From: Pseudorhodobacter antarcticus
Lineage (GTDB): Bacteria > Pseudomonadota > Alphaproteobacteria > Rhodobacterales > Rhodobacteraceae
Direction: 5' to 3'
NCBI GenBank assembly: GCA_945862435.1
Contig: CAMAXX010000014.1
Span: forward strand, 1-64,000
Length of the DNA stretch: 64,000 bases
In this document: positions 1 to 64,000 of the stretch, one piece after another
How the letters are laid out: the number at the start of each line of letters is the position of its first letter
Numbering within the stretch: the stretch's first letter is position 1
The notes under the pieces: model-generated
What the model was told of the DNA's origin: nothing
The model's input: the letters and a program-made list of their open reading frames with translations, nothing else
Database searches by the model: none
Translations under genes and position numbers: made by a program

Positions 1-1
1 G

Positions 2-109
2 GTTGAAGTTGCCCTATTCGAATATATCAACGGCTTCTACAACCCGCGCCGCAGACACTCAGCCTTGGGCTGGAAAAGCCCCATGGCCTTCGAACGGAAG
101 GCAGCGTAA
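2..109 (+). mobile_element. 3' end of an IS3-family transposase (OrfB), truncated by the window edge
   Basis: Frame 2 reads VEVALFEYINGFYNPRRRHSALGWKSPMAFERKAA*, a typical IS3-family OrfB C-terminus (YN..RRHS.LG..SP..FE). Confidence 0.85.
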
Positions 110-156
110 CGTGAGCACCTGATCGGTACAGAACCGTGACAGGTCCATGGTAACCA

Positions 157-1926
157 ATGATGGGCACAGTCATGGCATCCGCCAGAAGGCGCGGCAGAAG
201 TCGAGGGATGATGATTTCGCAAGTCATGCAACAGCTAATTGGCCCAGTTTTACAGGGGGCTACTGGCGATTCTGATAGCCAATTGGGCGGCGATCAGGGC
301 GATGAATTCGCAGGCCTTATGGCCGAGGGCGATGATTCGCTTATTATGGCAGAGGGCGCGACAAAGGGCGCGACTGACAACCTACTGGCCCCAATCGCAA
401 TGCCAGAACCTGCTGCAACCATACCTGCTGCACCCATACCCGCAGTGATCGCGGTGCAGTTCAATTTGCCCGCAGCAGCGGAAGTAGCGGCTAACTTTCA
501 AAGCTATGAAATGCTTCGTCCAATTTACGTGCAAAATACGGTGGGCGAAAACCCGATCCCTGCCAATCCCAACGCTGGCATGATTGTGCCAAACGCCCGG
601 ATACCGCTGGCGGCTGATTCTAAGCTTGATCTGGCGGCAAGTACTGCCTTGGGAAAGGTTGAGGGGGGCAATGGGCGCGGGCTCTTTGGGCAAAGCGCTG
701 TCGTGATCGCTCCATCCCTTGAAGGCGGCAGTTCAGTCCACGGCTTGCCCGATTTGGCTGATGGGGCGGGAAGGTTGATGCCCCCTGATGCGCCAGTCCG
801 CGCGCAAACATCTGCAACGGTTTTGGACGCTATTCAAACCCCGATAACTGAGGCTGCCAAAGTTGCTCCAGATAATCCCGCCTCAGTTTCTGCAAATTCC
901 AGCACTACGCTGGATAGGCCAAGCGGCAGCATACCGCAGCCTGGCATATCCATTACGTCCAGCGCGGCCCCCAATATTGTTCCGCAAAATGTTCATCCAT
1001 TGGCCACGCAATCCCTTGTCGCAGGACTTGGGGCTAAGGCTGGCGCGCCGGATCTGCCCTTGCGGGAACAGCTCGCCCGCACAGCCGATGGCCCCGCGCC
1101 ACTGGTTACGCTGCGGCGCTTTTCATCCACGGCGAACGCGGCTTTAGCTGCGCTGCAAGGTATTTCGCAAATTGCAGATAGCCAGACAAAGATTGATGGC
1201 ACAATCGCAGCCAATAGTGCGCGTATGGGCGAACATTTATTCTCGCAAACCCCCAATGCCCAGATGACTATAGTGGTTCCTGCAACAGGGGCTGGGCCTG
1301 CTGTGGGGCAAACCCCTGCGCAGATAACAGCCGCGCTTTTTGCGTCTGTTGCAGGTGATACATCGGATTTTCTGGGCACTGCATTTGAAGAAAGCGCAGG
1401 CAATTCTCTTTTGGGGATCGATGCGCGCCATGGTTTTGCATCGTCATTTGGCGCAAGCGCCGCAGGAACGGTCAGCACTGGTTTCGCGGGCGCGCCCACC
1501 ACGGCCGCGCAACTGAGTGCGCAGCTTTTGCCGCTGGCCCAATCGGCCCAATCAGGGCCAGTCGAACTGGTGCTTAGTCCTGCTGAACTGGGTCAACTGC
1601 GTTTTGAAATTCATCATCGCGGCGATCAGGTGCAAATTATTTTGTCAGCCGAGCGGCCCGAAACCCTAGACCTATTGCGCCGCAACAGCGAACAGTTGTT
1701 GGCCGATTTTCGCAATGCAGGTTTTGCAGGGGCGTCGCTGGCCTTTGGCGGTTGGGGCGCTGGGCAGAACGCAGGGGCAAACCCGCAGGAATTTGACCGC
1801 GAAGGCCAACCAGATGGCGGCAGCGGCGCTGCTCAAATTCCATCCAGCCCGCCCAGTCAAAACGCCGCCTTCGCGCGCGCGCAATCCTACCTTGACCCGT
1901 CCCGCAGCCTTAATCTGCGCCTGTGA
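157..1926 (+). CDS. fliK: Flagellar hook-length control protein FliK-like
   Basis: Low-complexity Ala/Pro-rich N-terminus; C-terminal LSPAELGQLRFEIHHRGDQVQIILSAERPETLDLLRRNSEQLLADFRNAGF is the FliK C-terminal domain; followed by flgD. Confidence 0.8.
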   Translation: MMGTVMASARRRGRSRGMMISQVMQQLIGPVLQGATGDSDSQLGGDQGDEFAGLMAEGDDSLIMAEGATKGATDNLLAPIAMPEPAATIPAAPIPAVIAVQFNLPAAAEVAANFQSYEMLRPIYVQNTVGENPIPANPNAGMIVPNARIPLAADSKLDLAASTALGKVEGGNGRGLFGQSAVVIAPSLEGGSSVHGLPDLADGAGRLMPPDAPVRAQTSATVLDAIQTPITEAAKVAPDNPASVSANSSTTLDRPSGSIPQPGISITSSAAPNIVPQNVHPLATQSLVAGLGAKAGAPDLPLREQLARTADGPAPLVTLRRFSSTANAALAALQGISQIADSQTKIDGTIAANSARMGEHLFSQTPNAQMTIVVPATGAGPAVGQTPAQITAALFASVAGDTSDFLGTAFEESAGNSLLGIDARHGFASSFGASAAGTVSTGFAGAPTTAAQLSAQLLPLAQSAQSGPVELVLSPAELGQLRFEIHHRGDQVQIILSAERPETLDLLRRNSEQLLADFRNAGFAGASLAFGGWGAGQNAGANPQEFDREGQPDGGSGAAQIPSSPPSQNAAFARAQSYLDPSRSLNLRL

Positions 1927-1944
1927 CCTGTAACGGAGTTTAAC

Positions 1945-2838
1945 ATGCAAACCACGCCCCTAACGTCTGGCGTTCAGAACACGACACCCAGCCCCGCCGC
2001 TGCAAAGAAATCGATGATCAATTCGGATTTCAATACGTTCTTGCGGATGCTGACGACGCAAATCAAAAACCAAGATCCGACGAACCCGATGGAATCGGCT
2101 GATTTTGCGGTGCAGCTTGCCACGTTTTCGGGGGTAGAGCAGCAGGTGAAAACCAATGATATGCTGTCCCAGTTATCTAGCCAGTTTGGTGTGATGGGCA
2201 TGTCGCAATTGGCCGCATGGGTTGGGCAAGAGGCGCGCGCGCCAAGCCCTGTCTATTTGGGTAACAGCGATGTCACCATCACCTATGCGTCCGTGGCAGG
2301 CGCGGATCGCGCGGTGCTGTCTGTGCGTGATGCCAAAGGAAATGTTGTCGGCCGCGAGGATGTCCCCTTGGGCAATGGCCCGCACCAATGGTCGGGATTT
2401 GACCTGAAGGGCGAGCCTTTGCCCAACGGAAAATATACCCTCACCCTAGAAAGCTATCAGGGCGAGCGTAAACTGGGCGAGGCCACGCCAGTTGAGGCAT
2501 ATTCCCGCATTCAAGAGGCGCGGTCTGGCCCCAATGGAACCGTTTTGGTACTGGAAGGCGGGATTGAAGTGCCCGCAACATCTGTCACCGCCTTGCGTGT
2601 TGCGGGGTCTGCGGCTTCGGAAACGGGCAATGGCACATCTAATGGGTCTTCCACTGTGCCTAATTCTGGCACGACCACACCGCCGCAAACAGAAATCGTG
2701 GATCCGCCGCAATCGGATGAAACTGCGGATTTGGGGGGCGCGGATACGGACGAAGGCTATGATGTGCCCAGCGAAAACCCGCCCAACACATTAGATGAAT
2801 ATGGCCAGCCCATACCCGAGACTTACACCCCCAATTAA
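1945..2838 (+). CDS. flgD: Flagellar hook assembly protein FlgD
   Basis: INSDFNTFLRMLTTQIKNQDPTNPMESADFAVQLATFSGVEQQVKTNDML is the FlgD N-terminal signature. Confidence 0.9.
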   Translation: MQTTPLTSGVQNTTPSPAAAKKSMINSDFNTFLRMLTTQIKNQDPTNPMESADFAVQLATFSGVEQQVKTNDMLSQLSSQFGVMGMSQLAAWVGQEARAPSPVYLGNSDVTITYASVAGADRAVLSVRDAKGNVVGREDVPLGNGPHQWSGFDLKGEPLPNGKYTLTLESYQGERKLGEATPVEAYSRIQEARSGPNGTVLVLEGGIEVPATSVTALRVAGSAASETGNGTSNGSSTVPNSGTTTPPQTEIVDPPQSDETADLGGADTDEGYDVPSENPPNTLDEYGQPIPETYTPN

Positions 2839-4332
2839 GGCCAAGGCGGTCCAAGCATAGGCGCGGGTGTGGCGCGGTTCGGGGGCATTGGTTTTATCTC
2901 CAGATGCGATCAGCGCGTTTTCGATCAGGCGGGGCAGGCGGGGGCCAAAGCGCGCCATCACTTGCGCTGCTTGGGCGATGTCGCGCAGCAGGGCTGCAGG
3001 CCCCACATTCTTGCGCACGTAATCTTCCACAACGGGGCGGGCGACGTGCCAAATATTGATAGAAGGATCAAGGCTGCGCGCCACGCCTTCAACCACAACC
3101 ATTGTGCGCTGCAGCAAAATCAGCTCGGTGCGGGTTTCCATGCCAAAGCGTTCGGTCACCTCGAACAAATGGCCAAGTAGGCGCGACATGGACAGTCGGG
3201 TTGCGTCCATCCCGAAAATCGGCTCTCCCACCGCGCGCAGGGCCAGCGCGAATTCGTCGATATCGCGGTCGGCGGGCACATAGCCCGCTTCGAAATGCAC
3301 CTCGGCCACGCGGCGATAATTGCGCTGCATGAAGCCCATCAGTATCTCGGCATAAACACGGCGGGTATAGGCATCGATCCGCCCCATAATCCCGAAATCC
3401 AGCGCGATGATATCGCCGTTCGCGGCCACTTTCAGATTTCCTTGGTGCATATCGCCGTGAAAAAGCCCGTCGCGCAGCGCATGCGACAAGAACAATTGCA
3501 ACACCCGCGCACCCAATTCAGTGCGGTCAACAGCGCCCGCGTCAAGTAACGCTTCAATCGCACCGCTATCGGACATCGACGGGCTGTTCACCCAAGCGAG
3601 CGTCATCACCCGCCGCCCCGAATAATCCCACACGGGCAGAGGCACAGAAAAGCCCGCGTCATTTTTGGTATTTTCGGCAAATTCGCTGGCCGCGGCTGCT
3701 TCAAGCCGCAGGTCAAGCTCTGCCATCACCAAGCTTTCAAAATGCGCAATCACTTCGGTGGGGCGCAGGCGGCGGGCAAAGGGGGCCAAAACCTCGATCG
3801 TTCGGGCGGCAAAGTAAAACGCATCCACATCGCGGCGAAAGGCGCGTTCAATGCCTGGGCGCAGCACTTTTACCGCCACATCGACCCCCGTTGCGCGCAA
3901 GCGGGCACGGTGGACTTGCGCAATTGACGCCGCTGCAACAGGTTCGGAAAACTCGTCAAACATATCCGTCAAAGGCCGGCCCAAATCCGCCTCAATCGCC
4001 GCGCGCGCCTCGGCCAGGCCAAACGGGGGCAGTTTATCTTGCAGGTATTTTAGCTGTCCTGCCAACTCTTCGCCCACGATATCGGGGCGGGTGGCAAGGG
4101 TTTGACCGAATTTGATATAGGCAGGCCCCAGCGCCGAAAGGGCGCGTGTCACAGGCGGCAAAGTAGGGTCGCCGCGCAGGCCCAGCCATTTAAACGGCCA
4201 ACCCAGAAGCTTGGCCGCCAGCCGCAATTGGGGCGGGGCATCCAGCGCCAGCAAAACTGCCCCCATCGCGCCCGAGCGTTCAAAGGTGGCACCCGTGCGG
4301 ATCAGCCGCCAAATATTATGCGGCCCACGCAC
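2791..4332 (-). CDS. ubiB: UbiB, ubiquinone biosynthesis ABC1-type atypical kinase
   Basis: LGPAYIKFGQTLATRPDIVGEELAGQLKYLQDKLPP; FHGDMHQGNL; C-terminal TM segment; adjacent to ubiE; GTG start. Confidence 0.9.
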   Translation of the reverse strand: MRGPHNIWRLIRTGATFERSGAMGAVLLALDAPPQLRLAAKLLGWPFKWLGLRGDPTLPPVTRALSALGPAYIKFGQTLATRPDIVGEELAGQLKYLQDKLPPFGLAEARAAIEADLGRPLTDMFDEFSEPVAAASIAQVHRARLRATGVDVAVKVLRPGIERAFRRDVDAFYFAARTIEVLAPFARRLRPTEVIAHFESLVMAELDLRLEAAAASEFAENTKNDAGFSVPLPVWDYSGRRVMTLAWVNSPSMSDSGAIEALLDAGAVDRTELGARVLQLFLSHALRDGLFHGDMHQGNLKVAANGDIIALDFGIMGRIDAYTRRVYAEILMGFMQRNYRRVAEVHFEAGYVPADRDIDEFALALRAVGEPIFGMDATRLSMSRLLGHLFEVTERFGMETRTELILLQRTMVVVEGVARSLDPSINIWHVARPVVEDYVRKNVGPAALLRDIAQAAQVMARFGPRLPRLIENALIASGDKTNAPEPRHTRAYAWTALALIGGVSLGYGLAIFI

Positions 4333-5091
4333 CTAAATCTTCCATCCCGAATGCAGCGCGGCAATGCCCATCGATAGGTTGCGGTAAGATACCAGATCAA
4401 ACCCCGCGGTACGGATCATGGCCGCGAAGCTTTCTTGATTTGGGAATTTGCGAATAGATTCAACCAAATACTGGTAGCTATCGCGATCATTCGCCACGAT
4501 CTGCCCCATTACGGGAATCACGTTAAAGCTGTACCTGTCATAGATCCATTGCGCCAAATCATTGGGAATCTGGCTGAATTCCAGCACCACCAACCGCCCA
4601 CCGGGGCGTAGTACACGGTACGCTTCGCGCAGCGCGTCGGGAATACGGGTAACATTTCGTATGCCAAAAGAAATTGTGTAAACATCGAACGAATTATCTG
4701 CAAAAGGCAGGGCCATGGCATCGCCGACGATCCAGTCGAGGCGCGCGGCCAACGCCTCGGCATCTGCGCGCTGCCGCCCTGCGATCAACATAGATTCCGT
4801 CATATCCAAAACGGTCGCGGTCGATCCTGCCGCGCGGCCTAAAAAGCGGAAGGCCACATCGCCCGTGCCGCCCGCCACATCCAGCAGCCTTTGGCCCGCG
4901 CGCGGTGCCAGCCAATCCATCATTGCGTCTTTCCACAGCCGGTGCATCCCTGCCGACATCAGATCATTCATAATGTCGTATTTGCTGGCCACGCGGGTGA
5001 AAACGCCATGCACCATCCCCGCCTTGTCGCCCTCGGGCACGGTCTGAAATCCGAAATGGGTGGTGCCAAGATGAGAGGATGTATCGTTCAT
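4333..5091 (-). CDS. ubiE: Ubiquinone/menaquinone biosynthesis C-methyltransferase UbiE
   Basis: [47 protein letters not shown] motif [13 protein letters not shown]. Confidence 0.93.
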
Positions 5092-5175
5092 TTGCTCTTG
5101 CCGATTACTGCGCATCTGCCACTTATAGGGGTTAAGTTGCCGCGCCTCAATGCGCCCTAATGTCCAAAGGCCGAA

Positions 5176-6021
5176 ATGCCCGAATTACCCGAAGTGGAAA
5201 CAGTGCGCGCTGGGCTTTTGCCCGCGATGGAAGGGCATATAATTGCGCGGGCCGAAGTAAATCGCGCAGATTTGCGCTGGCCTTTTCCGCCGGATATGGC
5301 GCAGCGGTTGAGTGGCGCGCGGGTTTTGGCGTTGCGACGGCGGTCGAAATACATTCTGGCCGATATGGATACGGGCGAGACACTGCTGATCCATCTGGGC
5401 ATGTCGGGGCGGATGTTGGTGTCGGGTGTAATGCTGGGCGAGTATGTCCACGCCCACCCCGCGCCGCAAAAGCATGACCATGTCGTGCTGCATATGGAGG
5501 GCGGGGCAAAGGTGACATTTAACGACCCGCGCAGATTTGGCGCGATGGATTTGATGACTACCGCTGGGGCAGATGGCCACCCTCTGCTGGCGGGCCTTGG
5601 GCCAGAACCTTTGGGCAATGGTTTTGACGGCCCCTATTTGGCCGCGCGCCTTGCGGGGCGCAAAACACCGATCAAGTCTGCATTGCTGGATCAGCGGATC
5701 GTGGCGGGGCTGGGAAACATCTATGTCTGCGAGGTGCTGCACCGCGCCCGCATCGCGCCAGATCGCCTTGCAGGGGAAGTTAAGGATGCGGCTGCCCTTG
5801 TGCCGATTGTCCGCGATGTGCTGAGCGAGGCGATTGCCGCTGGCGGGTCATCCCTGCGCGATTATCGGCAGGCAGATGGCGAATTGGGGTACTTTCAGCA
5901 CACTTTTCATGTCTATGGTCGCGAAGGGCAGCCTTGCCTAAGCCCCGCCTGCGGGGCAGAAATTATGCGTATCGTGCAATCGGGGCGGTCTAGTTTTTAT
6001 TGCCCGCGCTGCCAAAGCTAG
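5176..6021 (+). CDS. mutM: Formamidopyrimidine-DNA glycosylase
   Basis: [15 protein letters not shown]-terminus and C-terminal zinc finger ([10 protein letters not shown]...YCPRCQ). Confidence 0.95.
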
Positions 6022-6043
6022 CGGCATCATAAAAGGAAACGAC

Positions 6044-6820
6044 ATGGCCTATGACACGCTGATTGTGCAGATCAAAGACAAAATCGCCCTCATCACCCTG
6101 AACCGCCCCGAGGCGTTGAACGCCCTGAACACCAAAATGATGCAAGAATTGGCGCAGGCATTGGGCGCGGCAGACAAGGACGCCGCGGTGCGCTGCATCG
6201 TTATAACGGGGTCTGACCGTGCCTTTGCCGCAGGCGCAGACGTGCGCGAAATGGCGGGCAAGGGGTTTGCCGAAGTTTTCTTTGACGATCTGTTTGGGCC
6301 AGAGGCCGAGGCGATTGCCCGCATCCGAAAGCCCATCATTGCCGCCGTGGCAGGCTTTTGCCTTGGCGGGGGGTGCGAGTTGGCCCTGATGTGCGATTTC
6401 ATTATTGCCGCTGATACGGCCAAGTTTGGGCAGCCAGAGATTAACCTTGGCATCGTGGCGGGCATGGGCGGCACGCAGCGCCTGACCCGCGCCGTGGGAA
6501 AGGCCAAGTCGATGGACATGCACCTGACGGGCAGGTTTATGGATGCAGAAGAAGCCGAGCGCGCGGGGCTAGTATCGCGCGTTGTCAAAGCCGCAGCACT
6601 GCTGGAAGAGGCGCTTGCCGCAGCAACCCGCATTGCCGAGAAATCGCAGCTCGCTGCAATGGCGGTTAAGGAGTCGGTGAACCGCGCCCAAGAAACCAGC
6701 CTGCGCGAAGGGCTGATGTTCGAGCGGCGGCTGTTTCACGCCCTTTTCTCGACCCTCGATCAAAAAGAAGGCATGGCTGCTTTTTTGGACAAGCGCCCCG
6801 CGCAGTTTCAAGACCGCTAA
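6044..6820 (+). CDS. Enoyl-CoA hydratase
   Basis: Crotonase signature: [72 protein letters not shown]. Confidence 0.9.
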
Positions 6821-6928
6821 AAATCCAGCGCAGCCGCGCAGCCTTTCGGGGATTTCGCGGTTGACAGCGTGCAGCCAGCCGTCTATTTGGCTGGCTTCAA
6901 GTTGAACTACAGATCCGGAATTATTCGC

Positions 6929-7207
6929 ATGGCAAATACCGCCCAGTCCAAAAAACGCGCCCGTCAATCCGAAGCACGTCAAGACATTAACAAGGCGCGC
7001 CGTTCGCGTATCCGTACTTTTCTGCGCAAAGTGGAAGAGGCGCTGGCTTCTGGTCAGCAAACCGTCGCCGCAGAAGCTTTGAAAAACGCCCAGCCAGAAT
7101 TGGCGCGCGGTGTGACAAAGGGTGTGATGCACAAAAACACTGTGGCACGCAAAATGTCCCGCCTCGCTTCGCGCGTCAAGGCCTTGGGTGCTGCCGTTTC
7201 CGCCTAA
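6929..7207 (+). CDS. rpsT: 30S ribosomal protein S20
   Basis: [39 protein letters not shown]; start set at 6929 within the ORF starting 6869. Confidence 0.95.
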
Positions 7208-7226
7208 TAGGTTGAACAATTTAGAC

Positions 7227-7258
7227 AAAAGCGCGGCTGAAAACGGCTGCGCTTTTTT
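7227..7258 (+). terminator. Rho-independent terminator after rpsT
   Basis: aaaagcgcggctgaaaacggctgcgctttttt stem-loop plus T-tract. Confidence 0.75.
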
Positions 7259-7665
7259 CATTTTTATTGACATTTTTTTGGCAGTTTTTACCCCAGCGTG
7301 GCGCATTTGCACCCCTTGAAAAAGCTTTGACGATTCGGCCCAAACAAAGCCCTGTCAAGTTAGAAGTTCGGTTGCGCTTTGCTTTGCGGTCTTGTTATCA
7401 TGCGGTAAGCGAGTCGCATCGCGTGAGGGGACGTGCCGAAACTAAAGCTAAGGTTGCATCAAGGGTCGCTGCCAAGATAACAGACCCAAGGCGTTAAAAC
7501 CTTTCTTTATCATAGGCTTGTATCATAGTTGGGCATGTTGCCCGCAGTTGTTTTTCGGCTTTTGCCCGTGTTTGGGACAAGGGCAGGGATGCTGTGTTCA
7601 AAATGGAATTCGATTATGGCGTGCTGCCATGGCGAACCTTTCCGACGATGCGGACGAGTAGGGGT

Positions 7666-7674
7666 TGTGTATAA
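7666..7674 (-). promoter_or_regulatory. DnaA box (TTATACACA on minus strand)
   Basis: TGTGTATAA on plus strand, exact match to TTATNCACA, about 50 bp upstream of the dnaA ATG. Confidence 0.65.
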
Positions 7675-7723
7675 AGTAATGAAAGACGCAATCACATGCG
7701 TTTGATATGGGACGGGACAAGTA

Positions 7724-9082
7724 ATGCCTTCTGCGGTTTGGCTACGCTCGCGTGAAGCTTTAATAAAGCGAATCGGCAAGAACAATTACGTCAGCTGGAT
7801 CGAGCCTTTGGTTTTGCAGGGGCTTGTTGATGGCGTGGCATCTTTTGCTGTTCCAACAAGTTTTTTCGGTGATTGGGTCAAACGCAACTTTGGCGATCAG
7901 ATCCTGGCTCTGCTACAGGCAGAAGGCCAATCTGTAGCGCGGCTAGAGTTTGTTTTGGGGCAAGAAATGTCCGTCGGCGTCTTGGCGCCAGCCAGCGCGC
8001 CGCGCGTGGCGGCAAAGCGCGATCTTCGCGCCGAATCACCTTTGCCCGGCGCAACGCTGGATGCTCGCTTTACTTTTGACAGTTTCGTTGTGGGCAAACC
8101 GAATGAACTTGCCCATGCTGCCGCGCGCCGTGTGGCCGAAGGTGGGCCGGTCAGCTTTAACCCGCTGTTTCTGTATGGCGGTGTCGGCTTGGGCAAAACT
8201 CATCTGATGCACGCGATTGCGCATGAATTGCAGGCCCGCCAGCCTGAATTGCGTGTTTTGTATCTGTCGGCCGAGCAGTTCATGTATCGGTTTGTCCAAG
8301 CCCTGCGCGAAAAACAGATCATGGATTTCAAATCGATTTTCCGCAGCGTTGATGTGCTGATGGTGGATGATGTGCAGTTCATCGCGGGCAAGGATTCGAC
8401 GCAAGAGGAATTCTTTCATACATTCAATGCTTTGGTGGATCAGAACAAACAGATCATCATTTCGGCAGATCGTGCGCCTGGCGAGATCAAAGACCTGGAA
8501 GACCGCATAAAAAGCCGCATGCAATGCGGTTTGGTGGTGGATTTGCACCCAACCGACTATGAATTACGGCTTGGCATCTTGCAGACCAAGGCCGATTATT
8601 ATGCTGCACAGTATAAGGGTTTGGTGATTAACCAAGGCGTCTTGGAATTTTTGGCCCATCGCATTACGTCAAATGTGCGCGTTTTAGAGGGCGCGTTGAC
8701 GCGTCTGTTCGCATTTGCATCGCTTGTCGGGCGTGAGATTAATCTGGAATTGGTGCAAGATTGCCTTTCAGACATTCTGCGTGCGTCTGATCGAAAGCTA
8801 ACCATCGAAGAAATTCAACGCAAAGTGGCCGAACATTACAATATTCGCCTGTCTGATATGATCGGGCCGAAGCGACTGCGCGTAATTGCGCGCCCGCGCC
8901 AAGTGGCGATGTATTTGGCCAAGCAGCTCACCCCGCGCAGCCTGCCTGAAATTGGCCGGCGCTTTGGCGGGCGCGATCATACAACGATCATGCATGGCGT
9001 GCGCAAGATTGAAGATTTGATGTCAACCGACAGCCAGCTTTCGGATGATTTACTGCGTTTGCGCCGCGCACTTCAGGGCTAG
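7724..9082 (+). CDS. dnaA: Chromosomal replication initiator protein DnaA
   Basis: FLYGGVGLGKTHLMHAIAHE Walker A, VDVLMVDDVQFIAGK Walker B, C-terminal DNA-binding GGRDHTTIMHGVRKIE. Confidence 0.97.
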   Translation: MPSAVWLRSREALIKRIGKNNYVSWIEPLVLQGLVDGVASFAVPTSFFGDWVKRNFGDQILALLQAEGQSVARLEFVLGQEMSVGVLAPASAPRVAAKRDLRAESPLPGATLDARFTFDSFVVGKPNELAHAAARRVAEGGPVSFNPLFLYGGVGLGKTHLMHAIAHELQARQPELRVLYLSAEQFMYRFVQALREKQIMDFKSIFRSVDVLMVDDVQFIAGKDSTQEEFFHTFNALVDQNKQIIISADRAPGEIKDLEDRIKSRMQCGLVVDLHPTDYELRLGILQTKADYYAAQYKGLVINQGVLEFLAHRITSNVRVLEGALTRLFAFASLVGREINLELVQDCLSDILRASDRKLTIEEIQRKVAEHYNIRLSDMIGPKRLRVIARPRQVAMYLAKQLTPRSLPEIGRRFGGRDHTTIMHGVRKIEDLMSTDSQLSDDLLRLRRALQG

Positions 9083-9170
9083 CGTTTTGCCTTGCGATAC
9101 GGCAGAAATCGGCTAGTTTAGCCTTCCCAAGTGCATGATGTGCCTTTGGGATTGTGCAGGAGATGGATTG

Positions 9171-10289
9171 ATGAAGCTAAGCATTGAACGCGCTGTTTTG
9201 CTGAAAGCCTTGGCGCAGGCGCAATCAGTTGTGGAACGGCGCAACACCATCCCGATTCTGGCCAATGTGCTGATCGAGGCAGAGGGCAGCGCGGTCGCCT
9301 TCCGCGCTACCGATTTGGATATTGAAGTGCAAGATCGCGCGGGCGCTATGGTTGAGCGCGCGGGGGCAACAACGGTTTCGGCGGTGATGCTGCACGAGAT
9401 TGTGCGCAAACTGCCCGATGGCGCGCTGGTGGCTTTGACCGATGATGCCGCATCGGGCCGCCTGACAATTGCCGCAGGGCGCAGCACCTTTAGCCTTGCC
9501 ACCCTGCCGCGTGAAGATTTCCCGGTAATGGCGTCTAGCGAATATACGAGCAATTTTTCGGCTCCAGCGCCCGTGCTGCGCCGCCTGTTCGACAAAGCCA
9601 AATTTGCGATTTCTACCGAAGAAACCCGCTATTATCTGAACGGCGTTTATATGCATGTCGCCATGGGTGACGGCGGGCAAAAGCTGCGCTGCGTGGCCAC
9701 AGATGGCCATCGCCTTGCCCGCATTGACGCCGATTTGCCAAGTGGCGCGGCAGGGATGCCCGGCGTGATCGTGCCGCGCAAAACGGTGAACGAGTTGAAA
9801 AAGCTGCTGGACAATGACGAAGCCATTATTGCGGTGTCGGTGTCTGAAACCAAAGTCCGCTTTGCCACGCCAGAAATTACCCTGACATCCAAAGTGATTG
9901 ACGGCACGTTCCCTGATTACACGCGCGTCATCCCCACGGGTAATACCAAGCGGCTGGAAGTGGACGCTGCCGAATTTGCCCGCGCTGTTGATCGCGTGGC
10001 CACGGTATCGTCCGAACGCTCGCGCGCGGTGAAGCTGTCGCTGGACGAAGACCGATTGATCCTGTCGGTCAATGCCCCGGATTCGGGCGCGGCAGAGGAA
10101 GAACTCGCCGTAGCTTATGGCGATGAGCATTTGGAAATTGGATTTAACGCCAAATACCTGTTGGAAATTGCCAGCCAAGTTGACCGCGAAAATGCTGTGT
10201 TTATGTTCAACTCGTCGGGCGATCCAACCCTGATGCGCGAGGGCAATGACACGTCGGCGGTTTATGTTGTGATGCCGATGCGCGTTTAG
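9171..10289 (+). CDS. dnaN: DNA polymerase III subunit beta
   Basis: MKLSIERAVLLKALAQAQSVVERRNTIPILANVLIEA; C-terminal VYVVMPMRV; start at 9171. Confidence 0.96.
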   Translation: MKLSIERAVLLKALAQAQSVVERRNTIPILANVLIEAEGSAVAFRATDLDIEVQDRAGAMVERAGATTVSAVMLHEIVRKLPDGALVALTDDAASGRLTIAAGRSTFSLATLPREDFPVMASSEYTSNFSAPAPVLRRLFDKAKFAISTEETRYYLNGVYMHVAMGDGGQKLRCVATDGHRLARIDADLPSGAAGMPGVIVPRKTVNELKKLLDNDEAIIAVSVSETKVRFATPEITLTSKVIDGTFPDYTRVIPTGNTKRLEVDAAEFARAVDRVATVSSERSRAVKLSLDEDRLILSVNAPDSGAAEEELAVAYGDEHLEIGFNAKYLLEIASQVDRENAVFMFNSSGDPTLMREGNDTSAVYVVMPMRV

Positions 10290-10313
10290 GCGTTCAATTG
10301 CGGATAGGGAAAA

Positions 10314-10367
10314 GCGGGGGTTACACACCCCCGCGCCCCCGTGAGGTATTTTCGCCAATGTGAAAGG
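10314..10367 (+). repeat. Composite repeat copy E1: GC hairpin plus GAGGTATTTtcgcCAATGTGAAAG motif
   Basis: Hairpin gcggggg-ttacaca-cccccgc (10314-10334), then cccccgtgaggtattttcgccaatgtgaaagg (10336-10367). Confidence 0.65.
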
Positions 10368-10374
10368 AAACAGC

Positions 10375-11454
10375 GTGAGCGGGCTTGCTATTAAGGCCTT
10401 GCAGTTGACGCAGTTTCGCAGCCATGCGTCAGCGAAATTGATGTTCGACGGGCGGCCCGTTGCGATTTCGGGGCCCAATGGTGCGGGAAAAACCAATATA
10501 CTCGAGGCGGTGTCGCTGCTGTCGCCAGGGCGCGGTTTGCGGCGGGCAGGTGCCGAGGATTTGGCGCGTATGCAGGCTGGTGTGGGTTGGAAGGTGACTG
10601 CCGATGTGGCGGGGCTTGGCGCGGATCACCAAATTGAAACATGGGCCGAGGCGGGCGCGGCGCGGGCGGTGCGCATCGATGGCAAGGCCGCCCCGCAGAC
10701 GGCGCTGGGGCGAATTTTGCGGGTGCTTTGGCTGGTGCCAGCCATGGACAGGCTTTGGCTGGACGCTGCCGAGGCGCGGCGGCGGTTTTTAGACCGCATG
10801 GCGCTGTCATTTCTACCCGATCATGCCGAGGCAGTGCTGGCCTTTGAAAAGGCGATGCGCGAGCGTAATCGGTTGCTGAAGGATCAGGTGCAAGATGCCC
10901 ATTGGTACGGTGCGCTAGAGGCGCAGATGGCCGTGGCAGGTGCGCAGATCAGCGCCAATCGTGCGCATGCCTTGGCACGGATTGCACTGGCGCAGGCAGA
11001 AGGTGGCGCGTTTCCCGTGGCCGAACTGGCCATTGTGGGCGAGGATGCACCAGATCTGGCGCAGGCCTTGGCCGCAGGGCGCGGGCGCGATATGGCAGCA
11101 GGGCGCAGCTTGATCGGCCCGCACCGCGCCGATTTGCAGGCTGTCTATGCAGCTAAGGGCGCGCGCGCGGATCAATGCTCGACGGGCGAGCAAAAGGCGC
11201 TGCTGATCAGTTTGATTTTGGCCAACGCACGCGCCTTGGCGCAGGATTTGGGGGCTGCGCCGATTTTGCTGCTAGACGAGGTCGCGGCGCATTTAGACCC
11301 AGCGCGCCGCGCCGCGCTGTATGATGAGATTTGCGCGCTGGGGGCGCAGGCACTGATGACAGGTACCGAGCCGGGGCTGTTTGACAGCCTTGGCGCGCGT
11401 GGACAAAGCTTTGCTGTAGAAGAAGGGCAGGTGAGGGCGCTAGGATTGAAATGA
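10375..11454 (+). CDS. recF: DNA replication and repair protein RecF
   Basis: FRSHASAKLMFDGRPVAISGPNGAGKTNILEAVSLLSPGRGLR; LLLDEVAAHLDPARRAALYDEI; GTG start at 10375 proposed. Confidence 0.93.
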   Translation: MSGLAIKALQLTQFRSHASAKLMFDGRPVAISGPNGAGKTNILEAVSLLSPGRGLRRAGAEDLARMQAGVGWKVTADVAGLGADHQIETWAEAGAARAVRIDGKAAPQTALGRILRVLWLVPAMDRLWLDAAEARRRFLDRMALSFLPDHAEAVLAFEKAMRERNRLLKDQVQDAHWYGALEAQMAVAGAQISANRAHALARIALAQAEGGAFPVAELAIVGEDAPDLAQALAAGRGRDMAAGRSLIGPHRADLQAVYAAKGARADQCSTGEQKALLISLILANARALAQDLGAAPILLLDEVAAHLDPARRAALYDEICALGAQALMTGTEPGLFDSLGARGQSFAVEEGQVRALGLK

Positions 11455-11941
11455 TCGCCGATTGGGATGAAACGGCGGTGGAACAGGCGTAGATTGTGAG
11501 GCTTTTGGCGCGTTGTTTTTCAACCGACTTTGGCGGCGCACCTATTTCCGGCAGCGCCCACATTTCAAGCTGTTCTGGCGCGAGGGTGGGCAGATCATCG
11601 GTCATATGGCAGTGATGATGCGGGCCATACGTTTGGGCGGGGCGCTGGTGGATGTGGCGAGTTTGGCCGATGTGACCACGGATCCAGATCATCGCGGCAA
11701 GGGAATTGCGGCGGATATGTTGCACGCGCGTATTGCGCAGGTGCGCCGCACGCGGGCTGACTATTTCTTGCTTTTCGGAACGGCGGCCGTTTATGCCGCA
11801 CATGGTTTTGCCCCGGCGCTGAATGTGATCACCGATACCGATTTGCGCGGTGCGGTGACAGGGGCGGTGAAGATGGAAAAGGCGAAAGAGCTGCGGGCGT
11901 TGCCGCTGCGGGGCCAGGTTTGGCCGTTGATGCCCCCGTAG
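11451..11941 (+). pseudogene. GNAT-family acetyltransferase with in-frame stop and frameshift near the N-terminus
   Basis: ATG overlaps recF stop (ATGA). Frame reads MIADWDETAVEQA*IVRLLARCFSTDFGG, then continues in another frame as RTYFRQRPHFKLFWREGGQIIGHMAVMMRAIRLGGALVDVASLADVTTDPDHRGKGIAADML (GNAT motif). Confidence 0.7.
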
Positions 11942-11986
11942 ACTTGCTGGGCCATTTGTTCTAGGGCTGCGGCAAAAGGAAATCAC

Positions 11987-12607
11987 ATGCATACCACACT
12001 TTACGAACTGGGCCTTTACGCGCTGGGGATGCTGGGGCTTTGGGCGGTGCCCGGCCCTGTTTGGGTGGCGCTGACAGCGCGGGCGCTGTCGGGTGGGTTT
12101 CGTGCGGCTTGGCCATTGGCCGTTGGCGTGGCGCTGGGTGATTTGCTGTGGCCGCTGGCGGCGATTTTGGGTCTGTCGTGGATTCACACAGTTTATGGCG
12201 ATATTCTAAGCCTGCTGCGCTGGGTGGCGGCGGGGGTGTTCATTGTGATGGGCGTCATGCTGCTGCGCGCGCCCGCAGGCAGTTTGACGGGCGATAATCG
12301 CATGACCAAGCCCGGCCTTTGGGCGGGGTTTACAGTGGGGGTGGCGGCTGTGATCGGCAATCCAAAGGCGATTTTGTTTTATATGGGCGCGCTGCCGGGG
12401 TTCTTTGATTTGGCCGTGCTGACCAAATGGGACATTGCCGCCATTATCGGCATTTCGGCAGGGGTCACATTGGGCGGCAATCTGCTGCTGGCGCTGTTTT
12501 TAGACCGCGCGCGCGCACTGCTTTCCAGCCCGACCGCACTGCGGCGGATGAACGTAGGCTCAGGCGTTTTGCTGGTGCTGGTGGGGATGATTATTCCCTT
12601 TCTTTAA
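11987..12607 (+). CDS. LysE/RhtB-family amino-acid exporter
   Basis: Multi-TM 206 aa protein; WAVPGPVWVALTARALSGGFRAAWPLAVGVALGDLLW matches the LysE N-terminal signature. Confidence 0.85.
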   Translation: MHTTLYELGLYALGMLGLWAVPGPVWVALTARALSGGFRAAWPLAVGVALGDLLWPLAAILGLSWIHTVYGDILSLLRWVAAGVFIVMGVMLLRAPAGSLTGDNRMTKPGLWAGFTVGVAAVIGNPKAILFYMGALPGFFDLAVLTKWDIAAIIGISAGVTLGGNLLLALFLDRARALLSSPTALRRMNVGSGVLLVLVGMIIPFL

Positions 12608-12672
12608 ACGCTAAATCTTGTGGCAAAGGCGTGACAACCCCCCGCAGAATCGCTATAAATTGCGAGTGTTAA

Positions 12673-15136
<2,464 letters not shown>

Positions 15137-15138
<2 letters not shown>

Positions 15139-15166
15139 AAAAGGCCCCCGATTGGGGGCCTTTTTT
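15137..15166. terminator. Bidirectional rho-independent terminator between gyrB and terC
   Basis: aaaaaggcccccgattgggggcctttttt. Confidence 0.9.
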
Positions 15167-15168
15167 AT

Positions 15169-16149
15169 TTAGGCGGTCTTTTCGTCCCGCGTTTTCCAAA
15201 GGGAGAAAAGAATTCCTGCCGCCAAAATTCCCAAGGTTAGGGTCAGCGAAATGGCGGTCGGTACTTTGATACCTAGCGGCACCAAGAAAATCTTGATCCC
15301 CACCAGAACCAGAATAATCGCCAGCGAATATTTCAGATAACTAAAGCGGTGCATTGCGGCGGCAAGTGCAAAGAACAAACTGCGCAGCCCCAAAATAGCG
15401 AAAATATTCGACGTGTAGACGATGAACGTATCTTGCGTGACCGCAAAAATTGCCGGTACAGAATCAACTGCGAAAATCAAATCCACAAATTCTACTAAAA
15501 TCAGCGCGACTGCCAAAGGTGTTAGCCAAGTGACCATTTTGCCCGTTTTCGGATCGGGTTGCTTTACAGTAAAGTCATGGCTTTTGAATTCATTGGTGAC
15601 GCGGAAATGCTTTTTGACGAACTTCAAAACCGCGTTGTTTTCCAGATCGTTGTTTTCGTCACTGGATGAAAACATCTTCACGCCCGAAAAGACCAAGAAC
15701 GCGCCGAAAAGATATAAAATCCACTGATATTGGCTGACCAGCGCCGCGCCCAAGCCAATCATAATCGCCCGCATGACAATCGCACCGATAATGCCCCAGA
15801 ACAGAACGCGATGCTGATATTTGCGCGGCACTGCGAAGTAAGTAAAGATCGTGGCGATCACAAAAATATTGTCCATCGCAAGGGATTGTTCAATCACGTA
15901 GCCCGTAAAAAACTCTAGCCCCGATTGCATGCCACGCGTGTACCAGACCCACAGGCCGAACAGAAACGCGATAAACACGTATCCGCCATACAGCACAAAA
16001 CTTTCCTTGGCGGAAATTTCTTTATCCTCCTTGTGCAGAATCCCAAGGTCAAAGACCAAAAGCGCGATCACAAGACCGATAAAAATCAGCCAGAAATAAG
16101 TAGGAGTCCCAAGGAAGGGTGACACCAGAAACGGCATAAGAAAGTCCAT
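15169..16149 (-). CDS. TerC/Alx-family integral membrane protein
   Basis: Multi-TM; EQSLAMDNIFVIATIFTYFAVPRKYQHRVLFWGIIGAIVMRAIMI and LILVEFVDLIFAVDSVPAIFAVTQDTFIVYTSNIFAILGLRSLFF (TerC signature). Confidence 0.92.
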   Translation of the reverse strand: MDFLMPFLVSPFLGTPTYFWLIFIGLVIALLVFDLGILHKEDKEISAKESFVLYGGYVFIAFLFGLWVWYTRGMQSGLEFFTGYVIEQSLAMDNIFVIATIFTYFAVPRKYQHRVLFWGIIGAIVMRAIMIGLGAALVSQYQWILYLFGAFLVFSGVKMFSSSDENNDLENNAVLKFVKKHFRVTNEFKSHDFTVKQPDPKTGKMVTWLTPLAVALILVEFVDLIFAVDSVPAIFAVTQDTFIVYTSNIFAILGLRSLFFALAAAMHRFSYLKYSLAIILVLVGIKIFLVPLGIKVPTAISLTLTLGILAAGILFSLWKTRDEKTA

Positions 16150-16289
16150 TCAATCCCTCGTCATTTTATTTAGGTATGTTGCGCCCGAGGGCGAACATTC
16201 CGAACTTTGCACTCAAAGTGGTGTGCGGTAGTTAAGAACAAAGCTATTCTGTTCAACCCCAAGGCTGCTATAAATTTTGAAATTTCCTA

Positions 16290-16365
16290 TGGTGACCCCG
16301 GATGGATTCGAACCATCGACCTGCCGCTTAGGAGGCGGCCGCTCTATCCCCTGAGCTACGGGGCC
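16290..16365 (-). tRNA. tRNA-Arg (CCT anticodon), CCA encoded
   Basis: Minus strand GGCCCCGTAGCTCAGGGGATAGAGCGGCCGCCTCCTAAGCGGCAGGTCGATGGTTCGAATCCATCCGGGGTCACCA; acceptor, D, anticodon and T stems close; loop CTCCTAA. Confidence 0.95.
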
Positions 16366-16624
16366 CCAAATAGCAGTAACGTATGTGCCTTATTGCGCGA
16401 AAGGCGCGTGGCGTGCAACTGCTTATCGAAAAAAGGTAAGGGGGAGTGAATTTGGCCCACCACTCCCCCTTGGTTTCCGTTGTGTCTGGGTTGAGAGCTT
16501 GCAGGACGCGCAGGATATCGTTCAGTTTTGCCACTGTTATCGCTAACATATGGTATATTCTGCGCTTGGACAAGGGGGCAAATGGCGCTAGACAGGGGTA
16601 ATTGCTCTAGCACCCGGTAATCTT

Positions 16625-17656
16625 GTGACCAAGTCAGACCCCCAACGCGCCCTCACGCTGCGCGATGTTTCAGAAGCATCGGGCGTTAGCGAAATGACGG
16701 TCAGCCGTGTTCTGCGCAATCGCGGAGATGTGTCGGGTGCCACGCGAGAGCGCGTTTTAGAAGCCGCGCGCCGCCTTGGCTATGTGCCCAATAAGATTGC
16801 AGGTGCGCTGGCCAGCCAGCGGGTGAATTTGGTGGGTGTTATCATTCCATCCCTGTCGAACATGGTTTTCCCTGAAGTCTTGAGCGGTATTTCCGAAACG
16901 CTGGAAGATACGGGCCTGCAACCCGTTGTGGGTGTTACAAATTATTCGCCCGAACGCGAGGAAGCCGTGCTGTATGAAATGCTGTCTTGGCGCCCATCGG
17001 GGGTTATTCTGGCAGGGCTAGAACACACCGATGCGGCAGGGGCCATGTTGGCCCGCGCAGGCATTCCCGTGGTCGAGATTATGGATATAGACGGGCCTGC
17101 AATTGATAGCGCCGTTGGTATATCGCACCGGCGTGCAGGCCGCCAAATGGCCGACGCGATCTTGGACGCAGGCTATCGCAACATCGCCTTTCTGGGCACG
17201 ATGATGCCTTATGACCACCGCGCGCGCAAACGGCTGGAAGGCTTTGAAGAGGCACTGGCAAACGCAGGTGTGCCGCTGATTGACCGCGAGTTTTATTCAG
17301 GCGGATCGGCCCTGCTGAAAGGGCGCGAGATGACCGAAGCCGTTCTGCGTCGTAGCCCAAATGTAGATTTTTTGTATTATTCCAATGATATGATCGGCGC
17401 GGGTGGCCTGCTTTACTGCCTAGACGCTGGCATTGACGTGCCAAATCGCGTGGGTCTTGCGGGCTTTAACGGCGTAGAACTGCTGGATGGCTTGCCGCGA
17501 AGACTGGCCACTATGGATGCCTGTCGCCGCGAAATTGGCAGCAAGGCCGCGGAAATAGTGGTGGGCAAACCGCACCACGATGGTGCGCTGATATCGGGCG
17601 GTAAGGTGATTGAATTGCTGCCCGTTTTGCAATTGGGCGACACGATCCGAAAATAG
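16625..17656 (+). CDS. LacI-family transcriptional regulator (GntR/gluconate-type)
   Basis: LTLRDVSEASGVSEMTVSRVLRNRGDVSGATRERVLEAARRLGYVPNKIAGALAS HTH plus periplasmic-binding-like domain. Confidence 0.9.
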   Translation: MTKSDPQRALTLRDVSEASGVSEMTVSRVLRNRGDVSGATRERVLEAARRLGYVPNKIAGALASQRVNLVGVIIPSLSNMVFPEVLSGISETLEDTGLQPVVGVTNYSPEREEAVLYEMLSWRPSGVILAGLEHTDAAGAMLARAGIPVVEIMDIDGPAIDSAVGISHRRAGRQMADAILDAGYRNIAFLGTMMPYDHRARKRLEGFEEALANAGVPLIDREFYSGGSALLKGREMTEAVLRRSPNVDFLYYSNDMIGAGGLLYCLDAGIDVPNRVGLAGFNGVELLDGLPRRLATMDACRREIGSKAAEIVVGKPHHDGALISGGKVIELLPVLQLGDTIRK

Positions 17657-17801
17657 GGGGCGTATGCCGCCCCCTCGGGCCTTTGGCCCTCACCCCCTCA
17701 GGATATTTCCAGAGTTAGGAAGTCCAAGCTTCATAGATCTTCCTAACTCCCTAAATATGCTGCGGGGGGGGGAGGATCGAGGGGGCGGCATCCGCCCCCT
17801 A
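17656..17801. repeat. Inverted pair of composite repeats (copies E2a/E2b) between convergent genes
   Basis: Hairpin gggggcgtatgccgccccc (17656-17674); palindrome ATATTTccaGAGTTAGGAAG...CTTCCTAACTCcctAAATAT (17704-17758); second hairpin agggggcggcatccgccccct (17780-17800). Confidence 0.7.
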
Positions 17802-18956
17802 ACTGCGCAAGCTATCCATCCAGGCTGGGCGCGGCAGGCCCAAATCTTCCGGGTTGTTTAGGTAAATCGCGCCCAAGATCAGGGCGGCAACTATCAGAAC
17901 GGCAAAACCGATTTTCCATGCGGAATAGGGACGCTCGCCCTGCACCTCGCCCGTTTGGCCGTTCACCAAAAACCGATAGCTTTTGCCGCGATATTTATAG
18001 GCCGCCGCCCAAACAGGCAGCAAAACGTGTTTAAAAGTTTCATCCGCATAACGGGTTTGGACACTATCAATCCGCTGCACGTCCCCGCCAATATCGCGGC
18101 GGATGTCCATTTCAATCACGCGGGCCATGATGCTTTGGGCATCAATCCAGCCATCGGCAAGGCTGATCGTATAGCCTTCGGCCTGAAACCCCGCCAGATA
18201 ATCGGGGTTATACGCCTGAGCCTCCGATAAATCCCAAGGGGTCAATTCATTTCCCAAACGCTGCGGCAAACTTTTGGACGCAAGGGTGATGACATCGTCA
18301 AAATCGCGCGAAACAGTGCCAGAGGCTGGATACCAACGCGTGCGCTGCACCTGCTCGGTGCGCCGCTGGGATTTGCCATTCACATTTACTGTGACCGTGC
18401 GCGTTTCATAATAATGCTCGCCGCGCGCCCCTGTGTAGCGGGTCGATGTGGCGGCATCAAATGTCCAAAACGGGGCATAGATCCCTGCCATAGCGCGGCC
18501 TTTACGGGTGTACTCCAGCAGGCCGTTTGGTGCAAACCATAGGCTGCCCAGCCATTTAGATAGCGCATCGCGGGCCTGATTTTCGGTCCAGGCAAAGGGC
18601 AGCAGCGATTGCGGTTTAATAGACCTGCGCGCGCCCGTATCCACCACAACGGGCGTTGCACAATAGGGACAATTGGCGGCATGGTTGGCCTGCGAAAATT
18701 CAACCACCGCGCCGCAACTGGGGCAACTGGTGGATCGCACATCTTCGCTGGCTGCATCGGGCAGATCGTTTGCCAGGCCTTGCTTTAGGTTAAGCTCTTG
18801 AAAAGCATTCCCTTCGGCGCGAGCGTCTGGTTTGGACAGGTCTTGCACATGGCCGCAATGCGCGCATTCAAGTTGCCCTTTATCAGGCGCAAAGCGCAGG
18901 TCAGACCCGCACTTCTCGCAAGGCCAGCGGTGGGCCTCGATCACATCGCCTTGCAT
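17799..18956 (-). CDS. Zinc-ribbon membrane protein (double CxxC N-terminus, C-terminal TM)
   Basis: WPCEKCGSDLRFAPDKGQLECAHCGHVQDLS; second ribbon CPSCGAVVEFSQANHAANCPYCATPVV; C-terminal hydrophobic helix. Confidence 0.7.
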   Translation of the reverse strand: MQGDVIEAHRWPCEKCGSDLRFAPDKGQLECAHCGHVQDLSKPDARAEGNAFQELNLKQGLANDLPDAASEDVRSTSCPSCGAVVEFSQANHAANCPYCATPVVVDTGARRSIKPQSLLPFAWTENQARDALSKWLGSLWFAPNGLLEYTRKGRAMAGIYAPFWTFDAATSTRYTGARGEHYYETRTVTVNVNGKSQRRTEQVQRTRWYPASGTVSRDFDDVITLASKSLPQRLGNELTPWDLSEAQAYNPDYLAGFQAEGYTISLADGWIDAQSIMARVIEMDIRRDIGGDVQRIDSVQTRYADETFKHVLLPVWAAAYKYRGKSYRFLVNGQTGEVQGERPYSAWKIGFAVLIVAALILGAIYLNNPEDLGLPRPAWMDSLRS

Positions 18957-18957
18957 A

Positions 18958-20049
18958 TCAGGTCTTTGGCAGCGGCGGTGGGGCAGATTTCAACAGCTTG
19001 GCCAGCGCGGTTTCTGCCGCGGATTTCCAGCCGTCTTGCCCTTCGCACCACACCAAAGTGGTCGCAGTTAGCGTGCCTACGGCGGCCATCGTGGCCAAAT
19101 CTGCCTCGCTATACGGGCCTTTGGTTTGCCCATCTATGCCCACATGCCATGCCGCGCCAGCCTGCGGCAAAGGTGGCGGTGCGGCCGGCGCTGGTGCTGC
19201 GCCCCATGGCCCCGCTTGGCCCGCGCCCATCGCAGCCCCTATACCTACGCCCATAGCTGCCCCCATCGTGGCCCCCATGGCCGAATTTGGCTGTGCGAGC
19301 CCTTCGGCGGCATTAAACTGCATATACTTGTGCAAATCACCGATCACTCCCATCGAGGTGCGCTTATCAAGCGCCTTTTCCACCTCGGCGGGTAGGCTGA
19401 TGTTTTCAATATAAAATTCGGGAATGCTTAGACCATATTCGGCGACTTTGGGGCCAATTGCCGTGGTCACCAGCCCGCCCAAATCGGCTGTGTTGCCCGC
19501 CATGTCCAGCACGGGAATGCCCGATTTGGCCAAAATCTGGCTGATTTCTTGCACGATAATGTTGCGGATCTGTTCGCTGATCTCATCTGCGGTAAATTCG
19601 CCATCTGTGCCGACAATCTCGGTTAGGAATTTGGCAGGGTCACCCACCCGCATGGAATAGCTGCCAAAGGCGCGCAGGCGCACGGGGCCAAATTCGGGAT
19701 CGCGCGCGATAATGGGGTTCTTTGTGCCCCATTTCTGATCATTAAACCGCGTGGTGTTGATGAAATAAATTTCCGATTTGAAGGGGCTGTCAAAACCATG
19801 ATCCCAGTGCTGCAGCGTGGTCATAATCGGCATGTTATTGGTTTCCAGCACATACATGCCAGGTGCAAACACATCTGCCAACTGGCCCTCGTGCACGAAC
19901 ACGGCGGCTTGGCCTTCGCGCACTGTCAGCTTTGCGCCGTATTTGATCGCATTGCCGTGGCGTTCAAACCGCCAAACCATTGTGTCGCGCGTCTCGTCCA
20001 GCCACGTGATGACATCAACAAATTCGCCGCCTAAAAATCCAAAAACCAT
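18958..20049 (-). CDS. SPFH-domain 'virion core protein'-like protein with C-terminal GYF_2-like domain
   Basis: MVFGFLGGEFVDVITWLDETRDTMVWRFERHGNAIKYGAKLTVREGQAAVFVHEGQLADVFAPGMYVLETNNMPI; C-term WHVGIDGQTKGPYSEADLATMAAVGTLTATTLVWCEGQDGWKSA; aggagg RBS upstream. Confidence 0.8.
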   Translation of the reverse strand: MVFGFLGGEFVDVITWLDETRDTMVWRFERHGNAIKYGAKLTVREGQAAVFVHEGQLADVFAPGMYVLETNNMPIMTTLQHWDHGFDSPFKSEIYFINTTRFNDQKWGTKNPIIARDPEFGPVRLRAFGSYSMRVGDPAKFLTEIVGTDGEFTADEISEQIRNIIVQEISQILAKSGIPVLDMAGNTADLGGLVTTAIGPKVAEYGLSIPEFYIENISLPAEVEKALDKRTSMGVIGDLHKYMQFNAAEGLAQPNSAMGATMGAAMGVGIGAAMGAGQAGPWGAAPAPAAPPPLPQAGAAWHVGIDGQTKGPYSEADLATMAAVGTLTATTLVWCEGQDGWKSAAETALAKLLKSAPPPLPKT

Positions 20050-20074
20050 AATTTCCTCCTTGCCCAATGGGCCG

Positions 20075-20989
20075 TTAAGTATTGCCACCCAAAAGGTCGC
20101 GCGCCAAACTTTCGATAATGGGGTGTGCCTCGGCCTCGGTCATACCGTTTTGCAGGGCAGGATTGTAAAGCATACGCAGCATCAACTCGTCCTGACGCGT
20201 CAGCAGCGCAAATTGTTCATCATCATTGAAAATCGATGGCCGTGCCAAGCCCGAATCATTAGGCAGGCCAAGCGCTTGGGCGATTTCTTCGTGCATACAG
20301 GCCAGCCGCATCAAATCTGGATGCTCGGCAGGGATAAAAACAAACGCCCGCTCATAGCTGTTGGTCGCGGCGTTGCTTTGTGTCCAGACAAGGCAATAGG
20401 TGCTGCGATCCATGCCCGTGACGCCCTCCACTTGGGCCGCGTTAATCTGCGGCAGGGCGGCGGTGATTATCGGGCCCAGCGCGCGGCGCTCGTCTGTCGA
20501 GGTGATGGCAATTGTGAAGTTGGCGTTTTGCGACACCAGCCCAATAGACAGCCCCGTCAACTGCGACAGCCGCGCCAGATAGGACGCGATCCGCGCGCGG
20601 TCGGTGGCCTGCAACGCAGCGGGAACCGACGGGCCAAAGTTCAGGGCCACCCGCACAGGCCCCGACCAGCGTGTGAGCAGAAGTGGCGTCTCTCCACGCG
20701 CGAATTTGCCGTGTTCTTCATACATGGCAATGCGCAAAAAATTGTTGGCTAGCATTACAGCGGTCAGCGGTGTATCCGGCCCCCCGCCATCCGTGCGCAG
20801 CAGGCCTTGGGACAAAAGCGATTGCTGCACCCCCGCGTAATAGGCCGCAAGCACGGTACTTTCGCTGCTTGGGGCGCTTGGCGGCGGTGCAAATTGGGGC
20901 TTGGGCGTTGGCGCGCAGGCAGCAAGGCCAACGGCGGCTGCGGCCATTGCCGCCCGCCCCATGCCCTGCATCTGCGCGCTAAATCCCAT
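20075..20989 (-). CDS. Lipoprotein with DUF2927-like domain
   Basis: Signal peptide and lipobox AVGLAACAPTP; HEEIAQALGLPND motif resembling the DUF2927 family. Confidence 0.75.
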   Translation of the reverse strand: MGFSAQMQGMGRAAMAAAAVGLAACAPTPKPQFAPPPSAPSSESTVLAAYYAGVQQSLLSQGLLRTDGGGPDTPLTAVMLANNFLRIAMYEEHGKFARGETPLLLTRWSGPVRVALNFGPSVPAALQATDRARIASYLARLSQLTGLSIGLVSQNANFTIAITSTDERRALGPIITAALPQINAAQVEGVTGMDRSTYCLVWTQSNAATNSYERAFVFIPAEHPDLMRLACMHEEIAQALGLPNDSGLARPSIFNDDEQFALLTRQDELMLRMLYNPALQNGMTEAEAHPIIESLARDLLGGNT

Positions 20990-20991
20990 AC

Positions 20992-22179
20992 CTAAACAGA
21001 CCCACCAATATTCGCGCCCGATGCCGTGCCGCGTGATTTTGCCGCAACCAACGCATCGCGCAAGTCCGCCTCCATCTTGACCAGTTCTTCCTCGGCGCTG
21101 GCGCGTTTGGCTTTGCCTTCGTCGGCGATCTTTAGGCTTTCTTCAATCGTGGCCACGAGGGTGGCATTCGCCTTGCGCACGGCCTCAATGTCAAACACCC
21201 CGCGCTCCATTTCGGTGCGCACGATGCGATTGGTTTCCTTTAGATTTTCCGCGTTCGAGGTGAGCAGTTCGTTGGTCAAATCATTGGCCGCGCGCACCGC
21301 CTCTCCCGCCTCGCGTGAGCGTTGGATCGTAACCGCCTGCGCCAATTGTGTTTCCCACAAAGGTACGGTGTTGACTAAGGTTGAATTGATTTTGGTGACC
21401 AAGGATTTGTCATTTTCCTGCACCAAGCGGATGGAGGGCAGCGATTGCATCGTCACCTGCCGCGTCAGTTTCAGATCATGCACGCGGCGTTCTAGATCGT
21501 CGCGGGCAGCGCGCAAATCGCGCAGTTCTTGCGCGGTAATCACTTGGTCAGCCTCTGGGGCTGCGGCCACTTTTGCCTCGGCTGCGGGAATGTTGACCTT
21601 GTCTAGATCGGCCAGTTTCGCCTCGCCCGCAGCAATATAAAGCGCCAATTCGTGGTAGAAATCTAACGTCTTTTCATACAGCAAATCCAAAGACTTAATG
21701 TCTTTTAGCAGCGTATGCTCGTGGCGCAAAAGATCGTTCGTGACCATATCAATCTGGCCCTGAACCTTTTCAAATTTCGCCACAAAATTGGCAAAGGGCG
21801 CAGCGCGGCCTAGCAGCTTTTCCCACCAAACCCGCTCGCGGCGCACGTCCAGTTCCGATACGGTAAAACCGCGCAGCGTTGTGACCATGCTGCGCAGACT
21901 ATCCCCCGCAGGGCCGACATCTTTGTTCTTGACCCCTGCCAGCATTTCTTGGCTGATGGCCTGCAATTCAGCCTGCGCGCGCGATCCGAACGAAATGATC
22001 GATTGGGTGTTGCCCATATCGATCTCGTCCATCCGCTTGCGAATTTCGCCGGCTTCTTTGGCGGGGGCGTCATCCAGCGTAATCAGCGCCGTACTGGGCG
22101 CAGGCAGGATATTTGCGGTAATCTTTTCCGCTTCGGCAAGGGCGGTGGCGGCGGCAGTGCGGGTGTCGGTGCTCATCAT
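20992..22179 (-). CDS. TelA/KlaA-family toxic anion resistance protein
   Basis: Coiled-coil helical 395-400 aa protein: IISFGSRAQAELQAISQEMLAGVKNKDVGPAGDSLRSMVTTLRGF, FEKVQGQIDMVTNDLLRHEHTLLKDIKSLDLLYEKTLDFYHELALYIAAGEAKL (TelA signature). Confidence 0.88.
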   Translation of the reverse strand: MMSTDTRTAAATALAEAEKITANILPAPSTALITLDDAPAKEAGEIRKRMDEIDMGNTQSIISFGSRAQAELQAISQEMLAGVKNKDVGPAGDSLRSMVTTLRGFTVSELDVRRERVWWEKLLGRAAPFANFVAKFEKVQGQIDMVTNDLLRHEHTLLKDIKSLDLLYEKTLDFYHELALYIAAGEAKLADLDKVNIPAAEAKVAAAPEADQVITAQELRDLRAARDDLERRVHDLKLTRQVTMQSLPSIRLVQENDKSLVTKINSTLVNTVPLWETQLAQAVTIQRSREAGEAVRAANDLTNELLTSNAENLKETNRIVRTEMERGVFDIEAVRKANATLVATIEESLKIADEGKAKRASAEEELVKMEADLRDALVAAKSRGTASGANIGGSV

Positions 22180-22192
22180 TGCGTCCTGTGTC

Positions 22193-22267
22193 AAATGCGC
22201 CGTGGCGCGGGGTTTCGTTTGCGCCTTTGGCGCGGGGATTAGTTTGCGCCTTTGGCGCGGGGATTAG
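22193..22267. repeat. Three tandem 25-bp hairpin repeats between xpaC and telA
   Basis: Units 22193-22217 (degenerate), 22218-22242 and 22243-22267 (identical tttgcgcctttggcgcggggattag); each contains GCGCC..GGCGC. Confidence 0.85.
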
Positions 22268-23115
22268 TTTTCCAGTTTCAGCCGATCACGTAGAACGGAT
22301 ATTTCTACATCTAGCCCCGTACGGCCTTGGCCAATCAGCGCTTTGGTGCGGCTGGCGAAGGTTGTTTCCAAATCGCGCAGCAGCACTTCGTAATCATGGC
22401 GGGCGGCGGCATCGCGGGTTTTGGCATAGTGGTCGGCAAATTTGGCTGTCGCGTCGCGTGCGCCCATCAAATAAACGGTCAGATATTTGCGCGCAGCGGT
22501 CAAATCGCCGGGGTCATCTTCGATGTTGCGAAACAGGCTTCGCGCGGTATGGGCAAAGGTTTCCACCCGCAAAGCCAAAGCGCGGTCTTTGGTGCGGGCA
22601 ATCGCCTCGGCCATCGCGGACAGCATCGCCTCGGCCTCTTCCACAGCGCGGGCCACGCGGTCGTTTTGAAAATCATAGGCCCCGTCCAACCCCTTGGCGC
22701 GCAGCGGGTCGGCCCCAAAGGCCAGCCCATGCAAAACAACGCCCGTTGCCGCGAACAGGGCGACATACAGCATCGGCTGTCCCGCAAGCACAGCGCCCAG
22801 GCCAAGCCCAGCCGCCATCAGAACATTTCCCAGCAGTTTGCGCGGCAATTTGGGCGGGCGCGCGATGCTGCGGGCATCAAATTCAGCCTGCGCGCGCAGC
22901 CCTTCGCGGGTGACCCACGCCGAAGCTGTCAGCACTGCAAAGGTGCCCAGCCCCAGAAACAACTGATTTGGCCCACCCCCCAAAAAGGCGCTGGCCAAAA
23001 ACAGATAGGGCAGTAAGAACATCAGCCGCAGGCGCTGAATGGGGGTAACAGCAACAGGCGCGGTTTCATTTGCCGCAGGGCTTGGGCTGTATTTCCCGCT
23101 GTATCGCTGCGCCAT
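22264..23115 (-). CDS. XpaC-family (5-bromo-4-chloroindolyl phosphate hydrolysis) membrane protein
   Basis: Two TM helices followed by helical domain; adjacency to TelA; FAHTARSLFRNIEDDPGDLTAARKYLTVYLMGARDATAKFADHYAKT is XpaC-like. Confidence 0.8.
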   Translation of the reverse strand: MAQRYSGKYSPSPAANETAPVAVTPIQRLRLMFLLPYLFLASAFLGGGPNQLFLGLGTFAVLTASAWVTREGLRAQAEFDARSIARPPKLPRKLLGNVLMAAGLGLGAVLAGQPMLYVALFAATGVVLHGLAFGADPLRAKGLDGAYDFQNDRVARAVEEAEAMLSAMAEAIARTKDRALALRVETFAHTARSLFRNIEDDPGDLTAARKYLTVYLMGARDATAKFADHYAKTRDAAARHDYEVLLRDLETTFASRTKALIGQGRTGLDVEISVLRDRLKLEN

Positions 23116-23119
23116 AAAG

Positions 23120-23200
23120 TCAGCCCCCCAAGACCGAGACATAAATAATCAGCCCCATCAGAAGGTAATAAGACAGGCTTTGAAGACGCTTTGGTGTCAT
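23120..23200 (-). CDS. Putative 26-aa single-TM micro-ORF upstream of xpaC
   Basis: MTPKRLQSLSYYLLMGLIIYVSVLGG*; GGAGG 12 nt upstream of ATG; TGA ends 4 nt before the xpaC ATG. Confidence 0.45.
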   Translation of the reverse strand: MTPKRLQSLSYYLLMGLIIYVSVLGG

Positions 23201-23330
23201 TTTGGCAAGCCGCCTCCAGCGGCCAAAAGCGCGGAGATTGTTTCCGCTGGAGTAACTATAAGCATTCTGCCCCCGTGCGGCTAGGGGGCAAGGGGGGAAA
23301 AGCGGGCGATTTGCGGCACATGGACAGGGG

Positions 23331-24314
23331 TCAGCCGCGGTTTGGGCCGCCCCTTGGCGCGCTGGGGCGCGGTTTTGCGCCCGCAGCAGGGCGGGCCGCG
23401 CTGGTTGGGCGCGGCTTGCGGGTAAATTCGCGCTCGCTTGCGCCGGCTTGTATTGCCGCGCTGCGTTCGGCGGCCATTTTCGCATCGCGCTGCAAAGACC
23501 TTGTGGGCCGCGCACGGGCCGGGGCATCGCCCGCGTCTTTGCCGCCGCTTTCGCCAAGTTGTTCGCGCAGCACGCGGGGTTTGACCTCTTCCACCATACC
23601 GGGCGTCATTTCACCCAATCGGAATGGGCCGTAGGAGATGCGGATCAGGCGGTTGACGGTTAGGTTAATCGCCGCCATCGCACGGCGGATTTCGCGGTTT
23701 TTCCCCTCGCGCAGGCCAACCGTTAGCCAAGCATTCGCGCCTTGGATACGGTCGATGACCACTTGCATTGGCTGAAACCGCTCTCCCTCTACCTCGATCC
23801 CTTTGCGCAGGGGTTCCAGATCGGGATCCATCGGGTTGCCGTTCACCCGCACGCGGTATTTGCGCAGCCAACCCGTTGAGGGCAGTTCTAGCCGCCGCTT
23901 TAGACCGCCGTCATTGGTCAACAAAAGCAGACCTTCTGAATTCAAATCCAGCCGCCCAATTGACATAACGCGCGGCAGTTCGGGGGGTAAATTGTCGAAA
24001 ACCGTCTCGCGGCCCTTTTCATCGGACGCGGATGTAACCAGCCCTTCGGGTTTGTAATACAGCCACAGGCGCGCGGGTTCGGGTTCGCTAATCGCTTTGC
24101 CGCGCACAAGGATTTTGTCGGCAGGCGTGACATTGAGGGCGGGGGAGGTGATGACCGCGCCGTTTACCGAAACCTCGCCCAGTTCGATCATTCGTTCTGC
24201 CTCGCGCCGCGATGCGACGCCCGCGCGCGACAGAACTTTGGCGATACGCTCGCCTGCGGGGGCGGAAGCGGATTTGGGGGGGGCAGATTTGGGGGGGCTT
24301 GTCTTTTCGGTCAT
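23331..24314 (-). CDS. rluB: 23S rRNA pseudouridine synthase (RluB/RsuA family) with basic C-terminal tail
   Basis: ERIAKVLSRAGVASRREAERMIELGEVSVNG S4 domain; SIGRLDLNSEGLLLLTNDG; EGKNREIRRAMAAINLTVNRLIRISYGPF. Confidence 0.88.
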   Translation of the reverse strand: MTEKTSPPKSAPPKSASAPAGERIAKVLSRAGVASRREAERMIELGEVSVNGAVITSPALNVTPADKILVRGKAISEPEPARLWLYYKPEGLVTSASDEKGRETVFDNLPPELPRVMSIGRLDLNSEGLLLLTNDGGLKRRLELPSTGWLRKYRVRVNGNPMDPDLEPLRKGIEVEGERFQPMQVVIDRIQGANAWLTVGLREGKNREIRRAMAAINLTVNRLIRISYGPFRLGEMTPGMVEEVKPRVLREQLGESGGKDAGDAPARARPTRSLQRDAKMAAERSAAIQAGASEREFTRKPRPTSAARPAAGAKPRPSAPRGGPNRG

Positions 24315-24364
24315 TGCGGGCATCCTGTTCTTGGCGCATCTCTGCGCGAGGTTTGGCGGATAGC

Positions 24365-24413
24365 GCTGGGGCCTCAGCCCCAGACCCCGAAGGTATTTGA
24401 ATCAGTATGAAAG
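24365..24413 (+). repeat. Composite repeat copy E3, containing the tadA start codon
   Basis: Hairpin gctggggcctcagccccag, then accccgaaggtatttgaatcagtatgaaag. Confidence 0.65.
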
Positions 24414-24871
24414 AGCAACGCGCCTTTAGATCCTTTATGGAGGCCGCCCTGAGCGAGGCGCGGGCGGCGGGCGCGCGGGGCGAGGTGCCAGTGGGCGCGG
24501 TTTTGGTGCTGGGCGGCGAAGTTTTGGCGCAGGCAGGCAATCGCACGCGCGAATTGAACGACCCCACTGCCCATGCTGAAATTTTAGTGATCCGCGAGGC
24601 TTGCGCGCGGCTGGGGGCCCAGCGGCTGACGGGCGCAGATTTGTATGTAACGCTAGAGCCTTGCCCGATGTGCGCGGCAGCTATTGCGGCGGCGCGCATA
24701 GAGCGGCTGTATTTTGGCGCGAATGATCCCAAATCGGGCGGGGTGCTGGTGGGAGCAAAAGTGTTTTCGCACCCGCAGTGCCACCATGCGCCGCAGGTAT
24801 ATGATGGGATTGGGGCGCAGGAATCCGAAGCCCTGTTAAAAACGTTTTTCGCCGCGAGGCGCGCGCCCTAG
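24407..24871 (+). CDS. tadA: tRNA adenosine(34) deaminase TadA
   Basis: NDPTAHAEILVIREA and LEPCPMCAAAI zinc-deaminase motifs. Confidence 0.92.
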   Translation: MKEQRAFRSFMEAALSEARAAGARGEVPVGAVLVLGGEVLAQAGNRTRELNDPTAHAEILVIREACARLGAQRLTGADLYVTLEPCPMCAAAIAAARIERLYFGANDPKSGGVLVGAKVFSHPQCHHAPQVYDGIGAQESEALLKTFFAARRAP

Positions 24872-24932
24872 CGCCCCTTGCGGCAAACTGCCCGCGCGGG
24901 TAAACGGGGGGGCATTTGAAACGGAGCATCCC

Positions 24933-25220
24933 ATGTCCATCGACATTGATACCGCGCGCAAAGTTGCGAAACTGGCCCGCATTCGGGTAGAGACGGGCGA
25001 ATTGCCCGCCTTGGCCCAAAAGCTTTCGGACATTTTGGGCCTGATGGAGCAACTGGACGAGGTGGGTGTGACGGGCATTGAACCCATGACATCCGTCACA
25101 CCGCAGCGGCTGAAACGGCGCGCCGATGTGGTCAATGTCGGCGATCAGCAAGCCGCAGTTTTGGCCAATGCGCCTGACGCGCGCGAGGGGTTTTTTGCAG
25201 TGCCGAAGGTGGTGGAATGA
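24933..25220 (+). CDS. gatC: Asp-tRNA(Asn)/Glu-tRNA(Gln) amidotransferase subunit C
   Basis: [41 protein letters not shown]; next to gatA with ATGA overlap. Confidence 0.93.
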
Positions 25221-26692
25221 GCGCGACTTGGACTATTTCTGCCGCCCGCGATGCCCTGCGCAAGGGCGAGGTATCGGCGACCGATCTGACAATGTCTTGC
25301 CTAACTGCCATTGATGCAGCCGACGGGCTGAATGCCTTTGTGCATAAAACCCCCGAACTTGCGCTGGCGCAGGCGCGGGCTGCTGACGCGCGCCTGAAGG
25401 GTGGCGATTCCCCCAGCTTGTGCGGCATCCCTTTGGGGATAAAGGATTTGTTTTGCATCAAAGACGTGCCTACGCAGGCGGCATCGAACATTTTGCGCGG
25501 GTTTTTGCCGCAGTATGACAGCACGGTTACGACTAAGCTGTTTGATGCAGGCGCGGTGTGCCTTGGCAAGTTGAACATGGACGAATTTGCGATGGGCTCG
25601 TCTAACGAGTCCTCTTGCTACGGCCCAGCGGTCAACCCTTGGAAGATAGACGTTCGCAAACTGACCCCAGGCGGATCTTCGGGCGGTTCGGCTGCTGCTG
25701 TGGCGGCGGATTTGTGCCTTGGTGCGACTGGCACGGATACGGGCGGATCAATTCGCCAGCCTGCGGCGTTTACTGGCATCACGGGGATCAAGCCAACCTA
25801 TGGGCGCGTGTCGCGCTACGGGATTATTGCCTATGCGTCTAGCCTTGACCAAGCGGGCCCGATGACCAAATCGGTGCGCGATGCGGCAATTATGTTGCAG
25901 GCGATGGCGGGGCATGACCCAAAGGATTCGACATCTGCCGACATCCCCTTGCCTGATTTTGAGGCGGCGTTGACAGGCGATATTCGAGGCAAAAAGATCG
26001 GCATCCCGCGCGAATATCGCATGGATGGGCTTTCGGCCGAAATTGCGGCGATGTGGGACAACGGCGCAGATATGCTGCGCGCGGCGGGGGCCGAGGTCGT
26101 GGATATTTCTCTGCCGCACACGAAATACGCCCTGCCCACCTATTACATCATCGCACCTGCCGAAGCCTCCAGTAACCTTGCCCGCTATGATGGGGTGCGC
26201 TATGGCCACCGCGCCGCGCTGGCTGCAGGCGATGGCATTACCGAAATGTATGAAAAGACGCGGGCCGAGGGGTTTGGCCCCGAGGTGCAGCGCCGTATAA
26301 TGGTGGGCACCTTTGTGCTGTCGGCGGGATTTTATGATGCCTATTACAACCGCGCGCGCCGCGTGCGCGCCTTGATCAAGCGTGATTTTGAACTGGCTTT
26401 TGCGGCTGGCGTGGATTGCATCTTGGCCCCTGCCACGCCCACGGCTGCCTTTGGTCTGGGCGAGCAAGGTACGAGCGACCCCGTGGAAATGTATCTGAAC
26501 GATGTGTTCACCATCACGCTAAACCTTGCAGGATTGCCAGGTATATCCGTGCCGATGGGGTTGGATTCCAAGGGCTTGCCGCTGGGCCTGCAACTGATTG
26601 GCCGCGCTTGGGGTGAGGCCGATTTGCTGAATCACGCCTATGTTTTAGAGAAATCAGCAGGATTTGTGGCCAAAGCCGAAAAATGGTGGTAG
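25217..26692 (+). CDS. gatA: Asp-tRNA(Asn)/Glu-tRNA(Gln) amidotransferase subunit A
   Basis: Amidase signature [51 protein letters not shown]. Confidence 0.96.
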
Positions 26693-26726
26693 AAGGTCGT
26701 CAAAATAATAAACGACCGAGGCAAAA

Positions 26727-27602
26727 ATGCGTGCATATCATTTGGTTTTCGCCGCCCTAGGGCTGGCGGCTTGTTCGCCTGCTGTTCCAGATTCGGGTCT
26801 GGGCGTGGGATTTCAAGATTACGATAGCTATATCGCCAACCGCCAAGCGGTCTTGGCCCAGCCGCTTTCGGCGGGTGCTGGTATATTGCCCGCTGCGGGC
26901 GGTTTTAGTGCGGCAGGCGCAGCAGCGGCCATTGTAACTGCACAAGGCGGCGCGGCAACGGGCGGCGTCAATCCTAACCCGCTTGCGCCACGATCTTTGC
27001 AGGAACAAGCTGCCCTTTTGGGCGGCGCGCAGCCTGCCCCAGTCTCTAGCATAGCAGTGCCATTGGCCCCTGTGGTACCTTTGGATCCGAACGCAGGGCG
27101 GGTGATTGGGGCTGCTCCCCTTGCCCCCGCAGCAAATGGTGAATTGGCTGCCGTACGCCCGCGCGGCAATGCGCCTGCAGGCATAACCGAAACGGTGTCA
27201 GAAATGGCGGCAGTGGGCGGCGTGTCGGATGAACAAGATTTTGATGCTGTGGCTGCCCGCGAAACCATCGAAAGCGATAGGGCCCGCATCGAGCGTAATC
27301 GCGCCCAATACCAAATTGACCAACCTGGTGCTTTGCCGCAGCGCACAGGTCACGTCGGCCCCAGCATCGTGGAATATGCTTTGGCCACGCAGCACCCAGT
27401 GGGGGTGAAATTGTTCCGCCGATCGCCATTTAAGTTTAAAAAGGTTGAAGTGGCCTGCGCGCCATATGCCAACGCCGACCTGGCGCAAGAGGGGTTTTTG
27501 GCCGCAGGCGGGCCAGATCGCGACCGCTTGGGCGTGGATCCTGACGGCGATGGGTATGCTTGCGGCTGGGATCCATCCCCTTACCGCGCGGTTGTGCCAT
27601 AA
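26727..27602 (+). CDS. Lipoprotein with C-terminal excalibur-like calcium-binding motif
   Basis: Lipobox ALGLAACSPA; C-term VACAPYANADLAQEGFLAAGGPDRDRLGVDPDGDGYACGWDPSPYR. Confidence 0.7.
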   Translation: MRAYHLVFAALGLAACSPAVPDSGLGVGFQDYDSYIANRQAVLAQPLSAGAGILPAAGGFSAAGAAAAIVTAQGGAATGGVNPNPLAPRSLQEQAALLGGAQPAPVSSIAVPLAPVVPLDPNAGRVIGAAPLAPAANGELAAVRPRGNAPAGITETVSEMAAVGGVSDEQDFDAVAARETIESDRARIERNRAQYQIDQPGALPQRTGHVGPSIVEYALATQHPVGVKLFRRSPFKFKKVEVACAPYANADLAQEGFLAAGGPDRDRLGVDPDGDGYACGWDPSPYRAVVP

Positions 27603-28261
27603 GCGGGGACTTTCCTTCGCCCAACTTTGGGACGCGCAAAGATCATGCGCGCCCCAGCCTGATTGTGCTGCATTACACTGCTATGGCCACTGCCGCCGAG
27701 GCGCGGGCGCGGCTTTGCGACCCCGCCCATGAAGTATCTGCCCATTGGCTGATAGATGAAGCAGGCCATGCCGAGGCTTTGGTGGGCGAGGCGCAGCGCG
27801 CATGGCACGCGGGCGCAGGGTGTTGGGCTGACATTGCGGATATCAACAGCCATTCCATTGGGATCGAGATGGCTAATAGGGGCGATCACCCCTTTGCCGC
27901 CGCCCAAATGGACGGGCTGGAAACCTTGCTGCGCGGCGTTATAGCGCGTTGGGGTATCCCGCCCGCAAATGTGATTGCCCATTCCGACATGGCCCCCACG
28001 CGTAAAGGCGATCCGGGCGCGCGGTTTGATTGGCAGCGTTTGGCCCGCGCGGGCCTGTCAGTTTGGCCGCAGGCAGATGTCCCCGCAGATCCAGCGGCGT
28101 TCCTTCCAGCCGCGCGCGCTTTTGGCTACCCCGATGCGCCCGTGGGTGCGCTGCTGGCATCCTTTCGTCTGCGCTTTCGCCCATGGGCGCGGGGTGCTTT
28201 GGATGGCTGGGACGCGGCTCTCGCCAGCGACTTGGCCCGCCGCTTTGCCCCAAATTCTTAG
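27560..28261 (+). CDS. N-acetylmuramoyl-L-alanine amidase (AmpD/AmiD, amidase_2)
   Basis: PSLIVLHYTAM, EVSAHWLIDEAGHAEALVGEAQRAWHAGAG, NSHSIGIEMAN, IAHSDMAPTRKGDPGARFDW; true start may lie downstream of 27560. Confidence 0.88.
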   Translation: MRLGSIPLPRGCAISGDFPSPNFGTRKDHARPSLIVLHYTAMATAAEARARLCDPAHEVSAHWLIDEAGHAEALVGEAQRAWHAGAGCWADIADINSHSIGIEMANRGDHPFAAAQMDGLETLLRGVIARWGIPPANVIAHSDMAPTRKGDPGARFDWQRLARAGLSVWPQADVPADPAAFLPAARAFGYPDAPVGALLASFRLRFRPWARGALDGWDAALASDLARRFAPNS

Positions 28262-28300
28262 CCGTTGACCCAAGGCCCGCCTTGGCCTAAAGCGCCCCTT

Positions 28301-28735
28301 GCGCGGATGGCTGGATGATCGCGGGGGCGTGCCTTCGAGGAAAGTCCGGACTCCATGAAGAAAGGGTGCTGGGTAACGCCCAGCGAGGGCAACCTCAGGG
28401 AAAGCGCCACAGAGAAAAGTCTGCCGCTGTGCGGGGCGTAAGCCCTGCGGATCAGCGGTGATGGTGAAAAGGTGGGGTAAGAGCCCACCGCAGGCTTGGC
28501 AACAAGACTGGCATGGCAAGCCCCACCCGGAGCAATGCCGAATAGGGGCCTTGCGTGGAAAGGTCTGCCCATGTGCCCCCGAGTCTTACTCGGGGGCGGG
28601 CGGAGACCTCCACAGGGAACTTCAGCCCGAAGGCCCGGGTTGGCAGCTTGACCGCCGTGGCAACACGGTTGGCAGAGGAATGATCATCCAAAGGGGTGAC
28701 CCTTGGACAGAATCCGGCTTATAGGCCATCCGCGC
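28301..28735 (+). ncRNA. rnpB: RNase P RNA (bacterial type A)
   Basis: cgaggaaagtccggactcc (P4/CR-I) and gacagaatccggcttata (CR-V/P4'); P1 pairs gcgcggatggc with gccatccgcgc. Confidence 0.93.
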
Positions 28736-28780
28736 AAAACTTCCGCTTAGCTTTGCCCCAAGGGCGGACGCTTCGCGGAA

Positions 28781-28838
28781 GGTATTTGTATCAGTGCGAA
28801 AACCAAAGGCGTTTTTCTTTCATACTGATACAAATACC
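28781..28838. repeat. Inverted pair of composite-repeat motifs (copies E4a/E4b) downstream of rnpB
   Basis: ggtatttgtatcagtgcgaaaa (28781-28802) and tttcatactgatacaaatacc (28818-28838) are near-perfect inverted repeats. Confidence 0.8.
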
Positions 28839-28963
28839 TGCGCCGCAGGCATCCAACCTTTCAACTTTTGCAGCGTTTCTCTGTTGACTCTGCTTGTGCC
28901 TTGGCTAAAAGGCAGGCTTAAACATTCCACCAAGGCGTAGCTTTGGGCTGAAGGGGACTTACC

Positions 28964-29131
28964 ATGGCCAAACCGGCGACGATCAAGATCCGTCTGAACT
29001 CGACGGCAGGCACGGGGCACTTTTATGTGACCAAGAAAAATGCGCGCACCATGACGGACAAAATGGTTGTCAAGAAATACGACCCCGTCAAGCGTGAGCA
29101 TGTCGAATACAAAGAAGGCAAGATCAAGTAA
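28964..29131 (+). CDS. rpmG: 50S ribosomal protein L33
   Basis: [55 protein letters not shown], 55 aa (below ORF-track size limit). Confidence 0.96.
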
Positions 29132-29157
29132 GATCGATTGCCAGTCTATCAGTTTGA

Positions 29158-29185
29158 AACCGCGCCAGAAATGGCGCGGTTTTTT
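29158..29185 (+). terminator. Rho-independent terminator after rpmG
   Basis: aaccgcgccagaaatggcgcggtttttt. Confidence 0.9.
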
Positions 29186-29218
29186 CATGGGCATCGGCGG
29201 CAGCGCTTGGCACAATAG

Positions 29219-29248
29219 AAAAGGCCACGGTTTCCCGTGGCCTTTTCT
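29219..29248 (-). terminator. Rho-independent terminator after the Bax inhibitor-1 family gene
   Basis: aaaaggccacggtttcccgtggccttttctt. Confidence 0.8.
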
Positions 29249-29269
29249 TCTATTGCGATCATGCGCTGC

Positions 29270-29992
29270 TTATTCGCGGTTACCCAAGAATTGCAGCAGG
29301 AACATGAACATGTTGATAAAGTCCATATACAGGCGTAGCGCGCCCATGATGGCCGATTTACCCATCCAAGCCTCATCACCGTGTTCTGCGTGGGCGATGT
29401 ATTCGTTCTTGATCGACTGCGTGTCGTAGGCAGTCAGACCTGCGAAAATCAGCACGCCGATCACCGAAACAGCAAAGGCCAGCGCCGAAGACGCAAGGAA
29501 GATGTTCACGATCGAAGCCACGATAAGGCCAATCAAGCCCATCATGAGGAACGTGCCCATGCCCGACAAATCGCGCTTGGTGGTATAGCCGTACAGGCTA
29601 AGCCCCGCAAAGGCGATGGCGGTCACCAAGAACGTGGTCGCAATCGATGTGCCCGTGTAAACGGCGAAGATGAACGAAAGCGACAGGCCCATTAGCGATG
29701 CATAGGCGTAGAAGAACAGCTGAGCTGCAGCCACCGACATCCGGTTGATCAGCGCGCCAAAGGCGAAAACCATCGCCAGCGGCGCGAACATCACCACCCA
29801 CTTCAAAGGCGTTGCGAAAATCGCGTTTAGCAGTGTCTCATTGGTACCAACGCCCCATGCAACAGCCGCAGTGAGCAACATGCCCACGGACATCAGCCCG
29901 TATACTTTGTTCATGTGGGCGCGCAGCCCAACATCAATCTCGGCGGTCCGGGCGCCCGCGCCGATTGTCCGGATCGTCTGATAGTCAGCCAT
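29270..29992 (-). CDS. Bax inhibitor-1/YccA family membrane protein
   Basis: Seven-TM; LRAHMNKVYGLMSVGMLLTAAVAWGVG, FAGLTAYDTQSIKNEY. Confidence 0.92.
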   Translation of the reverse strand: MADYQTIRTIGAGARTAEIDVGLRAHMNKVYGLMSVGMLLTAAVAWGVGTNETLLNAIFATPLKWVVMFAPLAMVFAFGALINRMSVAAAQLFFYAYASLMGLSLSFIFAVYTGTSIATTFLVTAIAFAGLSLYGYTTKRDLSGMGTFLMMGLIGLIVASIVNIFLASSALAFAVSVIGVLIFAGLTAYDTQSIKNEYIAHAEHGDEAWMGKSAIMGALRLYMDFINMFMFLLQFLGNRE

Positions 29993-30112
29993 AAAAGCCT
30001 CCGCTAGGGTGGGCGGCGCGGAAATGCACCGTATGGCGCTAATATTGCCATCTGAAACCTATATTTCAAGTGCCAATATTCAGAAAAATTGAGTGCGCCT
30101 GCGCGCCTGCGC

Positions 30113-30334
30113 TCACGCGCGCCAGTTGGCGGGAACGTCCCAAATGGGTCGGGCAGCCTCGGCGCGGGCTTGGCCGCGAGACAGGCCAATATCGGCAAGC
30201 ATGGCGTCGTCCATATCAGCAAGGCGCGCACGCGATGCGGCAACCGAAGGAGCGACGCGCAGATAGGGCAACGCGCCCAAGAGCGAGGACAGGATCGAGG
30301 GGCGGGTGGCGCTGTGGCCAATTGCGGCAAACAT
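30113..30334 (-). CDS. DUF1127-domain small protein
   Basis: RLADMDDAMLADIGLSRGQARAEAARPIWD matches the DUF1127 helix (L..mdd..L.DIGlsR). Confidence 0.8.
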   Translation of the reverse strand: MFAAIGHSATRPSILSSLLGALPYLRVAPSVAASRARLADMDDAMLADIGLSRGQARAEAARPIWDVPANWRA

Positions 30335-30473
30335 AGTGTTTCCTTAATGGTACATTTTATTAGTTTGCGTGATGCAAGCGGCTGCCCGCATCACCGAACT
30401 TGATCTTTCTAACACACCCGTGCATATTCCGAAAACGAATGTTCTTGAAACTTAACATCAAGGTTTGTGATAT

Positions 30474-31355
30474 ATGCGCAATCTCGATCTGGTATCCCTG
30501 CGGTCTTTCGTGGCGATTATTGACGCCGGCGGTGTCACCCGCGCGGCGGGTTTTTTGAACCTAACACAGTCGGCAGTTTCGATGCAGATCAAGCGGTTAG
30601 AGGATTTTCTGGGCTTGCCGCTGTTAGATCGAAGCACGCGCAAATTGGCCCCCACAGCGGCGGGGGAGCAGTTGATTGGCTATGCCCGCAAGATGCTGGC
30701 CCTGAATGACGAGGTGTTCACAAGGCTAACCACGCCCGAGGCAGAAGGCGAAATTATCCTCGGTGTGCCGCACGATATTGTCTACCCCGCGATTCCCCCC
30801 GTGCTAAAGGCGTTCAACGCTGAGTATCCTAAAATGCGGGTGCGGCTGAATTCGTCCTTTACTAAAACACTAAAGGAACAATTTGCCCAAGGGGAATGCG
30901 ATTTGATCCTGACCACCGAGGCGCGTGCCGATGCGGGCGGCGAGACAGTAGCGGAACTACCACTGGTGTGGATTGGGGCTGTTGGCGGCAGCGCATGGAA
31001 GGCGCGGCCCTTGCGGCTTGCGTTCGAGCAGCGCTGTTATTTCCGCGCGGGCGTGCAGGCCGCGCTGGACACGCGCGGTATCCCATGGGAAATGGCCGTC
31101 GATGGTGGCAGTACGCGGGCGGTCGAGGCTTCGGTTTCGGCCGATTTGGCAGTGCATACAGTGCTGGCAGGGTCAGAACCCCAAGCGGTTGAGCGGATTA
31201 ACCACGGCGGAGCTTTGCCCCATTTGGGGGCGGTCAAGATCAATCTTTATGTGGCAGATCCTGTGCATTCCCATGCGATAACCGCGCTGGCGGGGATGAT
31301 ACGGCAGGCGTATCGGCTGCGCGCCGCGCAAAAATCCACCGCTACGGCCGCGTGA
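30474..31355 (+). CDS. LysR-family transcriptional regulator
   Basis: LDLVSLRSFVAIIDAGGVTRAAGFLNLTQSAVSMQIKRLEDFLGLPLLDR HTH. Confidence 0.92.
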   Translation: MRNLDLVSLRSFVAIIDAGGVTRAAGFLNLTQSAVSMQIKRLEDFLGLPLLDRSTRKLAPTAAGEQLIGYARKMLALNDEVFTRLTTPEAEGEIILGVPHDIVYPAIPPVLKAFNAEYPKMRVRLNSSFTKTLKEQFAQGECDLILTTEARADAGGETVAELPLVWIGAVGGSAWKARPLRLAFEQRCYFRAGVQAALDTRGIPWEMAVDGGSTRAVEASVSADLAVHTVLAGSEPQAVERINHGGALPHLGAVKINLYVADPVHSHAITALAGMIRQAYRLRAAQKSTATAA

Positions 31356-32319
31356 TTACCACTTTGCCTGTGGCGGTGCGGCTTCGCAGCAGTTCTAACC
31401 CTTCGGGTGCGCGCTCGAACGGGATTTGGTGCGAGATGTGCGGGCGCACTTCGCCCGCCGCGATCCAATCTAAAACCTGCGTCAGGCTTTGCGTCAGCAC
31501 TTGGGGGGCAAATTTCAAATAGCCGCCCCAATACAGACCCATGGCCGATAGGTTTTTCACCAGCAGCAGATTGGCAGGGATTTGGGGCACTTCGCCCCCC
31601 GCAAATCCAATAGTCAGCAGCCGCCCTTCGGGGCGCGTGGCAGATAGCGCGGCCATAAAGGCAGGCCCACCCACAGCATCGTAAACCACATCGAACCCGC
31701 CCGCCGCACGCAAAGCGCCCTTTAAGTCGGGGGTATCGCTGTCAATCAGAACATCGGCCCCAGCAGACTGCGCCACGGCCAGCCGATCTGCGCCGCGCGC
31801 CACGGCAATCACCCGTGCGCCCATGCGTTTGCCAATTTCAACCGCCGTTAGACCCACCCCGCCCGCCGCGCCCAGCACCAGCAGGGTTTCCCCTGCCTGC
31901 AAGCGCGCCTTATGATCCAGCGCCAAATGCGAAGTGCCATAGGCAATTTGAAATGCCGCGCCCACGCTATTATCTACGCTGTCTGGCAGTGCGATCAATT
32001 GATTGACAGGGGCAATCGCCGCCTCGGCCAATCCGCCACTGCCAATAAATGCCGCAACCCGCGCGCCAATGGCGGGGCCGATTGTGCGCGGGCCAAGCGC
32101 CAACACTGTGCCTGCCACTTCCATTCCCAGCGTCATTGGCAAGGCGGGGCGTTCTTGATAGCGCCCCGATTGCATCAGCAAATCGGCGTGGTTCAACCCG
32201 CACGCGCGTATGGCGATAAGAGCTTCGCCTTTTGCAGGCTGCGGTATTGGCGTTTCGGCCATCGTTAGCGCTGCGCCCAACTCTTGGACTTGCCATGCTT
32301 TCATCGCGATCAACCCCAA
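31342..32319 (-). CDS. NADPH:quinone oxidoreductase (zinc-independent MDR)
   Basis: MKAWQVQELGAALTMAETPIP; LLVLGAAGGVGLTAVEIGKRMGARVIAVARG. Confidence 0.9.
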   Translation of the reverse strand: MGLIAMKAWQVQELGAALTMAETPIPQPAKGEALIAIRACGLNHADLLMQSGRYQERPALPMTLGMEVAGTVLALGPRTIGPAIGARVAAFIGSGGLAEAAIAPVNQLIALPDSVDNSVGAAFQIAYGTSHLALDHKARLQAGETLLVLGAAGGVGLTAVEIGKRMGARVIAVARGADRLAVAQSAGADVLIDSDTPDLKGALRAAGGFDVVYDAVGGPAFMAALSATRPEGRLLTIGFAGGEVPQIPANLLLVKNLSAMGLYWGGYLKFAPQVLTQSLTQVLDWIAAGEVRPHISHQIPFERAPEGLELLRSRTATGKVVITRP

Positions 32320-32729
32320 TATGATCTAAGTTTAGTCGGCCGTAGTGGCAATTTCAGCGAATCATGCGGGATGCGCAACACGGACTTGTGCCCCTTTGGT
32401 TTTGGAATTTCCGTGCTTGTAGTAAAATTTCCTAGAATCGTTCGCATTATGCGCAAACTTGCGGCAGACAGCGCCTTTTGCGCGTAAACTTTTGGCGCAG
32501 ACCTAGGTGAGGTAGGTTAACACCCTTAGGTAGATTGATCGACCGGCCAAGGCAACCCAACCATAACTGCGCGAGTTAACGCATTTTCTGCCTGTATCAA
32601 CCATAAGTAATATACTAAAGTATATATAAAAAAGACTTTAGATTAGTTTTGCAATGCGTAAGTGGGTATGGAAAAAATCTTTACCACAGGCGAATGATAT
32701 CCAACTTAGCAATGAAATCGGACAAATCT

Positions 32730-33089
32730 ATGAAGCACCCAGTTGATATACATGTGGGCAAACGTATTCGCCATCGTCGGTGGATGATAGGTATGACCCA
32801 ACAGCAATTGGCTGACAAAGTTGGTATCAAATTCCAGCAGATTCAGAAATATGAAACGGGCATGAACCGTGTTTCCGCGTCGCGTCTTTGGGACATCGCA
32901 GAAACCCTGGGCGTTGAGATTTCCTTTTTCTTTGAAGGTCTAAGTGAAGGCAGCGCACCTACCCCTGCGCAGGCCGACATAATGGCTGACAAAGAAGCTT
33001 TGGATTTGGTGCGTTCGTATTACTTGATCCCCGAGGCGCAACGTCGCCGTCTGTTTGATCTGGCGCGCGTTTTGTCCGAAGCAGCTTAA
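32730..33089 (+). CDS. XRE-family HTH transcriptional regulator
   Basis: VGKRIRHRRWMIGMTQQQLADKVGIKFQQIQKYETGMNRVSASRLWDIAETLGVEISFFFEG. Confidence 0.92.
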   Translation: MKHPVDIHVGKRIRHRRWMIGMTQQQLADKVGIKFQQIQKYETGMNRVSASRLWDIAETLGVEISFFFEGLSEGSAPTPAQADIMADKEALDLVRSYYLIPEAQRRRLFDLARVLSEAA

Positions 33090-33159
33090 CCTCGCCTTCA
33101 GCTTGACCAAATTGCCCCTGTCTCCTATGCGAGCAGGGGTATTTGTTTTGGGGTATGCC

Positions 33160-33954
33160 ATGCTGTCACAGTCCACGCGCGAAGACATTTTCGCAACCGC
33201 CCATGCCTTGGCAGATGCCGCCCGCGTGGCGACTTTGCAGCATTTCCGCAGCGAAGGCTTGGCGGCTGATAATAAAGAGATTGGGCGGTTCGATCCTGTC
33301 ACAGTGGCAGATCGGCTGTCAGAACAGCGGATGCGCGCCATACTGGCAACCCGCCGCCCTGATGATGCAATTTTGGGCGAAGAGTTTGGGCCAAAGGCGG
33401 GCACATCGGGCCTGACTTGGGTGCTTGATCCAATTGATGGCACGCGCAGTTATCTTGCAGGCGCCCCGACATGGGGCGTGTTGATTTCTGTGCGCGATGT
33501 GGAGGGGCCGATTTACGGAATTATCGACCAACCCTTTATCGGCGAGCGGTTTGAAGGCGGCCTTGGACGCGCCACCACAAATGGCCCGTTAGGGGTGCGC
33601 GCCCTAAAGACGCGCCCACCGCGCACCCTGACCGATGCGATCTTGTTTTCTACCTTCCCCGAAGTTGGCACGCAGGCCGAAGGTGACGCTTTTCGGCGTG
33701 TTTCTGCTTGCGCAAAACTGACCCGCTATGGCACAGATTGCTATGCCTATGCCCTTATCGCTGCGGGCCAGATTGATCTGGTGATCGAGGCTGGTCTGCA
33801 ACCCTATGACGTGCAGGCACCCATTGCAGTGATTACGGCGGCAGGCGGCGTGGTGACCAACTGGCAAGGCGGCCCCGCCCATGACGGCGGGCAGATACTG
33901 GCCGCTGCAAATACCGCTGTTCATGCGCAGGCGATGGCTCTGCTGAACGGATAA
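33160..33954 (+). CDS. hisN: Histidinol-phosphatase / inositol monophosphatase family
   Basis: DDAILGEEFGPKAGTSGLTWVLDPIDGTRSYLAGAPTWGVLISV; YGTDCYAYALIAAGQIDLVIEAGLQPYDVQAPIAVITAAGG. Confidence 0.85.
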   Translation: MLSQSTREDIFATAHALADAARVATLQHFRSEGLAADNKEIGRFDPVTVADRLSEQRMRAILATRRPDDAILGEEFGPKAGTSGLTWVLDPIDGTRSYLAGAPTWGVLISVRDVEGPIYGIIDQPFIGERFEGGLGRATTNGPLGVRALKTRPPRTLTDAILFSTFPEVGTQAEGDAFRRVSACAKLTRYGTDCYAYALIAAGQIDLVIEAGLQPYDVQAPIAVITAAGGVVTNWQGGPAHDGGQILAAANTAVHAQAMALLNG

Positions 33955-33974
33955 GGGGGCCAGCCGCCTTGCCC

Positions 33975-34029
33975 GTGACGCGTGGCGTCACAGGCTTACC
34001 CCCGAGGTATTTATGTCAATGTGAAAGGG
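33975..34029 (+). repeat. Composite repeat copy E5
   Basis: Hairpin gtgacgc-gtg-gcgtcac (33975-33991), then acccccgaggtatttatgtcaatgtgaaaggg (33998-34029). Confidence 0.65.
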
Positions 34030-34132
34030 CTTTAAGGCGCGAATAGTTTTGCTATGCTGTCCGCGCACCTGAGCCCTTGGCCCGATTCTGTCAGGTGAAT
34101 GTCATCCTCCGAACGGGCAGGGCGGAGGCGAT

Positions 34133-35470
34133 ATGCAGGAAACTCTAATCAAAGGCGCGGATGTGGTTGTGACCATGGACGGAGCGCGGCGCGAGATTGC
34201 AGGCGGCGATGTGCTGATCCGTGGCGGGGTGATTGCGGGCGTGGGGCAGGGGCTGGCGACGCAGGGCGAAGTGATTTCGGCCCGCGGCTGTGTTGTAACT
34301 CCGGGGCTCGTGAACACACATCACCATCTTTACCAAACCCTAACCCGCGCAGTGCCTGCGGGCCAAGACGCGCTGCTGTTCGGCTGGCTGAAAGCGCTGT
34401 ATCCTATTTGGGCGCGGTTTGGGCCAGAGGAGATGTTTATCTCGGCCCAAGTAGGCCTTGCCGAACTGGCGCTGTCGGGCTGCGCGCTGACATCAGATCA
34501 TTTATACCTGTTTCCCAATGGTGCGCGGCTGGATGATACCATCGCGGCGGCGGGCGCGGTTGGCCTGCGCTTTCACCCAACGCGCGGGGCTATGAGCATT
34601 GGGACAAGTGCGGGCGGTCTGCCCCCCGACAGTTTGGTGGAAAACGAGGCCGCAATTTTGAACGACTGCATCCGCGTTATTGATGCCTTTCATGACAGAG
34701 CTGATGGCGCGATGGTGCGGGTGGGGATTGCACCTTGCTCGCCCTTTTCCGTTTCGCGCAATTTGATGCGCGATGCGGCGCTGCTTGCGCGCGATAAGGG
34801 CGTCATGCTGCATACCCATTTGGCCGAAAATGATGAAGATATTGCCTATTCCCTGGCGCAGTTTGGCTGCCGTCCAGGCCAATATGCCGAAGATCTGGGC
34901 TGGACAGGCGCGGATGTTTGGCACGCGCATTGCGTGAAATTGGACGCCAGCGAGATTGACCTTTTCGCGCGCACGGGCACGGGTGTGGCGCATTGTCCCT
35001 GTTCCAACTGCCGTCTTGGGTCGGGCGTGGCGCCCGTGCGTGCGCTGCGCAATGCTGGCGTGAAGGTTGGCCTTGGTGTGGACGGATCTGCCAGCAATGA
35101 CGCAGGCAATCTGATTGCCGAGGCACGCCAAGCGATGCTTTTGCAACGCGTCATGTTTGGGGCAGATGCCTTTTCCGCCCGCGCTGCGCTGGAACTGGCC
35201 ACCATTGGCGGCGCGCAGGTGCTGGGGCGCAGTGATTGCGGGTCGATCGAAGTGGGCAAACGCGCCGATATCGCAATTTGGGATGTGTCCGGAGTTGAGG
35301 CTGCTGGCACATGGGATGCGGTCGCCGCCCTAATCCTGTGCGGCCCTACCCGCGTGCGCGATTTAATCGTAGAAGGGCGGCGGGTTGTGCGGGCCGGGCA
35401 GATGGTCACGATTGACCTTGCGGGCGTGGTGGAGCGGCAAAACCAACTCGCCGCGCGGTTGACGGGCTAG
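34133..35470 (+). CDS. Amidohydrolase, probable 8-oxoguanine deaminase (AtzB/TrzN-like family)
   Basis: TPGLVNTHHHLYQTLTRAVPAGQDALLFGWLKALYPIW; HTHLAEN; GLGVDGSASNDAGNL. Confidence 0.8.
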   Translation: MQETLIKGADVVVTMDGARREIAGGDVLIRGGVIAGVGQGLATQGEVISARGCVVTPGLVNTHHHLYQTLTRAVPAGQDALLFGWLKALYPIWARFGPEEMFISAQVGLAELALSGCALTSDHLYLFPNGARLDDTIAAAGAVGLRFHPTRGAMSIGTSAGGLPPDSLVENEAAILNDCIRVIDAFHDRADGAMVRVGIAPCSPFSVSRNLMRDAALLARDKGVMLHTHLAENDEDIAYSLAQFGCRPGQYAEDLGWTGADVWHAHCVKLDASEIDLFARTGTGVAHCPCSNCRLGSGVAPVRALRNAGVKVGLGVDGSASNDAGNLIAEARQAMLLQRVMFGADAFSARAALELATIGGAQVLGRSDCGSIEVGKRADIAIWDVSGVEAAGTWDAVAALILCGPTRVRDLIVEGRRVVRAGQMVTIDLAGVVERQNQLAARLTG

Positions 35471-35650
35471 ACAGGTGGCAAAGCTTTGGATATTTGTGCC
35501 GCATTACAAACCAATGCGCCCCCTTTTCGCCGCCGCCAGATCTGACGCTTTCTCTTTGCGCGCCCCTGCGTCACCCACCGCGCGCCTTTCCCCGTTGACC
35601 AATTCCACCGTCTTGGCTAGGCCTAGGCTTTGTTTGCGAAAGATACCGCT

Positions 35651-36829
35651 ATGATCCCCCCCGTTCTACCGACCTACAACCGCGCCCCGCTAGAGTTTAC
35701 CTTTGGCGCAGGCTCTTGGCTGACGGCCTTGGACGGCGCGCGATACCTTGACCTTGGCGCTGGTATTGCGGTGAATGCGCTGGGCCATGCACATCCGGCG
35801 CTGGTGGCGGCACTCACGGCGCAGGCGGGGCAGCTTTGGCATGTCTCGAACCTGTACCGCATCCCGCAGCAAGAACAGCTTGCGCAAATGCTGGTCGATC
35901 AAACCTTTGCCGATACGGTGTTTTTCACCAATTCAGGCACCGAAGCGGCCGAACTTGCCATTAAAATGGCGCGCAAATATCACTATGACAAAGGCCAGCC
36001 TGACCGCACCGAAATCGTCACATTTGAAGGCGGGTTTCATGGCCGCTCGACAGCGGCCATTGCCGCCGCTGGGTCAGAAAAAATGACCAAAGGCTTTGGC
36101 CCGTTAATGCCGGGCTTTACCCAAATCAAATGGGCAGACCATGACGCCATTCGCGCCGCCATTACGGAAAAAACTTGCGCCGTGATGATTGAGCCCGTGC
36201 AGGGCGAAGGGGGCATTCGGACTGTTCCCGATCAATGTCTTAAGGGCCTGCGCGATATCTGCGATGCAACGGGGACATTGCTGATATTTGACGAGGTGCA
36301 ATGCGGCATGGGCCGCACGGGCCGCCTGTTTGCACATGAATGGGCAGGGATCACCCCCGATATCATGATGGTGGCCAAGGGGATCGGCGGCGGTTTCCCG
36401 CTTGGCGCAGTTTTGTCCACCGAAAACGCCGCATGCGGCATGACGGCTGGCACCCATGGCTCGACCTATGGCGGCAACCCTTTGGGCTGCGCCGTCGGGG
36501 CCGCTGTTTTGGGCATTGTCGGGCAAGACAGTTTTCTTGCCGAGGTTGCCCGCAAAGGTGCGCTGTTTGCTCAAGGGCTGGAAAGCCTTTGCGCGCGCCA
36601 CCCGAAAGTCTTTGAAGCGGTTCGCGGCCAAGGTCTGATTATGGGCCTTAAATGCGTGGCCCCCAATACCGATGTGGTCAAAGCGGCCTACGCGCAGAAC
36701 CTGCTGACTGTACCCGCCGCCGACAACGTATTGCGCCTTTTGCCTGCGCTGAACATCGAAGACGCAGATATAACCGAGGCCCTTACCCGCCTAGACCGCG
36801 CCGCAATCGCTTTGGAAGCTTCAACTTGA
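35651..36829 (+). CDS. argD: Acetylornithine/succinyldiaminopimelate aminotransferase (class III PLP)
   Basis: TFEGGFHGRSTAAIAAAGSEK, LLIFDEVQCGMGRTGRLFAHEW, MMVAKGIGGGFPLGAVLS; followed by argF. Confidence 0.92.
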   Translation: MIPPVLPTYNRAPLEFTFGAGSWLTALDGARYLDLGAGIAVNALGHAHPALVAALTAQAGQLWHVSNLYRIPQQEQLAQMLVDQTFADTVFFTNSGTEAAELAIKMARKYHYDKGQPDRTEIVTFEGGFHGRSTAAIAAAGSEKMTKGFGPLMPGFTQIKWADHDAIRAAITEKTCAVMIEPVQGEGGIRTVPDQCLKGLRDICDATGTLLIFDEVQCGMGRTGRLFAHEWAGITPDIMMVAKGIGGGFPLGAVLSTENAACGMTAGTHGSTYGGNPLGCAVGAAVLGIVGQDSFLAEVARKGALFAQGLESLCARHPKVFEAVRGQGLIMGLKCVAPNTDVVKAAYAQNLLTVPAADNVLRLLPALNIEDADITEALTRLDRAAIALEAST

Positions 36830-36851
36830 CTGCCTGCTTCCTTGCTCTGTA

Positions 36852-36886
36852 AGTATCCTCGGGGTCTGGGGGCGGATAGTCCCCAG
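36852..36886 (-). repeat. Composite repeat copy E6, minus orientation, between argD and argF
   Basis: Minus strand reads ctggggactatccgcccccag + accccgaggatact. Confidence 0.5.
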
Positions 36887-36909
36887 CTCTTGTCAATTAG
36901 GCCAAACCC

Positions 36910-37836
36910 ATGAAGCATTTCCTAGATATCCACCAAAGCGAAGCCGCCGAATTGCGCGCGATGATCAATTCGGCCCACGCGATGAAGGCCGCTCGGGGTG
37001 GTCTGCCCAAGGGCGCGCCTGATGATGATCAGCCGCTGGCAGGCCGCATGGTGGCGCTGATCTTTGAGAAACCCTCCACCCGCACCCGCGTGTCGTTCGA
37101 TGTGGGCGTGCGGCAAATGGGCGGGCAGACCATGGTGCTGTCTGGCAAAGAAATGCAGCTTGGCCATGGCGAAACAATTGCAGATACGGCCCGCGTTCTG
37201 TCGCGCTATGTTGATCTGATTATGATCCGCACCTTTGAAGAGGCAACGCTGCTGGAAATGGCCGAACATGCCACAGTGCCTGTGATAAACGGGCTGACCA
37301 ACCGCACGCATCCCTGCCAGATCATGGCCGATGTGATGACATACGAAGAACATCGCGGCCCTATAGCCGGCAAAAAGGTGGTCTGGGCAGGCGACGGCAA
37401 CAACGTCTGCGCCAGCTTCCTGCATGCGGCTGGCCAGTTCGGTTTTGATTTTACCTTCACGGGGCCTCAGCCATTAGACCCTGAAGCCGCCTTCATCGAC
37501 TTTGCGCGCAAAAAGGGCAGCACAGTGCTGATCGAACGCGACCCTGCAGTGGCCGTGCAGGGCGCTGATTTGGTGGTGACAGATACTTGGGTATCCATGC
37601 ACGACCCCGAATCCGCTAAGGAACGCCGCCACAACCAACTGCGCGGTTATCAAGTGAACGAGGCGCTGATGGCCCGCGCCCGCCCTGATGCGCTGTTCAT
37701 GCACTGCCTGCCTGCCCATCGCAACGACGAAGTGACATCGGCAGTGATGGACGGCCCCCATTCGGTGGTGTTCGACGAGGCCGAAAACCGTCTGCACGCG
37801 CAAAAGGCGGTAATGCGGTGGTGTTTGGGGATCTAG
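36910..37836 (+). CDS. argF: Ornithine carbamoyltransferase
   Basis: [38 protein letters not shown]. Confidence 0.96.
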
Positions 37837-37839
37837 GAA

Positions 37840-38290
37840 CTAATCGCCAGGCTGCTTCAACACCACGGGCAGCACAGGGTCGTCTTCATCGCCTAGATGC
37901 TGTCCCAGCGGCCTTTCAAACCGCCCCAAAACGGTGTCAAAACCTGTAACCAGTTCGTGCTGGGCGGTATCATTCCGTGCTCGCAACACGGCATTTGCGC
38001 CTGACGCAAAGGTATCGATCATCTTATGCAGGGCGTGATGGTCTGCGTCCAGCACCTTAAATCCGCGCGCGATGCGCGGTTCCAACTGCGCCAGTTGCGG
38101 GAAATAAGCGGAATCTTCTATTCCAGTCAAAACGCCGCTTGCCCGCTGAAATGGGGATGCGCGGCCCACCTCTCGCGCGGGCAATCTGCCAAGATGATGC
38201 GAAATTCATCGCGCAGGGCGCTGCGATGATACAGGGCCAAGTTTCGGGGCCAAGTTTTGGCGCCAATGGGTCATCGATCATCCGCCGCAC
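37840..38290 (-). pseudogene. Degraded hemerythrin-domain protein
   Basis: Fragments in different frames: MRRMIDDPLAPKLG; YHRSALRDEFRIILADCPRERWAAHPHFS; SGVLTGIEDSAYFPQLAQLEPRIARGFKVLDADHHALHKMIDTFASGANAVL...HLGDEDDPVLPVVLKQPGD. Confidence 0.65.
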
Positions 38291-38397
38291 CTTATCAATA
38301 TTTGTTGAACCCTATTCCCGGGCCAATGCGGTAGCAACCCTTGCGCGCGCCTTCATTCTGCTCTTCTATGCGGCGATCTCAACCGCAAAGGTACTAA

Positions 38398-38886
38398 ATG
38401 CAAAACCCAGTTCCCTTTTTCATCCATTCGCTGACGGCCCTATCAAACTGCATAGCCAAGGCCGAAGCCTTTGCCGACGCCAAGCGCCTAAAACCCGAAG
38501 TGCTGCCTAACTTGCGCCTTGTGGCCGATATGTTGCCCTTTGCGCGCCAAGTTATGATTGCCACCGATCACGCCAAGGGTGCCCCTGCGCGGTTGGCGGG
38601 GATGGAAGCGCCCAGTTTTGCCGATACCGAAACCACGTTGGAAGAGTTGCGCGCGCGCATCCAGAAAACCATCGATTTTCTGAAAACCATTCCCGAAGAT
38701 GCGTTCGAGGGGGCCGAGGCGCGCACCATCACCATTAAGGCAGGCCCGCGTGAATTGACCTTTCCCGCCGCGCAATATTACAGTGGTTATGCGACCCCGA
38801 ATTTCTTTTTCCACATGACCACAGCCTACAATATTCTGCGCAGCAATGGCGTTGAAATTGGCAAGGTTGATTTCTTGGGCGCTTAA
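38398..38886 (+). CDS. DUF1993-family protein
   Basis: FFIHSLTALSNCIAKAEAFADAKRLKPEVLPNLRLVADMLPFARQVMIATDHAKGAPARLAG; YYSGYATPNFFFHMTTAYNILRSNGVEIGKVDFLG. Confidence 0.85.
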   Translation: MQNPVPFFIHSLTALSNCIAKAEAFADAKRLKPEVLPNLRLVADMLPFARQVMIATDHAKGAPARLAGMEAPSFADTETTLEELRARIQKTIDFLKTIPEDAFEGAEARTITIKAGPRELTFPAAQYYSGYATPNFFFHMTTAYNILRSNGVEIGKVDFLGA

Positions 38887-38916
38887 TGCCCTATTGCAGC
38901 GGGGCTAACCCCGCTG

Positions 38917-40080
38917 CTAATCATCAGCAGCCGCCGCGCGGGCCGCAATCATCCCCACAAGTCCCAGCACCATCGCCAGTGTCAGATATGTCGCGCGATA
39001 GCCCACATGTTCGGCGACAAAGCCAATGCTCGCAGGGGCCACCAGAATCCCCGTATAGCCGACCATTGTTACAGTCGAAATACCCACGCCAGCGGGCAGC
39101 CCCGGCCTATTTCCAGCGGCAGAAAACAAAATCGGCACCATGTTGGCTACGCCAAGCCCTGCTATGGCAAAGCCTAAAATCGCCATCGGGGCAGTGGGGG
39201 ATAACGCGCCCATTGCCAGCCCCAGCGTCCCTAGCGCTGCAGAGAAGCGCAGTGTTTTGACCGCGCCATAGCGGTTGCGCACAAAATCCCCTGTAAAGCG
39301 CATTACAGCCATTGTCCCCGCGAAAAACGCAAAGCCAAGGCCCGACGCAAACACCCCTGCGCCCAATTCGCTTGATAGATAAATCGCCGCCCAATCCAGC
39401 ACCGCGCCTTCGGGTACCATAGAAAACAGCGCCATTGCCCCCAAAATCCATAACCCCATATCGCGGGTAATCAGCCGTGACTTGGGCTTTGCCGCACCAG
39501 TGTCTTGGCTGGGTTGAGGCGCGTCTTGCATCACAAAACGCATCGCGCCCACGACCAGCAACAAAGATACCCCTGCAACGATCAGTGCCTGCCGCTCGGC
39601 CCCGATATGGGCGATCATCCATGCGCCGCCCGCGCCGCCGACAAATCCGCCAAGGCTCCAGAACCCGTGGCTGGATGACATAATCGCGCGACCAAGGCGG
39701 CGCTCGACCACCACGGCATTGGCATTCATCGCCACGTCCATACAGCCAATCACTGCCCCCATCAGCGCCATAAGCGGGGCCAGCAGCCACAGGTTTTGCG
39801 CAAAAACCACAGCCGCCAACATGGGCGTTGCAGCTAACGCAAAGCCCGTGGCCACCTGCGCCGATCCATAGGCCGCAATCAGCCGACCTGCATACAGCAT
39901 CGCCCCCACAGCCCCCAGCCCAAGGCACAGGATCAGCAGGCCCAGCACGCTTTCGCTGATTGAATGACGCGTCAACAGCAGCGGAATCTGTGGTGCCCAA
40001 GCCCCCATGATAAAGCCGTTCACCGTGAAAAACGCCGCAATGGCCCAGCGATTTGTTTGTCCCGAATATTCTTGCGCCAT
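38917..40080 (-). CDS. MFS transporter
   Basis: About 12 hydrophobic segments; RWAIAAFFTVNGFIMGAWAPQIPLLLTRHSISESVLGLLILCLGLGAV. Confidence 0.88.
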   Translation of the reverse strand: MAQEYSGQTNRWAIAAFFTVNGFIMGAWAPQIPLLLTRHSISESVLGLLILCLGLGAVGAMLYAGRLIAAYGSAQVATGFALAATPMLAAVVFAQNLWLLAPLMALMGAVIGCMDVAMNANAVVVERRLGRAIMSSSHGFWSLGGFVGGAGGAWMIAHIGAERQALIVAGVSLLLVVGAMRFVMQDAPQPSQDTGAAKPKSRLITRDMGLWILGAMALFSMVPEGAVLDWAAIYLSSELGAGVFASGLGFAFFAGTMAVMRFTGDFVRNRYGAVKTLRFSAALGTLGLAMGALSPTAPMAILGFAIAGLGVANMVPILFSAAGNRPGLPAGVGISTVTMVGYTGILVAPASIGFVAEHVGYRATYLTLAMVLGLVGMIAARAAAADD

Positions 40081-40083
40081 GAT

Positions 40084-41040
40084 CTATTCCTTCGAAAAAT
40101 GCCATACTGTTGACTGGGTTCGGCTTTGCCCCGCGCCAAGTTCGATACTGGGAAATCCTGCTTTATTTGGCGCATCGGGCCAATTTTGCGCCTCAATTGC
40201 AACGGCGGCAAAGGCGTCGTGGCGACAATCATACAGTTGCACGGCCGCTTCGGTGGTCGATAGCCGCAGTGTGACACCGCTTGTCCCGCGCAGCATAAGC
40301 ACCTCGCGCAGCGGTTCTTGCGCACTGCCAAGGCAAAAGCTGTTGTCAAGCGGGGGCTGTTGCGGCGCAATGCTGCGCAGCGCGCGAAAATCAAAATCCG
40401 TGCCCGTGACATTTGCAATCGCGCCCGTGGGGATAAACTCGCTGTCCGTGGGCAGATAATGATCCGCTGCCACCTGTATGCCGTGGCCCGCATAATCTGG
40501 GCTGCCGTCAAGGTTCCAGTAGCTGTGGTTGGCCACATTCCACAGGGTTGCCGCATCGGTTGTCACAGTTACATCCATCTGCAACTGCGCCCCGTTCAGG
40601 TTAAAGCGCGCAGTCACATCGCGGTTGCCAGAAAAGCCGCCCATACCATCAGGCAAATGTAAGGCAAGGGTCAGCGCGCTGTCACTGACATCGACAATAT
40701 CCCAAACCTGATGCTGCGCCCCCGATAGCCCCGAATGCAGCACATGCTTGCCCAAAAAGTTCTTTTCAAACTGCGCTGTCTGCCCGCCAACTTGCGCCGC
40801 AGCGCCCGTCAATCGGTTGACCACGGGCGCAATCAAGCTGCCATAATAGCACATCGCGCCTTCGGCATCGGCCACGTTTTGCGCGGCTACGGTCAGATCA
40901 TAGGGCACGCCATCCAGCCGAACTGATTGCAGCGTAGCCCCTAGGGTCAGCACCGCCACGTGCATCTCTTCGCTGCGCAGCATAACCCTCTGAACTAACC
41001 CGCCATTAGCCGTTCTACCAAACTTTGTAATCTGCGCCAT
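40084..41040 (-). CDS. galM: Aldose 1-epimerase
   Basis: NVANHSYWNLDG; YGSLIAPVVNRLTGA; IELGAGQSRTQSTVWHF. Confidence 0.88.
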   Translation of the reverse strand: MAQITKFGRTANGGLVQRVMLRSEEMHVAVLTLGATLQSVRLDGVPYDLTVAAQNVADAEGAMCYYGSLIAPVVNRLTGAAAQVGGQTAQFEKNFLGKHVLHSGLSGAQHQVWDIVDVSDSALTLALHLPDGMGGFSGNRDVTARFNLNGAQLQMDVTVTTDAATLWNVANHSYWNLDGSPDYAGHGIQVAADHYLPTDSEFIPTGAIANVTGTDFDFRALRSIAPQQPPLDNSFCLGSAQEPLREVLMLRGTSGVTLRLSTTEAAVQLYDCRHDAFAAVAIEAQNWPDAPNKAGFPSIELGAGQSRTQSTVWHFSKE

Positions 41041-41091
41041 CTATGCCTCTAAAACGATTTTGGGGCAACGTGACGAGCTATTCCCAAAAGG

Positions 41092-42000
41092 TCAAGCGCC
41101 CGAAAGACATCCCTTCAGCGCGGCCGTCAAATTGCGCAGCACATCGCCAAAGCTGGCGGGCGAGGGGTTTAGCATCGTGCCAACGGGGTCTAATGCTGCG
41201 CCTGCTTTGGCCGCAGTCCCGTCTGTTAATTGCAGCAACAAATCGGCATCATGTTGCACCTCGGGAAAGACGCAAACCACGCCATCTGCGATTGTGCCTT
41301 GCACCTCGCGCAGGTGCGCCGCACCTGCCGTGCTGGCATCGCCCATCGCGACTGCGCCCCGATAGTTCAGGCCGTAGTGCAGGACGAAATACTGATAGGC
41401 ATCGTGATATGCGACAAAACCCTTGTCTTTGACGGGGGCGAGTGCAGCAAAAATCTCGGTGTCCAGTGCTGCAATCTCGGCCTTGGCGGCTGCAGCATTC
41501 GCGGCATAAGTTGCAGCATTACCGTTGTCCTTGGCCGACAAAACCGCAGCAATTGCATCCAGCCACGGCGCTGCATTTTCGGGGTTCAACCACGCATGCT
41601 GGTCTGTGCCGTTGTGATCGTGGTCGCGATTATGGCCTTGATGCTCAGCCGGATCATCCATGGCCCCAAATTCCAATAACTTGGTGCCCTTCACAGCCAA
41701 TAGGGGCAGCGAGACCATATTGCCCGTTGCCCCCTTTAGTGCCCTTTCCATCCACGGGGTCAGCTCTGGCCCAATCCATACGGCCACATCGGCGCTGGCA
41801 ATATCGCTCATCTGGCTGGGGCGGAGCTGAAAATCATGCTCGTCCGCGCCTTTTTCCAGCAGCAAAACAGGCGTGCCCAAATCGCCCATCACTTGCGCAA
41901 CAAGCCCGTAAACAGGCGGGATATCAGTCATCACGCGCGGCACTTCGGCCAGTGCAGAAAGAGGCAGCATGGACAGAATAGATGATATGATATAACGCAT
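41092..42000 (-). CDS. znuA: Zinc ABC transporter substrate-binding protein
   Basis: DIPPVYGLVAQVMGDLGTPVLLLEKGADEHDFQLRPSQ; His-rich HQGHNRDHDHNGTDQHAWLNPENA; divergent from zur-znuCB. Confidence 0.93.
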   Translation of the reverse strand: MRYIISSILSMLPLSALAEVPRVMTDIPPVYGLVAQVMGDLGTPVLLLEKGADEHDFQLRPSQMSDIASADVAVWIGPELTPWMERALKGATGNMVSLPLLAVKGTKLLEFGAMDDPAEHQGHNRDHDHNGTDQHAWLNPENAAPWLDAIAAVLSAKDNGNAATYAANAAAAKAEIAALDTEIFAALAPVKDKGFVAYHDAYQYFVLHYGLNYRGAVAMGDASTAGAAHLREVQGTIADGVVCVFPEVQHDADLLLQLTDGTAAKAGAALDPVGTMLNPSPASFGDVLRNLTAALKGCLSGA

Positions 42001-42040
42001 GGTATGCGGCCCTTTTTTATTTGTGTTGGTCGCTGTATAC

Positions 42041-42057
42041 ATGTTATATTATAACAT
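42041..42057. promoter_or_regulatory. Probable Zur operator
   Basis: Perfect 17-bp palindrome ATGTTATATTATAACAT between divergent znuA and zur. Confidence 0.8.
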
Positions 42058-42078
42058 TTCAAGAGGCGCGAGCAAAAC

Positions 42079-42612
42079 ATGTCCCACGACCATTGCCGCA
42101 ACTGTGCGGCCCCAGATTTGGCATTTGCAGCCCACGATCACGCCCCTTGCGCCAGTGAAGCGCTGGCGCGGGCGATCGGTATTTTGGCTGCGAAAGGCCA
42201 GCGCCTGACGCCGGTGCGCCGCCGCACGTTGGAAATTCTGCTAGAAGGTCACCGCGCATTGGGCGCGTATGAAGTGCTTTCGCGTCTTGCGACAGAGGGG
42301 TTTGGAGCGCAGCCGCCTGTGGCCTACCGCGCGCTGGATTTTCTAGAAGAACACGGCCTTGCCCATCGCATCCGCCGCCTAAACGCCTTTACCGCCTGCA
42401 TGCACATGGGCGAAAATCATACAGCCGCCTTCCTGATTTGCTGCGTCTGTCATGCGATATCCGAAGCACCCGCCCCTCCCGCGCGCGCCGCCTTGGACAG
42501 CGCCGCATCGGCGCAGGGGTTCACCATCGAATCCGCCACGATCGAAGCGCTGGGCCGATGCCCTACCTGCCAAAACGCACCACAATTGGTCCCGAACAAG
42601 GCCGCAGCATGA
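42079..42612 (+). CDS. zur: Fur-family zinc uptake regulator
   Basis: RLTPVRRRTLEILLEGHRALGAYEVLSRLATEGFGAQPPVAYRALDFLEEHGLAHRI; adjacent to znuA/znuCB. Confidence 0.92.
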   Translation: MSHDHCRNCAAPDLAFAAHDHAPCASEALARAIGILAAKGQRLTPVRRRTLEILLEGHRALGAYEVLSRLATEGFGAQPPVAYRALDFLEEHGLAHRIRRLNAFTACMHMGENHTAAFLICCVCHAISEAPAPPARAALDSAASAQGFTIESATIEALGRCPTCQNAPQLVPNKAAA

Positions 42613-43400
42613 GCCTGATTTCTGCGCAGCATATTTCTGTAACCTTTGGCGCGGCAAACGTGCTTACCGATGTGTCCCTAGCTATCCACCAAGGCGAAAT
42701 TGTCACCTTGATTGGGCCGAACGGGTCGGGAAAATCCACACTTTTGCGCGCTATGCTGGGCATTGTGCCCCTCGCAAGCGGGCAGGTGCATCGCGCGCCA
42801 GATTTGTGCCTTGGATATGTGCCGCAAAAACTCGCTATAGACCGCGCTATGCCAATGACAGTGCGCAGATTCTTGTCCCTACCGCAGCGCGTATCCGACA
42901 AACAGGCTCGCGCCGCACTGGCCCGCGTTGGGCTTGGCGCGATGGAGGGCGCGCAAATGGCGCAGCTTTCGGGCGGGCAAATGCAGCGCGCAATGCTGGC
43001 CCGCGCGCTGCTGACTGATCCGCAGATTTTGGTGTTGGATGAGCCGACCCAAGGTCTGGATCAACAGGGCGAGGCCGCCTTTTACCGCCTGATCGAAGAA
43101 TTGCGGCTAGAAACAGGCGCGGCGGTGCTGATGGTATCGCACGATCTGCACGTTGTTATGGCAGCATCGGACCGCGTGATTTGCCTCAACGGCCATATCT
43201 GCTGCCAAGGCGCGCCGCATGTGGTCTCATCCGCCCCTGAATACCGCGCGCTGTTTGGCCTTGGCACCCAAGGCGCGCTGGCCCTTTATCAACACGCGCA
43301 CGACCACGTGCATGATGGTGGCCCTGCGCCTGCTGGCCCCACCAAAGATGCCTTTGGTCGCACCCCCACCGATCCGCACTATGGCCATAACCATGCTTGA
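42609..43400 (+). CDS. znuC: Zinc ABC transporter ATP-binding protein
   Basis: VTLIGPNGSGKSTLLRAMLGI; LSGGQMQRAMLARALLTDPQILVLDEPTQGLDQQGEAAFY; His-rich C-terminus. Confidence 0.94.
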   Translation: MSLISAQHISVTFGAANVLTDVSLAIHQGEIVTLIGPNGSGKSTLLRAMLGIVPLASGQVHRAPDLCLGYVPQKLAIDRAMPMTVRRFLSLPQRVSDKQARAALARVGLGAMEGAQMAQLSGGQMQRAMLARALLTDPQILVLDEPTQGLDQQGEAAFYRLIEELRLETGAAVLMVSHDLHVVMAASDRVICLNGHICCQGAPHVVSSAPEYRALFGLGTQGALALYQHAHDHVHDGGPAPAGPTKDAFGRTPTDPHYGHNHA

Positions 43401-44184
43401 TGATTTCCTTACTCGCGCCGCTTTGGCGGGCATTGGACTGGCGCTGGCAACTGGGCCTTTGGGCAGTTTCGTGGTTTGGCGGCGCATGGCCTATTTCGGG
43501 GATGCAACATCCCATGCGGCCATTCTGGGCGTAGCACTGGCGTTGGCGCTGCACCTTCCCATTGGGGTGGGCACGCTGATCGTCGCCCTTGCGATGGCAG
43601 GAACAGTGTCAACCCTTGCCGCCAAGGGCTGGGCGATGGACACGGCCTTGGGCGTTCTGGCCCATTCGGCGCTGGCTTTTGGTCTTGTCGCCATTTCCTA
43701 TGTGCCCAATGTGCGGGCGGATCTGTCAAGCTACCTGTTCGGCGATATCTTGGCGGTGTCGCGCGCTGATTTGGTCTTTATCTGGGGCGGCGCGGCGCTG
43801 GTTTTGGCGCTCTTGATCTGGCGCTGGCAGCGCTTGCTGACAGCGACTCTATCCGAAGATTTGGCCCATGCCAGCGGCATCAACCCATCGGTCGAGCGAT
43901 TGGCCCTTACCATTGCGCTGGCCTTAGTCGTCGCCGTGGCGTTGAAAATCGTCGGCGCCCTGCTGATCGCCGCCATGCTGATTATTCCCGCCGCCGCCGC
44001 CCGCGCCCTATCGCGCACGCCCGAGGCGATGGCCACTATTGCCGCCTTTATCGGTGCGCAGGCCTGCCTTGGTGGTTTGGCCCTGTCCCTATGGCAAGAC
44101 ACGCCCGCAGGCCCGTCAATCATCACTGTGGCCGCCGTGATCTTTGCGATCAGCGCAGCATTCGGCCGTGTAACGCAAAAGTAA
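43393..44184 (+). CDS. znuB: Zinc ABC transporter permease
   Basis: MLDDFLTRAALAGIGLALATGPLGSFVVWRRMAYFGDATSHAAILGVALAL; ABC-3 permease. Confidence 0.94.
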   Translation: MLDDFLTRAALAGIGLALATGPLGSFVVWRRMAYFGDATSHAAILGVALALALHLPIGVGTLIVALAMAGTVSTLAAKGWAMDTALGVLAHSALAFGLVAISYVPNVRADLSSYLFGDILAVSRADLVFIWGGAALVLALLIWRWQRLLTATLSEDLAHASGINPSVERLALTIALALVVAVALKIVGALLIAAMLIIPAAAARALSRTPEAMATIAAFIGAQACLGGLALSLWQDTPAGPSIITVAAVIFAISAAFGRVTQK

Positions 44185-44399
44185 TTGCGCCCCTCCTAAC
44201 TCTAAAAATAACCTGGGGTGCGCGAAGCAATACGTGCGAAATTCCTTCGCACGCTTGGGCAAAGCCCCTCTCAGCCATGCCGCAAACAAACCATATGTCG
44301 TTTTTCGCCGTCAAAGGTCGGCCCCCCCTTGCCCCCTTGCCCCCGCTTGCGGCAAAACGGGGCAACGCCTGCTAGCGCCCCATTTTTCGGAGAGTTCCC

Positions 44400-46895
44400 A
44401 TGAAAACGCATGTCAAAGCATTGGTCGTCGGTGGCGGCGCTGTAGGCACAGGGATTGCCTATCATCTGGCCCGCGCGGGCTGGGATACAATGCTGGTCGA
44501 ACGCGACGAATTGACAGCGGGTTCTACATGGCACGCCGCTGGCCTGCTGCCATTGTTCAACATGGGCTATGCCACAACCCATATTCACAAATATTCGGTC
44601 GATTTTTACAAGGGGCTCGAGGCGGAAACGGGTCTGAACCCTGGGTTTTACGTTGTGGGCAACCTGCGCATGGCGCAGCGCCAAGAACGAATGGACGAAT
44701 ATATGTTGTATTCCTCCGTCGCCGAAACGGCTGATGTTTATCACGAATTTCTGACCCCTGCGCAGATCAAAGATCGCTGGCCACTGGTGCGCACCGAAGA
44801 TTTGGTCGGCGCACTGTTTCATCCGCAAGACGGCTATATCAACCCCGCTGACGTGACCCAAGCCATGGCCAAAGGCGCGCGGCAGTTGGGGGCCACGTTT
44901 GAGCGTAAAATCCAAGTCGATGCCTACCGCTGGACGGGCAGCGAATGGATCGTGTCCTGCACCCGTATGATTGAGCAGGGCGGCAATTTGCTGCCTGCGG
45001 AAGAGAAATTCGAAATCCACGCCGAACATGTTGTGACTGCCACGGGCAACCACGCCCAGCGCACCGCGCGGCTGCTGGGTATCAAAACCCCCGCAATTCC
45101 TGTCGAACATCAGTATATCGTGACCGAGCCAGACCCCGCGCTGGTCGAATGGCGCAAGACCAACGATCAGCACCCTGTTTTGCGCGATGCTGATGCGAAA
45201 TGGTATGTGCGCGAAGAACGCGGCGGCTGGATTCTTGGGCCATATGAGAAAAACGCCCCCGCGCGATTCCTATATGATGTGCCGCCATCCTTCCGCGCCG
45301 ATCTGTTCCCGCTGGATCTGGAACGCATTGAGGCGGAATACATGTCGATGATCCACCGCATTCCGTCATCGGAAACTGTGGGCCTAAAGGATGATTTCAA
45401 CGGCCCCATCTGCTATACCCCCGATGGTAACCCGCTGGTCGGCCCAGCCCCCGGCCTGCGCAATATGTGGCTGGCCGAGGGTTTTAGCTTTGGCATCACC
45501 GCCGCGGGCGGCACGGGACACTACCTTGCGCAATTGATGACAGCAGGGGAAGCGGAAATTGACATGGCATCCCTAGACCCGCGCCGATTTGGCGGCTGGA
45601 TGACCACTGAATATGCCGCGCGCAAGAACGAAGAATGCTACGACCACGTCTTTATTCTGCACCACCCCGATGAAGAACGCGAAGCCGCCCGCCCCCTGCG
45701 CACCGCCCCAGCGTATGATCGCCAAAAGGCGCTAGGCGCACAGTTTGGTCAGGTCAACGGGTGGGAGCGTCCAATCTATTACGGCCCCCTGAACGCCCCC
45801 GAAGATTTCGATCATCACACACGCAGCTTCCGCCGTGGCGGTTGGTGGCAATATGCAGTGGACGAGGCAAAGGCCATCCGCGAAACGGCGGGGCTGATCG
45901 ATGCCACCGCCTTTACCAAACACGCCGTGCGCGGGCCGGGTGCCACGGCATTTCTTGATTGGTTCACCTGCAACACCTTGCCAAAAGTAGGCCGCATCAA
46001 CCTGACCTATGCGCTGACCCCCACAGGCACCACGCGCACCGAATACACCATCGTCCGCCATGCCGAAAACGAATATTACCTTGTATCTGCAGGGGCTTGG
46101 ACAGATTACGATGGCGATTACCTGCGCAAATGCGCCGAAGACATGGCCCCCAAGTTTGGCTATATCGAAATTCAAAATGTCACCACGCAATACGGCGTTT
46201 TAGCCCTTGCTGGCCCAAACAGCCGCAAGATTCTGGCTGAATTGATCAAAGATGCCGATCCTGAAACAGCCCTGTCAAACAAGCGGTTCCCGTGGCTATC
46301 GGCGCGGCGGATCGAGTTGGGCATGGTGCCTGTAAATGCCATTCGCGTGGCTTATACGGGCGAACTTGGCTGGGAGCTTCATCACCCTATCGAGATGCAG
46401 CGCCACCTTTGGGATCAGTTGCTTGCGGCGGGCGAAAAGCACGGAATGAAACTGGTCGGCGCGCGGGCGCAAAACTGGCTGCGGCAGGAAAAATCCTACC
46501 GCGCCTTTGGCAACGAACTGGGCCGAGATGCTACCCCGCTAGAGGCGGCCTTGGACAGGTTTGTGGATTTGAACAAAGATTTCCAAGGCAAGGCTGCGAT
46601 GCTGTCGCACGGCATCCGTTCCAAATGTTGCACCCTGCTGATTGATGGCCCCGCAGATACCGACCCTTGGGGCAAAGAGGCGCTTCTGCTGGACGGCGAG
46701 AAAATTGGCCGTCTGACATCGGGCGGCTATTCGGTGGCCTTTGGCAAGCAAATCGGCATGGGCTATGTCCGCCCGAACTTGGCCGAGGTGGGAACCAAAC
46801 TGAAAGTGCGCATGAACCGCGAACTTTGGGATGCGGTCGTCGTCGAAGACAGCCCGTTTGATCCGACGAACGCCCGCATTCGGGTGGATGGCTAA
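44400..46895 (+). CDS. FAD-dependent dimethylglycine/sarcosine dehydrogenase-like protein with GcvT domain
   Basis: VKALVVGGGAVGTGIAYHLARAGWDTMLVERDELTAGSTWHAAGLLP; C-terminal aminomethyltransferase domain RVAYTGELGWELHHPIEMQRHLWDQL. Confidence 0.9.
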   Translation: MKTHVKALVVGGGAVGTGIAYHLARAGWDTMLVERDELTAGSTWHAAGLLPLFNMGYATTHIHKYSVDFYKGLEAETGLNPGFYVVGNLRMAQRQERMDEYMLYSSVAETADVYHEFLTPAQIKDRWPLVRTEDLVGALFHPQDGYINPADVTQAMAKGARQLGATFERKIQVDAYRWTGSEWIVSCTRMIEQGGNLLPAEEKFEIHAEHVVTATGNHAQRTARLLGIKTPAIPVEHQYIVTEPDPALVEWRKTNDQHPVLRDADAKWYVREERGGWILGPYEKNAPARFLYDVPPSFRADLFPLDLERIEAEYMSMIHRIPSSETVGLKDDFNGPICYTPDGNPLVGPAPGLRNMWLAEGFSFGITAAGGTGHYLAQLMTAGEAEIDMASLDPRRFGGWMTTEYAARKNEECYDHVFILHHPDEEREAARPLRTAPAYDRQKALGAQFGQVNGWERPIYYGPLNAPEDFDHHTRSFRRGGWWQYAVDEAKAIRETAGLIDATAFTKHAVRGPGATAFLDWFTCNTLPKVGRINLTYALTPTGTTRTEYTIVRHAENEYYLVSAGAWTDYDGDYLRKCAEDMAPKFGYIEIQNVTTQYGVLALAGPNSRKILAELIKDADPETALSNKRFPWLSARRIELGMVPVNAIRVAYTGELGWELHHPIEMQRHLWDQLLAAGEKHGMKLVGARAQNWLRQEKSYRAFGNELGRDATPLEAALDRFVDLNKDFQGKAAMLSHGIRSKCCTLLIDGPADTDPWGKEALLLDGEKIGRLTSGGYSVAFGKQIGMGYVRPNLAEVGTKLKVRMNRELWDAVVVEDSPFDPTNARIRVDG

Positions 46896-46945
46896 TGCAA
46901 AAACACCCGAGATTTGCGCCTTAATCCGCGCAAGGCTTCGGTGTC

Positions 46946-48019
46946 TTATGCAAACCGCGCAGGCGTAAGGGCCTTGACCAACTCTTGTTCAAATTCAGGC
47001 GCGTGGCCCAGCACCAAACCCGCCAGCAATCTGCTGGCCGCATCCGCCGTTTGAAAACCGTAGCCGCCAAGTCCCGCCGCCCAGAAAAAGCTAGGCTCTT
47101 GCCCGTCCGCACCAATTACAGGCACCCGGTCGGGCGCAAAACTGCGCAGCCCCGCCCACGATGCAATCAGCCGGGTCACGGGCGCAGTCACCATTGCCTC
47201 ATATCGCGCCAGCCCTTCGGCCAGAACCATATCATCGGCAAAGGCATCTTGCGGCGGCATAGGGTGTTCTTCGGCGGGCGATACGATCAGCGCCCCCGCA
47301 TCGGGCTTCATGTACCACGCCTCGCCCGCGCCAAACACCATCGGCCAGCGCGCCACGTCCATTCTCGTAGGTGCGGGAATACGCGCCATCGAACGGCGCA
47401 TCGGCGTTATTCCCTTGGCGGCAATCCCCGCCATATGCGCCACGTCATCCGCCCAAGGGCCAGCCGCATTGACAATAATCTCACCCGAAAAACGCCCCTG
47501 CGCGGTCTCAAGCTGCCACTTGCGCCCAGCGCGGCGCAGCTCTGTAACACGCGCTTTTGCAACAATCTGCGCCCCATGCGCGCGCGCCGTCTTGGCGAAA
47601 TCTGCGATCAGCAAATCCGTGTCGATATCCCACGCATGTGCGCCATACCCCGCATGGGCGACTGTTTCGGGGTTCAAAATTGGCACCATGGCGCGGGCCG
47701 CATCTATACCTATCTGTGCAAGGTTCATATCCGCACAGTCATGGTCAAACTGCGCGCGGTCGTCCAGCCCCGCTACAATCATCAACCCGCGCGGGGTAAG
47801 AAGGTTCGGCAAAGCGCGAAAGAAATCGCCCGAAGCCAGCGACAGTGCCACGACAGGCGGCAGCCCATAATGTGGCTCATACAGCGCCGCAGATCGGCCA
47901 GAGGCGTGATAGGCAAGGCTATCTTCACCTTCTAGCAGCGTGACCTTTGCATGGGGGGCAAGGCGGGCCGCGGCAGAAATTCCCGCAATACCGCCGCCAA
48001 TAATCAGAACATCGCTCAT
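46946..48019 (-). CDS. FAD-dependent oxidoreductase (DAO family, glycerol-3-phosphate/glycine oxidase-like)
   Basis: MSDVLIIGGGIAGISAAARLAPHAKVTLLEGEDSLAYHASGRSAALYEPHYG. Confidence 0.88.
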   Translation of the reverse strand: MSDVLIIGGGIAGISAAARLAPHAKVTLLEGEDSLAYHASGRSAALYEPHYGLPPVVALSLASGDFFRALPNLLTPRGLMIVAGLDDRAQFDHDCADMNLAQIGIDAARAMVPILNPETVAHAGYGAHAWDIDTDLLIADFAKTARAHGAQIVAKARVTELRRAGRKWQLETAQGRFSGEIIVNAAGPWADDVAHMAGIAAKGITPMRRSMARIPAPTRMDVARWPMVFGAGEAWYMKPDAGALIVSPAEEHPMPPQDAFADDMVLAEGLARYEAMVTAPVTRLIASWAGLRSFAPDRVPVIGADGQEPSFFWAAGLGGYGFQTADAASRLLAGLVLGHAPEFEQELVKALTPARFA

Positions 48020-48927
48020 GCTTCTTCGCTGCGGTCCGTGGCAGGGGGCGGGGCGGCGGACAGCGCCGTGATACGCTCCAGCAGGCCAGGCGTCAGCACC
48101 AAATTCTGCGCGTCCAGCGACGGTGCAAGCTGCCCCGCATCGCGGGCTGAAACAATCGGGCAAACCCCACGCGCCATGACCCAGGCCACCGCCAGCGTGG
48201 CGGCATCAATCCCCACTTCGCGTGCTAAACGCGCCAACCCTGCCGCCGTTTCATGGGCGGCAGCGGCACTATAACGTGCATTATAGCGCGAATCCTCTGC
48301 CAATCTGCCACCACCTGCACCGCCCGCATATTTCCCCGTCAGCAGCCCGCCCCCCAGCGGCGAATAGCTGTAAACCGCGATGCCCTGATCGGTGGCCATT
48401 GGCAAAATCTCAACCTCGGCTTGTCGTTTTACAAGGTTATACATCGGCTGAATTGCGTCAATCTTTGTGCCCATACGCACGGCAATCGCTTGTGCTTTCA
48501 TCACCGCCCAGCTTGGAAAGTTCGACAGCCCAATATGTGCAATCAACCCGCGGGATTGAAAATCAGCAAAGGTTTCAATGGTTTCCTCTAGCGGCGTGAT
48601 AGGGTCATAACGGTGCAGGTATAACAAATCAACACCATCCATCCCAAGGCGGTGTCGCGAGCCGTCAAACTGCGCCGTCATATTCGCGCGCCCGCCGCCG
48701 CCCACATAGCCCACCTTCGTGGCGATATACAGACGCCCGCGATGTGGTGCTGCCAAGGCCCCCAGTATGGTTTCCGAAGCGCCTTGATTATACCCACAAG
48801 CGGTATCAAAATGTGTCAGCCCCGCGCCAAGGCAGGCGTCAAACATCGCCGCGCTGGCCGCCGCATCTGCGCGCGCGCCAAATTGCATTGTGCCAAAGGC
48901 CATTCGAAAAGGTGAAGTATGTTCCAT
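48016..48927 (-). CDS. Aldo/keto reductase
   Basis: FDTACGYNQGASETILGALAAPHRGRLYIATKVG; DLLYLHRYDPITPLEETIETFADFQSRGLIAHIGLSNF. Confidence 0.9.
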   Translation of the reverse strand: MEHTSPFRMAFGTMQFGARADAAASAAMFDACLGAGLTHFDTACGYNQGASETILGALAAPHRGRLYIATKVGYVGGGGRANMTAQFDGSRHRLGMDGVDLLYLHRYDPITPLEETIETFADFQSRGLIAHIGLSNFPSWAVMKAQAIAVRMGTKIDAIQPMYNLVKRQAEVEILPMATDQGIAVYSYSPLGGGLLTGKYAGGAGGGRLAEDSRYNARYSAAAAHETAAGLARLAREVGIDAATLAVAWVMARGVCPIVSARDAGQLAPSLDAQNLVLTPGLLERITALSAAPPPATDRSEEA

Positions 48928-49049
48928 ACCCTGCAACTTGACACGGCGCAGCAAAACAAAAAAGCCCCCAGTTTCCTACCTGCGTGCTGGCATGTAAGCA
49001 CACACCTAGGGCCATTTTCAATAGGTTGCTTAAAAAACAACCTGACAGG

Positions 49050-49814
49050 TCAATCCATTTTCCAAAGCAAACCTTGCCCTGTCGGCAACATCATGATTTG
49101 GGTGCCCAACTCTTTGGCAAGTTCGTCCAAAGCGATGCGCTGCGCTGAATGACGCGGGAAACCGTAATCGTCAAAAATCACAGGCGCACCCGGCAACAGC
49201 AACGGCCAGAAAAATCGCAAAGCAGCGACCTCCGGCAGGACAACATTCATGTCTATATGAAGATAGGCAACTGGCTGCCCGTCATAGTGGATCAACGATT
49301 CAGGCACAGCGCCCTGCACAATACTTACAAAGTTGTATGGCGCGAATGTCTGCCTGACGATTTCCACAACTGGAGGATATAACATGTTATCATGCTTTAA
49401 CTTGCGCTCAGCCTCGCTTAATTGTTCTTCGACCAAGCCGTTGAACGTGTCAAAAAGAAAGAACTTACGATTATCGAAAGCAGCAGGTGAAACATATGTC
49501 AGCACTGCCATGGCCGTGCCGCCGCGATTAGCACCGCATTCGACAAAATTACCGTTCAGCCGTGCTGCGGCCTGTGCAGATTTCACCAGCGTATAGACGC
49601 GCCATCTGATTTTGCTGCCCCAAACAGAAATATTTTCCGCAGCCGCGTAGGCATTTTGGAAATCAGGCTCATCAAGCCAATGGGCTTCCGCGCGCGTTGC
49701 GAACAAATCTTCAGCACAGGTGGCATCACGAACCAATTTTTCTATAAAGGCTTTTTTTCTGTCATCTTCTGACAACGGCGCTTTAATTTTTGGTTCTTTA
49801 TCAATGTCCATCAT
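49050..49814 (-). CDS. TylF/MycF-type methyltransferase
   Basis: FVECGANRGGTAMAVLTYV SAM motif; FFLFDTFNGLVEEQLSEAER; YLHIDMNVVLPEVAALRFFWPLLLPGAPVIFDDYG. Confidence 0.8.
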   Translation of the reverse strand: MMDIDKEPKIKAPLSEDDRKKAFIEKLVRDATCAEDLFATRAEAHWLDEPDFQNAYAAAENISVWGSKIRWRVYTLVKSAQAAARLNGNFVECGANRGGTAMAVLTYVSPAAFDNRKFFLFDTFNGLVEEQLSEAERKLKHDNMLYPPVVEIVRQTFAPYNFVSIVQGAVPESLIHYDGQPVAYLHIDMNVVLPEVAALRFFWPLLLPGAPVIFDDYGFPRHSAQRIALDELAKELGTQIMMLPTGQGLLWKMD

Positions 49815-50057
49815 CCTATAAGCACCTTTTTATACGCTACATAGCGCCCATCCAATTTATTACTCCTTATCATTGCGTGTTTTGATCTGATTGTCCGAAA
49901 GAACAACTGTAATGCTGACAGTTTATCGCGCACTGCCGACAACGGCAACCATAAACTTGGATGGTCTAAAGGCAAAACTTACCCTAATGAGCGCGGACAC
50001 GAACTCCACAAATATCTCGGTGAGGAGCGCAGCGAAGGGGGGCTGCCCCCTGCCGCC

Positions 50058-51344
50058 CTATCCTTTGGTCACCTTCTTCAACTTGTTAATCCCCATCGCT
50101 TCCATCGCCAGCTTTTCATAAAATGGCTCGGAGGTGCCCTTTTTGATCTTGCGTAGGAAATATTTCTCAAACCCCACTTTCGCCAAATGAACCCATTTGC
50201 CAGAAGATGACCAATTTACATTTCGGGGCGGTATTTGGGGTTGAGCGACAAAGGCAATGCCACTGTCGCCAAAATCTGCAAGGCAAACCGCGTTCCAAGT
50301 GCCCACCCGATCAGGCTGCTTGCCGCGCACCATATTGCCGATATTCTGCGCCGTGGCGGTGACCATCGATTCAATCATGAACCCCGTTTTCGGCACACCG
50401 CAAGGCACGGGGGTTGGGCCCATCGGCGGGATCGCCACGCAAACCCCCACGGCGAAGATATTCTTGAACTTCGGGTTCTGCTGATGCCGATCCACAAGTG
50501 TAAATCCGCGAGGGTTAGACACCCCTTCGATCCCTTGCAAAGGCTTAATCCCGCGAAAGGCGGGCAGCATCATCGAAAAAGCAAAGGGCAGTTCTTTTTC
50601 CGCCTTCACGGTGCCATCGTCATTGATTTCTTCAATCGTCATGCGGCCTTCTTCCACCTTTTTCACGCGGGAAGAGGTATGCCATTTAATGTGCTTGGCC
50701 CGCATTTCGCTTTCCAAAAGGCCTTTGGTATCGCCCACCCCATCAAGGCCCAGATGCCCGATATATGGCTCGGACGTGACATAGGTCATCTTCACACGAT
50801 CGCGAACTTTCGCGCGGCGCAACGCGGTTTCCAAAATGAACAAAAACTCATAGGCAGGGCCAAAGCAACTGGCCCCCTGCACCGCACCAATGATAACTGG
50901 GCCAGGATTGGCCAGCAGCTTATCGAACGCCTCTTTGGCCGCCAAAGCGTGATCGACGTGGCAAACACTTTGCGTAAAGCCGCCATGCGGGCCAAGTCCA
51001 GGGATTTCGTCAAAGGCAAGTTCTGGCCCGGTGGCGATCACAAGGTAATCATAACTGACCGAAGTTCCATCGACCAAATCCACCCGGTTCTCTTCAGGGT
51101 GCAGGCGCTTGGAAGCGACGGCCTTAAACGCGATTCCCTTTTTCGCCATCGTCGGGGCCAGATCAATGGTGATATCCGCGCGCGCGCGCCATCCCACTGC
51201 TATCCATGGATTTGAGGGCACAAAATGATAGTATGGGTCTTTGGTGATAACCGTAATCGTATCTTCGGCCCGAAGGCTATTTCGCAACTCGTAGGCCATG
51301 ATCGACCCGCTCAGTCCCGCGCCCAAAACAACAATATGTGCCAT
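50058..51344 (-). CDS. NAD(P)/FAD-dependent oxidoreductase, sulfide:quinone oxidoreductase-like
   Basis: MAHIVVLGAGLSGSIMAYELRNSLRAEDTITVITKDPYYHFVPSNPWIAVGWR; GVCVAIPPMGPTPVPCGVPKTGFMIESM. Confidence 0.85.
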   Translation of the reverse strand: MAHIVVLGAGLSGSIMAYELRNSLRAEDTITVITKDPYYHFVPSNPWIAVGWRARADITIDLAPTMAKKGIAFKAVASKRLHPEENRVDLVDGTSVSYDYLVIATGPELAFDEIPGLGPHGGFTQSVCHVDHALAAKEAFDKLLANPGPVIIGAVQGASCFGPAYEFLFILETALRRAKVRDRVKMTYVTSEPYIGHLGLDGVGDTKGLLESEMRAKHIKWHTSSRVKKVEEGRMTIEEINDDGTVKAEKELPFAFSMMLPAFRGIKPLQGIEGVSNPRGFTLVDRHQQNPKFKNIFAVGVCVAIPPMGPTPVPCGVPKTGFMIESMVTATAQNIGNMVRGKQPDRVGTWNAVCLADFGDSGIAFVAQPQIPPRNVNWSSSGKWVHLAKVGFEKYFLRKIKKGTSEPFYEKLAMEAMGINKLKKVTKG

Positions 51345-51424
51345 AGCCCGCCCCTGATGAATGTGTAATGCACCCAATATGGCAGGTAGCCTGGCCTAAG
51401 GCCGTGATCTGGATCATGTCCAAT

Positions 51425-51456
51425 AAAAAAGGCCCGCCACAACGGCGGGCCTTTAA
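51425..51456 (-). terminator. Terminator of the purine transport/xdh operon
   Basis: aaaaaaggcccgccacaacggcgggcctttaaa; T-tract on minus strand. Confidence 0.8.
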
Positions 51457-51475
51457 ATTGGATAATGCCTGCGGC

Positions 51476-52567
51476 TTATTGTGGGATATCGCCCGTGATG
51501 CCTTCGACGTAGAAGTTCATGCCCAGCAAATCGCCATCAGGTGCGGTTGCGCCTTCTGCCAGCCATGGGCTGCCATCTTGCTTATTGATTGGGCCCGTGA
51601 ACGGATGGAAGGTGCCTGCTGCAATAGCATCGCGCATCCCTTCTGCTTCGGCCTTTACGTCGGCGGGAACGGCTTCGGTGATCTCGCCGATCTGTACTTC
51701 GCCCTCTTTAATGCCAGCCCAAATATCCACCTGCGCATAGGTGCCATCCATCAACTCGCCCACGCGCTTGACATAGTAGGGCGCCCAGTTGTCGATGATC
51801 GAAGATACCCGCGGCGTTGGCATATACTCTGGCAGCGCCATGTCCGATGCTTGGCCAAAGCCGATAACAGCGCCGTTTGTCTTGGCCGCTTCCGCAAGTG
51901 GCGCGGTCGAATCGGTGTGGCTTGCAATAACGTCAACGCCTTGGTCGATCAAAGCCTTGGCAGCGTCAGCCTCTTTGGCGGGGTCAAACCAGGTAAAGGC
52001 CCACACCACCGACAGTTCCACTTCTGGGTTGGCTTTCTTGGCTGCCAAGAAATAGGCATTGATGCCCATGACCACTTCGGGAATTGGGAACGATCCGATA
52101 TAGCCTATCTTGTTAGTTTTGGTCATCTTGCCTGCGATGTGACCCTGCACGGCGCGCCCCTCATAGAAGCGGGCATTGTAAGTGGATACGTTGGCATGGT
52201 CGCGCTTGAAGCCCGTTGCATGTTCAAATTTCACGTCGGGGAACTTCGCTGCCACTGCATTGGTTGGATCCATATAGCCAAACGACGTGGTGAAGATAAT
52301 CTTGCAGCCACCCAGCGCCATTTGCGTCAATACGCGCTCGGCATCTGCGCCTTCGGGCACGTTTTCCTGAAACTGGATTTCCACCTTGTCGCCATAGGTC
52401 TCCTGTACGGCCAAAGCGCCTTGGTGATGCTGGAACGTCCAGCCGCCATCGCCAATTGGGCCTACATACACAAAGCACGCCTTAAGCGTGTCTTGCGCCA
52501 TCGCGTTGCCCGACGCCATCAGCGAAAGGCCCAGCGCAGCGCTTGCCAGCAAAGTTCTTCTTAGCAT
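51476..52567 (-). CDS. BMP-family (Med/PnrA-like) ABC transporter substrate-binding protein
   Basis: DTLKACFVYVGPIGDGGWTFQHHQGALAVQETYGDKVEIQFQENVPEGADAERVLTQMALGGCKIIFTTSFGYMDPTNAVA. Confidence 0.92.
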   Translation of the reverse strand: MLRRTLLASAALGLSLMASGNAMAQDTLKACFVYVGPIGDGGWTFQHHQGALAVQETYGDKVEIQFQENVPEGADAERVLTQMALGGCKIIFTTSFGYMDPTNAVAAKFPDVKFEHATGFKRDHANVSTYNARFYEGRAVQGHIAGKMTKTNKIGYIGSFPIPEVVMGINAYFLAAKKANPEVELSVVWAFTWFDPAKEADAAKALIDQGVDVIASHTDSTAPLAEAAKTNGAVIGFGQASDMALPEYMPTPRVSSIIDNWAPYYVKRVGELMDGTYAQVDIWAGIKEGEVQIGEITEAVPADVKAEAEGMRDAIAAGTFHPFTGPINKQDGSPWLAEGATAPDGDLLGMNFYVEGITGDIPQ

Positions 52568-52617
52568 TTCCGTCTCCCCGTTGTGGGCGATTTTGCCCGT
52601 TATGATGCGCCCTTCGA

Positions 52618-53544
52618 TCAGCGCACCAAATGAAAGTTTTGGCCCAAGGCAGCGGGCGCATCGGTTCTGCGCCCTTTTCCCGCCGAAATGGCGACCAACA
52701 CCGCAATTGTTACCAGATATGGGGCCATCGACAAGTATTCGACTGGGATAGACGACCCTGCTGCCTGCAAATTCAGCTGTAACACCGAGATGCCGCCAAA
52801 TAAATAGGCGCCAATCAGCACACGCACTGGCCGCCAGCTAGCAAAGACCACAATCGCCAGCGCAATCCAGCCCGCACCCGCCGTAATCCCGTCAGTCCAC
52901 TGTGGCACGCGGATGAGGCTGATATAGGCACCGCCCATCCCCGCCAACGCCCCGCCAAACGCGATAGCCCCAAGCCGAATGCGCGCTACCTTATAGCCCA
53001 GCGCATGGGCTGCTTCGGCGCTTTCGCCCACGGCACGCAGCACAAGCCCAGCGCGGGTGCGGGTGATAAACCACCAAATCGCCGCTATCATAAACAGGCT
53101 AAAATAGACCACCCAATCATGGCTAAACAAAACACGGCCCAAAAAGGGAATATCGCCAAGTTGGCCAAAATCAACCGCCAAGGTCGTGGGCGGTTTGATG
53201 CCGTTATACCCCTGCCCCATCAGCGCCGAAAGACCCAGCCCGAACAGTGTCAGCGCAAGGCCGGTCGCAACTTGGTTCGCCAAAAATCCCAGCGTTAGCA
53301 GCGCAAACAACAGGCTTATCCCCGCGCCTCCCGCCGCCCCCGCAACAAAGCCAAGCAGCGGGCTGCCCGAATGAACAGCCACGATAAAGCCGCAAATCGC
53401 GCCCATAATCATCATGCCTTCGACGCCAAGGTTCAAAACCCCCGCGCGTTCGGTTATCATCTCGCCCAATGCAGCCAGCAGTATCGGCACCGAAGCGACC
53501 ATAAGAGACGCGATCAGCACCGAAAGATTGATATCGCCCATCAC
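52618..53544 (-). CDS. Nucleoside/purine-type ABC transporter permease
   Basis: GEMITERAGVLNLGVEGMMIMGAICGFIVAVHSG; next to second permease and ATPase. Confidence 0.9.
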   Translation of the reverse strand: MMGDINLSVLIASLMVASVPILLAALGEMITERAGVLNLGVEGMMIMGAICGFIVAVHSGSPLLGFVAGAAGGAGISLLFALLTLGFLANQVATGLALTLFGLGLSALMGQGYNGIKPPTTLAVDFGQLGDIPFLGRVLFSHDWVVYFSLFMIAAIWWFITRTRAGLVLRAVGESAEAAHALGYKVARIRLGAIAFGGALAGMGGAYISLIRVPQWTDGITAGAGWIALAIVVFASWRPVRVLIGAYLFGGISVLQLNLQAAGSSIPVEYLSMAPYLVTIAVLVAISAGKGRRTDAPAALGQNFHLVR

Positions 53545-54617
53545 GCACCCCCGCCAAGTTTAATCCGATAATTGGTCAGCACATCCACGCCCAAAAGGAA
53601 AAACAAAAGCATCCCTTGAAAGGCCTGAACAGCAGCGGATGGCAGGCCCAGATTGGTCGCAGCCATTTCGCCGCCAATATATGTCAGCGCCATAATCAGC
53701 CCAGCCAGTACAATGCCAAGCGGGTTCAGGCGGCCCAAAAACGCAACGATAATGGCGGTAAACCCATAGCCCACGTTAAAATCAATGCTGATCTGGCCCG
53801 CTGGCCCCGTCACTTCAAACAGGCCCGCAAGACCCGCCAGCGCGCCCGAAATGCCCATGCAAAGCACGATCAAACGCTGCGGCACCACGCCATGAAACCG
53901 CGCAGCGCGCGGCGCTTGGCCTGTAAGTTTTATCTGAAACCCAAGGATATGGCGCTGCAGCAAAACATACGCGGCAATGGCCACCACAATCGCCATTACC
54001 CCGCCCCAATGCAGCCCCGATCCCGCAATCAATTCAGGATTGCCCGCTGCAGGATAGCTGGAAAAATTACGGCTGCCAGGAAAGCCTGATCCTTCGGGAT
54101 TGCGCAGAAACCCAGTCGCGGCCATGGCCAAAATCACTTGCGCCACATAAACCAGCATTAGGCTAACCAAGATCTCATTGGTATTCAGCCGCGTCTTTAA
54201 AATCGCTGGAATTATCGCCCAAGCCCAGCCGCCAAACGCCCCCGCAATCACCATCACAGGAAAAATCCAGCGGCTTTCCGTAGGATAAAACGCCAGTCCA
54301 ACGGCCGCACCCACAATCGCCCCCATGATATACTGGCCTTCGGCCCCGATATTCCAAATACCTGCCCGAAACCCAAGGCTTAGGCCAATCGCAATCAAAA
54401 TCAGCGGCCCAGCTTTCACCAGCAGTTGACCCCGCAGATACCACGCAAATTCCCCAAACAGCGGGTCATAAAAAATGGTGCGGATCACTTCAGCAGGGTC
54501 TTTCCCCAGCACCAAAAACATCAAGCCGCCAAAGACCATGGTCAGCGCCACCGCGACCACAGGCGTGGCCCATATCCAAAACTGTGATGCGATGGCCCGC
54601 CGCTCTAGCCTAATCAT
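53541..54617 (-). CDS. Nucleoside/purine-type ABC transporter permease
   Basis: LILIAIGLSLGFRAGIWNIGAEGQYIMGAIVGAAVGL. Confidence 0.9.
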   Translation of the reverse strand: MIRLERRAIASQFWIWATPVVAVALTMVFGGLMFLVLGKDPAEVIRTIFYDPLFGEFAWYLRGQLLVKAGPLILIAIGLSLGFRAGIWNIGAEGQYIMGAIVGAAVGLAFYPTESRWIFPVMVIAGAFGGWAWAIIPAILKTRLNTNEILVSLMLVYVAQVILAMAATGFLRNPEGSGFPGSRNFSSYPAAGNPELIAGSGLHWGGVMAIVVAIAAYVLLQRHILGFQIKLTGQAPRAARFHGVVPQRLIVLCMGISGALAGLAGLFEVTGPAGQISIDFNVGYGFTAIIVAFLGRLNPLGIVLAGLIMALTYIGGEMAATNLGLPSAAVQAFQGMLLFFLLGVDVLTNYRIKLGGGA

Positions 54618-54641
54618 GCCGCGCCCCCCTGCACAGTTGCC

Positions 54642-56195
54642 TTACACATGGGCCACCTCTATCCCCCGAGGACTTAAATCATGCGCGCCGCCCATCATCA
54701 GGCCAATCTCTTCCATGCTTAGCCCCGCGCGCGGGCGCGGCACCGACAGCCGCCCTTCGTTCAGTGCTGCGAAATTGTCCGATATTTCCATCAACTCGTC
54801 CAAGTCTTGGGAAATCACCACCACCGCCGCGCCCCCTTCGGCGCAGGTCAAAATAGCTTGCCGAATAAAAGCCGCCGCCGCCGCATCCACGCCCCAAGTG
54901 GGTTGATTGATCACAATCACATCGGGCGACTGGCGCAACTCGCGCCCAATCACGAATTTCTGCAAATTCCCGCCCGACAGCGCCCGCGCCGCCACACCAG
55001 AATGGGGCGTGCGCACATCGAATGCCGCAATGATTTCTTCGGCAAAAGCCTTTGCGCCAGCCCAATCGACAAAACCGCGCCGCGCCAATTTTCGTTGCAC
55101 AGCACCCGTGAGAAATGCGTTTTCCATTAGCGACATATCGGGCGCCGCCGCATGGCCAAGCCTATCTTCTGGCGCCACCACAAAGCCGCGCGCACGCCGC
55201 GCATTTGGCCCCATCGCGCCAATCGCTTCCCCTTTGGCGCGGATCATTTCAGGGCCACATGCAATCTCGCCCGATAGGGCCAAAACCAACTCGTCCTGCC
55301 CATTGCCAGCAACGCCCGCAATTCCCAAAACCTCGCCTTTGGCCACCGCAAAGCTGATGTCTTTCAAAGATGTGCCAAATTGAATAGCCGAGTGCGCAGA
55401 CAACCCGCGCACCTCCAGCGCAGGCGCGCCCGCTGCAAATTCCTGCGCCTTGCCCGCGCGGGCCGGGCTGGCCAGCGCTGATCCCACCATCAATTCCGCC
55501 ATCTCGCGCGCGGTGGTTTTGGCGGGGGTGGCAGTGGCCACAACCCTGCCGCGCCGCAAAATTGTCGCGCGGTCACACAGGGTGCGAATTTCTTCCAACT
55601 TGTGGCTGATATACAAAATCGCCGTTCCCTCGGCAGCCAGTTGCCGCAGGGTTTTAAACAAAATCTCCACCTCTTGCGGGGTTAGAACCGAGGTTGGCTC
55701 GTCCATAATCAGCAGTTTGGGCGATTGCAGAAGACAGCGGATAATCTCGACCCGCTGGCGCTCGCCCGCCGACAAATCCCCCACGCGCCGCGCTGGGTCA
55801 AGCGGCAGGCCATAATCAGCACTGATCTTGGAAATCTTCGCGGAAAGCTGCGTCATTGGCGGCGGGTTTTCCATGCCCAAAGCCACGTTTTCGGCAACAT
55901 TCAGCGCCTCGAACAAGGAGAAATGTTGAAAAACCATGCCAACACCCGCCGCACGGGCGCGCGCGGGGTCGCCGGGGGCAAAGGGCGCGTCCATCCATTC
56001 CATATGGCCCTGATCGGGCTTTACCAGCCCGTAAATCATCTTGACCAAGGTCGACTTTCCTGCCCCGTTTTCACCCAGCAGGGCGTGAATCTCGCCGCGT
56101 TTGATCGCAAAATTCACATCATCATTGGCCCTTACACCTGGGTAAGATTTGCCAATGCCGATTGCGGCAAACAGGGTTGGTTGATCTGCGCTCAT
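54642..56195 (-). CDS. Duplicated-domain sugar/nucleoside ABC transporter ATPase
   Basis: GENGAGKSTLVKMIYGLVKPDQG; LSAGERQRVEIIRCLLQSPKLLIMDEPTSVLTPQE; second cassette LSGGNLQKFVIGRELRQSPDVIVINQPTWGVD. Confidence 0.93.
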   Translation of the reverse strand: MSADQPTLFAAIGIGKSYPGVRANDDVNFAIKRGEIHALLGENGAGKSTLVKMIYGLVKPDQGHMEWMDAPFAPGDPARARAAGVGMVFQHFSLFEALNVAENVALGMENPPPMTQLSAKISKISADYGLPLDPARRVGDLSAGERQRVEIIRCLLQSPKLLIMDEPTSVLTPQEVEILFKTLRQLAAEGTAILYISHKLEEIRTLCDRATILRRGRVVATATPAKTTAREMAELMVGSALASPARAGKAQEFAAGAPALEVRGLSAHSAIQFGTSLKDISFAVAKGEVLGIAGVAGNGQDELVLALSGEIACGPEMIRAKGEAIGAMGPNARRARGFVVAPEDRLGHAAAPDMSLMENAFLTGAVQRKLARRGFVDWAGAKAFAEEIIAAFDVRTPHSGVAARALSGGNLQKFVIGRELRQSPDVIVINQPTWGVDAAAAAFIRQAILTCAEGGAAVVVISQDLDELMEISDNFAALNEGRLSVPRPRAGLSMEEIGLMMGGAHDLSPRGIEVAHV

Positions 56196-57130
56196 GCGCG
56201 CACCTCCTTGTGCAATGCGGGCACTGCGGCCATGTGCGCCATCATGCGGGCGGCCACGCCAATGGCAATGGCTTGGGGATGTTTTCCAAGGATTTGGTCA
56301 CCAATTGGGCACATAATGCGCGAAATATCGGCAGGTGCATGGCCAAGGGCCGCCAGCCGCGCCCTAAACCGCGCCCATTTGGTAGCCGATCCGATCAGCC
56401 CGCAGGCGGCAAAGCCGTGCTTCAGCAATCCATCACACAGCGCCAAATCCAATGCATGGGAAAAGGTCAAAATGACGTGATGCGCGTCCGCTGGGGCCAG
56501 CGCAACGGCGCGGGTGATATCCGCCGCTGGCAGGGCGCGCACCCCGGCAGCAATAATATCTGGAAAGCGCGCCAAATCTGTATCGATCCACGTGATTTCC
56601 ACATCGGGCAGGGGGGCCATAACGCCCACAATCGCACGCCCCACATGCCCCGCCCCCCAAACCCAAACGGGGGTTTTAGGCGCGAAAAACGGCTCAATAA
56701 ACCAGCCCTGATGTAGCGCCGCTTGCACCTTTTGCCCCCGCCGTGCCCCCGCGAGCGCGCGCGCAATGGCCAGCGGCATCGGGCCAGCATTGTTTGAAAT
56801 GGGCCGCACAAAGGCTAGACCATCTGCGGGGGCTTCGCAGAACACTTCAGTCAGCAAACGCACGGATCCGCCGCAACATTGCCCAAGGTTGGGGCCAAGC
56901 GGCACGGCATCAATGCGTGATACCTCGCCAGCGGACAGCATCTCTCGCGCGGTCGCCGCCGCCTGAAACTCCAGCGCGCCTCCGCCAATTGTGCCGTCCT
57001 GCCCGCCCTGCCACACCATCATCCAAGCCCCCATTTCGCGCGGGGCACTTCCCTTGACTTCAGCCACGACAACCCGCGCTATAGGGCCCCGGGCAGCAAT
57101 TGCACGCGCAAGGGCCGCGCGGTCAAACAT
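56192..57130 (-). CDS. xdhC: Xanthine dehydrogenase accessory protein XdhC
   Basis: RVVVAEVKGSAPREMGAWMMV; VWVWGAGHVGRAIVGVMAPLPDVEITWIDTD. Confidence 0.9.
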   Translation of the reverse strand: MFDRAALARAIAARGPIARVVVAEVKGSAPREMGAWMMVWQGGQDGTIGGGALEFQAAATAREMLSAGEVSRIDAVPLGPNLGQCCGGSVRLLTEVFCEAPADGLAFVRPISNNAGPMPLAIARALAGARRGQKVQAALHQGWFIEPFFAPKTPVWVWGAGHVGRAIVGVMAPLPDVEITWIDTDLARFPDIIAAGVRALPAADITRAVALAPADAHHVILTFSHALDLALCDGLLKHGFAACGLIGSATKWARFRARLAALGHAPADISRIMCPIGDQILGKHPQAIAIGVAARMMAHMAAVPALHKEVRA

Positions 57131-59468
57131 CTCGCTGCTCCTGCACGGCAGCCAAAATCCGCTCTGGCGTGGCAGGCGCGTCCATACTTGGATAGCGCGT
57201 CCCATCCCCGCAGGCCGCGACCGCATCCCGCAACGCAAAGAACGCCGAAATCCCCAGCATAAAAGGCGGCTCGCCTACAGCCTTGCTGCGCCCGATGGTA
57301 TCTTCGCGGTTGGGTCGGTTCCACAAATCCACGTTGAAAACGGCGGGCCTATCTGCGCAGGCAGGGATTTTATAAGTGCTGGGCGCGTGGGTTTTAAGCG
57401 CGCCCTTGGCATCCCAAACCAATTCCTCCATCGTCAGCCAACCAGCGCCCTGCACATAGGCCCCCTCGATCTGGCCAATATCCAGCGCAGGGTTCAACGG
57501 GCTGCCGGTATCGTGCAGCATATCTGCGCGCAAAATACGGTTCTCGCCCGTCAAAGTGTCGATCACGACTTCGGTCACTGCCGCGCCATAGGCAAAGTAT
57601 AGGAAAGGCCGCCCGCGCCCTTTCACCCTATCCCAAGTGATTTTGGGCGTAGCGTAATAGCCCGTCGATGACAGGCTAACCCGCGCCTGATAGACCCAGG
57701 CGGCCACTTGGGCAAAGCCAAATACTTCGCCCCCCGCGCTGACCTGTCCAGCCTCGAACAGCACCTCATCTGCGCCCACGCCCACCTTAGCCGCCAAAAA
57801 CTCGGCCATCCGCGCGCGGATGGTTTCGGCCGCATTGCGCGCCGCCATCCCATTCAGATCACTGCCTGAACTGGCCGCCGTGGCAGAGGTATTCGGCACC
57901 TTCGCCGTATCGGTTGCGGTGATTTTTATCGCCCCCACACCCAGCCCAAACACCCCCGCCACCACTTGGGCCACCTTTTGGTTCAGCCCTTGGCCCATCT
58001 CTGTGCCGCCATGGTTAAGTTGCACCGACCCGTCTTGGTACACATGCACCAAAGCCCCCGCCTGGTTCAGCCATGTCAGCGTAAAGGAAATCCCAAATTT
58101 CACAGGTGTCAGCGCTATGCCGCGCTTCAATATCGGGCTTGCTGCATTCCACGCTGCAATCGCGGCTTTGCGCGCGCCGTAGCCTGATGTCTCTTCCAGC
58201 TTTGCAACCAATTCCCGCCCGATGAAATCATCAACAGGCATATGAAAGGGGGTTGTTTGCTCGTCTTTCACATTGACGAAAATACCTTCGCCGAAGGCAT
58301 CCGCCGTTTGCGCCTCCTGATAAAAGTTGGCACGGCGCACAGCGCTAGGGTCGCGCCCCACGGCAAAGGCGATATGATCCATCACCCGTTCCATACCAAT
58401 CATCCCCTGCGGGCCGCCAAATCCGCGAAAGGCCGTGGCGCTTTGGGTGTTGGTTTTTAAGCGGTGGCTGATAATGGCGATATGCGCGATGTGATAGCAG
58501 TTATCGCTGTGTAGCATGGCGCGGTCGGCCACGGGTAGGGACAGGTCTTGCGCCCAGCCGCAGCGGAAATAATGGGTAAACTCAAGCCCAAGCAGCCGCC
58601 CCTCACCATCATGTCCTGCGCGATAGCTAATACGGCAATCGTGCCTCTTACCCGTAATCATCATATCATCATCGCGGTCATAGCGCATTTTGCACGCCTG
58701 CCCTGTCAGGCGCGCGGCAATGGCGCAGGCAATTGCCAGCGCGTTGCCTTGGCTTTCTTTGCCGCCAAACCCGCCCCCCATGCGCCGCACCTCGACCCGC
58801 ACTGCCGACATTGGCAGATGAAAGGCATGGGCAACCTTATGCTGTATCTCGCTTGGGTGCTGGGTGGATGAATAAATATGAAAATCCCCGCCTTCCAGCG
58901 GCAAGGCGGCGGCGACTTGACCCTCTAGGTAGAAATGTTCCTGCCCGCCCACATTGAAAACGCCCGTCAGAACGTGCGGGGCGGCGGTGATGTTGGCACC
59001 AGCATCGCCCTTGGCCCAAACAATTGGGCCTTGCTCAAACCGAGAGTTTGCTGCCAACGCATCGTCTATGGTCAGCAGGGCGGGCAATGGGGCATAGGCA
59101 ACTTTGGCTTTCGCCGCCGCCCGCCGCGCCTGATGGTGCAATGTGGCGATGACCAAAAACACAGGCTGGCCAATGTAATGCACACGGCCCGTGGACAAGA
59201 GCGGCTCGTCATGCGCAGACGGGCTGCAATCGGGCATCTCTGGCGGCAGGCTTTCGGGCCAATCCAAATAGGACAAAACTGCCACCACACCCTCGCTGGC
59301 GCGCACGGCGGACAAGTCCATCGCCGTGATCGTGCCATGGGCGCAAGTTGACAGGCCAAAGGCCAAATGCAGCGCGCCCGCGGGCAGGGGAATATCGTCG
59401 GTATAGCGCGCCGACCCTGCCAGTTGCATCAAAGCGGAATCGTGCGGAAGGGGGGCACCCACGCTCAT
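57123..59468 (-). CDS. xdhB: Xanthine dehydrogenase molybdopterin-binding subunit
   Basis: [73 protein letters not shown]. Confidence 0.95.
58265..58297 (-). repeat. Composite-repeat-like motif (copy E8) inside the xdhB reading frame, sense orientation
   Basis: Minus strand ccttcggcgaaggtattttcgtcaatgtgaaag, matching intergenic copies E1 and E5; encodes [10 protein letters not shown]. Confidence 0.55.
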
Positions 59469-60877
59469 ACGCGCACCTCCATCACCGACGTTTTCGCGCC
59501 CGCCAGATCATGCGCATAACGGACAAGTAAATTCTGCGCGATGGTCAGCCGATAGCCCGCTGATGCACGCATATCCGACAGCGGCGTGAAATCTTGTTCC
59601 ATAAGCGGGGCGATTTGGGCAGCGATTTGCGGGGTTAGAACCTGCCCAATCAGCGCCGCCTCGATTGCGCTGGCCCGTTTCGGAACCCCCGCCATGCCGC
59701 CAAAGGCGATGCGGGCCGAGGTAATTATGCCCCCCGACGCCTCGATATTGAAACAGCCGCAAACTGCAGAAATATCCTGATCGAAGCGTTTAGAAATTTT
59801 ATAGCAGCGCAGGTATTGCGCTGTTTTGGGTATGGTCACGCCCACCACAAATTCGCCCGCGCGGCGATCTTGTTTGCGGTAGTCCAAAAAGAAACCCTCT
59901 AGCGGCAAATTGCGCGTTGTGTCCCCTTGGCGCAAATGCAGCACCGCCGCCAGCGCGATCAGCGCAGGCGGGCCATCGCCAATGGGCGAGCCGTTCGCGA
60001 CGTTGCCACCGATGGTCGCCGCATTGCGAATTTGCGTGCTGGCATAGCGGCGCAAAAGTTCGGCAAAGCTGGGGTGATGCGCGCCCATAGCGATGCGCAA
60101 TGCCTCAATCGTCACACCCGCGCCGATGTGCAGACCATCCCCCAAATCGGTAATCTGCGCCATTTCGGTGATGCCGCCCAGAAAGGCGGTTTTGGGCAAA
60201 TCGCGGTGCAGTTTGTTCACCCACAGCCCCACATCCGTAGCACCGCCAATCAACGTAGCGTCAGGGTGGGCCAGATACCAGCGTGCCAGTTCGTCGATGG
60301 TCTGCGGTCGGAGGGAAAGGGGGCTGTCCGCCCCCTCGCGGCCTCCGCCGCTCACCCCTGAAGGTATTTGTGCCAATGTGAACGCGCTATCGGTTTTCAT
60401 ATGGGCAGGCACGGGCGCGGATTCTGCAGCGCGGGCGGCGCGGATGATGGGGGCATAGCCCGTGCAGCGGCACAGGTTGCCTGCAAGTGTGGTGTCGTGA
60501 TCGGTGTCTCCATTCAAATGCGCTGCCGCCATCGAGGCGATAAATCCAGGCGTGCAAAACCCGCATTGGCTGCCGTGATGGCGGTGCATCTCGCGCTGCA
60601 CAGGGTGGGGGGTGCCATCGGGGGCGGCGATACCTTCAACTGTGCGAATGGCTTTGCCGTGCAACTGGGGCAGGAATAAAATGCAGGCGTTCAGCGCCTT
60701 TGCGCCGTCGGCACCCGTGACAATCACCGTGCAGGCACCGCAATCCCCTTCATTGCAGCCCTCTTTCGTGCCGCATAGCGCGCGGTCTTCCCGCAGATAG
60801 TCCAAAAGCGTGCGTGTGGGGGACACACCCGTTAGCACAACCTGTGTTCCGTTTAGCAAAAACGCAACTTCGGTCAT
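59465..60877 (-). CDS. xdhA: Xanthine dehydrogenase small subunit (2Fe-2S and FAD domains)
   Basis: [10 protein letters not shown]...[59 protein letters not shown]. Confidence 0.95.
60318..60384 (+). repeat. Composite repeat copy E7 inside the xdhA reading frame, antisense to the gene
   Basis: Hairpin agggggctgtccgccccct (60318-60336) plus acccctgaaggtatttgtgccaatgtgaacg (60354-60384). Confidence 0.65.
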
Positions 60878-61081
60878 GGTCAGCCTCGCCGCCTTCTTTT
60901 GCGTTCGCCCTTTGGCCCCCATCCGATGCGGCGTAAAATGGGAGCGCGGCGTTGTGACATGAAGCATTGCAAAGCCGCTTCTGGCAAGCATTACCTTATC
61001 ATCATTGCAGATATCACTTTTCGTAAATGCCGCATAATGATGCGCCTTTCCCTTGCCCTGCCCATTGGATAGGCTGGGCGC

Positions 61082-64000
61082 ATGTCCCAATCCCGATTCA
61101 TCCACCTGCGCACCCATACCGAGCATTCCCTATTGGAAGGCGCGGTTCCGTTAAAGGCCCTGATAAAGCTATGCTTAAAGCATCAGATGCCTGCAGTTGC
61201 GGTGACGGATACCAATAATCTGTTCGCCGCATTGGAATTTTCGGTATCGGCCAACGACGCGGGGGTGCAGCCCATCGTCGGCTGTCAAATCTCGCTGGCT
61301 TATGATCCCGCGCCGCTTGGCGCGCAGCCCCGCGCGCCTGCGCCAATTGTTCTGCTGGCGCAGAATGAGGCTGGCTATATGAACTTGATGAAGCTGAACT
61401 CGGCCCTTTATATCGGCAAGGGCGGGCAGTTGCCGCAACTGACGTTAGCGGAACTTACTTCCCATTCTGCTGGGCTCATTTGCCTAACCGGCGGCAGCGA
61501 TGGGCCACTGGGGCGGCTTATCCGCGCGGGCCAAATGCCGCGCGCCAATGATTTGATGCGCGCGCTGGCGGCGGCTTTTCCGCAGCGGTTGTATGTGGAA
61601 TTGCAGCGCCACCCGATGGGCGATTCTTTGCCCGATGCCGAGGTGAAAACCGAAGCGCCAATGTTGGACATCGCCTATGAAATGGGCCTGCCGATAGTGG
61701 CCACCAACGATGTTTATTTCCCCGAATCCAAAATGTATGAGGCACATGACGCACTGATATGTATTGCCGAGGGGGCCTATGTTGACCAGCAAACCCCGCG
61801 CCGCCGCTTGACCCCGCAGCATTATTTCAAATCCGAGGCCGAGATGGCCGCCCTGTTCGCCGATCTGCCCGAGGCGCTGGAAAACACCATCGAAATAGCC
61901 CGCCGCTGCGCCTTTGCTGCCTATAAACGTAAACCAATTCTACCCCGCTTTGCCGATGACGAGGTCGAAGAACTTCGCCGCCAAGCCCATGCAGGTCTTA
62001 AGGCGCGGTTGGCTGTGATCCCCCACGCCGCCAGCGTCGAAGACTATACCGCCCGCCTAGATTTCGAGTTGGACGTTATCATCAACATGGGCTTTCCGGG
62101 CTATTTCCTGATCGTGGCCGATTTTATCAAATGGGCCAAAGAACAGGGCATTCCCGTTGGGCCAGGGCGCGGTTCGGGCGCGGGCAGTTTGGTGGCCTAT
62201 GCGCTGACCATCACCGACCTTGACCCGCTGCGTTATGCCCTGCTGTTCGAGCGTTTTCTTAACCCCGAACGCGTGTCGATGCCCGACTTTGACATCGACT
62301 TTTGCATGGATCGCCGCGAGGAGGTGATCCAATATGTGCAGGGCAAATACGGGCGCGACCGTGTGGGCCAAATCATCACCTTTGGCGCGCTTTTGTCCAA
62401 AGCCGCCGTGCGCGATGTGGGGCGGGTGTTGCAACTGCCATACGGACAGGTTGACCGCCTGTCTAAGCTGATCCCGCTGGAAGGGGTCAAACCCGTATCC
62501 ATCACCAAGGCGCTGGCGGATGAGCCGCGCCTGCGCGATGCGGCCAAGGAAGAGGTGGTCGCACGCCTATTGAACTATGGCGCGCAATTGGAAGGGCTTT
62601 ATCGCAATGCATCAACCCATGCCGCAGGCGTGGTGATTGGCGATAGGCCGTTAGACGAACTTGTCCCCCTATATCAAGACCCGCGATCCGACATGCCTGC
62701 CACCCAGTTCAATATGAAATGGGTCGAAGCGGCGGGGCTGGTGAAATTCGACTTTCTGGGCCTTAAAACCCTGACGGTCATTCAAAACGCGCTGCATCTT
62801 TTATCGCGGCGCGGGGTGAATATCGATATAAGTCTTATCCCGCTGGACGATCAGCCAACCTATGATCTGTATGCCAGCGCAAAAACGGTCGCTGTGTTTC
62901 AGGTGGAATCCAGCGGCATGATGGACGCTCTGCGCCGCATGAAACCAACCTGCATCGAAGATATCGTGGCACTGGTCGCCCTGTATCGCCCCGGCCCCAT
63001 GGAAAATATCCCTACCTATTGCGAGGTGAAAAACGGCCAGCGCGCGCTTGAATCGCTGCACCCGACGATTGACCATATTTTGGCCGAAACCCAGGGCATC
63101 ATCGTTTATCAAGAACAGGTGATGGAGATTGCCAAGGTGATGGCGGGGTATTCCCTTGGTGGGGCTGATTTGCTGCGCCGTGCGATGGGAAAAAAGATCA
63201 AAGAGGAAATGGATAAAGAACGCCCCAAGTTCATTGGAGGGGCGCTGCAAACCCATAATGTGCAAGCTGCCAAAGCAGGCGAAGTGTTTGATCTGCTGGA
63301 AAAATTCGCCAACTACGGCTTTAACAAATCGCATGCTGCGGCCTATGCGGTGGTGTCTTACCAAACCGCCTATCTTAAGGCCAATCACCCCGTTGAATTC
63401 ATGGCCGCCGTGATGAATTGCGACCTTCATTTAACGGATAAACTGGCGGTTTATAAACGCGAAGTGGACAAGCTGGGCATACCCATGCGCGCGCCATGTG
63501 TGAATGGCAGTGAGGCGACATTTTCGGTGCGCGATGGGGCCGTGGTCTATGCCCTTGGAGCGCTAAAGGGAGTGGGCGTTGAGGCGATGCGCCTGATTAC
63601 GGCTGCGCGGGGGGACGCTCCGTTTGCCACCCTGTTCGATTTTGCGCGGCGGGTGGATTTGAAACGCGTGGGCAAGCGCCCGTTGGAAATGCTGGCGCGG
63701 GCGGGCGGGTTTGACGTGCTGGATGCAAATCGCGCAAAGGTGTTTGATGCATTGGACGCGCTGGCGGCCTATTCGGCGGCGGTGCATGAGGCGAAGGCAT
63801 CTTCCCAAGTCAGCCTGTTTGGAGAAGGCGGCAGCGACATTCAGGAACCGCGCCTGCCGTTCCGCGATGATTGGTTGCCCTTAGAACGCCTGTCGCAGGA
63901 ACATATGGCGGTGGGATTCTATCTGTCGGGCCACCCGCTGGATGACTATTTGCCCGCCCTAAAGCGCCGTGATGTCAAGACCTTAGCCGAAGTTATCCGC
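61082..64000 (+). CDS. dnaE: DNA polymerase III subunit alpha (partial, runs off window end)
   Basis: [31 protein letters not shown] (PHP); [54 protein letters not shown]; open frame to base 64000. Confidence 0.96.

Follow-up and report, generated by a model that had tools for sequence, protein, structure and literature searches.

The DNA uptake sequences of Neisseriaceae and Pasteurellaceae are dispersed short words that occur in species dialects and in more than 1000 copies, and in the regulon-wide turnover of binding sites many sites change together when the specificity of their recogniser changes. Among palindromic repeats, the Rickettsia palindromic elements (RPE) are about 150 bp long, encode a conserved peptide and lie within ORFs in nearly half of the cases (Ogata et al. 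2000, 2002, reviewed in PMC10969869), and REP sequences form tag families with GTAG or CGTC at one end of the palindrome (PMC3733652). The repeat described here lies inside the xdhA gene of a Rhodobacteraceae-like assembly of 2.7 Mb and 84% completeness, within a window of 64,000 nucleotides (the whole stretch of DNA that was analysed). A sequence-only reading of this window had proposed that a hairpin and a motif are embedded in frame and antisense in the linker of XdhA, and that they represent a mobile palindromic element resembling those of Rickettsia. We found no description of such a repeat in Rhodobacterales, Rhodobacteraceae or Rhodobacter in the open-access literature, nor of the letters of its motif.

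The gene xdhA (59465..60877, minus strand, with the start at 60877 and the stop at 59465) encodes the small subunit of xanthine dehydrogenase with its 2Fe-2S and FAD domains. It is intact (470 aa), and no stop interrupts the open frame that carries the element. Direct reading of 60300-60389 places two hairpins and the motif GGTATTTGTGCCAATGTGAA at 60318-60382, antisense and in frame in the linker between the two domains, so that this part of the sequence-only reading is borne out by sequence, coordinates and open frame. Hairpin 1 (AGGGGGC-TGTCC-GCCCCCT, 60318..60336, plus strand, antisense to xdhA) folds, and its sequence, GGGGGCTGTCTGCCCCC, recurs in many xdhA linkers. Hairpin 2 (GCGGC-CTCC-GCCGC, 60338..60351, plus strand) also folds, its sequence varying among homologues. 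The conserved motif (60363..60382, plus strand) has the form GGTATTT-GTG-CCAATGTGAA in the dialect of its own genome, and its opposite strand is translated as F-T-L-A-Q-I-P. The expected number of matches to the 26-mer at 60357-60382 in shuffled sequence is 0. The genome contains GKTATTTNNNNCARTRTGAA 37 times without mismatch, and with up to two mismatches this pattern is found at 64 places, compared to 6 for the reversed control. This is beyond what chance would give, and the xdhA segment belongs to a family of palindromic repeats dispersed over the genome. An AlphaFold2 model of XdhA (12 sequences) was poor overall (pLDDT 64), and the low values of linker residues 164-189 are a weak hint of disorder.

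The present genome contains about 50 copies of this family: 53 motif-like sites were gathered, of which 49 have no mismatch to the broad motif. The general form is [A/G]GTATTT-DNR-Y-CA-R-N-R-TGAAAG, and a hairpin is evident immediately upstream of about half of the copies. A perfect stem of 5 bp or more precedes 27 of the 49 copies, compared to 33 of 128 in shuffled sequence, and hairpins are thus not a constant feature. Congener genomes hold from 20 to about 160 copies each, with the highest number in G003, and other genera of the family up to about 110; in the other alphaproteobacterial families sampled, motif counts were at control level. The hairpin-plus-tail repeat is a Rhodobacteraceae family with tens of copies per genome. 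Inverted pairs are common, with a spacing of 65-66 bp in G003 and of 51-64 bp in several pairs of the present genome.

According to a home-made codon-model gene caller, which called 90% of the window coding, 47 of 52 copies of the present genome are intergenic, and for many of these the genes on both sides are only a few tens of bases away. Clearly mid-gene are only those in xdhA and xdhB (2 of about 52), and three more are at most 36 nt from a called start. Besides the copies in xdhA and xdhB, the window holds five more, all between genes: two with a hairpin (10345..10364 and 34006..34025, both plus strand), one that overlaps a called start codon (24392..24411, plus strand), and an inverted pair (28781..28800, plus strand, with its partner at 28819..28838, minus strand). 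The pair 28781-28838 immediately follows the RNase P RNA gene (28303-28737). In the copies at 10345-10364 and 24392-24411, the last letters of the motif (GTGAAAG or ATGAAAG) fall on the start codon called for the next gene downstream; GAAAGG resembles a ribosome-binding site, and the repeat may join in translation starts.

The second in-frame copy lies 2.1 kb from that in xdhA, in the gene of the large subunit, xdhB (57123..59468, minus strand). It occupies 58267..58297 (minus strand) in sense orientation and adds 11 translated residues between the conserved NFY and TTP. Its short hairpin CCTTC-GGC-GAAGG (58285-58297) overlaps the motif GGTATTTTCGTCAATGTGAA (58267-58286). A copy in this NFY-to-TTP loop is widespread in Rhodobacteraceae, and all 36 xdhB homologues that carry the motif read it in a single frame. 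The nearest approach to an empty-site comparison in xdhB is that of NFY-ASGGDISEKKK-GAQETPY (L053) with NYYRDGQTTHY (L159).

We compared about 3 kb around the copies of the congeners G009, G013 and G011 with the corresponding loci of the present genome. An orthologous counterpart in the same place and orientation exists for 28 of 32 perfect G009 copies and for 27 of 32 G013 copies, which is close to the maximum allowed by an assembly of 84% completeness. The copies of the family are not recently mobile, and their positions are conserved among congeners. Of the proposed mobile palindromic element, the dispersed palindromic family that keeps the frame open and is absent from some relatives therefore stands, while mobility is not supported here, since most G009 and G013 copies have such a counterpart. 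In six xdhA loci from several genera (L125, L129, L137, L149, L151 and L152) a copy, apparently intergenic, is found at a similar distance of about 6 kb downstream from the start of xdhA (near 15970-16400); this comparable spacing suggests that copies between genes may also have kept their positions across genera.

At these stable positions the tail of the motif has been switched in place throughout the genome, from CAAAATGAA/CAAAGTGAA to CAGTATGAA/CAATGTGAA, both xdh copies included. The tails of the present genome are TCAGTATGAA (20 copies) and [CT]CAATGTGAA (19 copies); those of G009 and G013 are CCAAAATGAA and CCAAAGTGAA, and G011 has mainly CCAAAGTGAA. Motif position 13 is T in 44 of 49 copies of the present genome, compared to five T-type copies in G009 and two in G013, numbers which come from a later search and limit the bias of the first G009 and G013 patterns, in which T at this position was excluded. 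In 34 of 40 loci the present genome differs from every ortholog at position 13. Identity at orthologous loci is 17% and 7% at position 13, 100% in TATTT and TGAA and mostly 50-75% in the flanks. Position 13 is A in G011, which branches outside the other three genomes in the XdhA tree, and the state of the present genome is therefore derived. In xdhB the switch replaced AAA (Lys; G013 and G011) by AAT (Asn). Compensatory hairpin changes between congeners are sparse, the 4 pairs at 3 loci being too few for a proof of covariation.

On another branch, G002 has a similar tail. This genome initially looked repeat-poor, but it possesses 75 copies in a dialect of its own, mostly CCAGTATGAA, with a matching xdhA copy, and its sister G014 keeps CCAAGATGAA. 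The same linker and sequence in genomes that lack the repeat elsewhere, which would speak against the proposed mobile element, were not found in the genus. In all eight cases with an intact xdhA copy and a surveyed genome (G000, G002, G009, G013, G011, G014, G019 and G034) the xdhA copy is in the dialect of its genome; in G034 it belongs to the minor subfamily and the xdhB copy to the major one. The three-base spacer GTG of the xdhA copy is common to the present genome, G009 and G013, with the tail changed along with the genome, and this shared spacer is a mark of descent at the xdhA locus. In G003, G014 and G010 two tail subfamilies coexist (e.g. CCAAGATGAA and GACAGATGAA), as if there were two recognisers.

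The explanation that we prefer, with a probability of roughly 0.55, is that the repeat is old and fixed in position, that a co-evolving factor recognises its tail in trans, and that flexible protein segments tolerate it. The tail TATTT-D-N-R-Y-CA-R-N-R-TGAA would be what this factor, in the simplest case a DNA-binding protein, recognises, and if the specificity of the recogniser shifts in a lineage, the sites would follow, including the two inside xdhAB. The added residues would be harmless in a domain linker (xdhA) and a surface loop (xdhB), and because they fall in such tolerant segments, we propose that evolution at the DNA level dictates these amino acids. A REP/REPIN-like or chromosome-organising role would fit best, since each genome has from tens to about 160 sites, most of which occupy short gaps between genes, often in inverted pairs. 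A more general formulation, for which we would not quite offer even odds, is that in Rhodobacteraceae the hairpin and the bipartite word form fixed chromosome-wide sites with a putative reader, and that the dialect of these sites is replaced nearly everywhere at once during the divergence of lineages, overriding constraint at the protein level in genes that contain a site, such as xdhA and xdhB. The in-frame copies changed in step with nearly all others and without moving, so a DNA-level process writes part of the amino-acid sequence of xanthine dehydrogenase.

Several observations speak against a co-evolving recogniser, among them the decay of some xdhA copies, the copies that have no hairpin and the scarcity of compensatory changes. 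In addition, identity at the three spacer positions is 57% for the present genome and G009, compared to 83% for G009 and G013, a difference that conversion could explain. In the present lineage the change extends over the spacer as well as the tail. Concerted evolution by conversion, in which copies overwrite one another through recombination or a short templated repair product as in recombineering, would spread a tail by molecular drive without any binding factor and is the main rival explanation, albeit a rather unlikely one. Some spacer-tail words do recur among the copies of the present genome, and at some orthologous loci the hairpins have been replaced, for example at 10345 of the window. 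However, spacers are varied within every genome, with at least 12 different triplets among the 49 copies of the present one, and the xdhA triplet GTG was retained in three genomes while the tail differs. It would also be unusual for conversion tracts to span no more than a few bases and leave the flanks unchanged.

The distribution of the element was surveyed in the xdhA linkers of 30 relatives and of about 45 named genomes. The element is found at the same site and in the same orientation and motif frame in homologues from most of the genus, Rhodobacter capsulatus, Phaeobacter sp. HF9A, two Rhodosalinus species, Tritonibacter aquimaris, Thioclava dalianensis, Stagnihabitans tardus and several metagenome-assembled genomes; the xdhA homologues of relatives are 56-90% identical. 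It is absent from Tabrizicola, Pseudooceanicola, Celeribacter, Planktomarina and others, and also from the congener G012, which yet has more than 50 copies elsewhere in its genome. The sequence-only reading had asked whether the linker segment is absent or variable in relatives, and indeed linkers measure 45-55 aa in most lineages without the element (52 aa in Tabrizicola and G012) and 57-91 aa in those that carry it. The linkers compared have drifted too far for an exact empty site to be demonstrated in xdhA. The crystallised XdhA of R. capsulatus (PDB 1jro and 2w3r, matched by homologue L128) contains the element-encoded peptide FTLAQLSSGVRGQTAPAFLP, which makes the addition compatible with a stable, folded enzyme. 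In G001, G003, G004, G005, G006, G008 and G010 the xdhA copies are degenerate or mere hairpin relics; since they decay in genomes that retain the family, no single site is indispensable.

Selfish DNA of the RPE or REP type that re-inserts, with the xdhA linker as a tolerant hot spot for the current subfamily of each genome, would account for the match between the xdhA copy and the dialect of its genome. It would also agree with the patchy presence on the XdhA tree calculated without the linker, where presence is clustered but requires 14 changes, compared to 24.5 with shuffled labels (0 of 500 as low); this test scored G003 as absent (motif with three mismatches), although G003 carries the element by eye. 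Extra palindromes and tandem units in the linkers of L041, L043, L138 and L152 point in the same direction. Beside the element, L041 (the G013 linker) and L043 (G003) have additional perfect palindromes in frame (GCCTGCGAAGCTTTGCTTCGCAGGC; AAAATTCTTCTGCGAAGAATTTT), as if hairpins were gained as units. In L152 (10001-11479) and L138 (10001-11473), from Tritonibacter aquimaris and Pelagimonas, the 5' hairpin arm is multiplied in frame (AEPPSDQTVAEPPLNQTGAEPP; ADSPPLTHAADSPPLADPADS). We nevertheless consider re-insertion doubtful. The motif has one orientation and one frame in all 27 xdhA copies with up to two mismatches, the exception being one decayed copy (Sulfitobacter L127), and likewise in the 36 xdhB copies. 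The remaining antisense frames of most tails are open as well, and stop codons thus do not force a common frame. Because orientation and frame are the same in the 27 xdhA copies, the simplest reading points to a single old insertion with inheritance (or constraint) and not to repeated mobility. Orthologous positions are conserved across the genus, and the RAYT/Y1 transposase profile PF01797 found no match in the present genome (84% complete), in G003 with its approximately 160 copies, or in G014, G001, G016 and G019, and only weak borderline matches in G005 and G006.

A function at the RNA level, as terminator, mRNA stabiliser or sRNA target with a tail that pairs with a co-evolving RNA, appears improbable. 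Stable hairpins lie directly upstream of the motif and many copies follow directly on stop codons or occupy operon gaps, as one would expect of such an element, but both orientations occur, the motif being co-directional with neighbouring genes in 24 cases and opposed to them in 12, the element in xdhA is antisense, and some copies are mid-gene. Rfam covariance models gave no match at the gathering score in the window and the locus, and only chance-level scores at the locus.

The hairpin of the xdhA element bears on what is conserved. The same DNA, GGGGGCTGTCTGCCCCC, occurs across genera and is read in all three frames (in about 14, 5 and 7 xdhA linkers), giving GADSP, GQTAP/GGSAP and GRQPP/GAEPP, respectively; the frames of loop variants were assigned by hand (L119 to frame 2, L134 to frame 1). 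Since a conserved hairpin is read in every frame, conservation concerns its nucleotides and not its peptide. The idea of a conserved peptide, in which an ordinary Gly/Ala/Pro-rich linker, as is often found between flavoprotein domains, resembles the repeat by chance or convergence, is refuted by the different peptides that the same hairpin DNA gives in its three frames and by a motif that is common to dozens of intergenic copies and follows the genome-wide switch of the tail.

The family offers a clean case in which the inherited position of a repeat can be separated from its rewritten sequence, at tens of loci and in congeneric species. This bears on what maintains short bacterial palindromic repeats without a transposase, and it concerns residues chosen by DNA-level forces in a well-studied enzyme, whose crystallised Rhodobacter representative includes the peptide. 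The genome-specific dialects should make the putative factor findable by pull-down or by family-wide co-variation.

In comparison with known systems, the likeness to RPE holds in outcome, since these, too, are palindromic repeats that lie in frame in alphaproteobacterial protein genes and are translated where the protein tolerates them (here in xdhA and xdhB). It does not extend to membership. Instead of about 150 bp with a conserved peptide, what is conserved here is a 20-nt motif next to a variable hairpin, and this hairpin is translated in three different frames. Copies throughout the genome have been rewritten without changing place, and only about 2 of 52 copies are mid-gene (about 47 of 52 intergenic), whereas about half of the RPE are intragenic. 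With DNA uptake sequences the family shares dialects, copies between and inside genes and frequent inverted pairs, but it has about 50-160 copies of a bipartite word of about 19-20 nt with a hairpin. As in regulon-wide turnover many sites change together; however, those of the present family occupy operon gaps, gene ends and gene interiors on either strand, and not promoters. The inverted pairs also resemble the terminal repeats of MITEs. From REP sequences the family differs in its conserved part, a 20-nt tail (TATTT...TGAA) outside the hairpin instead of a GTAG or CGTC tag, in positions that are conserved between species while the tails change, and, from RAYT-linked REP, in the lack of a RAYT/Y1 transposase in most host genomes tested. 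What it has in common with REP, BIME and REPIN (PMC2817692, PMC3733652) are tens to more than 100 short hairpin copies, mostly intergenic and in genome-specific versions, and inverted pairs at a set spacing, here 65-66 bp in G003.
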